Positions 1-64,000 of a stretch of 64,000 nucleotides of DNA are shown piece by piece. Numbering within the stretch: the stretch's first letter is position 1; each line of letters begins with the position of its first letter. Below the pieces are notes generated by a model. It did no database searches, was not told where the DNA came from, and saw nothing but the letters and a program-made list of their open reading frames with translations. The position numbers and the translations under genes are program-made. The stretch is from Clostridia bacterium (GTDB taxonomy: Bacteria; Bacillota; Clostridia; Christensenellales; Aristaeellaceae), in assembly GCA_017541105.1 (NCBI GenBank), contig JAFXZS010000008.1, positions 124,001-188,000 of the forward strand, given 5' to 3'.

Positions 1-126
1 GGCTTCCGGAAGGATTCCGACCTGGCTGCCGCCCTGGACGATTTCCTGGCCGCCGCCCTGGCAGACGGATCCCTGATGGCTATCGCGGAGACCTACGGTG
101 TGCAGGCCGCGCTGATCGTCGAATAA
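1..126 (+). CDS. Amino acid ABC transporter substrate-binding protein, C-terminal end (partial)
   Basis: The first 41 codons are open in frame 1 and end at a TAA at 124-126; the 5' part lies outside the window. The tail (ending AETYGVQAALIVE) looks like the last helices of a family 3 solute-binding protein, where a final segment describes the slow-turnover 'additional steps' of the periplasmic lobe. The permease and ATPase that follow are of the polar amino acid type, which supports this reading. Substrate cannot be told. The call rests more on gene order than on the short sequence. Confidence 0.7.
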   Translation, partial: GFRKDSDLAAALDDFLAAALADGSLMAIAETYGVQAALIVE

Positions 127-141
127 TCCCTGCTGACTGAC

Positions 142-183
142 GCCGGCAGGCGGAAGCTTCCGCCTGCCGACTCTTTGTTTTTA
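142..183 (+). terminator. Hairpin with T-rich tail between binding-protein and permease genes
   Basis: A 13-bp inverted repeat (CGGCAGGCGGAAG / CTTCCGCCTGCCG, 144-169) is followed by CTCTTTGTTTTT. It sits between the binding-protein stop and the permease start. In transporter operons such partial terminators let the binding protein be made in excess over the membrane parts; that role is inferred here. Confidence 0.6.
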
Positions 184-200
184 ATCATCCGGAGGTGTCC

Positions 201-884
201 ATGAGCTTTTCCGAACAGTTTCCCATCGTCCTGGGCTCCCTGAACACCGGCTTTCTGCAGACGCTCCGCCTGTTTTTCATTACGCTCCTGGGGGCGATTC
301 CGCTGGGCATGGTGCTGGCCGTGGGGGAAATGTCTTCCTTTAAGCCCCTGCGTGCGGTCATCCGGACCCTCGTATGGATCATCCGCGGCTCTCCCCTCAT
401 GATTCAGCTGCTTATCATCTTCTACTTCCCCGGCCTTGTGTTCCAGACGCCGCTGTGGGGAGGCGGAGAAAGCGGGCGCTTCGCGGCCGCCGCGGTCGCC
501 TTTGTCATCAATTATGCCTGCTATTTCTGTGAGATTTTCCGGGGCGGGATCCAGGGAATCCCCGTCGGCCAGGACGAAGCCGGTATGGTTCTGGGCATGA
601 AGCCGGCGCAGATTTTCTTCCGCATCAAGCTGCTGCAGGTCGTCAAGGCGATCCTGCCGCCCATATCCAATGAAATAATTACCCTGATCAAGGACACCTC
701 CCTGGCCCGGATCATCGCCCTGCAGGAAATCATCTGGGCAGGCCAGTCCTTCATGAAGGGCAGCCAGGGCATCTCCGGCGCCATCTGGCCGCTCTTCTTC
801 ACCGGCGTGTATTATCTGGTGGCCACCGGCATCCTGACCATTGTCTTCGCCAAACTTGAAAAGAAGCTCAGCTTCTTCCGCTGA
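201..884 (+). CDS. Amino acid ABC transporter permease (HisM/GlnP type)
   Basis: This is a 227-residue inner-membrane permease of the polar amino acid uptake family. About five hydrophobic segments are visible, and the cytoplasmic coupling loop near residues 110-140 (GIQGIPVGQDEAGMVLGMKPAQ) matches the EAA motif that docks onto the ATPase. The ATG at 201 is chosen over an in-frame GTG at 195 because GGAGGTG at 191-197 is itself the ribosome site and the GTG falls inside it. The gene follows the binding-protein tail and precedes its ATPase by 20 bp, so it is the middle of a three-gene uptake operon. Substrate is not determinable. Confidence 0.9.
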   Translation: MSFSEQFPIVLGSLNTGFLQTLRLFFITLLGAIPLGMVLAVGEMSSFKPLRAVIRTLVWIIRGSPLMIQLLIIFYFPGLVFQTPLWGGGESGRFAAAAVAFVINYACYFCEIFRGGIQGIPVGQDEAGMVLGMKPAQIFFRIKLLQVVKAILPPISNEIITLIKDTSLARIIALQEIIWAGQSFMKGSQGISGAIWPLFFTGVYYLVATGILTIVFAKLEKKLSFFR

Positions 885-904
885 GAGAAAGGAGGAATTC
901 CATT

Positions 905-1690
905 ATGGCGATTCTGGAAGTGGAAAACATCCGGAAATCCTTCGGTTCTGTGCTCGTGCTTGACGATATCTCCTTCAGCATGGAGAAAGGCACCGTCCTG
1001 TCCATCATCGGTTCCTCCGGCAGCGGGAAAACCACCCTCCTGCGCTGCCTGAACTTTCTGGAACGGCCGGATACCGGAATCATCCGCGTAAATGGGGAAA
1101 CGCTGCTGGACGCCTCCTTCCCTGCACGGGATTTTCAGCGCAACATCCGCCTCAAGCGCCTTCATTTCGGGCTGGTGTTCCAGTCCTTCAATCTCTTTCC
1201 CCAGTATACCGCCCTGGAAAACGTAACCCTGGCGGAAAAGCTGCTGGCGCAGGAAAAACCCGACTGGAAAGAAAAAAAGAGCGAGTATCACCGCGCCATC
1301 GAGGAGCACGGCCGGGAGCTTCTTGCCGAAATGGGCCTTCAGGACCGGATGGGAAATTATCCTCATCAGCTGTCCGGCGGCCAGTGCCAGCGGGTGGCCA
1401 TCGCCCGGGCGCTGGCGCTGAATCCCGATATCCTGTGCTTTGACGAGCCCACCTCCGCCCTGGATCCGGAGCTGACCGGAGAGGTGCTCCGGGTCATCCG
1501 CGGCCTGGCGGAACGGCATACCACCATGATTATCGTCACCCATGAAATGGCCTTCGCCCGGGATGTGGCGGATGAAGTCATCTTTATGGACGGCGGAAAG
1601 ATCTGCGAGCAGGGGGATCCGAAAGAAGTCTTCGGAAATCCGAAACAGGAACGGACGAAGCAATTCCTGTCCCGCTTCTCGGAAACATGA
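905..1690 (+). CDS. Amino acid ABC transporter ATP-binding protein (GlnQ/HisP type)
   Basis: This 261-residue cytoplasmic ATPase powers the upstream permease. Walker A GSSGSGKTT (about residues 37-45), Q-loop in VFQSFNLFP, signature LSGGQ, Walker B CFDEPTSALDPE and the switch His in IIVTHEM are all present, so it should be active. The family is normally about 240-255 residues; the extra length is an insertion near residues 100-130 (AQEKPDWKEKKSEYHRAIEE), before the helical domain. AAAGGAGG at 889-896 supports the ATG. It is the last gene of the operon and is followed by a terminator hairpin. Confidence 0.93.
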   Translation: MAILEVENIRKSFGSVLVLDDISFSMEKGTVLSIIGSSGSGKTTLLRCLNFLERPDTGIIRVNGETLLDASFPARDFQRNIRLKRLHFGLVFQSFNLFPQYTALENVTLAEKLLAQEKPDWKEKKSEYHRAIEEHGRELLAEMGLQDRMGNYPHQLSGGQCQRVAIARALALNPDILCFDEPTSALDPELTGEVLRVIRGLAERHTTMIIVTHEMAFARDVADEVIFMDGGKICEQGDPKEVFGNPKQERTKQFLSRFSET

Positions 1691-1698
1691 ACCCAAGG

Positions 1699-1730
1699 AA
1701 AAAGCCGGGCACGACACGTGTCCGGCTTTT
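1699..1730 (+). terminator. Rho-independent terminator of the amino acid ABC operon
   Basis: AAAAAGCCGG and CCGGCTTTT form a hairpin just after the ATPase stop. The stem is A-rich on the left and T-rich on the right, so it may also serve the convergent gene that ends at 1752. Confidence 0.7.
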
Positions 1731-1751
1731 GCTGTGCGGTTTCGGAGGCCC

Positions 1752-2846
1752 TTACCGGCTGGAAACCGAAGAATTGAAATAGACGATATCCAGCCAGGCG
1801 TTATTCAGCTCTGAACGGTACCTGTAGGTGTTATCCCAGTCCACGCTCATCATCCTCTCTGCGAGGGAATCGGTTTCCATCGAATGCCACGGGCCTTCCT
1901 TCTGCTCCCGCAGGACGGAATGCATGAAGCCCTCCATGATAATTGCCTGGGCTTCCCCCGTCAGGAACCATTTTTCCAGGGCCGCGCAGGAGGCCGTATT
2001 ATGATTCGCGCTGTGCGCGTCCGCCACGGTCATCACCGTGGAAGGAATCAGCACTGCCCCGTCCTCCGGATAAATGCAGGCCAGATTCGTCAGGGGCTGC
2101 CCCGCGTCCTCGGCGTCTTTCAGGGTTTTCAGTACGGTTTCTTCCAGAATCATGGCCACTGCGCAGGATCCTTCCTGAATCCTTTCCATCGCGGAGGAGG
2201 CTTTTTCGATCCGCACCATATTCTGTCCAAGCCCTTTCAGAAACTGCCGGCCGTACCGGCTGGTCAGCGCCGCGACAGAGGCGAAAGTCGTACCGCTGGT
2301 CATAGGATCGCCCATGGAGATCAGCCCCTTCAGGGACCGGTCTGCCGCGAACTGCTGGAAGGTCCGGGGAATTGTAATCCCCTTCCCGTTCCAGTCGGCC
2401 TCCAGCTCCGGATTGTAGGCCAGCACCATGTTGCAGACGCGCACGGGATACCAGTATCCTTTCTCGTCACAGGGGAAGCGCAGCAGATCCGTAATGCCGG
2501 GGATTTCCACAGGCGCAAGATAGTTCTTCTCCTTCATCTCGATAGACAGGCTCGGTTCCGCCACCAGCATCATGTCGCATTCCAGAACGCCGGTTTTCAT
2601 CCCGTCCTCAATGCGTTTGATCAGGGCGGTACTGCCGTCATAGATAAAGAAGCTTCCGTTTTCTCCGCCCGGAATCAGGCCGGGAAACTTTTCATGGATC
2701 GCCTGATCCAGCATTTCCAGCACGAACGGATACATTGAGGAATAAATCGCCACGGTTCCTTCCGCGCCTTCCTCTTCGGCCGTTGAAACACAGCACGCAG
2801 AAAGGAACAGCGCCAGGAGCAGCAGAATACTCAGGGCCCTTTTCAT
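1752..2846 (-). CDS. Extracellular solute-binding lipoprotein (iron/polyamine ABC type)
   Basis: This 364-residue protein starts with a lipoprotein signal (MKRALSILLLLALFLSAC), so the mature form should be lipid-anchored at the outer face of the membrane. The body (TVAIYSSMYPFVLEMLDQA, GGENGSFFIYDGSTALIKRIEDG, GDPMTSGTTFASVAAL) follows the type 2 periplasmic-binding fold of AfuA/PotD-like proteins that carry Fe3+, phosphonate or polyamines. The open frame extends upstream to 2945, but the ATG at 2846 directly starts the signal peptide. No permease or ATPase lies beside it, so it is an orphan or works with a transporter elsewhere. Ligand is unknown. Confidence 0.82.
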   Translation of the reverse strand: MKRALSILLLLALFLSACCVSTAEEEGAEGTVAIYSSMYPFVLEMLDQAIHEKFPGLIPGGENGSFFIYDGSTALIKRIEDGMKTGVLECDMMLVAEPSLSIEMKEKNYLAPVEIPGITDLLRFPCDEKGYWYPVRVCNMVLAYNPELEADWNGKGITIPRTFQQFAADRSLKGLISMGDPMTSGTTFASVAALTSRYGRQFLKGLGQNMVRIEKASSAMERIQEGSCAVAMILEETVLKTLKDAEDAGQPLTNLACIYPEDGAVLIPSTVMTVADAHSANHNTASCAALEKWFLTGEAQAIIMEGFMHSVLREQKEGPWHSMETDSLAERMMSVDWDNTYRYRSELNNAWLDIVYFNSSVSSR

Positions 2847-2889
2847 CGTCCGGTGCCTCCATTCATCCTTCCGGTTTCTGCTTCGCCGG

Positions 2890-3549
2890 TCACTCCTTCT
2901 CGGACAGGAACTTCCAGACCACGGCTGCGAGCACGCCGCCGGCAAGGGGCGCCAGCAGGAAGACCCAGATGCCGCTCAGGTTTCCGGCAATCAGCGCGGG
3001 GCCGAAGGAGCGGGCGGGGTTCACGGAGGTGCCGGTGAAGCTGATTCCAAGCAGATGCACCAATACCAGCGCGCCGCCGATCACCAGGCCGGCAACGGAG
3101 CTGTTCTCCTGTTTGGAGGTCACACCCAGGATCGCCAGGACGAACACACAGGTCAGAATCGCTTCAATCACAAAACTCACCAGCGCGTCCCCGTTGTACA
3201 GCGCGTTGGTCCCGAGCTTGCCCGTATCCTGCACGATCAGCTGCAGCACACCCGCGCCGGCGATACCGCCGAGGAACTGCGCCACGACGTAGCCGCAGAA
3301 ATCCTTTACGCTGATCTTCCCGCTGGCCAGCATCGCGATGGATACCGCGGGATTGATATGGCAGCCGGAGATATTTCCGATGGAATATGCCATCGCCACG
3401 ATCACCAGGCCGAAAGCCAGTGCGGTGATCAGATAACCGCCAAGCTCTGTTGGCTTTGTTGAACAGGTCTGCCCCGCGACGCCGCAGGCAAACAGCACCA
3501 GCACAAACGTCCCAATAAACTCGGCCAGGTATTTTTTGAAATTCTTCAT
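2890..3549 (-). CDS. Aquaporin (AqpZ-like water channel)
   Basis: This 219-residue membrane protein has six hydrophobic helices and two half-helices carrying the paired channel motifs NPA (HINPAVS and SVNPARS). The residue after NPAR is Ser rather than the Asp found in glycerol facilitators, which favours a water-selective aquaporin; selectivity is inferred. The start at 3549 is chosen because the hydrophobic N-terminus begins there (MKNFKKYLAEFIGT) and a GGAGG site lies just upstream; the longer open frame is non-homologous. It is transcribed away from glnS and is followed by the binding lipoprotein gene on the same strand. Confidence 0.92.
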   Translation of the reverse strand: MKNFKKYLAEFIGTFVLVLFACGVAGQTCSTKPTELGGYLITALAFGLVIVAMAYSIGNISGCHINPAVSIAMLASGKISVKDFCGYVVAQFLGGIAGAGVLQLIVQDTGKLGTNALYNGDALVSFVIEAILTCVFVLAILGVTSKQENSSVAGLVIGGALVLVHLLGISFTGTSVNPARSFGPALIAGNLSGIWVFLLAPLAGGVLAAVVWKFLSEKE

Positions 3550-3717
3550 TTTCTTTTGTCCTCCTTCCGGGATGATACCCGGGATATTATAGCACCGGAG
3601 CGCCGCTTCCTCAACCTCCCGGGCTTCGAAGTCAGGCTGAAAATGCCCAAAAAATGCAGGGCAGGCCGCAATTCCCGCGTACGAACCGGACACGGTGCAA
3701 AACAGAGCAGAAAATCC

Positions 3718-3747
3718 TTGCCTCCCGCGCGGCGTTCCATGTATAAT
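3718..3747 (+). promoter_or_regulatory. Sigma-A promoter for glnS
   Basis: TTGCCT (3718-3723) and TATAAT (3742-3747) are separated by 18 bp and lie about 55 bp upstream of the glnS start. Confidence 0.65.
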
Positions 3748-3800
3748 AGATAAGTACATCTTCGGATGCACCTGATTTGTCGCATAAAGGAGTATGACCC

Positions 3801-5486
3801 ATGGAAGAGACGACTGCGCGAAGCAATTTTATCTGGGACGCCATTGAGAAGGATCTGGCGGAAGGGCGGTATGCTGAAATCCATACCCGGTTTCCTCCGG
3901 AGCCTAACGGATATATGCACATCGGGCACTGCAAAGCCCTGATTATGGACTTCCTGACCGCGGAAAAATACGGCGGCAAATGCAACCTGCGCTTTGACGA
4001 CACGAATCCCGCCAAGGAGGATACGGAATATGTCGAAGCCATCAAGCGGGATATCCACTGGCTTGGCTTCCACTGGACCGGCGGGGAATTCTATGCCTCC
4101 GATTACTACGACAAGTGCTACGAGATCGCGGAGGAATGGATCCGCCGCGGCCTTGCCTATGTGGACGAGCTGAGCAAGGACGAGATGCGCGAATACCGCG
4201 GCACGCTGACCGAGCCTGGGAAGAACAGCCCTTGGCGGGACCGGCCCGCGGAGGAAAGCCTGGACCTTTTCCGCCGGATGAAGGCCGGCGAATTCCCGGA
4301 AGGCTCCAAAACCCTGCGGATGAAGATCGACATGGCCAGCCCGAACATTGTCATGCGGGATCCCGCCATGTACCGGATCCTCTATAAGGAGCACTGGCGC
4401 ACGGGCAGCAGATGGTGCATTTATCCGATGTATGATTTCTCCCATCCCATCGGCGACGCGCTGGAAGGCATCAGCCATTCCATGTGCTCTCTGGAATACG
4501 AGATTCACCGTCCCCTGTACGACTGGGTCGTGGAAAAGAGCGCGGACATGCTGCCCGCCCGGCCCCGGCAGCTGGAGTTCTCCCGGCTGAACATGACCGG
4601 CACGGTCATGAGCAAGCGCTATCTCCGCCAGCTGGTCGAGGGAGGCCACGTCGCGGGATGGGACGATCCCCGCATGCCCACCCTTTCCGCCATGCGCCGC
4701 CGCGGCTATCCGCCGGAAGCCATCCGGAATTTCGTCGATACCATCGGCATGAGCAAGGCGGATTCCACGGTGGATTACGCCGTGCTGGAGCACTGCGTAC
4801 GGGACGTGCTGGGAGACCGTTCCCTGCGGGCCATGGCCGTGCTGAATCCCCTGAAGGTGGTGCTGACCAACTGGCCGGAAGGGGAAACGAAAGCCGTTAC
4901 CCTGGAGAACCATCCGGATCATCCCGAGCTTGGCACCCGGGAGGTTTCCTTTGGCCGGGAGCTGTATATCGAGCAGGAGGACTTCATGGAAGTCCCGGTC
5001 AAAAAATACCAGCGGATGTTCCCCGGCAATGAGGTCCGCCTGAAGGGTGCCTACATCGTCCGCTGCGACGAATGCGTGAAGGACGCGGACGGGAACATCA
5101 CCGAGGTGCGCTGCACCGTGGACCTGGATTCCTTCTCCGGCAGTCCCGGAGCGGACCGGAAGATCAAGGGCAAGACGCTGCACTGGGTCTCCGCCGCGGA
5201 CTGCATTCCCTTTGAGGCCCGGCTGTATGAGCCCCTGCTGAACGACGATCTTGCGGAGGAAGACGGAGAGGCCGACAGGAAGGACTTCATCGCCCGCCTG
5301 AACCCCGAAAGCCTGAAGGTGTGCCGCGGGTTCGCGGAAAAGATCATCGCGGATGCCGAAACCGGAGCCTCCTTCCAGTTCCTGCGCACCGGATATTTCT
5401 GCAAGGATCCGGATTCCACGGCGGAGCTGCCGGTATACAACCGCACCGTCGGCCTGAAGGATGCTTTTGCCAGACAGACAAAATAA
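3801..5486 (+). CDS. glnS: Glutaminyl-tRNA synthetase
   Basis: This 561-residue class I synthetase charges tRNA-Gln with glutamine. It shows the HIGH signature (GYMHIGHCKA), the KMSKS-type loop (VMSKRYL), the glutamine pocket region (RFDDTNPAKE) and the typical C-terminal anticodon-binding beta-barrels. AAAGGAG at 3786-3792 sets the ATG at 3801; another ATG at 3794 is out of frame. The neighbour gltX follows after 18 bp, so the two glutamyl-class synthetases form one transcript. Having GlnRS is not universal in Clostridia; many rely on GatCAB transamidation, so the presence of both synthetases suggests direct Gln-tRNA charging here. Confidence 0.97.
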   Translation: MEETTARSNFIWDAIEKDLAEGRYAEIHTRFPPEPNGYMHIGHCKALIMDFLTAEKYGGKCNLRFDDTNPAKEDTEYVEAIKRDIHWLGFHWTGGEFYASDYYDKCYEIAEEWIRRGLAYVDELSKDEMREYRGTLTEPGKNSPWRDRPAEESLDLFRRMKAGEFPEGSKTLRMKIDMASPNIVMRDPAMYRILYKEHWRTGSRWCIYPMYDFSHPIGDALEGISHSMCSLEYEIHRPLYDWVVEKSADMLPARPRQLEFSRLNMTGTVMSKRYLRQLVEGGHVAGWDDPRMPTLSAMRRRGYPPEAIRNFVDTIGMSKADSTVDYAVLEHCVRDVLGDRSLRAMAVLNPLKVVLTNWPEGETKAVTLENHPDHPELGTREVSFGRELYIEQEDFMEVPVKKYQRMFPGNEVRLKGAYIVRCDECVKDADGNITEVRCTVDLDSFSGSPGADRKIKGKTLHWVSAADCIPFEARLYEPLLNDDLAEEDGEADRKDFIARLNPESLKVCRGFAEKIIADAETGASFQFLRTGYFCKDPDSTAELPVYNRTVGLKDAFARQTK

Positions 5487-5504
5487 AAAAGAGGAGCAAT
5501 GATT

Positions 5505-6953
5505 ATGACCGTTCGTACCCGATTCGCCCCCAGCCCGACCGGCTTCATGCACCTGGGCGGCGTGCGCACCGCGCTCTATGCCTATCTGTTCGCCCGGCAG
5601 CACGGGGGGCAGTTCATTCTGCGGATTGAGGATACCGACCAGGAACGCTTTGTACCGGGCGCGACAGAAGTGATTTATGACACGCTGCGCGACTGCGGGC
5701 TGAACTGGGATGAGGGGCCTGACGTCGGCGGCCCCTGCGGCCCGTATATCCAGAGCGAACGCAAGGACACCTATCTGCCCTACGCGAAGCAGCTGGTCGA
5801 GTCCGGCCACGCCTACTACTGTTTCTGTACGAAGAAGGAGATTGAGGAGCGCCGCGCCGCGGTCGAGGCTGCCGGCGGCGTCTGGAAATACGACAAGCAC
5901 TGCCTTTCCCTTTCAAAGGAGGAAGTACAGCAGAAGCTGGATGCCGGAATTCCGTGGACCATCCGCATGAATGCCCCGACGGAGGGTGAAACCAGCTATA
6001 CCGATGTGGTTTTCGGCGACATGACCTTCCGGAATGCCGAGTCCATGGACGACATGGTGCTCATCAAGCAGGACGGGATGCCCACCTATAACTTTGCCAA
6101 TGTGATTGACGACCATCTGATGGGCATTACCCATGTGATGCGCGGTATGGAATACCTGTCCTCCACCCCCCGGTACAATTACCTTTACACGGCGCTGGGC
6201 TGGGAGATCCCGACCTATATCCATCTGCCCACGGTAATGCGCGACAGCACCCACAAGCTTTCCAAGCGGACCGGGGATGCCTATTATTCCGATTATATTG
6301 AGAAGGGCTTCCTCACCGAGGCGCTGATTAACTACCTGGCCCTGGTCGGGTGGAATCCCGGAACGGATCAGGAATTCTTCACCCTGCCCGAGCTGGTGGA
6401 GGCCTTTGATATTCACCGGATCAACAAATCTCCCGGCATCTTTGACCCCTACAAGCTGGAATGGATGAACAGCCAGTACGTGGCGAAAATGAACTTCGAA
6501 AAGTACCTGTCCCTGGCCGCCCCGTGGTTTGACAAAGTTCTGGCCGGCAGGGGCACCGATTACCGCCGCCTGGCGGAGCTCATGCAGAGCCGCACGGACA
6601 TCTTCAGCCGCATTCCGGAAAAGATCGCTTTCCTTGCGGAGCTCCCGGACTATGACACAGCCATCTTCTTCAACAAGAAGCAGAAAAGCGACGAGTCCGT
6701 TGCCCGGGAAGTGCTTCCCCTGCTGAAGCCCGTGCTGGAGAGCGTTGAAGAATGGACCGAGCAGAAGATCCACGACGCCGTCATGGAAAAAATCCAGGAG
6801 TGGGGCCGCAAAACCGGTTCCGTCCTCTGGCCGATGCGCATTGCGATTTCCGGCCAGGAATCAACCCCCGGCGGCGCGTTCGAAATCGCGTATCTGCTGG
6901 GCAGGGAGGAAACCCTCCGCCGCCTGGACGACGGAATCCGCCGCCTGGGATAA
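5505..6953 (+). CDS. gltX: Glutamyl-tRNA synthetase
   Basis: This 482-residue class I enzyme charges tRNA-Glu. The HIGH-type motif is PSPTGFMHLGG and the KMSKS-type motif is HKLSKRTGD. Two ATG codons compete: 5499 is only 2 bp from GAGGAG (5491-5496), while 5505 has 8 bp and begins MTVRTRFAPSPTG as in the family, so 5505 is preferred. The gene is the second of the glnS-gltX pair and ends just before a hairpin terminator. Full length, with no missing motif. Confidence 0.97.
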   Translation: MTVRTRFAPSPTGFMHLGGVRTALYAYLFARQHGGQFILRIEDTDQERFVPGATEVIYDTLRDCGLNWDEGPDVGGPCGPYIQSERKDTYLPYAKQLVESGHAYYCFCTKKEIEERRAAVEAAGGVWKYDKHCLSLSKEEVQQKLDAGIPWTIRMNAPTEGETSYTDVVFGDMTFRNAESMDDMVLIKQDGMPTYNFANVIDDHLMGITHVMRGMEYLSSTPRYNYLYTALGWEIPTYIHLPTVMRDSTHKLSKRTGDAYYSDYIEKGFLTEALINYLALVGWNPGTDQEFFTLPELVEAFDIHRINKSPGIFDPYKLEWMNSQYVAKMNFEKYLSLAAPWFDKVLAGRGTDYRRLAELMQSRTDIFSRIPEKIAFLAELPDYDTAIFFNKKQKSDESVAREVLPLLKPVLESVEEWTEQKIHDAVMEKIQEWGRKTGSVLWPMRIAISGQESTPGGAFEIAYLLGREETLRRLDDGIRRLG

Positions 6954-6958
6954 AATCA

Positions 6959-6983
6959 AGGCCGCTATTCAGCGGCCTTTTCA
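6959..6983 (+). terminator. Terminator of glnS-gltX, overlapping the end of the SRAP pseudogene
   Basis: AAGGCCGCT / AGCGGCCTT forms a tight stem with a 4-base loop, followed by TTC. The hairpin overlaps the last codons of the convergent SRAP gene. Confidence 0.75.
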
Positions 6984-7567
6984 TATTCCATCTCGGTCAG
7001 TGCCTCCCCTGCCAGGATCTCCGGGCACGCGCCGGGCCGGATCCACTCCTCTGCGGCATCCTCCGGCAGCATCAGAGGCATCCTGTCGTGAATAAAACGA
7101 ATGTTTTCCCCCGGTTCCCGGGTCAGAACGACAAAAACGGGAAGACCCTCCTCGATACGGTACAGGCCGCACAGCCGGGTGATCCCGCCGGTCTTCGGCC
7201 GGATCCTGTATTTCACGCCTGTGCGCTTTTTCCCTTTCTCATCCGTGAAATGTTCCTACTCGAAGTAATAAGAAGCGGGAATAATGCACCGGTGCGCCTC
7301 CCATGCCTCCCGGAAAGCAGGCCGGATCGCCGCGGTCTCCGTGCGGGCGTTCATCAGGAGCGTGCGGCCGGTAAAGCCCCATTTCATGGGAAACACACCG
7401 CGCGCGCCGGAACGGTTTGTGGCGATGACCGGCGCCACATTGGCCGGGCGGACTTCTCCGTAGGCAACCGGGGAAGCCTGCCATCTGCCGGCCAGCGGGG
7501 ACCGGTTCATTTCCCTCACAATCTCCACAATCTCCGGAGACTCCGTCAGCCAGTACCGGCAGCACAT
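6965..7567 (-). pseudogene. SOS response-associated peptidase (YedK/HMCES-like), broken by an amber codon
   Basis: The SRAP family makes a thiazolidine crosslink to abasic sites in single-stranded DNA through Cys2. Here the start MCCRY puts Cys at position 2. The reading frame is intact over 200 codons except for one TAG at 7256-7258, placed right after SYYFE where the family has Trp (the FYEW motif with the catalytic Glu). Translation resumes in the same frame with EHFTDEKGKKR and runs to the usual family end. A single TGG-to-TAG change explains it. It is either a very recent pseudogene, a sequencing error, or a readthrough gene. Confidence 0.85.
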
Positions 7568-7651
7568 CCCAGGCGCCCCCTTTTTCGGTTTGTTTTCGGA
7601 TTTCTCCCGTATTATAACGGATTCCGCCGAGGCGTTCAAGGATGCGGCCAC

Positions 7652-7968
7652 CCCGCTTTATTGGTCGCTGACACCCTTGACCGCCATTTGAGATTCCGCT
7701 GTTTACGGATAAGAGTAGATGTTGCCGCCACTCCGGTCAATACATTTTCGTTCTGAACAAACTGGGGATTTACATAGAATAGGGAGATACTGTCGTGCTT
7801 CCTGACTGCAGCTGCTCAAAACATGATAGACTGGCCATGGCCTGAGATCCATTCGTTTCCTTTTCCTTCTCTTTTTTCAAATAATAAAGTGCCTACCTTC
7901 TTCTCAAAAATAAGCACTTTGCTGAGGATCTGAGCACCCGCCCGCCGGGCGGGTGCTTTTATACTGTA
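7652..7968. other. Intergenic region with two hairpins and no gene seen
   Basis: No convincing coding frame was found. Two hairpins lie next to the end of the DUF6672 gene: AAAGTGC/GCACTTT at 7886-7920, and a strong GC-rich stem AGCACCCGCCC/GGGCGGGTGCT at 7933-7957 followed by TTTT on the plus strand. They probably end the minus-strand ABC operon. Confidence 0.5.
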
Positions 7969-8439
7969 TCAGATGTCTCCCATCGGGATCTCATCCTCAA
8001 AGGCTCCGGGCTCTTCTTCCTCTTCGCTTTCCGGCTCCGGTGCGGAAACAAATTCCGTCATCCAGGCGTCCTGTGGAAGGCCTGCCAGGTATCCGGGAAT
8101 GTTCACCACAATGCCGTCCCAGCCATATGGCAGCGTCAGCTTCACTGTGACCTCCGTGGGTTCATCTCCCTTGTTGGCTGTATTGATGAGTTTCATCTCA
8201 AAGCTTTGCCCGATCACCGTGGACATGGTTCTTTCGCGCTTCGCAAGCTTGCTCAGGCGCTCTCCGCCCACATACACCTCCGACCGCTGCAGGGCCTCAT
8301 AGGTCTCCCCGTTGTATTCCAGGGTCTTGTTGTCGATATAGACGGTATGCCCCCGTCCGATCACAAACATGACTGCACCGATGGCAAGTACAACCAGCAG
8401 GGTAAAACCGCGGAAAACCCATTTGCGCGTATTATTCAT
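7969..8439 (-). CDS. Membrane-anchored accessory protein of DUF3798 ABC operon (DUF6672-like)
   Basis: This 156-residue protein has one N-terminal membrane helix (about residues 9-28) and an extracytoplasmic domain, ending in an acidic Glu-rich stretch (PESEEEEEPGAFEDE). It resembles the small DUF6672 proteins found at the end of similar ABC operons; the name is from memory of gene context and is moderate. It overlaps the upstream permease by 8 bp, so it is translationally coupled and likely part of the transporter. A role in substrate capture or complex assembly is a guess. No catalytic motif is visible. Confidence 0.65.
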   Translation of the reverse strand: MNNTRKWVFRGFTLLVVLAIGAVMFVIGRGHTVYIDNKTLEYNGETYEALQRSEVYVGGERLSKLAKRERTMSTVIGQSFEMKLINTANKGDEPTEVTVKLTLPYGWDGIVVNIPGYLAGLPQDAWMTEFVSAPEPESEEEEEPGAFEDEIPMGDI

Positions 8440-9559
8440 GCCGCGATCCCTCCCTCTGTGCCAGCGCCAGTTGTTCGCCGATACTAGCCTTCTGCCGGCG
8501 CTTCTTCATCTCATACATGATCAGTGCCATGGTGATAACACCGTAAGATACAAAGACGCGGAAGTATTCGCCAATCATGGAGTCGCCGGTAATTTTCGCG
8601 CCGGCTTGGGGTGCCACGATGAACATCAGATGGAACAGCACCGCGCCCAGGAATACATTGCCGATCGATGCATGGTCCACGGAAGCGCCGCCGACCAGCA
8701 GGGCCGCGATGCAGAACATGCCGACCTGGGAATGTGCGGAATAGGTGGAAAGGTTGCCGATGTTCTGCAGATACAGGATCATGCCGAACCCGGCCAGCAC
8801 CGTGGAAATGATGATGGAAATGATCCGGGTGCGCTCCACCTGGATGCCGGCATCCCGAGCTACCTGCATATCCTGTCCGACCGCCCGCATATCCTGACCC
8901 AGCTTGGTCCGGCGGAACCAGACGATCAGCAGGCACATGAGAGCAATAATCAGCAGGGTCAGCGCCGGAATCTTCACACCGCCGATACGGATCGCCAGGA
9001 GGTTGTCGATGCACTGGCGCATGTTCAGCAGGCTCACAGTGTTCCGGATGCCATAGCCGCGGGGCAGCTTGATGCTGCTGTGCTTGATCGGTATCAGTGA
9101 TCCCATCAGGTAGAGCACGATCAGCTGGTACACACCATTGATAAAAAAGGAAATAATATAGCTGGTGATCATCTCCCGGCCTTTGGCCATGTTCAGGAGC
9201 TTGCCACAGATGAACCCCAGCACCACGGAAAAGGGTACGGAAACAATCATAGCCAGGATAACACCCGGAATACCCCAGATCTGCCAGTCTGACACGAAGA
9301 TCAGGGCCAGCTCTCCGGCCATGGCGCCCAGCGTCATGCCGAAGTTCAGGCCCATGCCGGCCATGATCGGGATCAGCAGGCTCAGGATCAGGAAAGCGTT
9401 CCTGCCCAGGCGGGTAAGGATCTCATTCAGCAGGTAGGCCGGGGAAAACCCGGAGATCGGAATGCAGATCGAGCAAATGATGATGAACATGATCGGCACG
9501 GTATTGTTACGCAGGATATTCAGGATGCTTTTTCCCGCGCCCTGTGGTTTCAGGTTCAT
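8432..9559 (-). CDS. Sugar-type ABC transporter permease (RbsC/MglC family), second subunit
   Basis: This 375-residue integral membrane protein has eight to ten hydrophobic segments and the branched permease pattern of the BPD_transp_2 family, with the cytoplasmic coupling helix region in RDAGIQVERTRII. It overlaps the preceding permease by 4 bp (9556-9559), so the two are coupled and probably form a heterodimer, as in nucleoside (BmpA-type) importers. A GGAGGTGACAAG site precedes its ATG. The operon context gives its partners: a double ATPase, a DUF3798 binding protein and a small accessory protein. Confidence 0.9.
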   Translation of the reverse strand: MNLKPQGAGKSILNILRNNTVPIMFIIICSICIPISGFSPAYLLNEILTRLGRNAFLILSLLIPIMAGMGLNFGMTLGAMAGELALIFVSDWQIWGIPGVILAMIVSVPFSVVLGFICGKLLNMAKGREMITSYIISFFINGVYQLIVLYLMGSLIPIKHSSIKLPRGYGIRNTVSLLNMRQCIDNLLAIRIGGVKIPALTLLIIALMCLLIVWFRRTKLGQDMRAVGQDMQVARDAGIQVERTRIISIIISTVLAGFGMILYLQNIGNLSTYSAHSQVGMFCIAALLVGGASVDHASIGNVFLGAVLFHLMFIVAPQAGAKITGDSMIGEYFRVFVSYGVITMALIMYEMKKRRQKASIGEQLALAQREGSRHE

Positions 9560-10599
9560 CTTGTCACCTCCGTTTTCCGGGTCAGCGCGTACAGGATCAT
9601 GCCCTGGGAGGCTATGACCCGAACCACCTCGCTCATGTCGGTATGAATGACGGAGTTCATGACCGTCGGAGTCATGGTAACGATCCCCTGGAATAGGAAA
9701 GTACCCAGGATCACATTCATGATGGTCGCCTTATTGACCGTGGCTCCGCCGATCAGGATCGCGGATACTGCCGGCAGAGCCATATAGAACGGTGCCATAT
9801 ACAGCTGGATAAATCCGAAGCCCTGTTCATACACCAGGATGCCGATCGCAGCCAGCCAGGTGCTCATAACCACCGAGAGCATCCGGATCCGGTCCACATG
9901 AATACCGGCCGCCTTCGCGAACACCGGGTTGGACCCAACAGCTGTCATCGCGGTACCGGTTTTGGTATGGAGAAAAGCCCACATGGCAGTTGCCAGCAGA
10001 GCGAACAGCAGCAGCGCGCCGACCGGAATGGAAATCTTTCCGATATTGATCTGCAGGAATCTGGAGAGCACTTTGTCGTAGTAGCCCTCCAGGGAAATGG
10101 TAGTACGCAGGCCCTTACCCGCCAGGCCCCAGACCATATCCGCCTTGTGGTACGGCAGAAGCAGCCACATCATGCACATGAAGGATACGGAGGAGAAACC
10201 GACATAGGTGGCGATCATCATCTCGCCGCCCTTGATTTTGTTCAGCAGCCATCCATAGCCGCTGCCCAGGATCAGGGCAAAAGGCGTGGAAATCAGCGCC
10301 GCCATGACAAAGCTCATCGGGCCCGTAAAGCCGAATTCCAGTGACAGCGTCGCCCCCAGCAGGCCGGAGATGATGCCCAACGGCAGGCCGAAGTTCAGGC
10401 CGCAGCCGGAATGCACCATGGGCACCATGGCCAGCACAAGCACCGCATTCCAACTGAAGCGGTTGATAACATTGGTGATCTGCATCGGCAGATCCACGCC
10501 TACAATGGGCGCCAGGATAAACAGCGCAAGCAGGAAGGCGGAAATAATCAGCCGCGGAAGACCGAAGCTTGCGACAAATGACGACAGTTTTTCTTTCAT
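9556..10599 (-). CDS. Sugar-type ABC transporter permease (RbsC/MglC family), first subunit
   Basis: This 347-residue permease has multiple membrane segments and a coupling loop (FAKAAGIHVDRIRMLS) that parallels the one in the next gene. It starts with ATG at 10599 behind AGGAGG and ends inside the start of the second permease (4-bp overlap). It lies 17 bp after the ATPase gene. Two non-identical permeases with one double ATPase is the arrangement of nucleoside and some sugar importers. Substrate is not deducible. Confidence 0.9.
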   Translation of the reverse strand: MKEKLSSFVASFGLPRLIISAFLLALFILAPIVGVDLPMQITNVINRFSWNAVLVLAMVPMVHSGCGLNFGLPLGIISGLLGATLSLEFGFTGPMSFVMAALISTPFALILGSGYGWLLNKIKGGEMMIATYVGFSSVSFMCMMWLLLPYHKADMVWGLAGKGLRTTISLEGYYDKVLSRFLQINIGKISIPVGALLLFALLATAMWAFLHTKTGTAMTAVGSNPVFAKAAGIHVDRIRMLSVVMSTWLAAIGILVYEQGFGFIQLYMAPFYMALPAVSAILIGGATVNKATIMNVILGTFLFQGIVTMTPTVMNSVIHTDMSEVVRVIASQGMILYALTRKTEVTR

Positions 10600-10616
10600 C
10601 TGTGCTCTTCCCCTCC

Positions 10617-12203
10617 TTACTTGACCTGGCTGACCATCAGCAGGCCGAATTCCTCGGCCGGTTTTGTGGCCGGAAGGATCCCGGCCACCCTGCCCCCGGA
10701 AACAATGGCAATTCGGTCACAGACCTGCCGGAGTTCCTCCAGCTCAGAGGAAATCATGACGATCGTCACTCCGCTTTCCCGGTTGAATTTTCGGAGCGCA
10801 TCCAGCACCAGTGCCTTGGCGCCGACGTCAATACCCCGGGTCGGCTCCGATACGAAGAGAAAGCCGGGCTCCAGGGCGAATGCCTTGGCAAGGCAGACCT
10901 TCTGCTGGTTTCCGCCGGACAGTTCCTTCGCCTTCTGCTTCGAGCTCGTGCACTTGATCGCCAGATCGTCGATATACCGCTGGGTAATATCGTGAATGGC
11001 TTTCTCATCCCGCCATTTCACCAGGCCGCCCAGGTAGTTCTTCAGGAACTTGTCATGGATCTGCATAGCTGGGAACGCAATGTTCCACTCCAGTGTCTCA
11101 TCCAGCAGCAGTCCCACGCCGCGGCGGTCCTCCGACACGAAGGCCATCGAGGCGTTCAGGCATGCACGGGGCCTGTTCAGCGGAATCTTCTCACCGCGGA
11201 GCATCACTTCGCCGCCCGCGTCATACAAGCCCATAATCCCGTTGGGAATGCCGAGCTTCCCTTGACCGGCCAGGCCGCCGATACCGAGGATCTCCCCTTC
11301 CCGCACGTCCAGGCTGACGTCGCGGACTGTTTCACCCGGCATATCCACCCATAGCCTCCGGATAGACATGGCGACCGGCGCGTCCGGATTGTCCCGGATC
11401 TCCGCCTTTCCCGCAACGTCCACCGAGCGTCCCACCATCCACCGGGTGATTTCCGTCACGCCGGTTTCCTTCGCGGGCACGTCCTGAACGATCTGACCGT
11501 CGCGCATGACGACCACCTTGTCGCAGACGTCCAGGATTTCCTGCAGGCGGTGGGTGATAAAGATCACCGCTATGCCCCGGGATGCCATGCTCCGGATGGA
11601 GAGAAGCAGCGCCTCCGCCTCCTTCTCAGTCAGCACAGCCGTCGGCTCGTCCAGGATTAGCAGCTTCAGCTGGTCTTTGCTCAGTTCCCGGGCGATCTCG
11701 GTAAACTGCTTGTGCCCGACCGGCATGTCGTGTATGACCATTGTGCCGTCAATCTTCACGCCCATCCGGTCAATGGCTGCCTCGGCCTTCCGGTTCATCT
11801 CCTTCCGGTTCAGCACGTCCAGCCGTTCGCCGAAAACCGCTGAGATGACACTTTTCTTTTTCGGTTCCCGGTTCAGCAGGATATTCTCCGTAGCCGTAAA
11901 TCCGGGAATCAGGGAAAACTCCTGGTGCACCATTCCGATGCCTGCGGCCAGCGCCTCAAACGGTGTTTTGAAATCGACCGGCTGCCCGTCCAGCAGGATG
12001 GTTCCGTCATATCCGCCAGTTTCCTGGATGACGTTCATGCCGAACAGGATTTTCATCAAGGTGGACTTTCCGGCACCGTTTTCACCGACCAGCCCGAGCA
12101 CTTCCCCCTCCTGCAGGGTAAGGTTGATGTCGGTCAGTACCTGATTGCCGAAGAAATCCTTCCGGATATTCTTCATTTCCAGCAGTGGTACATTCTGACT
12201 CAT
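10617..12203 (-). CDS. Sugar-type ABC transporter ATPase with two ABC domains (MglA/RbsA-like)
   Basis: This 528-residue ATPase has two tandem ABC domains. The first has Walker A GENGAGKST, signature-region LSKDQLK and Walker B LLILDEPTAVLTEKE; the second lacks a proper Walker A (GLAGQGKLGI) but has signature LSGGNQQK and Walker B LFVSEPTRGID. Asymmetric sites like this are normal in the MglA/RbsA family. The second ATG at 12203 is preferred over 12209 because GAAGGACGG lies only about 3 bp from the first. A terminator hairpin separates it from the binding-protein gene upstream. Confidence 0.93.
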   Translation of the reverse strand: MSQNVPLLEMKNIRKDFFGNQVLTDINLTLQEGEVLGLVGENGAGKSTLMKILFGMNVIQETGGYDGTILLDGQPVDFKTPFEALAAGIGMVHQEFSLIPGFTATENILLNREPKKKSVISAVFGERLDVLNRKEMNRKAEAAIDRMGVKIDGTMVIHDMPVGHKQFTEIARELSKDQLKLLILDEPTAVLTEKEAEALLLSIRSMASRGIAVIFITHRLQEILDVCDKVVVMRDGQIVQDVPAKETGVTEITRWMVGRSVDVAGKAEIRDNPDAPVAMSIRRLWVDMPGETVRDVSLDVREGEILGIGGLAGQGKLGIPNGIMGLYDAGGEVMLRGEKIPLNRPRACLNASMAFVSEDRRGVGLLLDETLEWNIAFPAMQIHDKFLKNYLGGLVKWRDEKAIHDITQRYIDDLAIKCTSSKQKAKELSGGNQQKVCLAKAFALEPGFLFVSEPTRGIDVGAKALVLDALRKFNRESGVTIVMISSELEELRQVCDRIAIVSGGRVAGILPATKPAEEFGLLMVSQVK

Positions 12204-12249
12204 CTGCATCCGTCCTTCATTCAGTCTTCTGTATCATGTCTCCGTAAAA

Positions 12250-12275
12250 AAGGGGGAGGCGGTGGCCTCCCCCTT
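12250..12275 (-). terminator. Partial terminator between binding-protein gene and ABC ATPase gene
   Basis: On the minus strand a perfect AAGGGGGAGGC/GCCTCCCCCTT hairpin is followed by TTTTTTA. It lies directly after the DUF3798 gene, so most transcripts should stop there and the transporter body should be made at a lower level. Confidence 0.8.
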
Positions 12276-12307
12276 CCAGACCGTTTCGGGTATTCTTTTG
12301 CCGGGGA

Positions 12308-13507
12308 TTACTTCACAGTGAAGTACTTCTCCGGAACTTCGATCTGGGTAGATCCCATGTAGTAGCCGGGATCACCCATGATGTAGGTATCCTGGTAGAC
12401 CAGGAACACGTTGTCGCTCTTCACACCGGTCTCCACGTTGGTATAGTTGGAGCCGTTCCACTCCGCCTTGGGAGAGAACTCCTGGTATGCCTTGGCGATA
12501 TCGTCGATGTCATCCAGTTCGCTTTCGCCCTTGATGACGTTGTAGGCATGCTGTGCCAGACCAGCGGATACCGTGTAGCCGTAGCTGTAAGCCCAGGTGC
12601 CGAAGCGGCCAGCGCCGCCCTTTTCGACCACAGCCGCTTCAACCGCAGCCAGGATCTTTTCAAAGTCGCCGCCCGCGTCGGTCAGATCCAGGCCCAGAGC
12701 GCCCGGATAGCCCATCAGAGGAGAGGGCAGGTCAGCTTCAATGAAGTAACCGCCGTAGGCCAGCAGCTGCTTCAGCAGGGGCTCTGTGTGCGCGTCGTTG
12801 GTGCAGAAGTAGGCGGAATTCACGCCATACTTTTCAATCCATTCGGGAGCATGCTCAAGGATGTAAGCCTGCGCGCCGGGAACGCCCACGTCGGTGGTGG
12901 GGTCGGGAGCAGTCTCCATCACAAAGGTCATACCGAATTCATTGCAGGCTTCCTTCATGATCGCTACGCGGCGGCTCATGGTTTCATAGCTCATGTGACG
13001 CGGGAAGGAGATATGCACGAAGGTATCGCAGCCCAGTTCGTGCGCAGTGCGGATCATCAGGTAGCCGCGGGCAACGAAGTCGTTGTTGCAGACCAGGTCG
13101 GCCGCGCTGCCGATCTCGGGCAGGTCTTCATGGGACTCACCGGCGATGCAGATGATATCCGGGCGGCGTTCCTTGATCTGGCGGAAGGCTTCGGTGGTTC
13201 CGGGTACAGCCTGGTTCACGATGATGGCCTTCATCTCCGGATCGTCAGACAGGTTTACGATGGTCTGGATCGTGGTCTCCAGCTCTTCGGTGAAGTTGTC
13301 AGGATAGATCGCGAGCATAACGCGGTCTTCGCCGTACTTCGCCTGGAAAGCTTCAGCACCGCGGCGGTCGTCTTCAGACTGGGAGACGGAACCGGTCACG
13401 ATACCGATATGGAAGGTGTCTTCTTCAGCGGAGGCGGTAGCCATCAGGCCGGCCGTCACGGTCAGCAGCATGGCAAGCGCCAGGACAAGGGACAGCAGTT
13501 TTTTCAT
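12308..13507 (-). CDS. DUF3798 ABC transporter substrate-binding protein
   Basis: This 399-residue secreted protein has a classic signal peptide (about residues 1-27, cut after ATASA). The mature part has a periplasmic-binding type 1 fold (FHIGIVTGSVSQSEDDRRGAEAF, KAIIVNQAVPG, TNDAHTEPLLKQL) and matches the DUF3798 family of Med/BMP-like binding proteins. No lipobox Cys is visible at the cleavage site, so it may be retained by the permease or wall. It is the first gene of the five-gene ABC operon, with its own promoter and a terminator after it, which fits its need for high expression. Ligand is unknown. Confidence 0.88.
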   Translation of the reverse strand: MKKLLSLVLALAMLLTVTAGLMATASAEEDTFHIGIVTGSVSQSEDDRRGAEAFQAKYGEDRVMLAIYPDNFTEELETTIQTIVNLSDDPEMKAIIVNQAVPGTTEAFRQIKERRPDIICIAGESHEDLPEIGSAADLVCNNDFVARGYLMIRTAHELGCDTFVHISFPRHMSYETMSRRVAIMKEACNEFGMTFVMETAPDPTTDVGVPGAQAYILEHAPEWIEKYGVNSAYFCTNDAHTEPLLKQLLAYGGYFIEADLPSPLMGYPGALGLDLTDAGGDFEKILAAVEAAVVEKGGAGRFGTWAYSYGYTVSAGLAQHAYNVIKGESELDDIDDIAKAYQEFSPKAEWNGSNYTNVETGVKSDNVFLVYQDTYIMGDPGYYMGSTQIEVPEKYFTVK

Positions 13508-13563
13508 GGTTGGATGCTTCCTTTCTGTCTGTTTTTACGGGGCTCTCCCGTTTCAGATATTTA

Positions 13564-13592
13564 ATTTTATCCGAAAATAGATTCCTCCGCAA
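13564..13592 (-). promoter_or_regulatory. Sigma-A promoter for the DUF3798 ABC operon
   Basis: On the minus strand TTGCGG and TAAAAT are separated by exactly 17 bp and lie about 60 bp upstream of the binding-protein start. Confidence 0.65.
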
Positions 13593-13648
13593 CCCGGCCG
13601 CGGTACTCCTGCTGTTTTGTTTAAGTATTTTGTATACCGTTCTCCCCC

Positions 13649-13680
13649 ACATGTCATACTCAGCGCAGCGAAGGATCTTT
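13649..13680 (+). repeat. Short intergenic repeat (GTCATnCTnAGCGCAGCGAAGGATC type)
   Basis: The stretch TGTCATACTCAGCGCAGCGA followed by AGGATC matches the unit seen again near 37357 and 37462. Such units are dispersed non-coding repeats in many Clostridia and Bacteroidota genomes. Confidence 0.6.
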
Positions 13681-13742
13681 CTTCCGCCTCCTCTGATCCC
13701 CGCCCCGCGTGTTGCGACCGCAGCCCAATTCGAATTTTCTGC

Positions 13743-13771
13743 TTGACACCGGTATATGGCTCTGTTATAAT
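13743..13771 (+). promoter_or_regulatory. Consensus sigma-A promoter for the tRNA genes
   Basis: Perfect TTGACA (13743-13748) and TATAAT (13766-13771) with a 17-bp spacer, 23 bp upstream of tRNA-Gln. Confidence 0.9.
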
Positions 13772-13794
13772 ACGCCTTGCGGTTGAACCGCCGA

Positions 13795-13865
13795 TGGGGA
13801 ATGGTGTAACGGCAGCACCTACGACTCTGACTCGTATTGTCTAGGTTCGAATCCTAGTTCCCCAG
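13795..13865 (+). tRNA. tRNA-Gln (anticodon CTG)
   Basis: The 71-nt gene folds as a cloverleaf: acceptor stem TGGGGAA/TTCCCCA, anticodon stem TACGA/TCGTA with loop CTCTGAC (anticodon CTG, reading CAG), and T-arm GGTTCGAATCC. Discriminator is G; CCA is not encoded. It is the partner tRNA of the GlnRS encoded at 3801. Confidence 0.93.
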
Positions 13866-13875
13866 CGCTTTTTTT

Positions 13876-13948
13876 GGCTCCGTTGTCTAGAGGCCTAGGA
13901 CGCGGCCCTCTCAAGGCTGAAACACGGGTTCGAATCCCGTCGGAGCTG
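13876..13948 (+). tRNA. tRNA-Glu (anticodon CTC)
   Basis: The 73-nt gene has acceptor stem GGCTCCG/CGGAGCT (one G-T pair), anticodon loop CTCTCAA (anticodon CTC, reading GAG) and T-loop GGTTCGAATCC. It lies 10 bp after tRNA-Gln under the same promoter. CCA is not encoded. Confidence 0.92.
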
Positions 13949-14038
13949 CTTTTTTTATGCCCTGAAACCCCCGCGGCTCCCCGGTTCACATCGCCTGCGG
14001 GAGTTCCGCCGGCCACTGAAGGCAGAGGAAACAATCAG

Positions 14039-14491
14039 ATGAACATTACATTCAGAAAGCTGACAGAAGAGGATCTCGGACAATTCATCCGGATGCGGAT
14101 TTCCCAGCTGCGGGAGGAAGGCGCGACGGAAGAGACGGATCTGACCCCGGCCCTGATGGATTACTACCGCAGGCATCTGGCGGATGGAACATTTGTTTCA
14201 TGGCTTGCGGAAGACGGGAAAAAAATCGTCGGCACCAGCGGGATGTCCTTTGTGGAAAAGCCGCCGTATTTCAGCTGTCCGTCCGGGAAAATCGGTTTAT
14301 TGTCCAGCATGTATACGGATCCGGATTACCGGCGCATGGGTATTGCAAGGCAGCTGCTGCATCGGGTCGTGGAAGAAGCCCGTTCCTACGGCTGCGGAGC
14401 CGTACAGATTACGGCGTCCGATATGGGAGTCCTGCTGTACAGCGCCTATGGGTTTGTCCGGAACGGCAATTTCATGCAGTACAGGCTGTAA
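14039..14491 (+). CDS. GNAT family N-acetyltransferase
   Basis: This 150-residue cytoplasmic protein has the acetyl-CoA binding core of the GNAT fold: the beta4 strand IGLLSSMYTDPDYRRMGIARQLL contains the R/Q-x-x-G-x-A pyrophosphate loop (RRMGIA), and a C-terminal YGFVRNGNFMQYRL closes the fold. ATG at 14039 is preceded by AGAGGAA. The substrate could be a small molecule or a protein N-terminus; nothing in the neighbourhood (tRNA genes upstream, unrelated minus-strand gene downstream) points to one. Confidence 0.85.
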   Translation: MNITFRKLTEEDLGQFIRMRISQLREEGATEETDLTPALMDYYRRHLADGTFVSWLAEDGKKIVGTSGMSFVEKPPYFSCPSGKIGLLSSMYTDPDYRRMGIARQLLHRVVEEARSYGCGAVQITASDMGVLLYSAYGFVRNGNFMQYRL

Positions 14492-14553
14492 GCTTCTGTT
14501 TTTATCTGTTATCTGTCATGACCGCGGCATGGACCAAACTCTCAAACATGGCG

Positions 14554-15798
14554 CTATTCTGCCCACGCTTTCAGCAGCAAATCGATACTTACCCACATTG
14601 CGGGATAGACATGCACCTTCTTGGAATCTGCGCTGTTCGCAATGAAATCGCCTTTTTTCCAGGATGTATCGCCTGTTTTCAGCATATAACCGCTGCATTC
14701 CTTGACGGAGGAAAAATAATTATCCTGCACTTCCTCCAGGTTAGCTGCTGTGCGGGTCCACCAATCGCCGTAGCCGTACCAGCCTCCAAACCTGGAATCA
14801 GGGGAAGGGGGCACTTCGTCTCTGTATCGTTCCACTTCGTCCCGGGACAGAACGAAAATGTAATCCTGGGTATCGTTGCCCCGAGTCACTTCATTGTTCT
14901 CATGGACGGTGTTTTCCAGGGTCGTCAATCGGATTGCGGCCCGTTCCGCATCGGTGAATTTGCGGTTGTACAGTGATTTTTCTCCTTTGTTCAGCGCGGC
15001 GCGCAGCGCGGAATTCTCCCAGCCGCTGGTGCCTTTGCTGCCTTCGGAGCGCTGCAGCGGCGCCATGCTGCTGCTGATCCATCCGTCTGAAAGCTCCGAG
15101 ATCAGCAGCATACTGCCGTCCTTCACCTCCAACACATACCAGTTCGTCAGCGTCCCGCTTTTCGAATCAGGATAATAGGCACCCATGGCGATCCGGCCGT
15201 TTGGAGCAAAAAAAGCCTGATACAATTCTTCGTTTCCGTTCAGCATTTCCGGAACCTGCCGTCTGAGCGACGCATAATCGTCCATTCTGCCGCGCAGGAT
15301 CTCAACAGCTTCCTCCGTGTTGCCCCGGTCAAGCAGCTCCCGTATTTTTCCCGCATAAGCATTGCCGAGCTGCTCACCGCAATCCGCGTCTCTCGTCCGT
15401 TCAAAGTCCCGGTATCTCTCGATCGCTTCATCAAACTGCTCGTCAGCAAGCAGGGCATCCGCCGCCTGCAGCGGTCCGGTCACCGTCAATTGATGATAGA
15501 TTGCAAATCCGCTGCCGATGGCTGCCGCGAAAACCAGGGCGATCGCCGCCTTAAGAAGGCGCTTTTTCCGCGCGGCTCCTTCCTGATCCCGAATGAACTT
15601 CTTTTCCAGTTTTTTGTACAGCATCACCGTCAGGAAAAACAGCAGGACCAGCGGCGGCACGATGACGACAATCATCAGCAAAATGTAGATTGCATCTGAA
15701 AAAAGGTCTCTCCTGAAAAGGACAAGATACACGTCTGTGATATAGGCCGCAATCAGGATCAGATAATGGAACGGTGTTAAGTTGTTCTCTTTTTTCAC
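14554..15798 (-). CDS. Membrane protein with extracytoplasmic DUF6273-type domain
   Basis: This 414-residue protein starts with GTG (GGAGAG site) and has three hydrophobic segments in the first 110 residues (about 12-27, 36-60 and 84-104). Residues 115-185 look like a TPR-like helical stretch (ADALLADEQFDEAIERYRDFERT), and residues 215-414 match the DUF6273 domain that is common in gut Clostridia (SELSDGWISSSM, SGWENSALRAALN, GGWYGYGDWWTRT). The domain resembles formylglycine/'fibronectin-like' surface folds but no catalytic role is known. It is the last gene of a small operon read from a consensus promoter at 16609-16637. Confidence 0.72.
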   Translation of the reverse strand: MKKENNLTPFHYLILIAAYITDVYLVLFRRDLFSDAIYILLMIVVIVPPLVLLFFLTVMLYKKLEKKFIRDQEGAARKKRLLKAAIALVFAAAIGSGFAIYHQLTVTGPLQAADALLADEQFDEAIERYRDFERTRDADCGEQLGNAYAGKIRELLDRGNTEEAVEILRGRMDDYASLRRQVPEMLNGNEELYQAFFAPNGRIAMGAYYPDSKSGTLTNWYVLEVKDGSMLLISELSDGWISSSMAPLQRSEGSKGTSGWENSALRAALNKGEKSLYNRKFTDAERAAIRLTTLENTVHENNEVTRGNDTQDYIFVLSRDEVERYRDEVPPSPDSRFGGWYGYGDWWTRTAANLEEVQDNYFSSVKECSGYMLKTGDTSWKKGDFIANSADSKKVHVYPAMWVSIDLLLKAWAE

Positions 15799-15819
15799 GG
15801 TTTTCTCTCCTTCGGCAGT

Positions 15820-16419
15820 TTATCGCAATGCCTTCCGCAGTTCATCCAGGAACTCCCGGAACAAGTTCAATTGCTTATCTTCTTCCCAGTAAAGCGAACC
15901 GCTTCCGTAATAACCGGGAATGTCTGTGAGATCCCCGTTCTTGCAGCGGACACGGGCGCCGTAAATCATCTGGCCGCTGTATGTGCCGAACCTTCTGAAG
16001 CCTTCCTTGACTTCCCGGATGGAATGATTTCCATAAGGCCTGTAAAGGCTGTGCCGCTCCACGCCTTTGTGCAGGCGCGCCATTTCCTGGCAGTGCCTGT
16101 AATCCGCGGAATGATCGATCAATTCCACGGAAGCGATATCCGATAAAGGCAGTACGGTGTTTTCTCCGGCCATGGAACAGAACAGTTTCCCCTGCGTCTT
16201 TTCCAGTTTCATCACCGCCGCGGCGGATGAAAAGGAGGCATCGGCATGTGCTCCCGCGTCATTTTCCATTTTTTCGGCGTTCTTGCTCAGTTCTGCTTTT
16301 TTATACGATTCCTGCTCCTTTTGCGCTTTTGAGTTTTTGCTTGCGTTTGCGGCACGGATTGCGGTAACGATAACCATCAGGGCAGCGATTACCAGGTACA
16401 GTGTAATCGATCCGTTCAT
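15820..16419 (-). CDS. Single-pass membrane protein of unknown function
   Basis: The 199-residue product has one N-terminal membrane helix (about residues 5-23), then a Lys/Glu-rich, probably coiled segment (residues 28-50) and a compact domain with the pattern LPLSDIASVELIDHSADYR and YGSGSLYWEEDKQLNLFREFLDELR. The latter resembles PH-like or SHOCT-adjacent domains in which a stored protein measures its own parameters, but I do not recognise a family. It lies 21 bp upstream of the DUF6273 gene and 27 bp downstream of a short reading frame, so the three are probably cotranscribed. Confidence 0.65.
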   Translation of the reverse strand: MNGSITLYLVIAALMVIVTAIRAANASKNSKAQKEQESYKKAELSKNAEKMENDAGAHADASFSSAAAVMKLEKTQGKLFCSMAGENTVLPLSDIASVELIDHSADYRHCQEMARLHKGVERHSLYRPYGNHSIREVKEGFRRFGTYSGQMIYGARVRCKNGDLTDIPGYYGSGSLYWEEDKQLNLFREFLDELRKALR

Positions 16420-16446
16420 TGCTTTTCCCTCCGAAATCAGTTTCTG

Positions 16447-16578
16447 TCAGCGTGTTTCGCAGATACAGGATAATACAGCGTACACGTCGCTGTTGCGGTC
16501 CGATTCCGGGAGCATCCTTTCCGTCTTTTCCGTCAGCCTGATATAATTCTGTTCTTCAGGGCTTTCTCTCTCTTTCAT
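16447..16578 (-). CDS. Possible 43-residue small protein at operon head
   Basis: An ATG at 16578 opens a frame of 43 codons (MKERESPEEQNYIRLTEK...CICETR) ending at 16447. It starts about 24 bp after the transcription start predicted from the consensus promoter and ends 27 bp before the next gene. Against it: no clear ribosome site. It is hydrophilic with two Cys (CIC) near the end. Function unknown. Confidence 0.4.
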   Translation of the reverse strand: MKERESPEEQNYIRLTEKTERMLPESDRNSDVYAVLSCICETR

Positions 16579-16608
16579 ACCGGTTTGTTCCGTATCACAT
16601 TGCGTATT

Positions 16609-16637
16609 ATTATAATGACACGGACTGCTCCTGTCAA
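16609..16637 (-). promoter_or_regulatory. Consensus promoter for the DUF6273 operon
   Basis: On the minus strand perfect TTGACA and TATAAT hexamers are separated by 17 bp, just upstream of the small reading frame. Confidence 0.8.
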
Positions 16638-16761
16638 AGCCAGCGGTATTCCCTGCCGGAAATTCGGAACAGGCCGCAGGCGATCCCCGGAAGATTGCCC
16701 GGCGAAGCGCGGAAAATGCCTCCGACTGTCATAATGTTTACATCCCGTTCATTTTTCTGCA

Positions 16762-16790
16762 TTGTTTCACAGTTCTTTTTCGTGTATAAT
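16762..16790 (+). promoter_or_regulatory. Sigma-A promoter for the PPIase gene
   Basis: TTGTTT (16762-16767) and TATAAT (16785-16790) with a 17-bp spacer, about 50 bp upstream of the start codon. Confidence 0.7.
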
Positions 16791-16840
16791 ACCTGCTGTC
16801 AGAGCTTATGCTCCTATATTTGTTTACGGAGGAAAGAAGT

Positions 16841-18343
16841 ATGAAGAGACTGCTTGCGCTGCTGCTGGCGCTGACCCTGCTCCTGTCCGTCTCCGCTGTT
16901 TTCGCGGAAGACGCGGCTCCGGCCGATTCCGCCGCCGAGGCCGCTGCCGGGGATACGGCTTCCGCTGAGCCTGCAGAGTCCGCGGCAGAAGATCGGCTCC
17001 TGGTCACGATCAACGGAGATGAAATCCGCGAATCCAATGAGACGCTGCAAAGCTATTATGAGTATTATCTTGAAGAGATGGAAGAAGGAACCCCTTACCG
17101 GGAAGAAATCGCCAGAATGTCCAGCATGGATATGGCGCTGAAAGTACAGCTGATTAAGCAGAATGCTTATGCGGCCCTGACGGATGAAATGGAAGAAGCG
17201 TACGAGGCGCAGGCTGAGCAGGAATGGGAAGATCTGGTAAACGAGGAAATGGAAGCATCCTACGGCATCACCGCCGATGCTTCCGAAGACGATCGGGCAG
17301 CCGCCCGCGCGGATGTGATCAATCTTCTGGAATCCTATGGCTGGACGGAGGATGTCTATATTGAAAAGGAGACGGAAACCCTGATCTATAACGGGTACCT
17401 GACCTCTGTCGCGGAGGATCTGGCTGCCCGGCCGGAGTTCGCCGCCACGGAAGATGAAATCCGCAAAGCTTTTGAGGATCGTGTGGAAGAGGACAGGAGC
17501 TCCATCGGAAACAATGTTTCCAACTATGAGTTTTCCCTCTATCTGGGGCAGGATCCCTACTATACCCCCGCCGGTTACCGGGGCATCCTCCACATCCTGC
17601 TGGACGTGGACCAGAGCCTGATGGACACCTGGACGGATCTGACCGCCCGCCTGGAAGAAACTCAGAAAGATGAAGATGATTCCGAAGAGCCCGCTTCGGA
17701 AGACGCTTCCTCCGAAGCCGCGGAAGCGCCCGCCGAGCCCGAAGAACCCGTCACCCCGGAAATGGTGAAAGCCGCGGAGCAGGCCATTCTGGACAGCGTG
17801 GCCGGCCAGGTGGCTGAAATCAAGGAAAAGCTGGCTGCCGGTGCTGCGTTTGAGGACCTGATTGCCGAGTACGGACAGGATCCCGGCATGGAGGATCCGG
17901 AAACCCTGAAGAACGGTTATCCGGTACATGCCGAAAGCATTCTCTATTATTCTCCTTTCACGGCTGCTGCCGCCGGCCTGGAAAAAATCGGTGATGTCAG
18001 CGAGCCTGTGGTGACCCAGTCCGGTGTTCATATCCTGTATTACCTGCGGGACATCCCCGAAGGCGCGGTGGAGCTGACCGATGCGATCTGGGAAGAGCTG
18101 AAGAGCACGCTGGAAGCCGAAAAGCAGGACGATGCATTCGTTGCTATTCTGAACCAGTGGCTGACGGACGCGGAAGTGGTCTGGACGGAGGATGGCGCTT
18201 CCTGGCAGTATAATCAGGACATCATCAATCAGTACGCTTCCATGGAAGAGGAAGATGAGGACTCCGACGTCTCCGTGCAGGTTCTCGGGATCGAAGATGA
18301 GGAAGAGGACGAAGGCGGAGAGGACCCTGAAGAAGGCAACTGA
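16841..18343 (+). CDS. Secreted peptidyl-prolyl isomerase / foldase (SurA-PrsA type)
   Basis: This 500-residue exported protein has a signal peptide (residues 1-24, ending AVFA) and a Glu/Ala-rich low-complexity linker to about residue 50. A SurA-N-like helical chaperone region follows (LLVTINGDEIRESNETLQSYYEYYLEEM). The parvulin-type domain lies at about residues 245-420 (YRGILHILLDVDQ, FEDLIAEYGQDPGM, VSEPVVTQSGVHILYYL), split by an acidic insertion (about residues 280-310). The C-terminus is again very acidic. The ATG at 16841 sits behind GGAGGAAAG. There is no lipobox, unlike PrsA. Likely role is folding of exported proteins, of which this window encodes many. Confidence 0.85.
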   Translation: MKRLLALLLALTLLLSVSAVFAEDAAPADSAAEAAAGDTASAEPAESAAEDRLLVTINGDEIRESNETLQSYYEYYLEEMEEGTPYREEIARMSSMDMALKVQLIKQNAYAALTDEMEEAYEAQAEQEWEDLVNEEMEASYGITADASEDDRAAARADVINLLESYGWTEDVYIEKETETLIYNGYLTSVAEDLAARPEFAATEDEIRKAFEDRVEEDRSSIGNNVSNYEFSLYLGQDPYYTPAGYRGILHILLDVDQSLMDTWTDLTARLEETQKDEDDSEEPASEDASSEAAEAPAEPEEPVTPEMVKAAEQAILDSVAGQVAEIKEKLAAGAAFEDLIAEYGQDPGMEDPETLKNGYPVHAESILYYSPFTAAAAGLEKIGDVSEPVVTQSGVHILYYLRDIPEGAVELTDAIWEELKSTLEAEKQDDAFVAILNQWLTDAEVVWTEDGASWQYNQDIINQYASMEEEDEDSDVSVQVLGIEDEEEDEGGEDPEEGN

Positions 18344-18372
18344 GTGCTTGTGGAAGAAGAACATGGGACAAT

Positions 18373-18410
18373 AACAGGGGGCCGGTCAGCGACCGGGCCC
18401 CCCCTGTTTT
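18373..18410 (+). terminator. Terminator between PPIase and typA (convergent)
   Basis: AACAGGGGG-CCGGTC and GACCGG-GCCCCCCCTGTT form a long stem with loop AGC, ending in TTTT. Confidence 0.85.
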
Positions 18411-18453
18411 GTCTGTCAGCATCCGCAAGCCATCAGATTCCATTTCTCAGCCG

Positions 18454-20280
<1,827 letters not shown>

Positions 20281-20305
20281 ATCCTGAATGATCCTCCCTG
20301 GGTCT

Positions 20306-21922
20306 TTATCTTTCTGCGGTCTCCTTCAGCTCGAGGCCCTCGTTGTTTTCACAGGCCAGCCGGATGCTCCATTCATTTTCAAACAGCAGCACGTCGCGGC
20401 CGTGGCTGTCCTTCGCGCGTCCGGAGGTGGACGTCAGCTTCAGATCCTCCACGGGCTTGGGCGTTTTCACCACCCAGCGCACGTGCCGGAAGGGCATACC
20501 TTCCATGACGATCTCCGTCTGATACTCCGTGCGCAGCCGATGCTCCAGCACTTCAAACTGCAGCACGCCTACCACGCCGACCATAAACTCTTCCCGCCCG
20601 GTTTCCGTGCGGATAAAGGTCTGGATCGCGCCTTCCTCCGCCAGCTGGCTGATCCCCTTCTGGAACTGTTTGCGCTTCATGCTGTCCAGGGGGCGCACCC
20701 GGTTGAAAAACTCCGGCGCGAAAACCGGAATGTTGGCATAATGCAGCTTTGGTCCGGTGCTCAGCGTATCGCCGAGGCGGTAAATCCCCGGATCAAACAG
20801 GCCGATAATATCGCCTGCCCAGGCTTCTTCCACCGCTTCCCGCTCGTCCGCCATAAACTGCTGAGGCTGCTTCAGGGCAACGGTTTTGCCCGTCCCGCTG
20901 TGCCAGACCTCCATGCCCTTTTCAAATGCGCCGCTGACAATCCGCATGAAAGCCAGCCGATCCCGGTGCGCCGGGTTCATGTTGGCCTGGATTTTGAAGA
21001 TAAAACCGGAAAAAAACGGTTCCTCCGGCGCGATCATGCCCTGGTCGCTCTCCCGGGGCAGGGGCGGCGGCGTAAAGGAGAGAAAACGGTCCAGGAACGG
21101 CTCGACGCCGAAATTGGTCACCGCGCTGCCGAAAAACATGGGGGTCAGTTCTCCCTGCCGGACCTTGTCCAGGTCAAAAGCGTCCCCTGCCTCATCCAGA
21201 AGCTCGATTTCTTCCGCCAGGCGGTCGCGGTAATGCCGGTCCAGCAGCTGCGCCAGCGCCGGATCATCGATCGCGATATCGGTTTTCTCCACCATCTTTT
21301 TTCCGTGGTCCCCGCCGGTATACAGCTCGACCATCCTCGTGTCCCGGTGGTACACGCCCTGGAAGTCCCCGTCCACGCCGATGGGCCAGTTCATCGGGCA
21401 GCTGCGGATCCCGAGAACCTGTTCCAGCTCCTCCATCAGGGAGAAAGGATCCTTGGCAGCCCGGTCCATCTTGTTCACAAAGGTGAAGATCGGGATATTC
21501 CGCATACGGCAGACCTTAAACAGTTTGATGGTCTGCGCTTCAACGCCCTTGGCTGCGTCCAGCAGCATGACCGCAGCATCCGCCGCGACCAGCACCCGGT
21601 ACGTGTCCTCCGAGAAATCCTGATGCCCGGGGGTATCCAGAATGTTGATCCGGTACCCGTCATAGACAAACTGCATGGCAGAACTCGTAACGGAAATACC
21701 GCGCTGCTTCTCGATTTCCATCCAGTCCGACGTCGCATGCTTGTCTGTTTTCCGTGCTTTGACGCTGCCGGCGCTCCGGATAGCCCCGCCGTAAAGCAGC
21801 AGCTTCTCCGTCAGGGTGGTTTTCCCCGCGTCAGGATGCGAGATGATGGCAAAAGTGCGCCGTTTGTCGACCTGCTCGTGCAGCAGGCTGAGATACTCCG
21901 GCGTATTGTTCGCTGGCAGCAT
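20306..21922 (-). CDS. prfC: Peptide chain release factor 3
   Basis: This 538-residue GTPase recycles RF1/RF2 from the ribosome after peptide release. G1 is SHPDAGKTTLTEK, G2 RGISVTSS, G3 DTPGHQDFSEDTYR and G4 NKMDR; the RF3 C-terminal domain (VGVVGVLQFEVLEHRL) is present and length is normal. It is read from a TTGACA promoter and is followed by typA. RF3 is patchily distributed in Firmicutes, so its presence is a usable taxonomic marker. Confidence 0.96.
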   Translation of the reverse strand: MLPANNTPEYLSLLHEQVDKRRTFAIISHPDAGKTTLTEKLLLYGGAIRSAGSVKARKTDKHATSDWMEIEKQRGISVTSSAMQFVYDGYRINILDTPGHQDFSEDTYRVLVAADAAVMLLDAAKGVEAQTIKLFKVCRMRNIPIFTFVNKMDRAAKDPFSLMEELEQVLGIRSCPMNWPIGVDGDFQGVYHRDTRMVELYTGGDHGKKMVEKTDIAIDDPALAQLLDRHYRDRLAEEIELLDEAGDAFDLDKVRQGELTPMFFGSAVTNFGVEPFLDRFLSFTPPPLPRESDQGMIAPEEPFFSGFIFKIQANMNPAHRDRLAFMRIVSGAFEKGMEVWHSGTGKTVALKQPQQFMADEREAVEEAWAGDIIGLFDPGIYRLGDTLSTGPKLHYANIPVFAPEFFNRVRPLDSMKRKQFQKGISQLAEEGAIQTFIRTETGREEFMVGVVGVLQFEVLEHRLRTEYQTEIVMEGMPFRHVRWVVKTPKPVEDLKLTSTSGRAKDSHGRDVLLFENEWSIRLACENNEGLELKETAER

Positions 21923-21993
21923 GTCTTTCCTCCGTTCTCATGGATCCCGAATCGCTGTGTTTCCGCCGTTCCGCGCAAAACACAACGTTGTAT

Positions 21994-22021
21994 TTTATAT
22001 CGCTGATCCCTTGCTTGTCAA
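21994..22021 (-). promoter_or_regulatory. Promoter for prfC-typA
   Basis: On the minus strand TTGACA is followed after 16 bp by TATAAA (or after 18 bp by TAAAAT), about 75 bp upstream of prfC. Confidence 0.65.
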
Positions 22022-22127
22022 GGCTTTTCAGCTGTTTTCGGCCGTTTGTCCGCCGGACAGATTGCCTCTTTTTCCCGCGGGAAAAACGTGCTATACTGTG
22101 TCCAACGCAAGGACAGGAGGGACCGCC

Positions 22128-22838
22128 ATGGTGGTGTATCGTCGGGTTCTGCTGAAGCTGAGCGGGGAAGCGCTCAAGTCGGAACATGATCTGTTTGATT
22201 TTGAAAAGGTGAACCGCGTGGCCGGAATCATCCGGCGCATGCATGATCTGGGAACGGAGATCGGGATCGTGATCGGCGCGGGAAATATCTGGCGCGGCCG
22301 GCAGGGGCCCGCTGCCCGCATGGATGCCGTCACAGCGGACCAGATGGGCATGCTGGGGACGGTCATCAACTGCCTGTGCATGGCGGACGCCCTGCGGCAT
22401 GCCGGGCTGGACGCGGTGGTACAGAGCGCTGTGGATATGAACCGCTTTGCCGAGCCCTTTAACGCGATGGCCGCGCGCCGCCATCTGAAGGAAGGCCGCG
22501 TGGTGCTGTTTGCCTGCGGTACGGGGAATCCCTTCTTCTCCACGGATTCCGGTGTCGCCCTGCGGGCGGTGGAAATGGAAGTGGATGCCGTTCTCATGGC
22601 CAAGAATATTGACGGCGTTTACACGGCCGATCCGCTGAAGGATCCTTCCGCCACGCTGATCAGGGATATTACCTATACGGAAGCGCTGAAGCGCGGGCTG
22701 AAGGTGATGGACGCCGCGGCCTTTGCCCTGTGCGCGGAAAACAAAGTGCCCATGGTGCGGGTGTTCGGGCTGGATGATCCGGAAAATCTCATCCGCGTGC
22801 TGGAAGGCAGCGATATCGGGACGTTTGTTCATCCCTGA
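22128..22838 (+). CDS. pyrH: UMP kinase
   Basis: This 236-residue hexameric amino acid kinase phosphorylates UMP to UDP. Conserved parts are LLKLSGEAL (phosphate loop), GAGNIWRG, ADQMGMLGTVIN and GTGNPFFSTDSG, followed by KNIDGVYTADP. ATG at 22128 is preceded by ACAGGAGGG; TATACT at 22092-22097 is the likely -10 element with no good -35. In many Firmicutes pyrH follows rpsB-tsf; here rpsB-tsf lies 20 kb away and pyrH stands alone. Confidence 0.96.
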   Translation: MVVYRRVLLKLSGEALKSEHDLFDFEKVNRVAGIIRRMHDLGTEIGIVIGAGNIWRGRQGPAARMDAVTADQMGMLGTVINCLCMADALRHAGLDAVVQSAVDMNRFAEPFNAMAARRHLKEGRVVLFACGTGNPFFSTDSGVALRAVEMEVDAVLMAKNIDGVYTADPLKDPSATLIRDITYTEALKRGLKVMDAAAFALCAENKVPMVRVFGLDDPENLIRVLEGSDIGTFVHP

Positions 22839-22852
22839 CTTTTTTGCAGCAT

Positions 22853-22889
22853 AGAAGCAGGGCCCCGCGGCCGCGGGGTCCTGCTTCTG
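22853..22889. terminator. Bidirectional terminator between pyrH and glyA
   Basis: AGAAGCAGG-GCCCCGCGG and CCGCGGGGT-CCTGCTTCT form an 18-bp near-perfect stem between two convergent genes. Confidence 0.8.
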
Positions 22890-22908
22890 TGTCTGCTGGT
22901 TTTCCGCC

Positions 22909-24144
22909 TCAGGTGTAAAGCGGATAATTGGCCATGAGGGCTTCAACTTCCTTCTTCACGGCCGGAACGGCGGCTTCACCTTCCCGGAGGATCCGGGCGA
23001 TCCAGCCGGCAACCTGTTTCATTTCCGCTTCCTTCAGGCCGCGGGTTGTCGCGGCGGGCGTTCCGACACGGATTCCGCTGGTTACGAAGGGGCTGCGGGT
23101 CTCATTCGGCACAGTGTTCTTATTGACGGTAATATTGGCGTCCTCCAGGAGGCTCTCCATCATCTTGCCCGTCATCTCCGTTCCGGTGAAATCCAGGAGG
23201 AGCAGATGGTTATCCGTTCCGCCGGAGACCATGCGCACGCCTTCCGCGCGGAAGGCGTTTTCCATGGCCTTCGCGTTCAGGATGATCTGATGCTGGTAGG
23301 CTTTGAACTCATCCGTCAGCGCCTCCGCAAAGGACACGGCCTTCGCGGCGATCACATGCTCCAGGGGGCCGCCCTGGGTGCCGGGGAAAATCGCCTTGTC
23401 GATCGCCTTCGCGTATTCCTCTCTGCAGAGGATCATGCCGCCCCGGGGGCCGCGCAGCGTCTTATGGGTCGTTGTGGTGACAAAGTCCGCATAGGGCACA
23501 GGGGTGGGATGCTCTCCCGCCGCGACCAGGCCCGCGATATGCGCCATGTCCACCATCAGGAGGGCGCCGACTTCATCCGCAATGTTCCGCAGGGTCTTGA
23601 AATCAATGATCCGGGGATAGGCGGACGCGCCGGCCACGATCATCTTCGGGCTGCATTCCTTCGCAAGGCGCCGTACCTCGTCATAATCGATGGTCTCCGT
23701 TTCGGAGGAAACGCCGTAAGGCACAAAGTTGAAATAGGATCCGCTCAGGTTCACGGGACTCCCGTGGGTCAGGTGGCCGCCGTTGGACAGGCTCATACCC
23801 ATCACGGTATCCCCGGGCTTCAGCATGGCAAAGTACACCGCGGTGTTCGCCTGTGCGCCGCTGTGCGGCTGCACGTTGGCATGGTCCGCACCGAACAGCT
23901 CGCAGGCACGTTTTCTGGCCAGTTCTTCCACGATGTCCACAAATTCGCAGCCGCCGTAATACCGCTTCCCCGGATAGCCTTCCGCATACTTGTTCGTCAG
24001 GCAGGTACCCATGGCCGCCATCACGGCCGGAGAAACGAAGTTCTCGCTGGCAATCAGCTCGATATGCGTGCGCTGACGATCCAGCTCCAGCTCAATTGCT
24101 TCCGCCACCTGCGGATCAGCGCTGCGAATCAGGTCCAGTTCCAT
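22909..24144 (-). CDS. glyA: Serine hydroxymethyltransferase
   Basis: This 411-residue PLP enzyme interconverts serine and glycine with tetrahydrofolate. The PLP lysine lies in [14 protein letters not shown]; the folate and dimer regions ([28 protein letters not shown]) are intact. The ATG at 24144 is preferred over a TTG three codons upstream because GGGGGA lies 10 bp before it. The gene is monocistronic, flanked by the pyrH terminator and the SRP RNA gene on the same strand. Confidence 0.96.
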
Positions 24145-24227
24145 ACGCGACAATCCCCCATTTCAGTAATGCAGTCAGTATAGCATAGTTTTCCTGCCCC
24201 ATAAAAGGGAGGATACAAAAGAAAAAC

Positions 24228-24352
24228 CGTCTGCGCTCAGACCGGGCACCCCCGCAGCACATCCGTCAAATGCTTACTGCTGCTTCCGTCAGGACCTGAC
24301 AGGGTTCACACCGAAGAATCGCACGGGACCCAATCTTCATCGCGCATACGGC
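24228..24352 (-). ncRNA. ffs: Small signal recognition particle RNA (4.5S type)
   Basis: The minus strand carries the SRP domain IV core: GAACCCTGTCAGGTCCTGAC, then GGAAGCAGC and AGTAAGC, flanked by long complementary arms. The outermost helix pairs CCGTATGCGC (near 24351) with GCGCAGACGG (near 24228) with one mismatch, giving about 125 nt, too short for the Alu-bearing form. The 3' end runs into TTTTTCTTTT, and GTCTG-AGCG-CAGAC (24229-24242) can form the terminator stem. The 5' end agrees with the promoter at 24360-24388. It binds Ffh and targets membrane and secreted proteins. Confidence 0.88.
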
Positions 24353-24359
24353 AAGATGT

Positions 24360-24388
24360 AGTATACCGTCTTTCATGTGTAATTGCAA
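24360..24388 (-). promoter_or_regulatory. Promoter of the SRP RNA gene
   Basis: On the minus strand TTGCAA and TATACT are spaced by 17 bp; the expected start falls about 7 bp downstream, matching the RNA 5' end near 24352. Confidence 0.75.
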
Positions 24389-24432
24389 GCCGGTTTTTTT
24401 TCGTCTTTTCTGCCCGAAAGCCGTATTGTCCA

Positions 24433-24461
24433 TTGACCCCTGTCTGCCCGAAGCGTAAAAT
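24433..24461 (+). promoter_or_regulatory. Promoter for the DUF1846 gene
   Basis: TTGACC (24433-24438) and TAAAAT (24456-24461) with 17-bp spacing, 40 bp before the start codon. It diverges from the SRP RNA promoter. Confidence 0.7.
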
Positions 24462-24500
24462 AGATATGTTTGTGATCCGACGGACACGGGAGGTGCAGGG

Positions 24501-25982
24501 ATGAAAATCGGCTTTGATCATAACAGATATACGCGGATGCAATCGGAGAGGATTCTTCAGCGGATTGACGAGTTCGGCGGCAAGCTTTATCTGGAACTGG
24601 GCGGCAAGCTGTTCGATGATTACCATGCCAGCCGGGTGCTTCCCGGGTTTCAGCCGGACAGCAAAGTGCAGATGCTGATGAAGCTGAAGGACCGCGAAGA
24701 AATCCTCATTGTCATCAATGCCGACGATATTGAAAAAAGCAAGGTCCGGGGAGATCTGGGCATCACCTATGACCTGGATACCCTGCGGCTGATTGACGCC
24801 TTCCGCGGCATCGGGCTGTATGTGGGTTCCGTCGTGCTGACCCGGTGGGCGAACCAGCCTGCTGCCATCGCCTTTGAGCAGCGGCTGAACACGCTGGATA
24901 TCCGGACATACCGCCACTATCCCATCGAGGGATACCCCACGGATATCGATCACATCGTCAGTGATGACGGCTTTGGCCGCAACGATTATGTGGAGACTTC
25001 CCGCCCCCTGGTCCTGGTCACCGCCCCGGGCCCCGGCAGCGGCAAGATGGCCACCTGCCTCAGCCAGCTGTATCAGGAAAACCGTCGGGGAATCAAGGCC
25101 GGCTACGCAAAATTTGAAACCTTCCCCATCTGGAACCTTCCCCTGAAGCATCCCGTCAATGTCGCCTACGAAGCCGCGACGGCGGATCTTCGCGATGTCA
25201 ATATGATCGATCCCTATCACCTGGAAGCGTACGGGGAAACCACCGTCAACTATAACCGCGATATTGAGATTTTCCCGGTGCTGAATGCCCTGTTTGAGCA
25301 TGTATGGGGCAAGTCCCCCTATAAGAGCCCGACGGATATGGGCGTCAACATGGCGGGCATGTGCATTACGGACGATCCGGTCTGCCGCAGGGCGGCGGAA
25401 ATGGAAATCCTCCGCCGGTACTATACCGCCCGCTGTTCCTTCCTGCAGGGGCACGCCGCGAAGGAGGAATCTGAAAAAATCCGCCTTTTGATGAAGCATC
25501 TGAACCTGGACGACAGCATCCGTCCTGTGATTGCCGCGGCGCGCAGCCGGGCCGCGGAAACGGATAATCCCGCCCTGGCCATCGAACTGCCGGATGGGGA
25601 AATTGTCACCGGCAAGACCACAGATCTGCTGGGCCCCTCCGCCGCCGTGATCCTCAACGCTGTCAAGCGGCTGGGCAGCATTCCCAAGGAGACTCATCTG
25701 ATTCCGCCGGAGGTCATTGAGCCCGTGCAGGAACTGAAGTGCAGATACCTGGGCAATCACAATCCCCGTCTGCACTCTGACGAGGTGCTGGTCGCCCTCT
25801 CCGTTTCCGCCGCGTCGGATCCCAACGCGGCAAAAGCGCTGTCCATGCTGCCGCTGCTGAAGAACTGTGAGGCGCATTCCACGGTCATCCTGCCCGCGGT
25901 GGATGATAACACATTCCGCCGCCTGGGGCTCAATCTGACCTGTGATCCGAGCTACCAGAGCCATAAGCTGTATCACAAATAA
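24501..25982 (+). CDS. DUF1846 domain-containing protein
   Basis: This 493-residue cytoplasmic protein matches the DUF1846 family along its whole length (KIGFDHNRYTRMQSERILQRI, GGKLFDDYHASRVLPGF, GVNMAGMCITDD). An internal VTAPGPGSGKMATCLSQLY resembles a P-loop but with an unusual spacing. Structures of family members show a two-domain fold, and the function is uncertain. ATG at 24501 follows GGGAGGTG. It stands alone with its own promoter and terminator. Confidence 0.9.
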   Translation: MKIGFDHNRYTRMQSERILQRIDEFGGKLYLELGGKLFDDYHASRVLPGFQPDSKVQMLMKLKDREEILIVINADDIEKSKVRGDLGITYDLDTLRLIDAFRGIGLYVGSVVLTRWANQPAAIAFEQRLNTLDIRTYRHYPIEGYPTDIDHIVSDDGFGRNDYVETSRPLVLVTAPGPGSGKMATCLSQLYQENRRGIKAGYAKFETFPIWNLPLKHPVNVAYEAATADLRDVNMIDPYHLEAYGETTVNYNRDIEIFPVLNALFEHVWGKSPYKSPTDMGVNMAGMCITDDPVCRRAAEMEILRRYYTARCSFLQGHAAKEESEKIRLLMKHLNLDDSIRPVIAAARSRAAETDNPALAIELPDGEIVTGKTTDLLGPSAAVILNAVKRLGSIPKETHLIPPEVIEPVQELKCRYLGNHNPRLHSDEVLVALSVSAASDPNAAKALSMLPLLKNCEAHSTVILPAVDDNTFRRLGLNLTCDPSYQSHKLYHK

Positions 25983-25998
25983 CCGTTCGGCGCGTGAA

Positions 25999-26025
25999 GG
26001 GCTGTTTTCAGGCAGCCCTTTTTTC
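25999..26025 (+). terminator. Terminator of the DUF1846 gene
   Basis: GGGCTG / CAGCCC hairpin followed by TTTTTT. Confidence 0.85.
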
Positions 26026-26131
26026 GTTCTGCGGGATCGCCGTCGCACTGATTATGTACGCGTGGCGCAACGCCAAGCAGAAAAAAGCCGGCCAGCTGAA
26101 TCTGGCCGAACAGCGTGCCGTGAAGTCCTGA
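26026..26131 (+). pseudogene. Possible C-terminal remnant of a membrane transporter gene
   Basis: A frame without a start but with protein-like composition ends at the TGA at 26129-26131. It reads FCGIAVALIMYAWRNAKQ and then KKAGQLNLAEQRAVKS: a hydrophobic segment followed by a basic, then helical tail, as at the end of a multi-pass transporter. Nothing upstream continues it because the DUF1846 terminator intervenes. It is probably a deletion remnant. Confidence 0.35.
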
Positions 26132-26208
26132 TCCTCCTTCGGAAAGAAGCCTTTATCCGGATACAGCCCCTCCAAAAAAACGCAAACACGAAAAATACCA
26201 AATGCGCC

Positions 26209-26237
26209 TTGTTCTTGTGTGTGTTGCTGTTTATAAT
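26209..26237 (+). promoter_or_regulatory. Promoter for putP
   Basis: TTGTTC (26209-26214) and TATAAT (26232-26237) with 17-bp spacing, about 60 bp before the putP start. Confidence 0.65.
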
Positions 26238-26299
26238 CTACTCGTATACAGTATTCAGGTAATACGGTATCGTATGAAAGTATGAAAGCGGTGGTATGT

Positions 26300-27775
26300 T
26301 TGAACACGGAGCTGGTTGTCTTTATCGTCTATCTGTGCTTTATGCTTGGCATTGGCGTCTATTTCTTCATCCGTTCCCGCGGCAGCGGGGAAAAGGAATA
26401 CTTCCTGGGCGGGCGGAAAATGGGGCCCTGGGTATCCGCACTGTCCGCCGGCGCTTCCGACATGAGTGCCTGGGTACTGATGGGCCTTCCCGCTTCCATC
26501 TATGCAGTAGGTATCGGAGAAGCGTGGATCGCAATCGGCCTGGCCATCGGCTATGCTCTGAGCTGGATCTTTGAAGCGCCGCGCCTCCGCCGTTTCTCCA
26601 TCGCGGCAGACGATTCGATCACCCTTCCCCAGTACCTGACCAATCGTTTCAAATCCTCCAGCAAGGTGCTGCAGATCATCTGCGCGGTCATCTTCCTGGT
26701 CGCGTATACGCTCTATGCGGCTTCCAGTGTCAAGGCCTGCGGTACGCTCTTCAATACCGTCGTCGGGATTGACGCGAAACTGGCCATGTACATCGCCGCC
26801 GCCATCATCGTGTGTTACACATTCCTGGGCGGTTTCAGCGCCGTGTGCTGGACGGACTTTTTCCAGGGCCTGCTGATGCTCGGCGCCCTGCTGATTGCGC
26901 CGATTTTCGCCCTGGGGCTGATCTCCGGCGGCCAGGGCGCGATGACCATGGAGCAGCTGCCGGAAGGATACTGGAATTTCTTCCCCAGCTGGCAGTCCGT
27001 GGCATCCGGTCTCGGCTGGGGTCTCGGATACTTTGGGATGCCTCATATTATCATCCGCTTCATGTCCGTCCGCAGTGACCGGGACCTGAAAAAGAGCGCC
27101 AGGATCGGTATTTCCTGGAATGTGCTGATTATCCTGTTCTCCGTGGCGGCCGGCTGCATCGGCCATCTGTTCATGGGTGAGCTTTCGGACAGCTCCACTG
27201 TTTTCATTCAGATGGTGCGCAGGATTTTCCCGTCGCTCATCTCCGGCGTGCTGCTCTCCGCGATTCTGGCCGCTTCCATGTCCACCGCGGATTCCCAGCT
27301 GCTGTGTGCCTCCTCTGCCTTCTCTTCCGATGTATACAAGCCTGTCATCCGGAAGAACAAAACGTCGGACCGCGAGATGTACTGGGCCGGCCGGATCGTG
27401 GTACTGGTCATCGCGGTCGCTGCCGTGCTGATTGCCTCCGATCCCAACAGCGAATCCATCATGGGCCTGGTTTCCAATGCGTGGGGCATCTTCGGGGCAG
27501 CTTTCGGCCCGGCCATCCTGCTGAGCCTCTTCTGGAAACGGTTCACCTTTAAAGGTGCGATTGCCGGCATCACGGTCGGTGCGGTGGTGGACATCCTGTG
27601 GCTGATTTACCTTTCCGGCACCGGCCTGTACGAGATTATTCCCGGGTTCCTCGCCGGCCTGCTCGCCGCGGTCGCAGTGGCCCTGCTTGACAAGGCGCCT
27701 TCCGCTGAGGTGGAAGCGCTGTTCGACCAGGCTTCCGCTCCGGAACAGGAGGAAGAAAAAACGCCGATCAGCTGA
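26300..27775 (+). CDS. putP: Sodium/proline symporter
   Basis: This 491-residue transporter of the sodium:solute symporter family has about 13 membrane segments. PutP hallmarks include the N-terminal SRGSGEKEYFLGGRKMGPW, SAGASDMSAWVLMGLP in helix 2, and the helix 8 segment SAILAASMSTADSQLL that forms the sodium site. The start is uncertain: the ATG at 26282 has no ribosome site, while TTG at 26300 begins MNTELVVFIVYL as in homologues and lies 7 bp after GGTGG, so TTG is chosen. It imports proline with Na+, as osmoprotectant or nutrient. Confidence 0.93.
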   Translation: MNTELVVFIVYLCFMLGIGVYFFIRSRGSGEKEYFLGGRKMGPWVSALSAGASDMSAWVLMGLPASIYAVGIGEAWIAIGLAIGYALSWIFEAPRLRRFSIAADDSITLPQYLTNRFKSSSKVLQIICAVIFLVAYTLYAASSVKACGTLFNTVVGIDAKLAMYIAAAIIVCYTFLGGFSAVCWTDFFQGLLMLGALLIAPIFALGLISGGQGAMTMEQLPEGYWNFFPSWQSVASGLGWGLGYFGMPHIIIRFMSVRSDRDLKKSARIGISWNVLIILFSVAAGCIGHLFMGELSDSSTVFIQMVRRIFPSLISGVLLSAILAASMSTADSQLLCASSAFSSDVYKPVIRKNKTSDREMYWAGRIVVLVIAVAAVLIASDPNSESIMGLVSNAWGIFGAAFGPAILLSLFWKRFTFKGAIAGITVGAVVDILWLIYLSGTGLYEIIPGFLAGLLAAVAVALLDKAPSAEVEALFDQASAPEQEEEKTPIS

Positions 27776-27837
27776 AACTGGCCGGCATTGCAACTTTGAA
27801 ACAGCATGAACCGTTCAGGTTCGGAAATGCGCCTGTA

Positions 27838-28698
27838 TCATGTCCGCTGATCGAACATGGCCCGCCTTTGGGTGGACAGGCGCATTTTTTCACGCATTCC
27901 TTCGGTATCCCCCTTTTCCAGGAGGCCGCGGAATTCTGTCAGTTCTTTCAGGAACACATCCATCTGCCGCAGCAGCGGCTTCCGGTTCATCATGAACAGC
28001 TCGCTCCACATCTGGTCATTGATTCGGGCAATCCGGGTCAGATCCCGGAAGGAGTCCCCGGTGTAATCCGACAGGTGTGTATTGTCGCTGCAGGTCATCA
28101 GGGAAACCGCGATACAGTGGGTCAGCTGGGAAACGAAACCGATCATTTCGTCATGCTCTTCCGGATACAGCACCGAAATCCTGCCGCAGCCCAGCAGGCG
28201 GCCCAGCATTCCGCACCATTCTATCGCCTGCGGGGTATTCTTCTCCGTAGGAACAATAATATAGTTTGCATCCCGGAAGATCCGCTCGTCGCTGTTCTGC
28301 ACGCCGCTCACTTCCCGGCCGGCCATGGGATGCGCCGCAATAAACTCCACATCCGGCCGCAGTATTTCCTGGATCTGATACACGATACAGCTCTTGACAC
28401 CCGTCACATCAGTGATCATGATTCCCGGACGGAATAAATGCTGATACTTCCGGATCCAGTCCGGAAACACACCCGGATACAGTGCAAAAACCACTGCGTC
28501 TGCCTCCCGGACCAGCCGCTCGTCCATTCCTATAGCGCCTTCGTGAATGATGTGTTCCTGCAGGGCATACCTGATGGATTCCTCATCCCGATCCAGAGCG
28601 GCCACATGGAACCCCAACCTTTTCAGCGCCTTTGCATAGCTGCCTCCCATCAGTCCCAGCCCGACAATCAGGATGTTTTTCCGGCTGATCCACTCCAT
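27838..28698 (-). CDS. tyrA: Prephenate dehydrogenase
   Basis: This 286-residue NAD(P)-dependent enzyme makes 4-hydroxyphenylpyruvate (or arogenate to tyrosine). The dinucleotide loop is VGLGLMGGSYAKAL, and the catalytic His lies in AAHPMAGREVSGV; later conserved parts are FVSQLTHCIAV and YTGDSFRDLTRIA. There is no fused chorismate mutase and no ACT domain, so feedback inhibition by tyrosine may be weak. It is the last gene of the aro operon, 18 bp after aroA. Confidence 0.93.
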   Translation of the reverse strand: MEWISRKNILIVGLGLMGGSYAKALKRLGFHVAALDRDEESIRYALQEHIIHEGAIGMDERLVREADAVVFALYPGVFPDWIRKYQHLFRPGIMITDVTGVKSCIVYQIQEILRPDVEFIAAHPMAGREVSGVQNSDERIFRDANYIIVPTEKNTPQAIEWCGMLGRLLGCGRISVLYPEEHDEMIGFVSQLTHCIAVSLMTCSDNTHLSDYTGDSFRDLTRIARINDQMWSELFMMNRKPLLRQMDVFLKELTEFRGLLEKGDTEGMREKMRLSTQRRAMFDQRT

Positions 28699-28716
28699 CT
28701 CCCTGTTCCTCCTCTG

Positions 28717-29922
28717 TTACTCTGCCTCCAGCCGGGCGCCGAGTTCCCGCATTTTCCGCCAGAAATCCGGAAAGCTCTTCCGTACGGCTTCCGCTCCGTC
28801 AATCGTACCGCCCGTCCGGGCGCACAGTACGGCCAGCGCCATCACGATCCGGTGGTCATTATGCCCCTGCAGCGTTTCCGCGGGCTTATGGATTTCTGCC
28901 CGCCCAACGGTGATCTCGTTTTCCCGGATGTCCACAGGTACGCCGAATTTCACCAGTTCCTCCGCCATGGCGGCTCCGCGGTCGCTCTCCTTAAAGCGCA
29001 GCCTGCGCGTACCGGTCAGTGTGACGCCGCCCTGCATCGCGGCTGTTGCCATCAGGACCGGCGCCAGATCCGGGCAGTTTGCCACGTCCAGCCTGCCGCA
29101 GCCCTTTGCCAGCCTTTGGAAGTATTCCCGGCAGATCCTGTCTCCCTGCAGGCTGTCCTCCCGCAGGCCCGTCACGCGGACATCGCCGCCTGTACTGTTC
29201 ATCGCCTCAAAGAACGCGGCATTGCTCCAGTCGCCTTCCACGGTCTTTTCCCCGGGAAGGAAGCAGCTCCCTCCCGCCAGCCGGATCCGCAGCTCCTCCG
29301 GCCGGGAGATCCTGATTCCGCTTTCCTCCAGCACTCTGAGCGTCATATCCAGATAGGATCCGCTCTCCATCGGCGGCAGGATGCGCACCTCGCTCTCCTC
29401 CTGCAGAAGGGCAAGGGCCATCAGCAGCCCTGTAATAAACTGGCTGGAAACATCCCCGCGGACCGTATACATGCCGGCAGCCAGTTTTCCCTGCACTGTG
29501 ATGCCCTCCGGATCCCGTTCCATGCGGAACCCCCGTTCCCGGCAAAGCGCCTCATACACATCCTGCGGACGTTCCATCAGCCTGCCGCTGCCTGTCAGCC
29601 GCATCTCGTTTCCGCTCAGCAGGCACAGCGGCAGCAGAAACCGCAGGGTGCTTCCGCTCTCCCGGCAGTTCAGCACCGCGCTCCCGGCTGCCGCAGGATC
29701 GCATCCCCGGACAGACAGGCCGTCTCCCTCCTGCCGGATTCCGGCGCCGAGAGCGCGCAGGCAGTCTGCTGTCGCCAGGATATCCTCGCTCATCTCCAGG
29801 GGATGTACCCGGCTTTCCCCTTTCGCCATGGCTGCGCAGATCAGCATCCGGTGCGCCATGGATTTGGACGGAGGCGCCGCCACCGTTCCCCGGAGCGTTC
29901 CGGGCTGCAGCGTGACTCTCAT
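28717..29922 (-). CDS. aroA: 3-phosphoshikimate 1-carboxyvinyltransferase (EPSP synthase)
   Basis: This 401-residue enzyme joins shikimate-3-phosphate and PEP. Conserved sites are visible: PPSKSMAHR, ESGSTLRFLLP, SSQFITGLLMAL, the catalytic Asp in CPDLAPVL, the Glu in KESDRGAAMAEEL, and DHRIVMALAV. It is shorter than the 427-residue E. coli enzyme, as in many Firmicutes. Its start overlaps the aroQ end by 4 bp, so translation is coupled. Confidence 0.95.
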   Translation of the reverse strand: MRVTLQPGTLRGTVAAPPSKSMAHRMLICAAMAKGESRVHPLEMSEDILATADCLRALGAGIRQEGDGLSVRGCDPAAAGSAVLNCRESGSTLRFLLPLCLLSGNEMRLTGSGRLMERPQDVYEALCRERGFRMERDPEGITVQGKLAAGMYTVRGDVSSQFITGLLMALALLQEESEVRILPPMESGSYLDMTLRVLEESGIRISRPEELRIRLAGGSCFLPGEKTVEGDWSNAAFFEAMNSTGGDVRVTGLREDSLQGDRICREYFQRLAKGCGRLDVANCPDLAPVLMATAAMQGGVTLTGTRRLRFKESDRGAAMAEELVKFGVPVDIRENEITVGRAEIHKPAETLQGHNDHRIVMALAVLCARTGGTIDGAEAVRKSFPDFWRKMRELGARLEAE

Positions 29923-30362
29923 GCTTCACAGCCCCCTGTCAGGATATCCATGGCTTCCAGATACCCGTCCGTCCCGTGCCCGCGGATCGTTTGTTCGCAG
30001 GCTTCCCGGACATAGCTGATTTTCCGGAAGCTTTCCCGTGCGTCCGGATCCGTGATATGCACCTCAATGGTCCGGATCCCCACCGTCTTCAGCGCGTCCA
30101 GCAGCGCGATGCTGGTGTGCGTATAGGCACCCGGATTCAAAATGATCCCGTCCTGTTTGCCGTACGCGCCCTGCACGGCATCCACCAGGTCCCCCTCATG
30201 GTTCGACTGGAAAAAAGCAACTTCTGTGCCGGTACGGGCAGCATGCTTCCGGATTTTTTCCTGCAGATCCGCATAGGTCTCCCGGCCATAGAGATCGGGC
30301 TCCCGGATCCCGAGCATATTCAGGTTGGGTCCATTGATCACCAGTATCCTCACATCTGCCAC
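29919..30362 (-). CDS. aroQ: 3-dehydroquinate dehydratase, type II
   Basis: This 147-residue dodecameric type II enzyme removes water from 3-dehydroquinate. The flexible loop with catalytic residues (NGPNLNMLGIREPDLYG), QSNHEGDLVDAVQGA, NPGAYTHTSIALLDAL and EVHITDPDARESFRKIS are all present. It overlaps both neighbours: 13 bp with the aroE-aroK fusion and 4 bp with aroA. Confidence 0.95.
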   Translation of the reverse strand: MADVRILVINGPNLNMLGIREPDLYGRETYADLQEKIRKHAARTGTEVAFFQSNHEGDLVDAVQGAYGKQDGIILNPGAYTHTSIALLDALKTVGIRTIEVHITDPDARESFRKISYVREACEQTIRGHGTDGYLEAMDILTGGCEA

Positions 30363-31588
30363 CTGCTTTCTATCTCCCGGGCCGTTTCCTCCGGCGAGCG
30401 TTTCAGGAGAACGGTCATTTCCGCCGCCGCCCGGTAAATCGGTTCCCGTTCCTTCCGCAGCTTTTCCATCTTTTCCCGGGTATCCGCCAGCGGTCTGTCT
30501 GCTGTCGGCGTCAGTTCCTCCGCCGCCCGTTCCAGCAAAATCAGCCGGCCGTTCTGCCGCAGCGTATCCACGTTGGCGCTCCGCAGCACCGCGCCGCCGC
30601 CCGTGGCAATAATCTGTCCGTTTCGGGCGGAAACCTCTTCCAGCACTTTGCTTTCCAGATCCCGGAAGGTTTGCTCGCCTTCATCCCGAAAGATCTCCGG
30701 AATCGGCTTTCCGGCCATATTCACAATTTCCCGGTCCGTATCGGCCACCGGCCGCCCCGTGATCCGCGCCAGTGCGGCGGCCACTGTGCTCTTGCCGCTG
30801 CCCGGCATGCCGATCAGCACCATGTTTTCCTTTTCCCGTGTCAGGGCCCGATAAATCTCCTCCGTCGTTTCCGGGGGATAATCCTTCCCGCGGAAGAATG
30901 CCGCTGCCTGCACCGCCTGGGCGGTCAGCATGTACAGTCCGCCCTCCGCAGCAATCCCCCTTTTCCGGGCCTCCGTCACCAGCCTCGTCCGCAGGGGGTT
31001 GTAGATGGCGTCCGCCACAGCCTCCAGGCGGGGAAACGCGTCCAGGTTGACCGGACAGTCCCCGCCCCGCGGAAACATTCCGCAAGGCGTCGTATTGATC
31101 AGGATTTCGGCATCCGCATGTTTTTCGGCAGCTTCTTCATAGGTCACAGCCCCTTCCCGGGCCGTGCGGCTCACCCGGAGCACTTCCCGGGCTTTCATCT
31201 GTTCTGCGGTATAAAGCGCTGTCCGGCTGGTCCCCCCTGTCCCCAGAATCAGCACCTTTTTTCCCCGCAGATCCGCTCCGATGTGCTCCAGCAGCCGTCT
31301 CAGCCCCCATGCGTCCGTATTGGTTCCCAGAAGCTTTCCGTCCCGCCGCGCAATGGTATTCACCGCGCCGATCTCCCGGGCCGTCTCGCTGATCCCGTCC
31401 AGGAACGGAATCACCGCCTGCTTGTAGGGAATGGTCACGTTGATCCCCCGGAATTCACCCCGGCGCAGAAAACCTTCCACTTCCTCCGGTGAAAGTTCCT
31501 TCAGCTCATACGGTTCCTTCCCCAGATACGCGTGAATCTCCGCGCTGAAGCTGTGGCCCAGATGTTCTCCGATCAGTCCGTAAATCAT
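30350..31588 (-). CDS. aroE-aroK: Fused shikimate dehydrogenase / shikimate kinase
   Basis: This 412-residue bifunctional protein carries AroE at about residues 1-250 and AroK at about 255-412. AroE has the catalytic Lys in INVTIPYKQAV, the Asp in NTDAWG and the NADP loop LGTGGTSRTA. AroK has Walker A GMPGSGKSTVAAAL, the shikimate-binding DTDREI, GGGAVLR and the lid RPLAD. So both halves look active and would perform steps 4 and 5 of the pathway in one chain. ATG at 31588 overlaps the aroC stop (ATGA); the longer frame upstream lies inside aroC. Confidence 0.93.
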   Translation of the reverse strand: MIYGLIGEHLGHSFSAEIHAYLGKEPYELKELSPEEVEGFLRRGEFRGINVTIPYKQAVIPFLDGISETAREIGAVNTIARRDGKLLGTNTDAWGLRRLLEHIGADLRGKKVLILGTGGTSRTALYTAEQMKAREVLRVSRTAREGAVTYEEAAEKHADAEILINTTPCGMFPRGGDCPVNLDAFPRLEAVADAIYNPLRTRLVTEARKRGIAAEGGLYMLTAQAVQAAAFFRGKDYPPETTEEIYRALTREKENMVLIGMPGSGKSTVAAALARITGRPVADTDREIVNMAGKPIPEIFRDEGEQTFRDLESKVLEEVSARNGQIIATGGGAVLRSANVDTLRQNGRLILLERAAEELTPTADRPLADTREKMEKLRKEREPIYRAAAEMTVLLKRSPEETAREIESRWQM

Positions 31589-32679
31589 CCCGGTTCCCCC
31601 CGCAGCCAGTCCGTACCGTATCGCTGCGCCAGCGCGTCGCAAAGCACCAGCGCTGTCACGCTGTCCGCCACCACCCGGGCCCGATGAACGATGGCGGGAT
31701 CATGCCGCCCGCCCAGGGTCAGCTCTTCCTCCCGCATTTCCTGCAGGTTGACGGTCCGCTGGGGCAGGCGGATGGACGGCGTGGGTTTCACCGCGCAGCG
31801 GAAAACGACTGCCGCGCCGTTGCTGATGCCGCCGTTGATCCCGCCGTTGTGATTAGTGGCCGTTGCCGGCTGGCCGTCCCGCAGAACCAGGGCGTCGTTT
31901 GCTTCGCTGCCCCGCAGATCCGCCAGGGCAAACCCGTCGCCGAACTCAACGCCCTTCACCGCGGGAATCGCGAACAGGCCGTGGGCCAGAAGGCTTTCCA
32001 GTGTATCAAACCAGGGCTCGCCGACACCTGCCGGAAGCCCGATAACCATCGTCTCCAGCACGCCGCCGACGCTGTCTCCCGCCGCGGCAGCCTGTTCAAC
32101 AGCCGTGCGCATGGCTTCACCCCTGGCCGGATCCAGGACGGCAAAAGCCAGGCTGTTCAGTTTCTCAATTTCCGTCCGGGGATCCGTGAACGGTGCGTCA
32201 TCAATACCGGCACAGCGGGCGATATGCGTACCGACGGCGATTTCCCGGCGCTCCAGAGCGGTCAGCGCCACCGCGCCGGCAGCGGTCAGCGCCGCGGTGA
32301 TCCGGCCGCTGAAATGGCCGCCGCCCCGGTAATCCTCAAAACCGTGATATTTCACATAAGCGGTATAATCCGCGTGCCCGGGCCGCGGCGCTCCACGCCG
32401 GTAATCGTCGCTGCGGGTATCCGCGTTGGGAATCAGGATGGTCAGGGGTGTCCCCGTAGTCTTTCCCTCGAAAACGCCGCTGACGATGCGAAATTCATCC
32501 TGTTCGCGGCGGGCCGTGGAAATCTTCCCCGCCGGCCGGCGCAGCGACAGCTGGCGGGCAATGCGCGCCTCATCCACCGGGATCCCCGGGGCCAGCCCGT
32601 CCAGCACCGCGCCGATCTGCGCACCGTGGCTTTCCCCGAAAAGCGTGACACATACGCTGCTGCCAAGGGTGTTTTTCAT
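31585..32679 (-). CDS. aroC: Chorismate synthase
   Basis: This 364-residue FMN-dependent enzyme makes chorismate from EPSP. Signatures are GSSVCVTLFGESHG, the RRPAGKISTARREQDEF region, RPGHADYT, GGGHFSGRITA and the C-terminal RHDPAIVHRARVV. It is the first aro gene, 28 bp after queT and overlapping the aroE-aroK start by 4 bp. aroB and a DAHP synthase are not in the window, so the early pathway is encoded elsewhere. Confidence 0.96.
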   Translation of the reverse strand: MKNTLGSSVCVTLFGESHGAQIGAVLDGLAPGIPVDEARIARQLSLRRPAGKISTARREQDEFRIVSGVFEGKTTGTPLTILIPNADTRSDDYRRGAPRPGHADYTAYVKYHGFEDYRGGGHFSGRITAALTAAGAVALTALERREIAVGTHIARCAGIDDAPFTDPRTEIEKLNSLAFAVLDPARGEAMRTAVEQAAAAGDSVGGVLETMVIGLPAGVGEPWFDTLESLLAHGLFAIPAVKGVEFGDGFALADLRGSEANDALVLRDGQPATATNHNGGINGGISNGAAVVFRCAVKPTPSIRLPQRTVNLQEMREEELTLGGRHDPAIVHRARVVADSVTALVLCDALAQRYGTDWLRGEPG

Positions 32680-32707
32680 GATGGTTTCCGTCCTTCCGCT
32701 GTGAGCA

Positions 32708-33187
32708 TTATTTCAGCCGGGGCATCCGGGAGGCCGCCCGGTACAGCAGCAGCCCCAGCAGGCCGCAGCTGATCAGTTCCCCGGCGCCGACCGTCAGCAC
32801 CAGATACCACCAGGCATCCGGCACACCGTACACCTTCTGCAGGACGATCGGGACAATCGCGGCGTTGCTGATTACCGGGGGAATCCAGGCCAGGAAAGGC
32901 CGGTTCTTCAGCAGCCGGGTACCGGCCGCGCCGATCAGCGTGGCCAGGGAACCGAACACCACGTCCCACGCGGCGCAACCCGTCAGCAGGTTGGCCAGGA
33001 CACAGCCCACCGTCAGCCCGGGTACCGCCGCCGCGGAAAATACCGGCAGGATCGTCAGCGCTTCCGACAGGCGAACCTGAATGGCACCGCTGGCCAGGCC
33101 GAACGCGGCGGCCACAAAGGTCAGCACCACATAGAGGGCGGCAATTACGCCGCCGAAGGCAATCTTTTGAACGTCGTTGTGTTTCAT
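32708..33187 (-). CDS. queT: QueT-family transporter (queuosine precursor uptake)
   Basis: This 159-residue protein has five to six membrane helices and matches the QueT family (KIAFGGVIAALYVVLTFVAAAFG, GAIQVRLSEALTILPVF, TGCAAWDVVFGSLATLIGA). QueT proteins serve as substrate-binding (S) components of ECF transporters for preQ1-type precursors of the tRNA base queuosine. A preQ1-like riboswitch precedes the gene, which supports the substrate. It lies 28 bp upstream of aroC, and no terminator is visible between them. Confidence 0.88.
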   Translation of the reverse strand: MKHNDVQKIAFGGVIAALYVVLTFVAAAFGLASGAIQVRLSEALTILPVFSAAAVPGLTVGCVLANLLTGCAAWDVVFGSLATLIGAAGTRLLKNRPFLAWIPPVISNAAIVPIVLQKVYGVPDAWWYLVLTVGAGELISCGLLGLLLYRAASRMPRLK

Positions 33188-33198
33188 TTGTTTTTTCG

Positions 33199-33241
33199 CT
33201 CCTTAGTTTTGATTTAGGTGAGGATGGTTTCGAACTCACCG
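33199..33241 (-). promoter_or_regulatory. Likely preQ1 riboswitch (class I) controlling queT
   Basis: On the minus strand the leader has a stem GGTGAG/CTCACC around the loop TTCGAAACCATC, followed by an A-rich tail and CTAAGGAG. The layout of a short stem-loop, A-rich linker, and a tail that contains the ribosome site is that of preQ1-I aptamers; the tail could pair with loop CC bases to form the pseudoknot and hide AAGGAG. The ATG lies 11 bp after the AAGGAG. The leader is about 67 nt. Confidence 0.62.
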
Positions 33242-33260
33242 CACAGCATGGTGCATCGGG

Positions 33261-33289
33261 AGTATACCCTATTTTGCCGTATTCCGCAA
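33261..33289 (-). promoter_or_regulatory. Promoter for queT-aro operon
   Basis: On the minus strand TTGCGG and TATACT with a 17-bp spacer; start is expected about 13 bp before the riboswitch stem. Confidence 0.7.
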
Positions 33290-33328
33290 TGATTCCGCCA
33301 TGTTCCTCATCTTTTTCAACGTCCGCTG

Positions 33329-33357
33329 TTCCATTTTTCACTCCCGTATGGTATACT
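33329..33357 (+). promoter_or_regulatory. Weak promoter for the EAL/beta-helix gene
   Basis: TATACT (33352-33357) with a poor -35 TTCCAT at 17 bp, about 75 bp before the start codon. The same TTCCAT-17 layout recurs before the cystatin-like gene. Confidence 0.45.
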
Positions 33358-33430
33358 TCTCCCAACCACAGCTTCAGTTCCTCTCTGTATTACGTGTCAC
33401 GGCCCCTGACGCTCCCTTCCGGAGGTGTAC

Positions 33431-36400
33431 ATGGAAACAGTTCCCGGCGCGCCGAAATGGATCGGTGTCTGTCTTTCCCAGGCGCATACTTTCCTGAAAA
33501 ATGAATTCCTCTGCGAGCTGGATCGCGAAGCCAGTGCAGCCGGCCATGGGGTGATTGTATTCAATTCGTCCATGGACTGGTACTGGTCCCGTCACGGGGG
33601 CAATGTTACCGCCTGCGTCTATGATCTGATCCGGTACGATCTGCTTTCCGCGCTGATTATTCTCCACGGGGATATTTATGATCCCGCCCTGCTGGACCGG
33701 ATTATTTCATGTGCCGGCGCCCGGAAAATCCCCATTCTCTATATCGGCGGCACTCATCCCGGCTGCATCAGCATCGTGGACGATTATGAGGAGCCGTACA
33801 AAGAGGTCCTGCGCCATGTCCTCCGGGATCACGGCGTGAAGGATGCGTTTTACATCGCCGGCCTCCGGGAAGAAAGCAATTCCCGCCTGCGTCTGAAATG
33901 CTGGCGGGATGTAATGGCGGAATTCTCCCTCCCCTGCGGAGAGGAGCACTTTGCCTATGGCAACTATCTGGATACCGTCGCGGTGCAGATCGTGCAGTCG
34001 ATGCTTTCCGAAGGGCGGAAGCTTCCCCGGGCGATTTTCTGCGCCAATGACAGCATGGCCGCGGCCGTCTGTGATCTGCTGAAGAGCCGGGGGATTCGCA
34101 TCCCGGAGGATGTGATTGTCACCGGTTTTGACGGAACCCCTACCGCCTATCTGATCCAGCCCCAGCTGACAACCTGCGACAGCAATCCCGGCATGCTTGC
34201 CCGCCAGGTGATGGAGGCCATCCGTTCCTTTGATCCGTCGCAGCCGGAACAGGTGCTGACCCATCTGTACAATCCTGTTCTGACGGTCTCCTGCGGCTGT
34301 CCTCCCTTCATCCATGAGCGGTTCAATGCCCTGACGACCCTGCGGCAGGCGGAAGTGCTCTTCACCCATGAAAACACTCTTTATTACATGGTGGATCAGG
34401 CACTGGAGGAGACGGAGCACTATTCATTCCTGAACGCCCTTTCCATGCTGCTGCTTCCGAATTCCGCGCTGTATCTGAACCGCAGCCTTCTTGAGCCCGA
34501 TCTGGACATTGACTCGATTCCGGATCATCCGGAGCCGGAGATGATTATGATTCCCAACTGCCATCCGGGAGAAGAACCGGCCCTCTGCAAGGTATACCTG
34601 CGTGACATGCCGCTTCCCTCCCGGGCATCCTCAGGCGTCACCGTGCTGAACATCATACACTCCAACGCCCGTGTCTGCGGCTATTATGCCGCGCATACGG
34701 ACGATCTCCCTGCGGATGGGCAACTGATCAAGCGCCTGTCGGATGTGCTGAACCTGATTGCGTCCGTCCAGCTGGGGCGGATGAAGCAGCATCAGCTGGT
34801 TGCCCGTCTGGAGAACAACCTGTATGTGGATTCTGTCTGCGGCCTGTCCAATCTGAAAGGGCTGACCCGCTGGTATGAGGATTATACTTCCCGTCCCGGG
34901 GCAAAGGATCGGCTTCTGTCTCTTTCGATATATGGCATTCCGCGTTATTCATGGATTTACGAGACCTACGGCATGGCTGAAACGGAGGAGGTCATCCGTC
35001 TGGCGGCGCGTGCGCTGAAAGAAGCAAATCCGGAAGCTCTGCATATCGCCCGGATCAGTGAGGATCAGTTTGCCGTAATCGACGACCCGGTGGACGAGAC
35101 GGCGTTGTCCGCCCGGATTTTCACATCCGGCAACACGTTTTTCCGGATCATTGAAGCGCAGAATGCTTCCAGCAGCAAGCCATACTTTCTGGAAATCAGC
35201 AGCGGCATGACCCATCTGGAAAAGGGCTGGGAGCACGTTCCCCTTCAGAACCTCATCAGCATGGCCGTCGGTGAGATGTATCTGAATCGCCTCCGGGATA
35301 ACAACAGCGAAAACGCCCTGGATGCGGGCAATGCCTCCCTGCTCAGCAGCACCTTTAACCTTCTGATGGAGAAGAACCTCTTCCGCTTCTTCTTCCAGCC
35401 CATTGTGGATGCGCACAGCGGCCTGATTTACGGGTACGAGGCTTTGATGCGGACGGATCCGCTGGTCAACATGACTCCTCTGGAAATCCTGAAAACCGCG
35501 CAGGAGCAGAACCGCCTCGATGAAGTGGAGCAGGTTACCGTTTTCGGCATTATGGAGCGCTTTGTCCGGAACTACAGTGACTTCCAGGGCTGCAAGGTGT
35601 TCATCAACACCATCCCCGGCCATTTCCTTTCCGAGGAGGATTGCCTTTCCCTGATCCGGAAATATGAAAGCTTCCTGGACTGTTTTGTCTTTGAACTGAC
35701 AGAGGACAACCCGACTTCCGACGCGGAGCTGAACCGCCTGAAGAGTTTGTGCAAGCCCGGCGCGCAGATGCAGATCGCCATTGATGACTTTGGCACGGGG
35801 CATTCCAATATCCTGAATCTTCTCCGCTATTCACCGCAGATCATCAAAATCGATCGCGGCCTCATCTCCGGCGTTGCCACCGATGCGAACCGCAGGCTTT
35901 TTGTCCGCAACACCATCGACTTTGCGCATCAGAATGGGATCAAGGCGCTGGCCGAAGGCGTGGAAACCGCCGCCGAACTCCGCACCGTGATCGACTGCGG
36001 TATAGACCTGATTCAGGGATTCTATACCGGGCGTCCTTCGGAGCAGCCTCTGCGCAGCATTTCCGAAAAAGTCCGTTCGGAAATCATGGAGGAGAACCGC
36101 CAGATCGCCAACGGAGAGCAGCAGTCCGTCTCCTATACTCCCGAAGACGGGGAAACGATGGATCTGCTGGACCTGGCCCTGCGCAAGGTTTCCTGTATTC
36201 TGCTCCGAAGCGGATCCTATATACTCCACGGGGAAAAATCCCACAGCGTGGATATCATCCTGCGGATTTCTGATGAATCCCATGTCAGCCTGATGCTGCA
36301 GAATGTCAACCTCAAAGGTTCCAGCGATCCATGCATCCGCCTCGGGGCAAACAGCGTTCTGGATCTGGCCGTGGAAGGCCCCAACACCCTGAATCGGGAT

Positions 36401-37312
36401 GGCATTCTCGTACCGCCCACTTCCTGCCTGAACCTTCGCGGCTCCGGCATTCTGAAAATCAATAACGGCCGGAACTATGCCGTAGGCATCGGCGCCAACT
36501 ACAATGATCCTTTCGGCACTATCTCCCTGCAGATGGAAGGCAGCCTCATCATCCGCTCCTCCGGGGATAAGGCAACCTGTATCGGGGGCGGCCGGAGTTC
36601 CGGGGACGGCATCCATATCCGCGGCGGCCGGCTGGATCTTCAGGCCAGCGGAATCAATGTGCTCGGCATCGGTTCTGCCGGCGGCGAGGTGGACATCGAT
36701 ATCGCCGACGCCCATGTGGATGTGCATGGGGAAGGAAACGACGCAGTGCTGATCGGCAGCGTCTCCGGCAATGCCCAGATGCGTCTCTCCGGCCATTACC
36801 ACCTCTCCTGTGCCTGCGAGCGTGCCGTTGCGCTGGGAACCATCACCGGCATCTCGGATGTGGTTGTATCCGGCGGAAGCCTTTCCGCCACCCTCCACTG
36901 TGATTCCGGTGCCATTCTCGGCACCTTCAGCGGGGAGGCAAAACAGACTTTCCGGGATACACTGGTCCGAATCCACGGCGAAGGAAACCGCATTGTAGGC
37001 TTCGGCAGCCTGACCGGCGCCTGCGATACCCGCATCGAAAGCGGCGAAATCCACGGGGATCTGCTTGCCGGTGAGCGTCTGCTCCTGGGCGGCAAACGTT
37101 CCCGTGTGATTATTACCGGCGGCAATATCCAGCTGCCGCAGGAAGGAGACATCATCCCTGTTTCACCGGGCGGAAACCCGCTGATTTTCCTGAATCCGAC
37201 AGGAGATCACTATGAGGAAACCTTCACCGACCGCCGCGCGGCCTGGACTTATCAGGCCGACCGTAACAAGGAAGGCTACCTGGGTGTCTGGATCCCCGCG
37301 GATAACCCGTAA
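33431..37312 (+). CDS. c-di-GMP phosphodiesterase-type protein: sugar-binding-like sensor, degenerate GGDEF, EAL, beta-helix
   Basis: The 1293-residue protein has four parts. Residues 1-290 resemble a LacI-type type 1 periplasmic-binding domain without a helix-turn-helix (IFCANDSMAAAVCDLLKSRGIRIPEDVIVTGFDG). Residues 465-600 resemble GGDEF, but the active-site motif is replaced by RISEDQF. Residues 640-885 are an EAL domain with key residues kept: E670 in YGYEALMR, N in FINTIP, E in FELTED, D785-D786 in AIDDFGTGHSN, K in IIKIDRG, and E in ALAEGVE. Residues 915-1293 are a repetitive Gly-rich beta-helix (GDGIHIRGGRLDLQASG) like carbohydrate-binding Cthe_2159 domains. No signal peptide or membrane helix is seen. 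ATG at 33431 follows GGAGGTG. Confidence 0.85.
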   Translation: METVPGAPKWIGVCLSQAHTFLKNEFLCELDREASAAGHGVIVFNSSMDWYWSRHGGNVTACVYDLIRYDLLSALIILHGDIYDPALLDRIISCAGARKIPILYIGGTHPGCISIVDDYEEPYKEVLRHVLRDHGVKDAFYIAGLREESNSRLRLKCWRDVMAEFSLPCGEEHFAYGNYLDTVAVQIVQSMLSEGRKLPRAIFCANDSMAAAVCDLLKSRGIRIPEDVIVTGFDGTPTAYLIQPQLTTCDSNPGMLARQVMEAIRSFDPSQPEQVLTHLYNPVLTVSCGCPPFIHERFNALTTLRQAEVLFTHENTLYYMVDQALEETEHYSFLNALSMLLLPNSALYLNRSLLEPDLDIDSIPDHPEPEMIMIPNCHPGEEPALCKVYLRDMPLPSRASSGVTVLNIIHSNARVCGYYAAHTDDLPADGQLIKRLSDVLNLIASVQLGRMKQHQLVARLENNLYVDSVCGLSNLKGLTRWYEDYTSRPGAKDRLLSLSIYGIPRYSWIYETYGMAETEEVIRLAARALKEANPEALHIARISEDQFAVIDDPVDETALSARIFTSGNTFFRIIEAQNASSSKPYFLEISSGMTHLEKGWEHVPLQNLISMAVGEMYLNRLRDNNSENALDAGNASLLSSTFNLLMEKNLFRFFFQPIVDAHSGLIYGYEALMRTDPLVNMTPLEILKTAQEQNRLDEVEQVTVFGIMERFVRNYSDFQGCKVFINTIPGHFLSEEDCLSLIRKYESFLDCFVFELTEDNPTSDAELNRLKSLCKPGAQMQIAIDDFGTGHSNILNLLRYSPQIIKIDRGLISGVATDANRRLFVRNTIDFAHQNGIKALAEGVETAAELRTVIDCGIDLIQGFYTGRPSEQPLRSISEKVRSEIMEENRQIANGEQQSVSYTPEDGETMDLLDLALRKVSCILLRSGSYILHGEKSHSVDIILRISDESHVSLMLQNVNLKGSSDPCIRLGANSVLDLAVEGPNTLNRDGILVPPTSCLNLRGSGILKINNGRNYAVGIGANYNDPFGTISLQMEGSLIIRSSGDKATCIGGGRSSGDGIHIRGGRLDLQASGINVLGIGSAGGEVDIDIADAHVDVHGEGNDAVLIGSVSGNAQMRLSGHYHLSCACERAVALGTITGISDVVVSGGSLSATLHCDSGAILGTFSGEAKQTFRDTLVRIHGEGNRIVGFGSLTGACDTRIESGEIHGDLLAGERLLLGGKRSRVIITGGNIQLPQEGDIIPVSPGGNPLIFLNPTGDHYEETFTDRRAAWTYQADRNKEGYLGVWIPADNP

Positions 37313-37317
37313 TCGCT

Positions 37318-37352
37318 GAAAAGCTTCGAAGCCCAACGGCTCCGAAGCTTTT
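37318..37352 (+). terminator. Terminator of the EAL/beta-helix gene
   Basis: AAAAGCTTCG and CGAAGCTTTTT pair around an AGCC...GGCT inner stem, followed by C TTTG. Confidence 0.8.
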
Positions 37353-37354
37353 TC

Positions 37355-37495
37355 TTTGTGTCATTCTGAGCGCAGCGAAAAATCCTCCCCTGTGTCATCT
37401 CGACCAAGCGAAGCGCGTGGAGAGATCTCCCACGTCTCGCCCCGCGTCATCCTATTCCCCCCGTGTCATTATGAGAACAGCGAAGAATCCTTTAC
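37355..37495. repeat. Cluster of short dispersed intergenic repeats
   Basis: Three related units lie in tandem: GTGTCATTCTGAGCGCAGCG (37357), GTCATCTCGACCAAGCGAAG with GTGGAGAGATCTC (37394-37430), and GTGTCATTATGAGAACAGCG (37462). A fourth copy lies at 13649. No reading frame is convincing here. Confidence 0.65.
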
Positions 37496-37499
37496 CTGT

Positions 37500-38480
37500 C
37501 TATTTGCTTCCGAAGGCAATCATACTTCCCATTGCCCGGGCAGCGCTTCTCCCCTGGATAATTGTCTTTCCGTTGAAGACCATGCAGGCGGTTCCCCCGC
37601 CGTCCAGGTTCAGGGCTTCCACACAGCCCAGTTCTTTCATCTTCTGCGCCACCCAGTCCAGATGCACCCCTGTATACTTGTTCTTGGGTTCTCCCTTGAC
37701 GACCAGCAGAATATAATGCCAGGGCTCAATCATTCCGATGGCAGCCCGCGGATCGTTGTATGCGTAATAGTCGGAGCCTTCCCCGGCTTCTTTTTCATTG
37801 ATCTCCCCGTCACGGATCAGCCAGGGTCCGAAAGCGAACACCTGCTGAGCCCCCTGTTCCAGGTATTCCTCCGGTGTGAGTTCGTCGCACAGGAAGGTCT
37901 TCATGCTCCCGTCCCCGTATACCGCCAGCGTATCCAGGGGAGGAAGATAACGTTTCATGGTGCTGTTCCGGGTCTTTTCACTGAGGAGTTCGCCGTTCCG
38001 GATAATAATGCCGCCCGGCCATTTCGCGCTTCCGTTATCCTTTGTCTGCAGCCGATGGCCGTAATAATCATCCGACACCGCCAGCATCACCGGATTATCC
38101 TTGACCAGCTTTTCCGGTTTCACCTTATAGTATCCGGCCACCTTCCTCTTGCTTGCCGGGGTGGCAATCGTAAACAGCGGAGACGCTTCCGATGCGTAGA
38201 CCTCCGCCACACAGTATTCCAGCGTCTTCTTCACTTTCTTGACCGTCTTCGTTTCCGTGTACCGGGTAATCCGGATGGAAAGGTTTTCCGTGGAATACTT
38301 CCAGACGCCTTCTTCCGGATCCTCCAGCAGGTACTCATCTCCGATGTTCTCCCCTGTCAGAAATCCGCGCTCATCAAACTGCCAGCCGCTGCTCTCCGCC
38401 TCGCTCAGGGCCCCTCCGGCCCCAAGCAGGAAAATCCCCGCCAGCAGGGCCGCGCACAGTCTGTTCAGTCCGTTCCTCAT
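37500..38480 (-). CDS. Secreted phosphodiester glycosidase family protein (NAGPA domain)
   Basis: This 326-residue exported protein has a signal peptide (residues 1-27). The C-terminal part matches the NAGPA domain (GPWLIRDGE, RAAIGMIEPWHYILLVV, LNLDGGGTACMVFNG), which hydrolyses GlcNAc-1-phosphodiesters and in bacteria acts on wall-linked glycans. Residues 60-130 form a beta-rich lead-in common in Clostridia. The gene is translated in overlap (4 bp) with the SDR gene. Substrate here is probably an envelope glycan; that is inferred. Confidence 0.87.
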   Translation of the reverse strand: MRNGLNRLCAALLAGIFLLGAGGALSEAESSGWQFDERGFLTGENIGDEYLLEDPEEGVWKYSTENLSIRITRYTETKTVKKVKKTLEYCVAEVYASEASPLFTIATPASKRKVAGYYKVKPEKLVKDNPVMLAVSDDYYGHRLQTKDNGSAKWPGGIIIRNGELLSEKTRNSTMKRYLPPLDTLAVYGDGSMKTFLCDELTPEEYLEQGAQQVFAFGPWLIRDGEINEKEAGEGSDYYAYNDPRAAIGMIEPWHYILLVVKGEPKNKYTGVHLDWVAQKMKELGCVEALNLDGGGTACMVFNGKTIIQGRSAARAMGSMIAFGSK

Positions 38481-39307
38481 GCCTTTTTCTTCTTTCTGAT
38501 ATAGTATCTCTCCAGGATTCCGGCGTTGACCCGTGCTCCGAGGAAACGGTGCACATAGACTGCCAGATGCTGGTCCGTACTGGCGATCCGCTTCCGGAAA
38601 GGAATCCGTTTCCGGTCCAGTGTCCGGGCGATTTTCCGGCCCAGCACGTCCGGATCCGACCCGTTTGTCTCGTCGTGATGGATGCGCGCCACAGCGCTTT
38701 CATAAGCCTCCGCGTAAGGGGAATCTGCATTCATGGCCACCGCGTGCGGCCGGTATTTGTCGCTGCCGCTGCGGTGATCCCCCGGTTCAACCAGCATCAC
38801 CTGTATTCCGTATGGCCTGACCTCGATTTTCAGACATTCGGCGTATCCCTCGACGGCATGCTTGCTGGCCGTATAAGCACTCTGGAAGGGAATCCCCAGC
38901 AATCCGTTAATGGAAGAGAACAGTACGATCTTCCCGCCGTTCCGCCTGCGCATCAGGGGAATGACCTCCCGGTTCATCCGTACCATCCCCAGATAGTTCG
39001 TGTCGATAACCCGGCGGTATTCATCCGTCAGCGTTTCCTCACAGCTTCCCAGCACCAGCATTCCGGCGCATTGCACCAGCGCGTCCGGCAGCGCGGTCTC
39101 GGCAGCCTTCCGGCAGAAGGCCCGGACGCTTTCCTCATCCGTCACATCCAGCGGCAGCCGCAGGATCCCGTCCTGTTCCCCGTTGTCCTGTCCGAAGCTT
39201 CGGGCTCCGGCAATCACCCGCCATCCGTCCGCCCGCAGGGCCATGGCTGTATGCAGTCCCAGCCCGCTGGAGGCGCCTGTCACCCATACCGTTTTCTGCG
39301 CGTCCAT
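38477..39307 (-). CDS. Short-chain dehydrogenase/reductase
   Basis: This 276-residue Rossmann-fold oxidoreductase shows the classical SDR motifs: TGASSGLGLHTA (NADP loop), NVAG-equivalent CAGMLV, and the catalytic Ser and YxxxK in FSSINGLLG...YTASKHAVEGY. ATG at 39307 is preceded by GGAGCGGG. The substrate is unknown; the extended C-terminus (VEPGDHRSG) is like lipid or sugar-modifying members. It is coupled to the NAGPA gene, so a role in envelope glycan or lipid metabolism is possible. Confidence 0.88.
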   Translation of the reverse strand: MDAQKTVWVTGASSGLGLHTAMALRADGWRVIAGARSFGQDNGEQDGILRLPLDVTDEESVRAFCRKAAETALPDALVQCAGMLVLGSCEETLTDEYRRVIDTNYLGMVRMNREVIPLMRRRNGGKIVLFSSINGLLGIPFQSAYTASKHAVEGYAECLKIEVRPYGIQVMLVEPGDHRSGSDKYRPHAVAMNADSPYAEAYESAVARIHHDETNGSDPDVLGRKIARTLDRKRIPFRKRIASTDQHLAVYVHRFLGARVNAGILERYYIRKKKKA

Positions 39308-39389
39308 GCCGTGTCCCGCTCCTTCATCGTGCTTCCCGGAAACAGTTCCTGCCCATTGTACCCGATGCCGTCCTTTTCCGCAAGGTGCC

Positions 39390-39677
39390 TCAGCATTCAA
39401 AATCACACGCCACGGAGGCGCTCCGAACTTCGTGCATCCGCTTCTTCACCGGCATGTGGACAGGATGTGTCTGATAAGCACGGAAGGAATCCATGCTGTC
39501 AAAAGTGGTCACCAGTGCGATATCATAGGACCTCTCGCTGTGCAGCACATCCTGTCCGGCCTCCAGATCCATCAGGCCTTCGATTTTTCCCTTCATGCCG
39601 TAGAAATTCTTCACCAGCTGGGGGATCTCCGCCTTGTATTCGTCCTTGATCTGAAACAAAACAATATGCCGAATCAT
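39390..39677 (-). CDS. Dabb (stress-responsive alpha/beta barrel) family protein
   Basis: This 95-residue ferredoxin-like fold protein begins MIRHIVLFQIKDEYKAEI and has DIALVTTFDSMDSFRAYQTHPVH, the Dabb hallmark with conserved His pair. Such proteins form dimers; some are polyketide-cyclase-like, most have no known role. It lies between the GGGtGRT operon and the SDR gene on the same strand, separated from the former by a terminator. Confidence 0.88.
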   Translation of the reverse strand: MIRHIVLFQIKDEYKAEIPQLVKNFYGMKGKIEGLMDLEAGQDVLHSERSYDIALVTTFDSMDSFRAYQTHPVHMPVKKRMHEVRSASVACDFEC

Positions 39678-39709
39678 TTTTCTTTCCTCCCTTTGCCCGG
39701 ATTTGAAAA

Positions 39710-39740
39710 GGACGCTCCCGAAGCACCTTCGGGAGCGTCC
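39710..39740 (-). terminator. Terminator of the GGGtGRT operon
   Basis: On the minus strand the hairpin GGACGCTCCCGAAG/CTTCGGGAGCGTCC is followed by TTTTC. Confidence 0.85.
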
Positions 39741-39753
39741 GCCTGTCAGTGTC

Positions 39754-40773
39754 TTACTTGGCCATAGCCTGCTGCACCGCCACGGCCACCGCCACGGTCA
39801 TACCGACCATGGGGTTATTGCCGGCGCCCAGGAAACCCATCATTTCCACATGGGCAGGCACGGAAGAAGATCCGGCGAACTGCGCGTCGCTGTGCATCCG
39901 TCCCATCGTGTCGGTCATACCGTAGGAGGCAGGGCCCGCAGCCATATTGTCAGGATGCAGGGTCCGTCCGGTGCCGCCGCCGGAAGCCACGGAGAAGTAC
40001 TTCTTTCCGGCTTCCCAGCGTTCCTTCTTGTAGGTGCCCGCAACGGGATGCTGGAACCGGGTGGGGTTGGTGGAGTTGCCGGTAATGGAAACGTCCGCTC
40101 CCTCATGCCACATGATGGCAACGCCTTCACGCACGTCATCCGCGCCGTAGCAGTTGACCTTGGCCCGGTCACCGGTGGAATAGGCGGTCTTGCTGACGAT
40201 GGTCAGCGCGTGATCTTCCTTCACGTCGGCGCTCAGGTAGTCATACTTGGTCTGCACATAGGTGAAACCGTTGATACGGCTGATAATCATGGCGGCATCC
40301 TTGCCCAGGCCGTTCAGAATCACGCGCAGGGGTTTCGTCCGGACCTTGTTGGCGTTCAGCGCGATCTTGATGGCGCCTTCCGCCGCGGCAAAAGACTCAT
40401 GGCCGGCCAGGAATGCGAAGCATTCGGTTTCCTCGTCCAGCAGCATGGCGCCCAGATTTCCGTGCCCGATGCCTACCTGGCGCTGGTCTGCCACAGAACC
40501 CGGAATGCAGAAGGCCTGCAGGCCCACGCCGATCCACTTGGCAGCTTCCGCCGCGTTCTTCGCGCCTTCCTTCATGGCAATGGCGGCGCCCAGTTCATAT
40601 GCCCATTTCACGTTCTCAAAGCAGATGGGCTGTGTGCTTTCCACGATGGAGTACGCGTCAACGCCCTTCCCGTTGGTGAAAGCTTTCACTTCGTCAAAAT
40701 CTTTGAATCCGTATTTGTCCAGAACAGGCTGCAGCTGAGGCATGCGGCCTTCGTAGTTTTCAAACAGAGCCAT
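39754..40773 (-). CDS. GGGtGRT family protein
   Basis: This 339-residue protein matches the GGGtGRT family, named for its motif (here ASGGGTGRTLHPDN). The family has no known biochemical role. Its first ATG (40773) begins MALFENYEGRM behind GGGGAGGTG; a GTG three codons earlier is in frame but sits inside the ribosome site. The protein is soluble, with no signal peptide, and contains a possible nucleotide-like stretch (VGIGHGNLGAM). It is 15 bp downstream of a NifU-like gene, a pairing seen across Clostridia, so the two probably act together on an iron-sulfur or thiol process. Confidence 0.88.
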   Translation of the reverse strand: MALFENYEGRMPQLQPVLDKYGFKDFDEVKAFTNGKGVDAYSIVESTQPICFENVKWAYELGAAIAMKEGAKNAAEAAKWIGVGLQAFCIPGSVADQRQVGIGHGNLGAMLLDEETECFAFLAGHESFAAAEGAIKIALNANKVRTKPLRVILNGLGKDAAMIISRINGFTYVQTKYDYLSADVKEDHALTIVSKTAYSTGDRAKVNCYGADDVREGVAIMWHEGADVSITGNSTNPTRFQHPVAGTYKKERWEAGKKYFSVASGGGTGRTLHPDNMAAGPASYGMTDTMGRMHSDAQFAGSSSVPAHVEMMGFLGAGNNPMVGMTVAVAVAVQQAMAK

Positions 40774-40788
40774 TCGTCGCACCTCCCC

Positions 40789-41490
40789 TTACTCTTTGCG
40801 CGGGTCAATCCATTTGACCGCGCCGTCTTCGGCCTTGAACCGGCCGTAGGTGCCGAGATTCTTCTCGTACGCTTCATTCGGGGACATGCCCTTCTTGATG
40901 GCGTCCATCATCTTGCCCAGGCTCAGGAACTGATAGCCGCAAACCTGATCATCCTTGTCCAGCGCCATCTTGACCACGTAGCCTTCGGTCATCTCCAGAT
41001 AGCGGGTACCCTTTTCCTTCGTGCCGTACATGGTTCCCACCATGGAACGCAGGCCCTTGCCCAGGTCTTCCAGGCCGGCGCCGATCCGCAGGCCGTCATC
41101 GGAGAACGCGCTCTGGGTGCGGCCGTACACGATCTGCAGGAACAGTTCCCGCATGGCGGTATTGATGGCATCGCAAACCAGGTCGGTGTTCATCGCTTCC
41201 AGGATGGTCTTGCCGGGCAGAATCTCACTGGCCATGGCGGCGGAGTGTGTCATGCCGGAGCAACCGATGGTCTCCACCAGCGCTTCCTCAATCACGCCGT
41301 TCTTCACGTTCAGGCTCAGCTTGCAGGCGCCCTGCTGCGGAGCGCACCAGCCGATTCCGTGGGTATAACCGGAAATGTCCTTGATTTCCTTGGCCTGAAT
41401 CCATTTCCCTTCTTCAGGGATCGGTGCGGGGCCGTGGTTCGGGCCCTTCGCAACACAGACCATGTCTTCAACTTCTTTGGTGTATTGCAT
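40789..41490 (-). CDS. NifU/IscU-like iron-sulfur cluster scaffold protein
   Basis: This 233-residue protein resembles the NifU N-terminal scaffold. Cysteines that would hold a nascent cluster appear in the expected order: GWCAPQQGACKL, VETIGCSGMTHSA and DLVCDAINTAM. It has an N-terminal extension and a longer C-terminal half than IscU (about 130 residues), so it is a divergent subgroup. It is the first gene of the pair with the GGGtGRT protein. No cysteine desulfurase is nearby. Function in cluster assembly is inferred from the family. Confidence 0.85.
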   Translation of the reverse strand: MQYTKEVEDMVCVAKGPNHGPAPIPEEGKWIQAKEIKDISGYTHGIGWCAPQQGACKLSLNVKNGVIEEALVETIGCSGMTHSAAMASEILPGKTILEAMNTDLVCDAINTAMRELFLQIVYGRTQSAFSDDGLRIGAGLEDLGKGLRSMVGTMYGTKEKGTRYLEMTEGYVVKMALDKDDQVCGYQFLSLGKMMDAIKKGMSPNEAYEKNLGTYGRFKAEDGAVKWIDPRKE

Positions 41491-41603
41491 GTGACTCGGT
41501 TCCTCCTGTTCAGGTTGATATGTGTATCCGATTCAGTATATCATAACCCTTTATGCTTGTACATCTTTTTTTGTATGTCTCCGGCGCCTTCGAAGGGATC
41601 CGG

Positions 41604-42281
41604 TTACGCCAAAGCTTCCAATATCCTCCGGATTGCCCCGAAGGCTTTCTCCGCGCTTTTTCTCACGTTGGCGCTGAAATCTTCCCCGTTTCCGTCAAAC
41701 GTGTCGCTGATGCACTTGACAGACAGGCATCGCACGCCGCTGCGCTCACAGACCCGCGCGATCGCGGCAATCTCCATGTCGCAGATACTGCAGCCCATTT
41801 CCCGCAGGCGCAGTTTTTCTGCCCGGTTCTCAACAAACTTGTCGGCGCTGGCCGCTGCGACCTTCCGGATCCCCGGGATCTGTTCCGTCACCATCTGAAC
41901 CAGATCCCTGTCCAGCGGAATAAACTCATCCGGATATTCCAGATACTGTCCCTTCTTCAGCGGTATGAAGGGAGAGATGTCAAAATCATAGTGGCAGACC
42001 TTTTCCACAACAAACAGGTCCTCCACCTTCAGGTCCTCCTCCAGTGCGCCGGTAACTCCGAAGTTTACGATCATGTCACATCCGTAACGCACAATCAGCA
42101 GCATGGTGGCAGCCGCCGCATCGATTTCCCCGCATCCGGAGCACACAGCGAAGATCTCATGTCCCTCCATTCGGGTTTTATAGACAGTACGGTTCGCCGC
42201 CGTCTCCTCGGTCCGCGATTCCCCGCTCTTCAGGAATGCCTCCAGCTCCTGTTCGACCGCGATTAACAGTCCGATTTTCAT
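41604..42281 (-). CDS. mtnN: 5'-methylthioadenosine/S-adenosylhomocysteine nucleosidase
   Basis: This 225-residue enzyme cleaves adenine from MTA and SAH (and 5'-deoxyadenosine from radical SAM reactions). GVTGALEEDLKVEDLFVVE, the catalytic Glu in CDMEIAAIARVC and the Asp in SVKCISDTFDG are visible. ATG at 42281 follows GGGAGGG and starts MKIGLLIAVEQEL as in the family. It is monocistronic, between the tsf terminator and the NifU-like gene. Confidence 0.93.
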   Translation of the reverse strand: MKIGLLIAVEQELEAFLKSGESRTEETAANRTVYKTRMEGHEIFAVCSGCGEIDAAAATMLLIVRYGCDMIVNFGVTGALEEDLKVEDLFVVEKVCHYDFDISPFIPLKKGQYLEYPDEFIPLDRDLVQMVTEQIPGIRKVAAASADKFVENRAEKLRLREMGCSICDMEIAAIARVCERSGVRCLSVKCISDTFDGNGEDFSANVRKSAEKAFGAIRRILEALA

Positions 42282-42315
42282 GCCTGATCCCTCCCCGATG
42301 ATCCATGTTCTCAAA

Positions 42316-42347
42316 CAACAAGGGCTGTCATCTGACAGCCCTTGTTG
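42316..42347 (-). terminator. Terminator of rpsB-tsf
   Basis: Perfect 15-bp inverted repeat CAACAAGGGCTGTCA/TGACAGCCCTTGTTG just after the tsf stop. Confidence 0.85.
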
Positions 42348-42358
42348 TATATAATCTC

Positions 42359-43285
42359 TTACTTTTGCATGGCGGCGATTTCAGCGGCAAGATCGTCCTT
42401 CCGCTTCTCGATGCCCTCGCCCCGCTCGAACCGGCTGAACCGAACGATATCCAGCTCCGCTCCGGCTTCCTTTGCGATCTCGGCCATCAGGTTCTTGATA
42501 TTCTTGTCGCCGTCCTTGACGAAAGGCTGCTCCAGCAGGCAGACTTCCTTGTAGTACTTTTCGATCCGGCCTTCAACCATCCGGTCAACGATCTTCTCGG
42601 GCTTGCCTTCATTCAGCGCCTGCGCCCGCAGGATCTCCTTTTCCTTCTCCAGCTTCTCGGTGTCCACTTCTTCCCTGCGGACCGCTTCGGGCTTCGCCGC
42701 AGCGATCTGCAGCGCCAGGTCATGGGCAAAGGTCTTCACGGTGTCGTTGGTGCGGCTGGCTTCATCGGCAGCCACTTCAACCATGACGCCCACCTTGCCG
42801 CCCAGATGAATATAGGTGGAAACCACACCCTCGGTCTCATAGCGGCTGAAGCGGCGAATGCTGATCTTTTCACCGATCGCGACGGTGGCGTCGCTGACCA
42901 GGTCGGAAATGGTCTTGCTGCTGTCATCCACAAAAGCCTGGGTCAGCAGGGCGTCCACATCCGCGGGATTTGCCAGAGCGATATGCTTGGCAACGTTATT
43001 GGCGAACTTGACGAAGTTGTCGGTCTTGGCAACGAAGTCGGTTTCACAGTTGACCTCAACGATCGCGCCGATCTTTCCGTCTTCACTCACATACTGGGCG
43101 ACCACGCCTTCCGCGGCGATGCGGCTGGCCTTCTTGGCGGCCTGGCTCAGTCCCTTTTCACGAAGCCATTCGATGGCCTTTTCCATATCGCCGTCGCTTT
43201 CGACCAGCGCTTTCTTGCAGTCCATCATGCCGGCGCTGGTGCGCTCACGCAGTTCTTTTACCATGGCGGAAGTAATTGCTGCCAT
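42359..43285 (-). CDS. tsf: Translation elongation factor Ts
   Basis: This 308-residue factor recycles EF-Tu by nucleotide exchange. It begins [21 protein letters not shown], with the conserved TDFVA region ([14 protein letters not shown]) and the EF-Tu-contact parts. The C-terminal region has [14 protein letters not shown]. The upstream part of the open frame overlaps the rpsB end region and is not used; ATG at 43285 follows AAAGGATTG. Second gene of rpsB-tsf. Confidence 0.96.
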
Positions 43286-43359
43286 ATTCAGATCAATCCT
43301 TTCTCTGTTCTCTATAAAATCGGAAGCAACATAATCTCTTCCCGTTTCGTTCATAAACC

Positions 43360-43377
43360 CCGTACTTTGCAGTACGG
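43360..43377 (-). terminator. Small hairpin in the rpsB-tsf gap
   Basis: CCGTACT/AGTACGG with a 4-base loop lies 12 bp after the rpsB stop. It may be an attenuator, since S2 is needed in lower amount than EF-Ts; no T-run follows, so it is weak. Confidence 0.4.
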
Positions 43378-43388
43378 CAGCGGCTTTC

Positions 43389-44132
43389 TCAGGCTTCAGG
43401 CTTTTCCTCTGCCGCGGGGGCGGCAGCTTCTTCCGCCGCTTCCGTCTGCTCACCCTGCTTGCCTTCCAGCACAGCATCAGCCAGCTTGCCGGCAATCAGC
43501 TTCACGGCGCGGATAGCGTCATCGTTGCCGGGAATCACATAATCGATTTCATCCGGGTCGCAGTTGGTATCGACAATACCCACGATCGGGATTCCCAGAA
43601 TGCGGGCTTCCGTGACCGCAATATGCTCCTTGCGGGGATCCACAACGAACAGGGCTCCGGGCAGCTTCTTCATTTCACGGATACCGCCCAGGTTAGTCTG
43701 CAGCTTTTCCCGCTCGTGGATCAGCTTGATAACTTCCTTCTTGGGCAGCACGTCAAACTGGCCGCTCTGCTCCATTCTGTCGATCTGGTTCAGCCGGTCA
43801 ATCCGGGTACGGATGGTTTTGAAGTTGGTCAGCATGCCGCCCAGCCAGCGGTTGTTGACATAGAACATGTTGCAGCGCTTCGCTTCGCTCTCGATGGATT
43901 CCTGCGCCTGCTTCTTGGTGCCGACGAACAGAATGCTCTTGCCTTCCATCGCGATATCACGGACGAAAGCGTACGCTTCATCCACCTTGCGGACGGTCTT
44001 CTGCAGGTCGATGATGTAGATACCGTTGCGTTCAGTGAAGATGTACTGCGCCATCTTCGGGTTCCACCGGCGGGTCTGATGACCGAAATGCACGCCGGCT
44101 TCCAGGAGCTGTTTCATGGAAATGACTGCCAT
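43389..44132 (-). CDS. rpsB: 30S ribosomal protein S2
   Basis: This 247-residue ribosomal protein begins [23 protein letters not shown] and contains the S2 signatures [10 protein letters not shown] and [12 protein letters not shown]. The C-terminus is extended by an Ala/Glu-rich tail ([20 protein letters not shown]), as in many Clostridia. The ATG at 44132 follows GGAGGG. It heads the rpsB-tsf operon, from a promoter at 44234-44262. Confidence 0.97.
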
Positions 44133-44233
44133 TGGGGTTCCCTCCTTGTTATTCTCCACCCCTTTCTCCTTCGCAACCGGCCACCGCGGGAGCGGCACAA
44201 GCAGTCGCAGAGAAAAGGTGCGTAATCGGATGG

Positions 44234-44262
44234 ATTTTATCACACCTTTCTGCCAAAATCAA
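44234..44262 (-). promoter_or_regulatory. Promoter for rpsB-tsf with a structured leader
   Basis: On the minus strand TTGATT and TAAAAT are 17 bp apart. The leader of about 95 nt includes a GCCGC/GCGG hairpin that could be an autoregulatory S2 site, but this is not proven. Confidence 0.7.
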
Positions 44263-44281
44263 GACAGAAAAAAGACAAAAC

Positions 44282-44313
44282 CGGGAAAAGCCGGACAATT
44301 CCGGCTTTTCCCG
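44282..44313. terminator. Hairpin between rpsB promoter and cystatin-like gene
   Basis: CGGGAAAAGCCGGA/TCCGGCTTTTCCCG is a 14-bp perfect stem. It lies after the end of the cystatin-like gene on the minus strand and probably terminates it. Confidence 0.6.
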
Positions 44314-44404
44314 AATTCCGTCATTTATGGATACCATTTGGCAAGGGGCTCACGGCCTGCGCGGAGAAACTTCCCTTACGCACATACCGCTCCGGCGTAT
44401 CGGA

Positions 44405-45097
44405 TCAGTACTGCAGGTATTTCTTGAGATTAATCACGTTGCAGTCTGTAATGACGCAGTCTCCCTTGAGATCCTGATAGACAGTCACCTCATACAGGCA
44501 GACGGTCCCCGCGGCATCTGACAGCACGCCGCTGCAAAGATACTTGTAGTTCACTCCTGCAACCTGCTGGGTTCCGAGCAGCGCCAGAGCGGTCAGGCCC
44601 ACGCCGGTGTATTCCTTGGTCGCCTTTTTGAACACTTTCTTCGCAGTCGACGGGAGTCCTTTGCTGCTCGGCGTCTTCTTGCTGTACTCCCAGGCACCCG
44701 CTACGGAAGCAGCCGTATAGGGATTCTTCCGGGTCTTGATGTTTTTATAATTGAAACTGTTGACTGCCAGCACTTCCGCGTTCCCCTGCAGATCCTGGTA
44801 AACGATCACCACTTTCCAGGAGGTGGAAGCTTTGGCTGTCGCGGTGACCGCTTTGCAGAAGAAAGCATAGTTCGTCCCGGCCACAACCTGCTTGGCCAGG
44901 GTGAACACAGGCGTATAGGCTACACCCCCCAGTTTTTCCACAGCCTTTTCAAAGACCTTTGTCTCCGCCTTGGTCAGGTAGGTTCCGACCTTTTTATTAA
45001 TCTTCCATCCTCCGTCTGTCTCCGCGGCTGCAGGAACAATCATCCCGATCGTCAGGATCGCTGTCAGCAAAAGAAGAATTACGGTTTTTCTTTTCAT
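44405..45097 (-). CDS. Secreted protein with two cystatin-like QVVAG domains
   Basis: This 230-residue exported protein has a signal peptide (residues 1-25, ending PAAAE). Two similar domains follow. The first has AKQVVAGTNYAFFCKA and then WKVVIVYQDLQGNAEVLAV; the second has GTQQVAGVNYKYLC and then YEVTVYQDLKGD. QxVxG followed by N-Y and the later V-Y-Q-D-L is the hairpin-loop and third-strand pattern of cystatins, which block papain-type cysteine proteases. The ATG at 45097 follows AAAGGAG. Bacterial cystatin-like proteins are rare and mostly uncharacterised; function is inferred from the motif only. Confidence 0.7.
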   Translation of the reverse strand: MKRKTVILLLLTAILTIGMIVPAAAETDGGWKINKKVGTYLTKAETKVFEKAVEKLGGVAYTPVFTLAKQVVAGTNYAFFCKAVTATAKASTSWKVVIVYQDLQGNAEVLAVNSFNYKNIKTRKNPYTAASVAGAWEYSKKTPSSKGLPSTAKKVFKKATKEYTGVGLTALALLGTQQVAGVNYKYLCSGVLSDAAGTVCLYEVTVYQDLKGDCVITDCNVINLKKYLQY

Positions 45098-45160
45098 TTC
45101 TAAGGAACTCCTTTCAATTTGTCGTGCGGTATTTTCCGCTGCGCACAGTTGTTTCACTTG

Positions 45161-45189
45161 ATTATACGTAAAAGAAAACCGGAATGGAA
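45161..45189 (-). promoter_or_regulatory. Promoter for the cystatin-like gene
   Basis: On the minus strand TTCCAT and TATAAT with 17-bp spacing. It diverges from the rubrerythrin promoter. Confidence 0.55.
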
Positions 45190-45205
45190 GTCCTTTTTGC
45201 AGATT

Positions 45206-45230
45206 TGGCACAATTGGCACAATTTGGCAC
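45206..45230 (+). promoter_or_regulatory. Three direct repeats TGGCAC, about one helical turn apart
   Basis: TGGCAC occurs at 45206, 45215 and 45225, each with A/T flanks, between the divergent promoters of the cystatin-like gene and rubrerythrin. The even spacing (9 and 10 bp) suggests a regulator binding one face of the DNA. The regulator is not identified. Confidence 0.5.
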
Positions 45231-45245
45231 ATCGATGGAATTCTC

Positions 45246-45275
45246 TTTACTTTTTCGGCAGGATGATGGTATAAT
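45246..45275 (+). promoter_or_regulatory. Promoter for rubrerythrin
   Basis: TTTACT (45246-45251) and TATAAT (45270-45275) with 18-bp spacing. Confidence 0.65.
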
Positions 45276-45329
45276 TCCTCCAGGCAGTTGCCAGATAGGA
45301 CAATATTGTGAATATGGAGGGAAACAATT

Positions 45330-45869
45330 ATGAAGTGGGTATGCCCTGTATGCGGATACGTACATGAAGGACCTGAACCGCCGGAAAAATGCCCGGTCTG
45401 CAAGGTACCCGGTTCCAAATTCATCAAGCAGGAAGGCGAGATGACCTGGGCGGCCGAGCATGTGATCGGCATCGCCAAGGATGTGCCGGAAGAGATCAAG
45501 GCCGGTCTGCGCTCCAACTTTGAGGGTGAATGCTGCGAAGTCGGCATGTACCTGGCCATGGGCCGCGCTGCTGCCCGGGAAGGCTATCCGGAAATCGCCG
45601 AATACTGGAAGACCGCCGCGTATGAAGAAGCGGATCACGCCGCCCGGTTCGCCGAGCTCCTGGGTGAGGTCGTCTCCCCCAGCACCAAGGAAAACCTGCG
45701 CGTCCGTGTGGAAGCCGAGAACGGCGCCACCCAGGGCAAGACCGACCTGGCCAAAAAGGCCAAGGAGCTCGGCCTGGATGCCATCCATGACACGGTCCAT
45801 GAAATGGCAAGGGACGAAGCGCGGCACGGCAAAGCCTTCAAGGGCCTGCTGGAAAGGTATTTCGGCTGA
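45330..45869 (+). CDS. Reverse rubrerythrin (N-terminal rubredoxin, C-terminal diiron domain)
   Basis: This 179-residue peroxidase detoxifies H2O2 (and O2 in Clostridium). An N-terminal rubredoxin Fe(Cys)4 site (VCPVCGYVH...CPVCK) precedes the ferritin-like diiron domain with ExxH pairs EEADHAARF and DEARHGKAF, the reverse of the usual order. It acts in the cytosol and takes electrons through the rubredoxin domain. ATG at 45330 follows GGAGGG. A terminator follows. A second copy of its last 17 codons lies at 46314-46373. Confidence 0.94.
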
Positions 45870-45880
45870 GAAACGGCCGA

Positions 45881-45915
45881 GGGCGAAGAAAAGCTTTTTC
45901 TCCGCCCTTTTTTTT
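45881..45915 (+). terminator. Terminator of rubrerythrin
   Basis: GGGCG-AAGAAAA / TTTTTCT-CCGCCC hairpin followed by eight T. Confidence 0.85.
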
Positions 45916-46004
45916 GCGAAAAGCATACTTTTTCACTGTCACATATCCCGAGCGGCTCGTATATATAGACAGCTGAATAAAAATCAGCGGAAAGGAGAAT
46001 CACA

Positions 46005-46223
46005 ATGCAAGATACAAAAAGCTCTCAGCTGAACGAAAACGAGCTGGATAAGGTTAACGGCGGTTACGATATCCCCTCTCCCTATTATGCCCCTCCGGGC
46101 GGATACCCGCATAACAGGCCCCACTTTACATGCAGGTGTGGATTTCAAACAGCGAGTCCGGATGAATACGCGAGCCACATCGCTCAAAACCCCGACCACA
46201 TTAATATGCGTTATGGTCGGTAA
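46005..46223 (+). CDS. Double-glycine leader peptide with C2H2 zinc-finger-like core
   Basis: This 72-residue peptide begins with a bacteriocin-type leader (LNENELDKVNGG) whose GG at residues 19-20 would be cut by a C39-peptidase exporter. The remaining 52 residues are Pro/Tyr/Gly-rich, then carry C43 and C45 and H58 and H65 (CRCGF...H...H) in a zinc-finger-like spacing. ATG at 46005 follows AAAGGAG. No immunity protein or C39 exporter is adjacent; exporter and role are unknown. The frame continues after its TAA into the rubrerythrin-like fragment. Confidence 0.72.
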   Translation: MQDTKSSQLNENELDKVNGGYDIPSPYYAPPGGYPHNRPHFTCRCGFQTASPDEYASHIAQNPDHINMRYGR

Positions 46224-46313
46224 AAAGCCGGATCGTCGCCATACACCTTCAAGACCACCCGCAGCACTCCCGAAGTCATAAGCATCAGCGAAACGACTTA
46301 CGGATTTTTCCGC

Positions 46314-46373
46314 GGTGAAGCGCGGCACAGCAAAGCCTTCAAGGGCCTGCTGGAGAGGTACTTCGGAAAGTAA
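46314..46373 (+). pseudogene. Duplicated 3' end of the rubrerythrin gene
   Basis: GAAGCGCGGCACAGCAAAGC and the next 30 bases differ from the end of rubrerythrin (45805-45866) at only three of about 50 positions, all compatible with synonymous or mild changes, and encode [19 protein letters not shown] followed by TAA. There is no start codon or rubredoxin part. It is a remnant of a duplication that now sits behind the double-glycine peptide. Confidence 0.85.
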
Positions 46374-46396
46374 GAAACTGAAAGGATTCCTGACGG

Positions 46397-46558
46397 ATGA
46401 AAAAACTGTCTGCTGAGTTCTGGGCAATAGTGATTCTTTTATTGGCAGGCGTAGCCGCATGTATCATCAGCGGAACAGCCACAGGAGCTATTGCCTGTAC
46501 GCTCATAGGTGCAGCGGGATTGGTTGCTTTCATCCGGGCAAACAGGAAAGAACAATAA
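46397..46558 (+). CDS. 53-residue double-helix membrane protein
   Basis: ATG at 46397 opens a 53-codon frame (MKKLSAEFWAIVILLLAG...AFIRANRKEQ) with two hydrophobic helices (about residues 8-25 and 29-46) and a basic C-terminus. GAAAGGA lies about 12 bp upstream. It is short but has a coherent membrane-protein composition. No family is recognised; it may be an immunity or accessory protein of the peptide upstream, a guess from position only. Confidence 0.5.
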   Translation: MKKLSAEFWAIVILLLAGVAACIISGTATGAIACTLIGAAGLVAFIRANRKEQ

Positions 46559-46630
46559 GCTTTGCCCTGCAGGCAAGCCTTCGCAGGACCTCTGAAACAT
46601 CATTTCGGATCATTTAAGGAGCTTGGTAAT

Positions 46631-46873
46631 ATGCTGATTCATCTGTTGGTATCGCTGTGCATCGGAGCTTTTAACGGCTTTGCCGCCAATAAAATCATGA
46701 AGGGGGACTCTTCGGGATTTCTCCGGAACGCGCTGCTTGGCATTGTCGGCGGTCTTGTCGGCGGATTCCTGGGCAATCTGATCGGGATCGGTGACGGTTG
46801 GATCTCCGGCATTATTCTTGCAATTGCCGGGTCCTGCCTGGTCATATGGGTCGTCAGAAAGATTGCCAAATAA
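46631..46873 (+). CDS. GlsB/YeaQ/YmgE family small membrane protein
   Basis: This 80-residue protein has three Gly-rich membrane helices with the family patterns GAFNGFAANKIMKGDSSG and GIVGGLVGGFLGNL. The family (transglycosylase-associated) is linked to stress and glycosylation states but has no defined activity. ATG at 46631 is supported by AAGGAG (46616-46621); the longer open frame lacks homology. A terminator follows. Confidence 0.87.
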   Translation: MLIHLLVSLCIGAFNGFAANKIMKGDSSGFLRNALLGIVGGLVGGFLGNLIGIGDGWISGIILAIAGSCLVIWVVRKIAK

Positions 46874-46917
46874 CCCGCATTGCAAATCACCGCCAAACCT
46901 TCAGAAGTCTGACATAA

Positions 46918-46946
46918 AACCGGCGCCTCGTGCAGAGGCGCCGGTT
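46918..46946. terminator. Strong bidirectional terminator
   Basis: Perfect AACCGGCGCCTC/GAGGCGCCGGTT stem with loop GTGCA; it ends both the GlsB gene and the radical SAM peptide operon. Confidence 0.88.
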
Positions 46947-46990
46947 CAATCATTTCAAGCGAAATCACCTGTACTTATTAAAACAGGCAA

Positions 46991-47209
46991 TCAGTTTCCG
47001 CAGTCATAAGTTGCATTACTGACCTGTTTTCCGCCGGACAGGTCAAGGCCGCACTGGTAATCGGGCATCAGTGAGGAATGGCAGTCATAGTTTTCGTTGG
47101 AAACCATGTAGGTCTGCTTTGCGCCTGCTCCGTGGCCTGACGCAACTACGGTCTCCTCATAATCAAACTCGATCATTTCCACGACAGGGGATTCATAGGT
47201 CTTCTTCAT
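46991..47209 (-). CDS. Putative radical SAM-modified precursor peptide with three Tyr-X-Cys motifs
   Basis: This 72-residue peptide has a leader-like N-terminus (MKKTYESPVVEMIEFDYEE, the KYExPxVExIxF type seen in Clostridial precursor peptides) and a core with three spaced Y-x-C motifs: YDC at 41-43, YQC at 51-53 and YDC at 68-70. It has no other Cys. A strong AAGGAG precedes the ATG. It lies 67 bp downstream of a radical SAM/SPASM gene on the same strand, with no terminator between. It is probably the substrate for that enzyme. It has no known close family in my memory, so the call is inferred from layout. Confidence 0.75.
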   Translation of the reverse strand: MKKTYESPVVEMIEFDYEETVVASGHGAGAKQTYMVSNENYDCHSSLMPDYQCGLDLSGGKQVSNATYDCGN

Positions 47210-47276
47210 TGTTCTCTCTCCTTCTTTCTTATTTATTCACAAACCAGCTTCCCGGTCACGCGAATCATATTTTGAG

Positions 47277-48422
47277 TCATTCACACTCCGGAATCTTCAT
47301 GAGGCCGTGCTGGGCCAAATATATGACCCTCTCACATAACTCAGTTGGCTGTTTTCCCGGTTCGGCATATTGCAGCATAATCCCAGCGCAGCGGTAACAT
47401 GTCTCATAATAAGCACAATCTTTACATTCCGGGACTCTCGGCCAGTTGTTAACCTCCTGATGAATCTTTGCCCACGCTGCTCTGAATCCGTCCTGAAGCA
47501 GGTCTGCATGAATCATCTCCAGACTGTTGCAGGGCATCAGGGATCCTTTCCAGTTGACCACAAATCCCGCCCGTCCGCCGCCGCATTCCAGGCCGCACTG
47601 TTCGCATTCATGGAAAGGTCCGCCGGCCGGAGGAAGCTTCTCCGGATCAATCTCCCTGGTTTCGATTCCGTCCAGTTCATTCATCAATCTGAAAATGCGG
47701 ACATAATAGTCTGCATCCAGATCATCCAGTTGGGCAGACCGCCCTGTTTCCTTTCTGGGGGCGATGATGGTGGAGTTAACCATCACTTTAGGGGTAATGC
47801 TTCTGGCAAAACGTATAGTCTCCAGTACATCCTCACCCAGATACTTGCTAGGTGTGATTACCAGCCTCACATTAAGCCCCGCTTCGATGGCTTTTCGGAC
47901 GTTCTCCGTCACTGTGGTAAATGCGCGTACGCCGGTAACCCGTTCATAAACGTCGTCGTTCCATCCGTAGAGTGACACCTGAATCAACGCCGGTCTGTGC
48001 TTCAGGAAAAAATCAAGTCTCCTGCCGTCCAGCAGATAGGCATTGGTCAGAATCGTCACATCGCAGCCCAGGCTTTGCAGATACAGGTAAATCTCATCAA
48101 ATCCGGGATAGGTCAGGCATTCTCCGCCGGTCAGCGTAACGTGAATCATTCCCGCTTCCCAAGCCTGATGCATCAGATCCTTCCAGGTTTCCACCGGCAT
48201 AAGATTCTGACCGGCCAGCTGATCTGCATTCAGGTGCACGTAGCACATTTTGCAGCTGAGGTTGCACAGGGGGGTCAGTTCAAACTGCCCGCAAATCGGA
48301 ACACCCTTTTCTTTGGCTTTTCTGTCCAGATAACGGGCAAGCGATTTGTAACTCCAGATCCTTTTTCCGTTCTCCTGGCGAAGCTCTTTCAGAAACTGAA
48401 TAGCGCTTGACGAGTCCCCCAT
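47277..48422 (-). CDS. Radical SAM/SPASM peptide maturase
   Basis: This 381-residue enzyme has the SAM-cluster motif CNLSCKMC (residues 53-60), the SAM-binding GGECLTYPG and a C-terminal SPASM-type region with many Cys (from about residue 273: CEQCGLEC, MPC, CKDCAYYETCYRC) for auxiliary iron-sulfur clusters. The N-terminal 45 residues (ARYLDRKAKEKGVPICGQFELTP) match a Clostridial family seen beside short precursor peptides. ATG at 48422 follows GGGAGG; the longer open frame upstream has no ribosome site. It likely installs a crosslink in the 72-residue peptide downstream; thioether or Tyr-Cys chemistry is possible but unproven. Confidence 0.88.
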   Translation of the reverse strand: MGDSSSAIQFLKELRQENGKRIWSYKSLARYLDRKAKEKGVPICGQFELTPLCNLSCKMCYVHLNADQLAGQNLMPVETWKDLMHQAWEAGMIHVTLTGGECLTYPGFDEIYLYLQSLGCDVTILTNAYLLDGRRLDFFLKHRPALIQVSLYGWNDDVYERVTGVRAFTTVTENVRKAIEAGLNVRLVITPSKYLGEDVLETIRFARSITPKVMVNSTIIAPRKETGRSAQLDDLDADYYVRIFRLMNELDGIETREIDPEKLPPAGGPFHECEQCGLECGGGRAGFVVNWKGSLMPCNSLEMIHADLLQDGFRAAWAKIHQEVNNWPRVPECKDCAYYETCYRCAGIMLQYAEPGKQPTELCERVIYLAQHGLMKIPECE

Positions 48423-48457
48423 CTGTTCCTCCCCTTCGGCTCGTTTAGAACAATAAC

Positions 48458-48486
48458 ATTCTACAGGAAAAAGTGCCGACTGTAAA
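48458..48486 (-). promoter_or_regulatory. Promoter for the radical SAM peptide operon
   Basis: On the minus strand TTTACA and TAGAAT with 17-bp spacing, 36 bp upstream of the start codon. Confidence 0.65.
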
Positions 48487-48722
48487 GCGAAATTTGGCTG
48501 ATTGTTGTTGTTATTCATCACATTTCGACAATTCCTTCCTGTTCCCGTATTCACTGTTATTGTCTTCCTGGCATTATGGAAAAGAGCCATGAAAACATCG
48601 AGCGAAGCGTTGCTGACCGCTGCGGCGATCCTGAAGCTGCTGCCCGGTATTGTGTGTCGCCCTCTTTCCCCGCGGTCAATCATCATGGAAAGGCAAGCGA
48701 AATGAAAACCGTATCACGGCTT

Positions 48723-48764
48723 TTTTCTGTACAAAGCAGGTGCTTCATGCTATGATACAGAAAA
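48723..48764 (+). repeat. Inverted repeat around a promoter-like stretch
   Basis: TTTTCTGTA (48723-48731) and TACAGAAAA (48756-48764) are exact 9-bp inverted arms about 24 bp apart, with TATGAT between. Could be an operator or a hairpin; no gene depends on it clearly. Confidence 0.35.
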
Positions 48765-48807
48765 GATGACATTGCCATATATTTCTGTCCGAACGGGGAA
48801 GTGTGAA

Positions 48808-48970
48808 ATGTTTTAAGAATCAGGCAGGCTGGAGTATATCGATTATATCAAATGCATTGCCTTACTTGGAATCATTCTGGCGTATGTCGGCTCTCCAATT
48901 CGGGCTCTTGAATGCTCTGGAGTTTTGATGTCTCATGCATGGCCTGTGTTTGAAAGAAAAGAGGTGTTTT
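48808..48970 (+). pseudogene. N-terminal remnant of an acyltransferase-3 family gene
   Basis: After ATG TTT TAA the frame reads ESGRLEYIDYIKCIALLGII followed by LAYVGSPIRA, the typical N-terminal helix of integral membrane O-acyltransferases (xLxYIDxxKxxAIxGIxxxHV). The catalytic His of that first helix is Tyr here. The similarity stops within about 35 residues and the frame runs into the next gene. It is a truncated and stop-interrupted fragment. Confidence 0.45.
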
Positions 48971-48971
48971 C

Positions 48972-49283
48972 ATGGCCCGGATCACTTACACGTATCAGTA
49001 CAAGAACTACCCGGACTGTCCAAAGGCAACCAGACTGTCCAAATTCTGGTGCAGCCCCAGGCATGGCGGATTCATCGGGATGGCGGTCGGGATTGTAATC
49101 ATGCTGCTCGGCGCTCTTGTTTACAACGCCAACGGGCATCATCTCGGCGCGGTGGATGTCATTTTGATGCTGTTGGGATTCGGATTCTTTCTGTTCGGCG
49201 CCCTCCTGGTTCCCGCTCTGTTCAAGCTCTTCAGAATATCCGACAGGGTATATGAGAAAGAAACCGGGAAGAAGATCAACTGA
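48972..49283 (+). CDS. Small membrane protein with two helices
   Basis: This 103-residue protein has two hydrophobic segments (about residues 32-53 and 60-85), an N-terminal cysteine-bearing basic stretch (YKNYPDCPKATRLSKFWCSPRHGG) and a basic C-terminus. ATG at 48972 is preceded by AGAGGTG. No family is recognised. It lies beside the acyltransferase remnant and opposite the ABC exporter, so it may be unrelated to either. Confidence 0.6.
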   Translation: MARITYTYQYKNYPDCPKATRLSKFWCSPRHGGFIGMAVGIVIMLLGALVYNANGHHLGAVDVILMLLGFGFFLFGALLVPALFKLFRISDRVYEKETGKKIN

Positions 49284-49433
49284 GCGGGAAAAGCCCTGCA
49301 CCGTCTTTCCTGTCCTGTACTGTGAATCCTCGCATCCGGAATCGTGGCTGGGTCTTCCCGGCAGATTCGCAAGAAATACGATTTTCGTCGCCGTTTCTCC
49401 TCCTCTGTGAAAATGGATGACCATCCGGGCTTT

Positions 49434-50219
49434 TTACCGGATATCCTTTGTACAGTACTTCCGATAAGCAAGCGCAATCCCGCAGGCCGCGAAGGCTGCC
49501 CCGGCCAGAATCCTGTCCGCGTGCAGTGAGCCTGCGGAAAGGATCTCTGCCCCGTCTGCGTATCCGAAGGGTGTCAGATATTTCAGAAAATCGGCTTTTT
49601 CCGTCAGATTCGCAATGATATTCATAAAGTACAGTGCGATAGCCAGCCCAAGGCCGATTCCCATTCCGCCCTTCCACAGGAAGGCGGAAATACCGAAGCA
49701 GATGCAGGCCAGCTCAATCTGCATCAGGAAGAAGGCCAGATGCAGTAAAAACATTTCCTTCCAGGGAATCTCTTCGCCGATAGCGGCAGCGCTCCCGATG
49801 CTCATCAGAAATACCGCGGCATTCAGCAGCACAATCTGAATCAGGACAGCCGCCAGTTTGTCCGTCACAATTTCCGCCCGGCTCAGGGGATGTGTCAGCA
49901 GCAGTTCCGCCGTCCCGTCCTTTTCCTCCCGGGCCAGTGCCGCGATACCGATCAGCGCGGCAAACAATGCGCCGCCGATCCCCAGTACATTTCCGCACTC
50001 AATGGCGTAGTATCCTGTCAGGGTGCCGAAATTCAGCTTATCCATGCCAAATGCTTTCGTAAAGGAACCCATGGATGCAAACATGGAAGAGAAGGAGTCC
50101 ATCTGCCCCTTCATCTCCGGGAAAAGGATTAAGCAGATCACAAGAAACATGCCGATCGCGCCGGTCCAGATCAGCAGAGTCTTCCATCCCCGCCTGAGTT
50201 CATGCCGAATCAGTGTCAT
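49434..50219 (-). CDS. ABC-2 type exporter permease
   Basis: This 261-residue protein has six hydrophobic segments (WTGAIGMFLVICLI, IGGALFAALIGIAALA, AAVLIQIVLLNAAVFLM, FLLHLAFFLMQIELACICF, GLAIALYFMNIIANL, and a C-terminal AGAAFAACGIALAY). It matches ABC-2 permeases of the NatB/YfiM group. Its start overlaps the ATPase gene end (ATGA, 50216-50219). The exported substrate is unknown; the radical SAM peptide locus 1 kb downstream makes peptide export or self-protection possible. Confidence 0.88.
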   Translation of the reverse strand: MTLIRHELRRGWKTLLIWTGAIGMFLVICLILFPEMKGQMDSFSSMFASMGSFTKAFGMDKLNFGTLTGYYAIECGNVLGIGGALFAALIGIAALAREEKDGTAELLLTHPLSRAEIVTDKLAAVLIQIVLLNAAVFLMSIGSAAAIGEEIPWKEMFLLHLAFFLMQIELACICFGISAFLWKGGMGIGLGLAIALYFMNIIANLTEKADFLKYLTPFGYADGAEILSAGSLHADRILAGAAFAACGIALAYRKYCTKDIR

Positions 50220-51103
50220 GCCTCCTCACTTCCTTCCCCGTAATAGTGCAGGATAATCTCTTCGAGATCCGGTTCAGCAATGGTAAGATCCTGAATTTCC
50301 AGATCCGCAAGCTTCCGGATCAGTTCCCGGATCTCTCCGCTGTACAGGAAACTGATGATTCCTTCCTCTTCCTTCCAGCCCTTCAGATCCGGCAGATCCT
50401 CCCGCCTGACATTCCCCCGCAGCGTAACCCTGCGGGCATTGGAGCGGGCCAGCCTCTCCACGCTGTCGCACGCAATCACACGGCCTTCCCGGATGACCGC
50501 TGCCTGCGTGCAGTGCCGCTGGATTTCGCTCAGCACATGGCTGGACAGAAACACTGTCACTCCTTTTTCGTTTTCTTCCTGCAGAATATCGAAAAATTCA
50601 TGCTGAATCAGCGGATCCAGGCCACCGGTGGGCTCATCCAGGATCAGCAGTTCCGGGCTGTGCTGCAGCGCGCACGCGATTCCGACCTTCTTCCGGTTGC
50701 CGAAGGACAGATCCTCCACCTTCTTCGACAGATCCAGCTGCAGCCGACGGCATAGCTCGGACGCCCGGACACTGCAATCCTTTTTCCTCAGCCCGGCGGA
50801 AAGTTTCAGGATATCCCCCACGCGCATTCCCATGTAGAACGCGTTGTCAGAAGGCAGGTAGCCCACCCGCTCAAGAATCTTCCGTTTTTCCTTTGTGATA
50901 TCCTTATCCAGCACCCTGCCTCTGCCCGAATCCGGGCTGATCAGCCCCAGCAGAGTCCTGATCGTCGTGGATTTGCCCGCCCCGTTGGGGCCGATAAAAC
51001 CGAAGAAAGCCCCTTTTTCCACTGTCAGGCTCAGTTTGTCAATCCCTCTTGTTTTTCCGTAATACTTGGTCAGTGCTTCCGCTTCGATCGCATAGCCTGC
51101 CAT
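50216..51103 (-). CDS. ABC transporter ATP-binding protein
   Basis: This 295-residue ATPase has Walker A GPNGAGKSTT, Q-loop, signature LSFGNRKK, Walker B LLILDEPTGGLDP and switch H in FLSSHVL, followed by a C-terminal extension (about residues 210-295, with YSGEIRELIRKLADLEI) typical of ABC-2 exporters that also regulate the pump. ATG at 51103 follows AGGAGG-like sequence. It forms a two-gene operon with the permease. Confidence 0.92.
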   Translation of the reverse strand: MAGYAIEAEALTKYYGKTRGIDKLSLTVEKGAFFGFIGPNGAGKSTTIRTLLGLISPDSGRGRVLDKDITKEKRKILERVGYLPSDNAFYMGMRVGDILKLSAGLRKKDCSVRASELCRRLQLDLSKKVEDLSFGNRKKVGIACALQHSPELLILDEPTGGLDPLIQHEFFDILQEENEKGVTVFLSSHVLSEIQRHCTQAAVIREGRVIACDSVERLARSNARRVTLRGNVRREDLPDLKGWKEEEGIISFLYSGEIRELIRKLADLEIQDLTIAEPDLEEIILHYYGEGSEEA

Positions 51104-51373
51104 TCCGTTTTCCTCCCTTTCTGCCGGCCTGTTCCGGTATCTGTAATATTATCATATTCTGATCCTTCTGCAAAAACCTGTTTCCGCAAAAAAATCCCTC
51201 TATTCCTCCGGTTTGGAAAGATAGTTCATGAATGCTTTGTTGCCGGACGCTGAAAAATCCCTTCCGCCGCAAAGGCAGAGGGATCATCGCGGACAAGTTT
51301 TTGTAGATATCCGGGTTTAAGGTGCCGGCGCGCAATGCACGGCCCGTGGACGGTGGGATTGATTCCCCCTGCT

Positions 51374-51847
51374 TTATGAACTGCTTTCCTCCGTATTGTC
51401 CCATGTCACTTCCGCGTTTGCCAGGTAGATATACATGGTGTCTCCTTCCGTATACAGGTCAAACTGCCCGGTTACGGTGATCTCCGTACCGATTTCCGGA
51501 AAGCCATCCGGAAAAGGATGATCCCCTGCCCATACGAACTCCATCCCCTGGGCACAGCAGGCTGTCGCATCCTGAATCACGCAGAAGGTATAAACCGTTT
51601 TTGTTTCATTGTCCTCATAGGCATCGTACCACCCGGATACACGGATGGTCTTCCCGAGATAGGAATCCGGATCCGATACCATCTGATAGACTTCCGCATA
51701 TACAAACATGCTGCTCATTTGTGACAAATCCAGATCGATGGCCGGAAGCGTTTCCGCAGTCTCTTCCGGGATGGCTTCAGCCGTTCCCTGTACGGAAACG
51801 GATACAGTAAACAGAATGCTCAGCAGGACAGAAAGGAATTTCTTCAT
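51374..51847 (-). CDS. Secreted small protein with possible OB-fold domain
   Basis: The 157-residue product has a signal peptide (residues 1-24, then EAIPEETAE). The mature part (GKTIRVSGWYDAYEDNETKTVY, CVIQDATACCAQGMEFVW, GTEITVTGQFDLYTEGDTMYIYL) resembles the OB-fold 'tRNA_anti-like' domain seen in secreted Clostridial proteins, with a conserved CC pair. No catalytic role is known. Start is set at the M before KKFLSVLL. It stands alone. Confidence 0.65.
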   Translation of the reverse strand: MKKFLSVLLSILFTVSVSVQGTAEAIPEETAETLPAIDLDLSQMSSMFVYAEVYQMVSDPDSYLGKTIRVSGWYDAYEDNETKTVYTFCVIQDATACCAQGMEFVWAGDHPFPDGFPEIGTEITVTGQFDLYTEGDTMYIYLANAEVTWDNTEESSS

Positions 51848-52204
51848 TTGCGGATGCCTCCCATAGAACAAGGTATTCTTCAGCCTTCACAGCCCTGCGG
51901 GCCATTTGGGCCTGAATCGAAAATCGTTTCCATTTTAAATTGTGAGAACCAAGATTTCAATATAAAAATGGTATCCGTTTTCGTTTTTAAGGATGAAAAC
52001 AGCCGCAACAACGGGCGGGCATTTCGAAATGTGTGCCGGCTGCATACCCCATTTCTTCCCGGATCAGATATAATAAGATCCGACAGTATCAGGTGAATCA
52101 ATCTCACGGATGAAGAGAAACAGCAAACACAGGGAATCATGGACACGGCATCCCGGATCCCGAAAACAGTCCGGGAATTGATTCAGAGAAGGAGGAAACA
52201 GACT
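51848..52204. other. Intergenic region with little structure
   Basis: A TATAAT-like box (52069-52074) lies 130 bp upstream of the next gene, without a good -35. An in-frame open stretch from 52139 precedes the chosen start but has no family similarity. No other feature was seen. Confidence 0.4.
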
Positions 52205-53047
52205 ATGCTGCTTGGCGGAACTGTCGCGGGCCGCTGTTCAGGCCCGGAGGAATGGGAACAGCTGCTGATTCGGTCCCGCTTCAGGGCGGTGACCGCACCG
52301 TTCAGTATGTATACCCCGGAAACAGAGATCAGCGCATACTGCGCGGCCTGTGACCGTCATGAAGTGGTTATCGCTGAGGTCGGAGTCTGGAGAAACCTGT
52401 TCGATCCGGATCCTGCTGCGGCCGCAGAAGCTTTGGCCTATGCCAAAGGACAGCTGGCCCTCGCGGACCGGCTGGGCATCGCCTGCTGCGTGAACATCGC
52501 GGGCACTTCCGGCACTGCCGGCTGGGACGCCGCGGACCCGTCCAATTTTACCGATGAGACCTACGAAAGGATCGTTCGCAGTGTCCGTGAGATCCTGGAC
52601 GACGTTGCGCCTCAGCGTGCGTTCTACTGCCTGGAACCGATGCCCTGGATGATTCCGGACAGTCCGGAAGTTTATCTTCAGCTGATCCGTGATATTGACA
52701 GGCCGCAGTTTGCGGCACATATGGACTTTGTGAATATGATCAACTGTCCGCGCCGGTATCTGGCGCCGGAAAAGTTTATCGGGGAATGCTTTGGGGATCT
52801 TGCGCCGATGATCAAAAGCACCCATATCAAGGATTCAAGAATGCACCCGACACGCCTGACCGCCCAACTGGAGGAATGCTCTCCCGGAGAAGGTTCTCTG
52901 GACTTCGGCCGTATTCTGCGCATTCTGGATCAGCGGCTCCCGGCGGATGCTCCGGTGCTGCTGGAACATATGACCACTTTTGAGGAATACCGGAAAGCAT
53001 ATGAATATCTGGCCGGCATAGCCGGAAAGAACGGCATCTCCATCTGA
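52205..53047 (+). CDS. Sugar phosphate isomerase/epimerase-like protein (xylose isomerase-like TIM barrel)
   Basis: This 280-residue TIM barrel has the metal ligands of the AP-endonuclease 2/xylose isomerase-like family: Glu in YCLEPMPW, Asp and nearby residues in AHMDFVNM, His in KSTHIKDSR and a late Glu in VLLEHM. ATG at 52205 is preferred because AGAAGGAGG lies 12 bp upstream; the longer frame is not conserved. Similar enzymes isomerise or epimerise sugars and inositol derivatives; the exact substrate is unknown. It is alone between unrelated genes and ends at a strong terminator. Confidence 0.85.
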   Translation: MLLGGTVAGRCSGPEEWEQLLIRSRFRAVTAPFSMYTPETEISAYCAACDRHEVVIAEVGVWRNLFDPDPAAAAEALAYAKGQLALADRLGIACCVNIAGTSGTAGWDAADPSNFTDETYERIVRSVREILDDVAPQRAFYCLEPMPWMIPDSPEVYLQLIRDIDRPQFAAHMDFVNMINCPRRYLAPEKFIGECFGDLAPMIKSTHIKDSRMHPTRLTAQLEECSPGEGSLDFGRILRILDQRLPADAPVLLEHMTTFEEYRKAYEYLAGIAGKNGISI

Positions 53048-53070
53048 TTCTTCAGTTTATCCGCCAAAAA

Positions 53071-53114
53071 CAAGGGGCTGTGAAGAATGAATCCCATTGC
53101 TTCACAGCCCCTTG
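53071..53114. terminator. Bidirectional terminator
   Basis: CAAGGGGCTGTGAA/TTCACAGCCCCTTG separated by 16 bases, between convergent genes. Confidence 0.85.
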
Positions 53115-53141
53115 CCATTGGAATATGCCGGAACCGGCCGG

Positions 53142-53759
53142 TTATTTTACGGTAATTTTGATCTTCTTATTCTTGGTGCTTCTTGTATTGCTCACCGTAA
53201 GGATGATGGTTCCCTTCTCTTTGCCGTACGCCACGAGCTCAATCTCGCTCGCACTCCCTCCCGTCGTATTCAGCGAGATGATCCCGGACTTCGAATACTT
53301 GAAATTGTAGCTTGCCCCGGATCCGGCTTTATCAAGCGTAAATTTGACTCTGAATGTCTTCGATTCTCCGATTTTCAGGCTGATTACCTGATCATAGGTA
53401 TCTGACTTCGCGTTTTCCTTCTTCGCTGCCTTCACCGTCACCTTGCAGGTATATTTCTTTCCGCTGACCTTCGCGGTGATGGTAGCTGTCCCGGCTTTCT
53501 TGCCCTTCACTTTTCCGTTCTTGTCCACGGTCGCGACCGTTTTGTCGGAAGATTTCCAGGTGATCTTTTTCGAAGCGGCAACCCCTTCCATCTTCAGTTG
53601 CAGCGTTTCACCCTCTTTCACGGTAGCCGACGTCTTGTTCAGTTTCACGGAAGCGGCTGCCGCTACTGTTCCGACAGTCTGGGGCAGCATGGCCGGCAGC
53701 ACCAGCGTTCCAATCAGAACCAGGCACAGCGCAGCTATCCATTTCATTTTGCGGTTCAT
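53142..53759 (-). CDS. Secreted Big2 (bacterial Ig-like) protein
   Basis: This 205-residue protein has a signal peptide (about residues 1-36) and a Big2 domain at about residues 38-110 (VKLNKTSATVKEGETLQLKMEG, ITWKSSDKTVATVDKNGKVKGKKAGTATITAKV). Residues 125-205 form a second beta-sandwich (SLKIGESKTFRVKFTLDKAG...GTIILTVSNTRSTKNKKIKITVK). Such proteins decorate the cell surface or bind partner surfaces. No anchoring motif is visible, so it may be released. First of the surface-protein island. Confidence 0.83.
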   Translation of the reverse strand: MNRKMKWIAALCLVLIGTLVLPAMLPQTVGTVAAAASVKLNKTSATVKEGETLQLKMEGVAASKKITWKSSDKTVATVDKNGKVKGKKAGTATITAKVSGKKYTCKVTVKAAKKENAKSDTYDQVISLKIGESKTFRVKFTLDKAGSGASYNFKYSKSGIISLNTTGGSASEIELVAYGKEKGTIILTVSNTRSTKNKKIKITVK

Positions 53760-53831
53760 AAAACAATCCCTCCTTTTTTATACCGGAATCTGCCGTTTGA
53801 TAATTCTTGCAGATATTATAACCGATCTGGA

Positions 53832-53859
53832 TAAAAAAGAGGTGTGCAGGCTGCACACC
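53832..53859 (-). terminator. Terminator of the C-type lectin gene
   Basis: On the minus strand GGTGTGCAG/CTGCACACC hairpin followed by TCTTTTTTA, downstream of the lectin gene stop. Confidence 0.75.
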
Positions 53860-53909
53860 ATGGATCTCCGGAAAACCGTGTATGACCCGGACCTGTTTTT
53901 TACATCATA

Positions 53910-54428
53910 TCAGTCATCATCAATCGTTTCCCACTCGCAGATGAATCCTCCCACATGCCTGTTGTTGTTTTCCTTATCATCCCATTCGCCGAGCTCTACG
54001 GACCAGCATCCGTCTTCGCAGTAGGTCCTTCCAGCGATCCCGCCGTAGTTCTGATAGCTTCCGCCGTCCGGATTGCCGGGATTCCAATGGCTGTAAGTCA
54101 CCGGCTCTCCCGTAATCCAATAGTTCCAGTTCCCCTCATGGCCCTCGTCTGTCAGGCCGATCCAGTAATTGTCGATCTGTCTGTCAGCCCCGCGGATCAG
54201 CTTTTTGATAAACTTCTGCTCGCCTTTGGAATTGATGGTCACGAGGTGGCCGCCCATTTTTTCGCAGAGTCTTTTTGCTTCATGCCAGGTCTTTTTCCCG
54301 TAGAACAACGTATATTCATGCCCGTTGTAGATTGCGGTTCCGGCCGGAATGGCCCTGGACTCTGCCAGAGAAACCGTGCAGATCATCACCAGCAGCATGC
54401 AGATCAGAATTCCCGTCAGCTTTTTCAT
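53910..54428 (-). CDS. Secreted C-type lectin domain protein
   Basis: This 172-residue protein has a signal peptide (residues 1-22) and one C-type lectin domain (residues about 33-168). The fold marks are TWHEAKRLCEKMGGHLVTI, DNYWIGLTDEG (the WIGL motif), EPVTYSHWNPGNPDGG, GEWDDKENN (the WND-like calcium site) and GFICEWE. The loop has WNPGNP rather than the mannose-type EPN. The gene lies between a Big2 gene and a DUF4234 gene. Likely binds a host or bacterial glycan or protein at the surface; bacterial examples are uncommon. Confidence 0.82.
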   Translation of the reverse strand: MKKLTGILICMLLVMICTVSLAESRAIPAGTAIYNGHEYTLFYGKKTWHEAKRLCEKMGGHLVTINSKGEQKFIKKLIRGADRQIDNYWIGLTDEGHEGNWNYWITGEPVTYSHWNPGNPDGGSYQNYGGIAGRTYCEDGCWSVELGEWDDKENNNRHVGGFICEWETIDDD

Positions 54429-54493
54429 TGTCAGTGTCCTCCTTTTTCATCGCGTCCTGTCCGGGCAAATGCTTCCTCGCTTCTGTGCCTGAT

Positions 54494-54560
54494 GTGCATT
54501 CCCCGTTTGCAGGTTCATTATATCCGTCTCCGCCTCTCCCCTGTAATGCCGTTTTTACCT
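54494..54560 (-). promoter_or_regulatory. Shared promoter module upstream of the C-type lectin gene
   Basis: On the minus strand TTACAG (54541-54546) and TATAAT (54517-54522) have an 18-bp spacer, and the start region reads GAACCTGCAAACGGGGAATG. The same block (GAACCTGCAAACGGGA) follows the -10 of the DUF4234 gene and, less closely, of the SH3 gene at 58629. Confidence 0.65.
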
Positions 54561-54686
54561 CCCGGTTTCGGGATGCATCCCGGCGCTGCCCGGTTGCCCG
54601 GATCCCCGAAAGCCGCAGGATCCGTTATAAAGATCTGCCAAAGTCCGTTCTGTCCAGTCAGGTTCAGGCATTCTGCCCCGTTCTGC

Positions 54687-55124
54687 TTATGCCGCAGGTT
54701 GTTCCTGGCTGTCCGGATCCGCGATACTGGTCACTTCGCTCTCTTTTGTCTGATTATAATTCGCGCACAGGCGGTTCAGGCCTTCAATGAGCTTGTGCGT
54801 AGCAACCAGCGGCCCGATGGCAATCAGAGATCCCAGCGTATTCCACAGGAGAACATTTCCTCCGCTTGTCGTACAGGGAATTCCTCTGTTGTTTGAATTC
54901 ATCGCGATTCTTTCTCCAGCGCCGTACATCCAGACCAGTTTATAGATTCCGAATGTCATCCCTGTAAAAATCATCCTCGCAAACACACCGCGTGTATGCT
55001 TACCGTCCCCCTCGCACACGATATTCATATCCCTGGCAAAACAGTTCCAGAAATAAATGGGATAGATTCCCAAAGTCACTACAGACAGCAGAATCAGCTT
55101 GATTAACGAACGATTTTCCTTCAT
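54687..55124 (-). CDS. DUF4234 domain membrane protein
   Basis: This 145-residue protein has the DUF4234 pattern (LSVVTLGIYPIYFWNCFARDMN, MTFGIYKLVWMYGAGERIAM, LWNTLGSLIAIGPLVATHKL) and three hydrophobic segments. The family is of unknown function and common in gut Clostridia. No catalytic or binding motif is seen. Its promoter shares the block found upstream of the lectin gene, so it may be co-regulated with it. Confidence 0.85.
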   Translation of the reverse strand: MKENRSLIKLILLSVVTLGIYPIYFWNCFARDMNIVCEGDGKHTRGVFARMIFTGMTFGIYKLVWMYGAGERIAMNSNNRGIPCTTSGGNVLLWNTLGSLIAIGPLVATHKLIEGLNRLCANYNQTKESEVTSIADPDSQEQPAA

Positions 55125-55190
55125 GGTTATTTCTCCTTTTCTCTCATGTCCGGCATTCCGCCGAATGTTCTGTTCTGGTTTGTGAAACGG

Positions 55191-55260
55191 TGTGCACTTC
55201 CCGTTTGCAGGTTCATCTTAATCACCGTTCCATCTCTGCCGTATTTTCAGTTTTCCCGTT
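55191..55260 (-). promoter_or_regulatory. Shared promoter module upstream of the DUF4234 gene
   Basis: On the minus strand the stretch TACGGCAGAGATGGAACGGT precedes TAAGAT, then GAACCTGCAAACGGGAAGTG. It aligns with 54494-54560 (16 of 16 in the core after -10) and with 58661-58730. Confidence 0.6.
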
Positions 55261-55389
55261 CTATTCCCTGCCATATAAAAAGCCAGGCAGTCATTCCGGG
55301 TTGGCAGCCGGGAGTTTCCGCGAGCTGCCCGGGTAAAACCGCCCCGGCCGTTTGCACCATCCCTGGCACGGACAATACGGCACTGTGTT

Positions 55390-55419
55390 TTGACATTTTC
55401 TGGATATCGGCAGTATAAT
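55390..55419 (+). promoter_or_regulatory. Promoter for the Big2-LRR-dockerin gene
   Basis: TTGACA (55390-55395) and TATAAT (55414-55419) with 18-bp spacing. The rest of the 55125-55446 gap holds only the shared module on the opposite strand. Confidence 0.75.
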
Positions 55420-55446
55420 ATATAAAAACATCAGGGGGAAAAAGCT

Positions 55447-56421
55447 GTGAAAAAGATAACCGGTATTATCATCTGGCTGTTGGTGGGTATGCTGTGCACT
55501 TCCGCGTTTGCCGGTACGGTTTCAGGAAAGAACAGCAAAAAAGGAGTTCCGGTTTCCTCCATTCTTTTGAATAAAACCCAAGCCAACCTGTTCATCACAA
55601 CAGATGGCAAGCCGAAAGTTCAGCTGGAGGCTACCGTGTATCCGTATAACGCGGAGAAGCGGTCTGTTTCCTGGAAGAGCAGCAATATAAAAGTGGCAAC
55701 GGTCAGCAAGAACGGGCTCGTGACAGGGAAAGGATACGGAACCTGCGTCATTACGGCCACCGCGAAGGACGGCAGCCGTGTGAAGGCCAGCTGCGTCGTG
55801 AAAGTGGAATATTCCGAGATCAGTGCCGGCGGCCTGAAGTTCAAGCTGAACAACAGGGATAATACAGCGGCGGTCATCGGAGCAGCCAGCCTGTCAGCGG
55901 AAGAAATCACCATTCCTGAAACGGTGAAGGCCAACAAGCGCCGATACAATGTGACGTCCATTGCAAGCTGCGCATTTCAGAATATGAAAAAACTGAGCCA
56001 TGTGACACTGGGTAAGAAAATTGCTGTGATTGGGGAAAGCGCTTTTGAATCCTGCACCGCGCTGAGGAGCATGCTCCAGAATTCCAACATTACCAAGATT
56101 GACGACTGGGCCTTCGCAGACTGTAAAAAGCTGGGTGTGATCTATATTCCGAAGACCTGCGCGTTCATTTCGGACTGTGCTTTTGCCGGAGACTCCCATC
56201 TGACGATCATCGGGAAAGAAAACACTTACCCGGCCAAGTATGCGCATCGAAACGATATTCCATTCGCAACATTGAATACGCTCTGGCGGACCGTTGTTCA
56301 ATATATTAATGGCAGCGATTCATTGGCTGTTATGACTGAAAGCCTTGACACCAACGGAGACGGGATCATCAGTGTAATAGATTACAAATATGCGCAGAGG
56401 CTTGAGGAAAGCCTGAAATGA
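55447..56421 (+). CDS. Secreted Big2, BspA-type LRR and dockerin-like protein
   Basis: This 324-residue protein starts at GTG (AGGGGG site) with a signal peptide like that of the lectin gene (MKKITGIIIWLLVG). A Big2 domain (residues 40-115: SVSWKSSNIKVATVSKNGLVTG) is followed by BspA-type LRRs (about residues 150-255, VTSIASCAFQNMKKLSHVTLG, IGESAFESCTALRSM). The C-terminus has one EF-hand loop, DTNGDGIISVIDYKYAQRL, like half a dockerin. Dockerins normally have two; a single one could bind a cohesin weakly or only calcium. Surface adhesin role is inferred. Confidence 0.83.
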   Translation: MKKITGIIIWLLVGMLCTSAFAGTVSGKNSKKGVPVSSILLNKTQANLFITTDGKPKVQLEATVYPYNAEKRSVSWKSSNIKVATVSKNGLVTGKGYGTCVITATAKDGSRVKASCVVKVEYSEISAGGLKFKLNNRDNTAAVIGAASLSAEEITIPETVKANKRRYNVTSIASCAFQNMKKLSHVTLGKKIAVIGESAFESCTALRSMLQNSNITKIDDWAFADCKKLGVIYIPKTCAFISDCAFAGDSHLTIIGKENTYPAKYAHRNDIPFATLNTLWRTVVQYINGSDSLAVMTESLDTNGDGIISVIDYKYAQRLEESLK

Positions 56422-56509
56422 GCAGCCGGTCTGCATGCAGGATATCTGAAACAACGTTCTGCCGGAAAACAGGCTTGCCGCTTCGGCAATGATGTCATGA
56501 TAAAACTAC

Positions 56510-56539
56510 GCCGGGAGCCTTTGCGCTCCCGGCTTTTTT
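56510..56539 (+). terminator. Terminator of the Big2-LRR gene
   Basis: GCCGGGAG/CTCCCGGC with an 8-base loop and TTTTTT. Confidence 0.88.
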
Positions 56540-56561
56540 GGTTTCCACCATCTCCGTGCGT

Positions 56562-58072
56562 TCAACGCTGATACTTGATCTTTACGGAAGACGAGACAAC
56601 AACCCCATCATGACGCGCAACGTCATCCTCACAATCAGGGGTCGGATTTGCCGCAACCTTTGCGGCCAGGATGGGGCACTTCCTCAGATCCAGCGTCTTG
56701 ATTTTAAGTCCGTATGCGTCTAACCGCTCCAGCTTTTTGTTCTTCATGGTAAGCTTTTTGATGGGATTGTTCCCACACGACAGATACACCAGTTTTTTGT
56801 TGGTGCTTACATCGAGAGATTTTAGCCGGTTAGAATTGCAATACAGTTTCTCCAGCTTTTGGTTGTTGCTTACGTCAAGAGAGGTCAGTTGACAAGCAGA
56901 ACACCACAGGATCCTGAGTTTTGTGCACTTGCTGATGTCCAGCTTTTGCAGTGCGGAACAACCCTGGCAATATATTTCCTCCAACTGTGTGTTTTTGCTC
57001 AGATCCAGTTCTTTCAGCTGTTCGTTCGAGGTAACGTGCAGGATCTTCAGATTTTTCAGGTATTGGATCCCTTCCACCGACCCGGCACCCACTCCAAACT
57101 CTACGATGTTTTCGATTTCTTCGTCATCCAGATATCCGTCCTGATTCAGATCGTATTCCATTAATCCCGTGCGAAAATACTCATTCGGGAAATGAACTGC
57201 GTCAGCCATGACACCTGCCGGTTTGACTGGATCCTTCGGCTCCAGAGGCTGACTGGTTATGCTGCCCGCGATGACCGTAACGTTTGAATCAAAGATAAAA
57301 GAGAAGCCATGATCATCGCAGTCAAAATAAGGATTATATTTTCGCGGATTCTCCTTCACCAGGCTGCATAAAGCCTTGCACCGGCTGACGTCCAGCCGGG
57401 TCAGTGGGTTGGAATAGCACTCCAGCTCGTAGAGAGACGGATTATGGCTCACATCCAGCGTTGTCAGCCGGTTGGAATCACAATAAAGACAGGATAATTC
57501 TTTGTTTTTGCTCACATCCAGCGTTGTCAACTGGTTGGAATAGCAGTACAGCTCGGATATTTTTTTGCTGACATCAAGAGAAGTCAGCTGGTTTCGGGAG
57601 CACTCCAGCTGATTCAGGTTTTGCACTGGCTCACATCCAGGGATATCAGCTGATTTTGATAACATCACAGAGTCTTCAGCGCGGGAAGGCACCCGATTTT
57701 CAGCGACGTCAGATGATTGTCATGGATATATACTTCCTTCAGTGCGGTGTTTTTGCTCAGATCCAGTGTCTTCATGCTGCCATAGTGGCAATCCAGGTAT
57801 TCAAGATTCGTTAAATACTCAATTCCGGTCAGGTCGACTTCGGATGCTCTATCCGAAAAGCCTTATTCTCCGCTGATATGCACCCACGTCGCTTCCCTGA
57901 TTTCGCTTTCGCTCAGCACGCCATCGTGGTTTTTATCGAAACGCAATTCTAAAAAACTACGGAAAGTCGGGTCCGGAAAATGTTCTTCATCGATTTTGAC
58001 ATCCGCCATCGCTGCCGTGCACAGGATTGCCAGAAGAAGGCAAACAAGAATGCCTGTTATCCTTTTCATCAT
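56562..58072 (-). pseudogene. Secreted leucine-rich repeat protein, decayed by two stops and a frameshift
   Basis: The 5' end codes a signal peptide (MKRITGILVCLLLAILCT) and an EF-hand-like motif (FDKNHDGVLSESEI). The frame then stops at TAA after ATWVHISGE, continues in frame with GIEYLTNLEYLDC and LKTL-stop-CYQNQL, where a Trp codon has become TGA, and then shifts frame near QC-K-T. The remaining 370 residues are continuous LRRs (LTSLDVSKN, LYCDSNRLTTLDVS), with a second EF-hand-like DLNQDGYLDDEEI. The 3' part is read without stops. It is a recent pseudogene of a long LRR surface protein. Confidence 0.8.
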
Positions 58073-58227
58073 GATCCCTCCGGTATTTTGTTTCATTTTC
58101 TGCTGTTATTATAGTCTTTCCGCCGTACGGCTGCAAGATTTCCTTTTATTTCCAGTAATAAATTCCTTCCAAACGCCGCCGGGCGGCATCGCGTGGATGC
58201 CGCCCGGAATGGCCCGCCTGACAGATC

Positions 58228-58629
58228 TCAATGGCAGAGTTCGAGCCATACCGTTCCGGCGGAAACGAAACCTTCCTCGCCGTCCCACAGCCGCTCCAGC
58301 TTGTACCATCTGCCGCTGAAACCGTCCAGGCTCTCATAGATCCCGGTGATCATGAACCCGGCGCGGGGCGCGATGGTTCCGATCTGTTCGAACTGGATTC
58401 CCGGGCCCTTGCGGATCCGCAGCACCTGCCGCCCGTGGGCGACGCGGAAGACCTTCTTCACAAGGAACTCCTCAAACGGTTCGCTCTCCTCCGCCTCCGC
58501 TTTTTCGGTTTCGTTGACGATGATTCCCGTTCCGTTGTAGGTACGGTAAGAGGTTTCCGCCACTGCGGCGGGCAGCAGGATGGACATCACCAGGACCAGG
58601 CTGAGCAGCATTCCGACAAACTTTTTCAT
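58228..58629 (-). CDS. Small secreted SH3-type domain protein
   Basis: This 133-residue protein has a signal peptide (residues 1-24) and a bacterial SH3 domain in residues 55-130 (RQVLRIRKGPGIQFEQIGTIAP, GRWYKLERLWDGEEGFVSAGTV). The domain matches the one at the end of the gene at 58852 (IGHGKQDLRVRSGPGTNHP), so the two arose by duplication. SH3b domains bind wall peptides. A shared upstream module precedes it. Confidence 0.78.
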   Translation of the reverse strand: MKKFVGMLLSLVLVMSILLPAAVAETSYRTYNGTGIIVNETEKAEAEESEPFEEFLVKKVFRVAHGRQVLRIRKGPGIQFEQIGTIAPRAGFMITGIYESLDGFSGRWYKLERLWDGEEGFVSAGTVWLELCH

Positions 58630-58660
58630 AACGATTCTCCTTCTCGTTTTTTATTGCTCG

Positions 58661-58730
58661 GTGGGTTTTCCCCGCCTGCAGGTGTATCCTATCCACCCTT
58701 TCCGCTCCTCCGTAGTTCGGGTTTTCCCAT
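58661..58730 (-). promoter_or_regulatory. Shared promoter module upstream of the SH3 gene
   Basis: On the minus strand GGGAAAACCCGAACTACGG, then a -10-like TAGGAT and ACACCTGCAGGCGGGGAAAA. It aligns with the modules at 54494-54560 and 55191-55260 but is more divergent (ACACCTGCAGGCGGG against GAACCTGCAAACGGG). Confidence 0.55.
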
Positions 58731-58851
58731 TCCGGACAGCACTAAAAGATCCGGGATACATAATCCATCCTATTGCTGTATTTGTATTTTCCTCCGCAAA
58801 AACACATTATTTACGGAGCTTCTTATATAGGATTATTACTGAACTTTATTC

Positions 58852-59667
58852 CTACTCCACCCGGACCGTTCCGGCGATGACAAAACCGTCCTGCTGGTCC
58901 CATGTTTTTGCCAGCTTGTACCATTTTTCTCCGGAGCCGTCGTCACTGTAATAGGTTGCCACGATTTCAAACTTCTGATTCTTTGGCAGCGTCGCAATCT
59001 GCGGATGGTTGGTTCCCGGGCCGCTGCGCACGCGCAGATCCTGTTTGCCGTGCCCGATCATAAATTTTTTGTTGATCAGATGATCCGCGTATTCATCCGC
59101 CTCGCCGGAATCTTCGACAGGATCCGGCGCCGCAGAAGGCGCTGGATCCTCCGCAGCAGCCGGATCCTCGGCTGTCTGTCCGCTCATCAGCGCATATTGA
59201 GTCCATGTCGCCTGCGGATCCACAATTGTCAGACAATCCACTTCCGCGAAACAGTCGATCGTATTTCCTTTCGTCTGTCCGTACTGCTGATAGGCAATCG
59301 GCGGAGTTTCAGGCAGATCCGGCGAACCTTCTGCCGTATCTGTCTCAATAAGCCAGACCTGCTGGGACAGGCAGTATAGGTATAACAAATGCGTATTCCC
59401 CATGCTTGCATCATGGATGGCAAATACATTTGCCTGCTGATCCCGTATCGCCTCACGGAACGCTGCGGAAAAATCAGGGGATTGTTTCGATAACTCCATG
59501 GCCAGGATCGCCGCGGCGTATGAATGCAGCTTTCCGTCATTCAACTGGAGCACCTCATATGTGAATCCTTCCAGCTTCTTGACTTCACTGACCTCTGCGT
59601 CTGCCATGGCCAGTGAAACCTGCAGTGCCAGTATCAGGCACCCCAGAAAACCTATAATCCTTCTCAT
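58852..59667 (-). CDS. Secreted protein with C-terminal SH3-type domain
   Basis: This 271-residue protein has a signal peptide (MRRIIGFLGCLILALQVSLAMA). The first half (about residues 30-150) is unrecognised, with a helical pattern ATWTQYALMSG and no motif. An Ala/Asp/Glu-rich linker (EDPAAAEDPAPSAAPDPVED) precedes an SH3b domain (residues 195-268, RVRSGPGTNHPQIATLPKNQKFEIV, EKWYKLAKTWDQQDGFVIAG). ATG at 59667 is preceded by GGAGG-like sequence. It follows the kinase gene by 45 bp on the same strand and may share its operon. Confidence 0.72.
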   Translation of the reverse strand: MRRIIGFLGCLILALQVSLAMADAEVSEVKKLEGFTYEVLQLNDGKLHSYAAAILAMELSKQSPDFSAAFREAIRDQQANVFAIHDASMGNTHLLYLYCLSQQVWLIETDTAEGSPDLPETPPIAYQQYGQTKGNTIDCFAEVDCLTIVDPQATWTQYALMSGQTAEDPAAAEDPAPSAAPDPVEDSGEADEYADHLINKKFMIGHGKQDLRVRSGPGTNHPQIATLPKNQKFEIVATYYSDDGSGEKWYKLAKTWDQQDGFVIAGTVRVE

Positions 59668-59711
59668 GCCAGTCTCCTCCGTTTTCCGCAGTATCCTTTT
59701 CCCGGATCTGC

Positions 59712-62057
59712 TCACTTCAGGGTAAATTTGCTTGTTTCCGGTGCTCCGGCATCGGTAATCATCTGTATATACGCCGCTTCCTTTCCGGCAGGAATCACAA
59801 AAACAGCAGCGTCGCTGATCCGGGCAAAAGCGTTTTCACCGATGGAAAGCACCCCGGTCCTCTTGAAAACAATTTTCTCAAGCATCTCGCATCCGTCAAA
59901 AGCGCTTTCCCCAATCTCTTCCACACCCGCGCCGACTGTAAATTCCGTCAGTGATTCGCACTGCCGGAAAGCTTCGTCTCCGATCATTCTCAGTGTTTTG
60001 CCTTCCACAGCAACTTTCTGAAGCGCGGTGCAGCCTGAAAACGCGCCTGTTCCGATTGTCTCCACACCGGACCGAATGGTAAAACCTATCAGTGCTGTAC
60101 AGGATCGGAAGGCGTCGTCTTCAATGGATTGGATATGATAACCTCCGATGATTCTTTCCAATGACTCACATCCGCAGAACGCGTTGCTGCCGATGGTTGT
60201 CACATTGGCCCCGATTGTCACTTCTTTCAGCAAAGAGGATCCCCGGAATGCCTCAGCAGCGATTCCTGTCACGGGAATATCCTGAATCGTATCCGGAATG
60301 ATCAGGATCTCATCGCTGGCTCCTGCCATGCCAGCCAGCACATAAGAAGCTCCCTCCGAACGGTACATCAGGCCGCCGATGGAAACGAGTCCGGCATCTG
60401 TTTTTTCCCCTCCTGCCAGAAGCCAGGATGAACTCTGCGCCGGGGTCGGCGTTTCCGTCGGCGCCGCAGTCGGCGTTTCCGTCGGTGCCGGGGTCGGCGT
60501 ATCCGTCGGCGCCGCAGTCGGCGTTTCCGTCGGCGCCGCAGTCGGCGTTTCCGTCGGTGCCGGGGTCGGCGTATCCGTTGGCGCCGGGGTCAGCGTATTC
60601 GTCGGTGCCGGAGTCGGCGTATCCGTCGGTACCGGGGTCGGCGTATCCGTTGGCGCCGGGGTCGGCGTATTCGTCGGTGCCGGGGTCGGCGTATCCGTCG
60701 GCGCCTGGGTCGGTGTATCCGTCGGCGCCGCAGTCGGCGTTTCCGTCGGTGCCGGAGTCGGCGTATCCGTCGGTACCGGGGTCGGCGTATCCGTTGGCGC
60801 CGGGGTCGGCGTATTCGTCGGTGCCGGAGTCGGCGTATCCGTCGGTGCCGGGGTCGGCGTATCCGTCGGCACCTGGGTCGGTGTATCCGTCGGCACCGGC
60901 GTCGGTGTATCATCGATAACCGGAATTGCCGGCACTGCGGGGGATACAACCGGCGTCGGTTCCGGCGATGCAGGCACCCACAGCTTCCGGCAGATCCATA
61001 CGGTGGTTCCGGCAACCAACAATACGCACAGGAGGAGGATGCCGATCCTCCTGCCGGATCCTTGTTTCTTGTTTTTCCCTTCGGAAGGTCTTTCGCCGGC
61101 CGTTATGGAAACCGGTGGTTCCGTAGCTAATTCCCTGAGTTCCTTCAGCATTTCCTCAGCACTGTGATAGCGGTCATCCGGTTTCGCCTGACAGGCCTTC
61201 AGGATGATTCCAGCCAGCTGCGGAGACGCATATTGAGGCGGTGTAAGCTTTTCCCCTTCAATCACTCTGCGTTTGAAAGCCCGGTTGCGTTCCGCGGCAG
61301 TAATTTCTTTTTCCGGATTTTCAAATGGGTAATGCATTCCGTGGCAGAGACGGTACATCAGGATACCCAGCGAATAGATATCCGTTTTCGCCGCGGAATC
61401 GATATCCGTTTCAATCAAAGAAGCGTTATAGACCTCCGGTGCCATATACAGGGGTTTCCCCGCAATGGATGCAAGGCCTCCTGTCGTCCCTTCAAGAACC
61501 TTTGATACACCGAAGTCCCCCAGTTTATAATTGCCTTCGTGAAAGAAAATGTTGTCAAGGGACACATCACGGTGAACAATGTTCTTCTTCCGGCAGATAC
61601 TCAGCGCCGTGCACAGATCCATCCCCAGTTTGATGGTTTCCTTTTCATCCAGACGGTTCGGATCAATCTTCTGAAGCAATTCCATCCGAATCAGGATATA
61701 CCAGGCTTTCCGATCCGCATCATGGCAGCGCTTATAATCGTAAATATTGACGATGTTGGTGCGCCCGCCGAGGTCCTCCATCGCACGGATTTCCCGAAGG
61801 GATTCATCCACAATCCCCTGAAAGAAGCGTTGTGTCTGATCGACTGTCTTGCCTTCCGACAGCATTCGGTCCCAATCGCTTTCACAATGAGGAATACGTA
61901 TCACCTTGATGGCAGAATCCCTGTCTCCGAGAATTTTGTCCCTGCGGGTTGCGCGAAACACTGTCGCAAATGCTCCGCTGCCGATCGGTTCGAGAACTTC
62001 CCATTCAGGCCAGACCATCTGAATAACTTCAATATATTCCTTGTATTGATCCGGCAT
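59712..62057 (-). CDS. Membrane Ser/Thr kinase with extracellular PT-repeat stalk and BspA-type LRR domain
   Basis: This 781-residue protein has a cytosolic Hanks-type kinase domain (about residues 16-300): Gly loop GSGAFATV, K51 in AIKV, H162-R163-D164 with N169, DFG at 181-183, and APE at 206-208. The catalytic-loop Lys two after the Asp is Ser (HRDVSLDN). A membrane helix follows at 338-355, then Thr/Pro repeats (about 383-545, TDTPTPAP units), and an LRR_5 domain at about 560-781. The stalk projects the LRR outside, as PASTA domains do in PknB. The PP2C gene is 40 bp upstream, so they form a kinase/phosphatase pair. Length is unusual. Confidence 0.88.
60437..60912 (-). repeat. 24-bp in-frame tandem repeat coding the PT stalk
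   Basis: About 20 copies of a 24-bp unit encode eight-residue TDTPTPAP-like repeats (T/N and A/V/Q variants). Because the unit is a multiple of three, length changes keep the frame. Open frames on the opposite strand here are artefacts of the repeat. Confidence 0.88.
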
Positions 62058-62096
62058 CTTCTCACCCCCCCGGGATTCTGCCGCCCTGTATCAGCA

Positions 62097-62870
62097 TTAT
62101 TCCTGTTTTTTCAGTCGAATCAGCACGAAAGTGATATTATCCCTGCCACCGGCATCCAGTGCTGCTTTCAGCAGCATCCGGCCCGCTTCCTCCCCGGAAA
62201 ACGTCCGGATGGTTTCCGCAATCTTTTCCTCAGAAACCATATCCGTCAGTCCGTCTGAACAGATCAGATAGGTATCTCCCTCCACCGCGTCATAAACCGC
62301 AGTGTGCGGTTCGATCCGGATCTCATTTTCCGGAATCCCCAGGAACTGCAGCAGGGGCGGTTTTCTGTATCTGCCAATCTGCAGTACATCGTCCTCCGAC
62401 AGCTGTTCCATACCCTGATCTGTCAGGCGGTAAATCCTGCTGTCTCCGATATCGCACCGCACCACGCCCATAGGGTCAAACAACAAGGCGGCTACTGTTG
62501 TCCCGCAGGTATTAAGCCCGTTCTTCTCTGTAAAGCGGACTATCTCGCGGTTGCTCTCCATGCAGGCTTTAACCAGGGATTGTTCCCTTCCTGCCATTGG
62601 GGTTGCCTGAAACGTCTTTGCCGCAAGAAAAGAGGCCATTTCACCGCGTTCTTCCCCGCCCATTCCGTCAAAGACAGCAAAGAGAATCGGCTCCTCCGTG
62701 CCGGCTGTCCCAGTGATGATTTCCTCCAGGCTGTCATGGTTTGCCGGCAGAAACTGCCCCAGGCAGAGAAAGTTGTCCTGATTGGTTCTGCGGAGAATTC
62801 CGCGATGAGAGGTGTAGATGTAATCCATTCGATAGAACATTCTTCCCACCTTCTCCGTTTTGATAAGCAT
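62097..62870 (-). CDS. PP2C family protein phosphatase
   Basis: This 257-residue metal-dependent phosphatase has the PPM motifs in order: RRTNQDNFL, AVFDGMGGEERGEM, CGTTVAALL, DIGDSRIYRL, ICSDGLTDMV and GGRDNITFVLI. The metal ligands are complete, so it should be active. It is cytosolic, with no membrane helix. ATG at 62870 follows AAAGGAG by 10 bp. It precedes the kinase gene by 40 bp and probably reverses its phosphorylation. Confidence 0.93.
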   Translation of the reverse strand: MLIKTEKVGRMFYRMDYIYTSHRGILRRTNQDNFLCLGQFLPANHDSLEEIITGTAGTEEPILFAVFDGMGGEERGEMASFLAAKTFQATPMAGREQSLVKACMESNREIVRFTEKNGLNTCGTTVAALLFDPMGVVRCDIGDSRIYRLTDQGMEQLSEDDVLQIGRYRKPPLLQFLGIPENEIRIEPHTAVYDAVEGDTYLICSDGLTDMVSEEKIAETIRTFSGEEAGRMLLKAALDAGGRDNITFVLIRLKKQE

Positions 62871-62951
62871 ACCTTATCAGCTCCTTTCTATGATTACCAG
62901 CATCATACGGAAAGGAGCCGTGTTCCCGTAGTTTCCTTTTCCCTGTCCGGG

Positions 62952-64000
62952 TCAGTATGATAGTTCCCAGACGTCCGAGAAGGAACCCAGCGGATCATCT
63001 GCAAGCATACACATCAGTAAAAAGCTTTCATACGGGTTTGCCACATACAGCGGTTCCATATCGCTTTCCCGCAGAACACGGTTGGCCTCATTGATAAAGT
63101 ATTCATACCGTTCGCCGGGAGACTCAAACCGGTCTGTTTCTCCTGTTGCAAGGAAGAAACAGAGTGTAATCAGCTCAAACCGGTTAATCGGTGTCTTCCC
63201 TTCCTGAATATCCATAATTCTCTGCCGGGTCATCCGCTTCCCGACAAACGGATCATTCAGGGAGGATTCCTTCATGGGAGTCAGATTCCCGTTTCGATCC
63301 TTGGGCACGGCGGAATAAAGGACATTCTCCAGATCAACAGGCATAATATCCTCAGCGGAATACCGGTGGAAGGAATCCCGTTCTTTTCGGATGCGTTCAT
63401 TTTTCTGGTAATCATAATACCTGTCACTGTGGGAAACCAATTCCGCGAGGCGGTCCGCGCTTTTCCCCGCATCGTCCTCGTCCATCTCTGTTTTCATTTT
63501 TGCCACCAGCCCGCATGCTTTACGGTACAGCTCATCAAACTGCTTCCGGGCGGAAACGCTCTGCCTGCCGGCGCGATGGACAAGATCCAGCCTGCCAAGA
63601 TAATCAATCAGCTGATCTTCCGTTCCGATGCTTTCCATGTTTCTTCTGACGCGCACGGTGCTGTCCAGAACGAACTCGGATTCTTCGGCATGGCTCAGTT
63701 CGCCGGAGACGATCCTGCCCCAGAGTTCCTCCTGCTTCGCGTACGGCAGCCTGTACTGATAACAGTACCAGCAGATCACTTCAAATGGATCCTTCGGATT
63801 GATACGGGGTTCCCGCAAGGCTTTCGTCAAAAAGCTGTTTACCTCATCCGGTGTCATTTCCAGCGCGAATCCAAGCAGCAGCACTACATTGCGGCTTACC
63901 GCACGCTGCGTCAGCCAGTTCTTTGCAAGAGACCTCAGCTTCGCGGTGGTAGGAGTAAAGGACGGCGGAACATTTGTCTTTTTAAACGCGTCGCAAAGCA
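62952..64000 (-). CDS. Unknown cytoplasmic protein encoded with the kinase/phosphatase pair (5' partial)
   Basis: The frame is open from the window edge (complete codons from 63998) to the stop at 62952, at least 349 residues; no start is seen, and the GTG at 63882-63884 is internal. The visible part is helical and charged with no signal peptide. It contains VGKRMTRQRIMDIQEGKTPI followed by NRFELITLCFFLATGE, a pattern like a helix-turn-helix, and a repeated acidic/aromatic motif EVICWYCYQYRLPYAKQEELWGRIV. It could be a sensor, adaptor or substrate of the kinase; no known family is recognised. Confidence 0.6.
   Translation of the reverse strand, partial: LCDAFKKTNVPPSFTPTTAKLRSLAKNWLTQRAVSRNVVLLLGFALEMTPDEVNSFLTKALREPRINPKDPFEVICWYCYQYRLPYAKQEELWGRIVSGELSHAEESEFVLDSTVRVRRNMESIGTEDQLIDYLGRLDLVHRAGRQSVSARKQFDELYRKACGLVAKMKTEMDEDDAGKSADRLAELVSHSDRYYDYQKNERIRKERDSFHRYSAEDIMPVDLENVLYSAVPKDRNGNLTPMKESSLNDPFVGKRMTRQRIMDIQEGKTPINRFELITLCFFLATGETDRFESPGERYEYFINEANRVLRESDMEPLYVANPYESFLLMCMLADDPLGSFSDVWELSY

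Follow-up and report, generated by a model that had tools for sequence, protein, structure and literature searches.

A putative two-gene RiPP cassette from a Clostridia bacterium: a radical SAM/SPASM maturase beside a precursor peptide with a YxxP leader and a Cys-bearing core

Several described systems resemble the locus reported here in part. The SynChlorMet cassette combines the proteins ScmF, ScmE, and ScmC with a PqqD-like protein, ScmD. In sactipeptides (SkfB/SKF, AlbA/subtilosin), a SPASM radical SAM maturase stands beside a small Cys-bearing precursor, whose leader carries an HIxxI motif according to passages of PMC12710340. The ranthipeptides (PapB, CteB) likewise depend on radical SAM/SPASM enzymes, and their Cys thioether chemistry is a candidate for the present locus. 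In the triceptides, the enzymes XncB, OscB, and MscB make three-residue cyclophanes between an aromatic residue i and a partner at i+2 (excerpts of PMC11002830). Lasso peptides of rumen Clostridia have YxxP leaders, with genes for PqqD, HPr-kinase-like, and nucleotidyltransferase proteins nearby (excerpts of PMC7533575 and PMC10368454); PMC12710340 and PMC10368454 describe YxxP as the motif by which lasso peptide leaders are recognised, and the former also as a known RRE recognition sequence.

We analysed a stretch of 64,000 nucleotides (hereafter the window) from a Clostridia bacterium (GenBank assembly GCA_017541105.1, contig JAFXZS010000008.1). The gene at 47277..48422 on its minus strand starts with ATG at 48422 and encodes a protein of 381 aa; the frame stays open farther 5', and the protein would be 469 aa long if read from an earlier ATG. 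Directly 5' of the gene lies a weak candidate for a sigma-70-like promoter (48458..48486, minus strand), such sites being no commoner than in shuffled sequence. The first-pass annotation had described a 381-residue radical SAM enzyme with SPASM-type extra Cys ligands, and this description held: the protein matched PF04055 at 73.4 bits (Pfam), and an alignment of 58 enzymes, with the window's among them, showed a seven-Cys SPASM pattern (C280, C298, C333, C336, C342, C345, and C363) conserved in 98% or more, as were the CxxxCxxC residues C53, C57, and C60. The SPASM model PF13186 itself gave 17.3 bits, below the Pfam cut-off of 21.5. The AlphaFold model of the window enzyme was confident (mean pLDDT 91.3), and a profile of the family searched against PDB sequences found SkfB (6efn) as the nearest solved enzyme at 92 bits, the next match scoring 51; on these grounds we assign the protein as a radical SAM/SPASM peptide maturase. 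One more cysteine, C102, stands right behind the GGE motif (GGEC) in 98% of the 58 enzymes, outside both cluster patterns.

When three enzymes of the family were compared with NCBIfam, none of the best 25 models for each (of 66, 52, and 51 models matched) reached its cut-off. The sactipeptide model AlbA scored 43.3 bits against a cut-off of 850 and SkfB 47.9 against 300, with StsB also far below its cut-off, and the ranthipeptide model PapB aligned with residues 49-343 at 35.5 of 340 bits. Unlike in sactipeptides, no RRE domain was found on the window enzyme, and the PqqD domain of its relatives is either separate or fused to an HprK-like protein; the leader motif is YxxP rather than HIxxI. 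The Y-x-C motif of the window peptide has the spacing of the triceptides, but the partner residue is Cys, and aromatic-x-Cys is largely confined to one clade of the enzymes. The lasso-like features of the family are accompanied by a radical SAM enzyme, and the lasso B2 protease (PF13471) was over cut-off in none of 7 genomes, with sub-threshold matches in three, so we rejected a lasso peptide identity. The resemblance to the SynChlorMet cassette was weak: the enzyme scored 55.7 bits against ScmF and 45 against ScmE, and the relatives' HprK-like protein 16.5-17.2 bits against ScmC, all far below the respective cut-offs of 400, 400, and 125. The combination of a radical SAM maturase, a leader motif of the lasso type, and a fusion of HprK-like protein and PqqD apparently represents an undescribed family; none of the titles and abstract openings found in searches of open-licence PMC literature describes this enzyme-leader pairing.

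The putative precursor gene (46991..47209, minus strand) follows the enzyme gene after a gap of 67 nt. It encodes 72 aa with the leader MKKTYESPVVEMIEFDYEETVVAS and is preceded by a ribosome-binding site, aaggagag, at 47216..47223, as read from the sequence. The leader region would span approximately residues 1-24 (47138..47209), comprising YxxP and a conserved V-x-A-S end, after which cleavage may occur. As first described, the peptide has three Cys, each two residues after a Tyr, in the order YDC, YQC, and YDC (Tyr at residues 41, 51, and 68); this applies to all three core Cys, and three Y-x-C arose in 30 of 200,000 shuffles of the 48-residue core. The earlier remark that the peptide fits no named class also stood, with zero model matches in Pfam and NCBIfam at E values up to 1. 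Beyond the 3' end of the gene, a 13-bp hairpin with a weak U tract (46917..46947, minus strand) possibly marks the transcript end: the whole folded stretch reached -29.1 kcal/mol versus a shuffled mean of -13.8 (z -6.3). The hairpin is absent from a terminator listing of the region.

Relatives of the enzyme came from three sources: the bacterial family (300 genomes, of which 45 matched at 1e-40, the window's own genome counted), the genus (45 genomes, an overlapping set, of which 7 matched at 1e-100), and 27 loci of named genome records. After removal of duplicates, 72 enzyme matches remained, of which 58 had at least 240 bits, 12 were weaker, and 2 were fragments of one frameshifted gene (L046). 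The 58 strong enzymes are the window's and others 37-64% identical to it (tblastn). The L046 fragments and one 21-aa peptide fragment were left out of the counts. Among the 55 of the 58 enzymes with at least 600 nt of downstream sequence, 41 (the window's counted) had on the same strand a downstream peptide that shares the leader and ends no more than 1 kb away. Five of the other 14 had such a peptide upstream or on the opposite strand, one of these being weak. Applied to 5319 candidate ORFs, the leader profile matched 76 rows on the enzyme strand versus 2 on the other, some peptides counting for two neighbouring enzymes.

A genome-wide search for the leader served as a control and is stronger evidence than the downstream-pairing count. 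The window's genome had 5 leader matches, 4 of which adjoin family enzymes, the fifth being an orphan. In six other enzyme-bearing genomes, each of the 16 matches has a family enzyme beside it. No match came from six genomes of the genus in which the enzyme search at 1e-40 had found nothing. In the 13 genomes together, 20 of 21 leader matches lie beside a family enzyme. The recurrence of the leader beside the relatives upholds its earlier description as leader-like, and the sequence comparisons support the proposal that the two window genes form a RiPP maturase-precursor pair. The orphan precursor of the window's genome (L094:6813-6992, minus strand) shares this leader and has YAC in its core; it adjoins genes for an apparent glycyl-radical enzyme and its activase, named by a look at their sequences, instead of a family maturase.

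The leader consensus reads K-K-x-Y-E-x-P-x-[AV]-E-K-[ILV]-E-F-D-Y-x-[DE]-x-V-[VT]-A-S (in short, KKxYExPxxEKxxFDYxxxVVAS). YxxP was present in 59 of 60 leaders, a constancy that is partly circular because the seeds of the profile had been picked by YxxP. The cores are hypervariable in length and sequence, and Cys appears to be their nearly invariant residue: it occurred in 46 of 47 nonredundant cores (L021 is Cys-free), with two to four Cys in 41 and a single one in L020, L026, and L071. It made up 119 of 1768 core residues (6.7%) versus 3 of 1139 leader residues (0.3%). One core, GNGDVGRGRGRGGGCDGVPYHRNQRTFSSGRNSGC, recurs nearly unchanged at L008, L012, L016, L017, L041, L042, and L065, where the adjoining enzymes are 48-53% identical to the window's. 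Another precursor, that of the hub cluster L059, has a run of GGQNN repeats between Cys residues.

In complete relatives, the neighbouring genes encode a PqqD domain, either as a protein of its own or joined to an HprK-like P-loop protein, as well as an ABC exporter and a signal-peptidase-like protein (TIGR02228, 39.3 of 51.85 bits). The protein L059:2119-3210 is such an HprK-like-PqqD fusion; its C-terminal PqqD part scored 52.6 bits, and its likeness to HprK was weak, the Pfam model giving 14.7 of 33.3 bits and the NCBIfam model 19.8 of 200. We surveyed the surroundings of 28 enzymes, reaching 2.5 kb upstream and 4 kb downstream (30 had been picked by length; L075_5020 and L077_4917 could not be oriented). 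Of these 28, 16 had PqqD nearby, 14 the HprK-like protein, 12 the peptidase, 9 the exporter, and 4 NTP_transf_5. At the genome level, PqqD was present in 20 of 21 genomes with an enzyme and in 7 of 20 genomes of the genus that lack one (Fisher 5e-5); the count inside the genus alone (6 of 7 versus 7 of 20, p 0.03) is the fairer one because 14 of the 21 enzyme-bearing genomes belong to other genera.

Near the window cassette, no PqqD, HprK-like, or signal-peptidase-like gene and no exporter of the family type was found. The window's genome has one PqqD over cut-off, approximately 32 kb from the cassette on the same contig, within a complete paralogous cluster (L059); it also has two more bare cassettes (L058, L060) besides the orphan precursor, these counts being lower bounds because the genome is 62% complete. 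In a second genome, G091 (97% complete), a single PqqD match stands beside four enzymes and five leader peptides in all. As both genomes have one PqqD each for several enzymes and precursors, we infer that one complete cluster serves as a hub, with bare cassettes and orphan precursors as satellites that would use its helpers in trans. Eight of the 12 PqqD-less cassettes are in genomes with a PqqD of more than 50 bits elsewhere (three each in G000 and G091, one each in G082 and G301). Counting against the hub reading, three are in genomes without a convincing PqqD (two in G195, with a 25-bit match only, and one in G305, which is 60% complete), and the genome of the last, L035, fell outside the PqqD check. 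There is a described parallel in that PqqD serves PqqE in trans (excerpt of PMC8326336).

An ABC-2 exporter had been reported 1 kb upstream of the enzyme gene on the same strand. Its position was as described (permease at 49434-50219 and ATPase at 50216-51103, both on the minus strand), but its membership in the system did not hold up: the permease adjoins 1 of the 28 enzymes examined, the window's own, and a plus-strand ORF (48972-49283) separates the ABC-2 genes from the enzyme gene. We therefore rejected it as a component, and it is probably unrelated to the cassette. Another neighbour, at 46005-46223 on the plus strand, is an ORF of 72 aa whose product has a double-glycine leader like that of bacteriocins, LNENELDKVNGG, and a tail containing CxC. 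It scored 14.6 of 15.7 bits against TIGR01847 and had two weak matches besides itself in 45 genomes of the genus.

The family was sampled more widely at the level of the order, where 3 of 396 genomes matched at E 1e-70, all three in the same bacterial family. Relatives 51-59% identical also occur in records titled Lachnospiraceae, Oscillospiraceae, and Blautia (titles as given, not GTDB placements), and the record titles of the relatives' genomes include rumen and gut samples. A viral origin was rejected, since of three pattern matches in viral_contigs none encodes a relative. Eleven enzymes from other Clostridia records are 27-33% identical (tblastn) and have no peptide with the family leader within 1 kb downstream; one weak match lies approximately 2 kb upstream (L049). 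In five of these distant loci (L048, L049, L050, L056, and L057), other small Cys-bearing ORFs start 1.2-1.4 kb upstream of the enzyme, and the two together are perhaps a sister system.

We favour, with a probability of roughly 0.55, a two-gene RiPP cassette in which the enzyme makes Cys-centred, probably thioether, cross-links with the help of PqqD and other proteins acting in trans. The 72-aa peptide would be the substrate of the adjoining enzyme, and a PqqD-type recognition domain, supplied by the complete paralogous cluster, would bind its YxxP leader. The enzyme would then install Cys-centred cross-links in the core, up to three in the window peptide. Thioethers between the Cys sulphur and a carbon in another residue, as in sactipeptides or ranthipeptides, are the most likely chemistry because Cys is near-constant, two to four Cys are the rule, and the nearest solved enzyme is SkfB. 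The complete cluster may also provide the last steps: its signal-peptidase-like protein would plausibly cut the leader after V-x-A-S, a conserved end that seems to fit a signal-peptidase-type site, and its ABC exporter may carry the product out of the cell.

The pattern of the Cys contexts bears on which bond is made. The first-pass annotation had suggested that the enzyme acts at the three Y-x-C, perhaps joining Cys to Tyr or to a neighbour, and proposed to look for its conservation in homologues. We examined this in the relatives with the window core excluded, the nearest set being the enzymes at least 55% identical to the window's (19 cores, 17 without near-copies). Strict Y-x-C was not clearly enriched in the nearest set (6 of 17 cores, expected 3.2, p 0.08), and with 7 of 45 cores among all relatives (p 0.38) we rejected it as a motif of the whole family. 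The wider motif [YFW]-x-C was enriched near the window enzyme, with 11 of 17 cores versus 4.7 expected (p 0.0006), and only there: it occurred in 0 of 10 cores of enzymes 45-55% identical (expected 1.3) and in 1 of 18 at 30-45% (expected 3.3). Mapped onto the enzyme tree (11 of the 58 enzymes, lacking a paired peptide, were left out), it occurred in one clade in 13 of the 18 enzymes whose peptide is known, the window's counted, versus 1 of 29 others. This clade-bound enrichment, the three of three Cys in Y-x-C in the window core, and the triceptide spacing would suit an enzyme that links the aromatic ring to the Cys two residues on (i, i+2), through a bond between a ring carbon and Cys C-beta that closes a three-residue cyclophane or through an aryl thioether, giving three rings here. 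We nevertheless regard such a bond as unlikely. Inside the clade 5 of 18 enzymes, and outside it 28 of 29, have cores that keep Cys without the aromatic residue, all 45 cores taken together show no significant excess (12, expected 9.4, p 0.20), and an aromatic residue at -3 to Cys is raised as well (p 0.005). The clade itself (19 rows) has a moderate SH-aLRT of 86. The 17 cores are not independent, several sharing WWKC or QY[YF]KC, and form about five groups by eye; in some lookalikes of the clade (GEPKCESTP, EGPHCSSS), Pro takes the aromatic place; their likeness is judged by eye, the cores aligning too weakly to prove homology. The cyclophane model AmcB, moreover, is outside the best 25 NCBIfam models for the window enzyme. 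Because the cores are kin and some lookalikes have Pro at that position, aromatic-x-Cys seems to be a real habit of the window's clade and not an invariant. The fuller version, in which a whole lineage forms such i, i+2 cross-links (cyclophane or aryl thioether, three here) while a hub supplies recognition domain, HprK-like protein, peptidase, and exporter to its satellites, strikes us as decidedly doubtful.

It is also conceivable, though improbable, that the enzyme oxidises or otherwise alters single residues, Cys or their neighbours, without any cross-link. SPASM enzymes include such chemistry, and among PDB sequences the family profile also picks up anaerobic sulfatase maturases, at a weak 36 bits; SkfB is a far better match, and hypervariable cores that mostly have two to four Cys resemble those of cross-linked RiPPs. 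That the small ORF is a chance neighbour and no substrate at all we consider highly improbable: short ORFs are common and the window core has no close relative among the collected peptides, but the genome-wide specificity of the leader, the pairing downstream of the enzymes, and the ribosome-binding site argue strongly against coincidence.

The aromatic-x-Cys clade predicts a concrete bond, one that did not occur in the passages of literature examined. The family defined here comprises dozens of enzyme-precursor pairs whose cores differ greatly behind a common leader, and such a shared-leader system allows a test of how many maturases one recognition module can serve.
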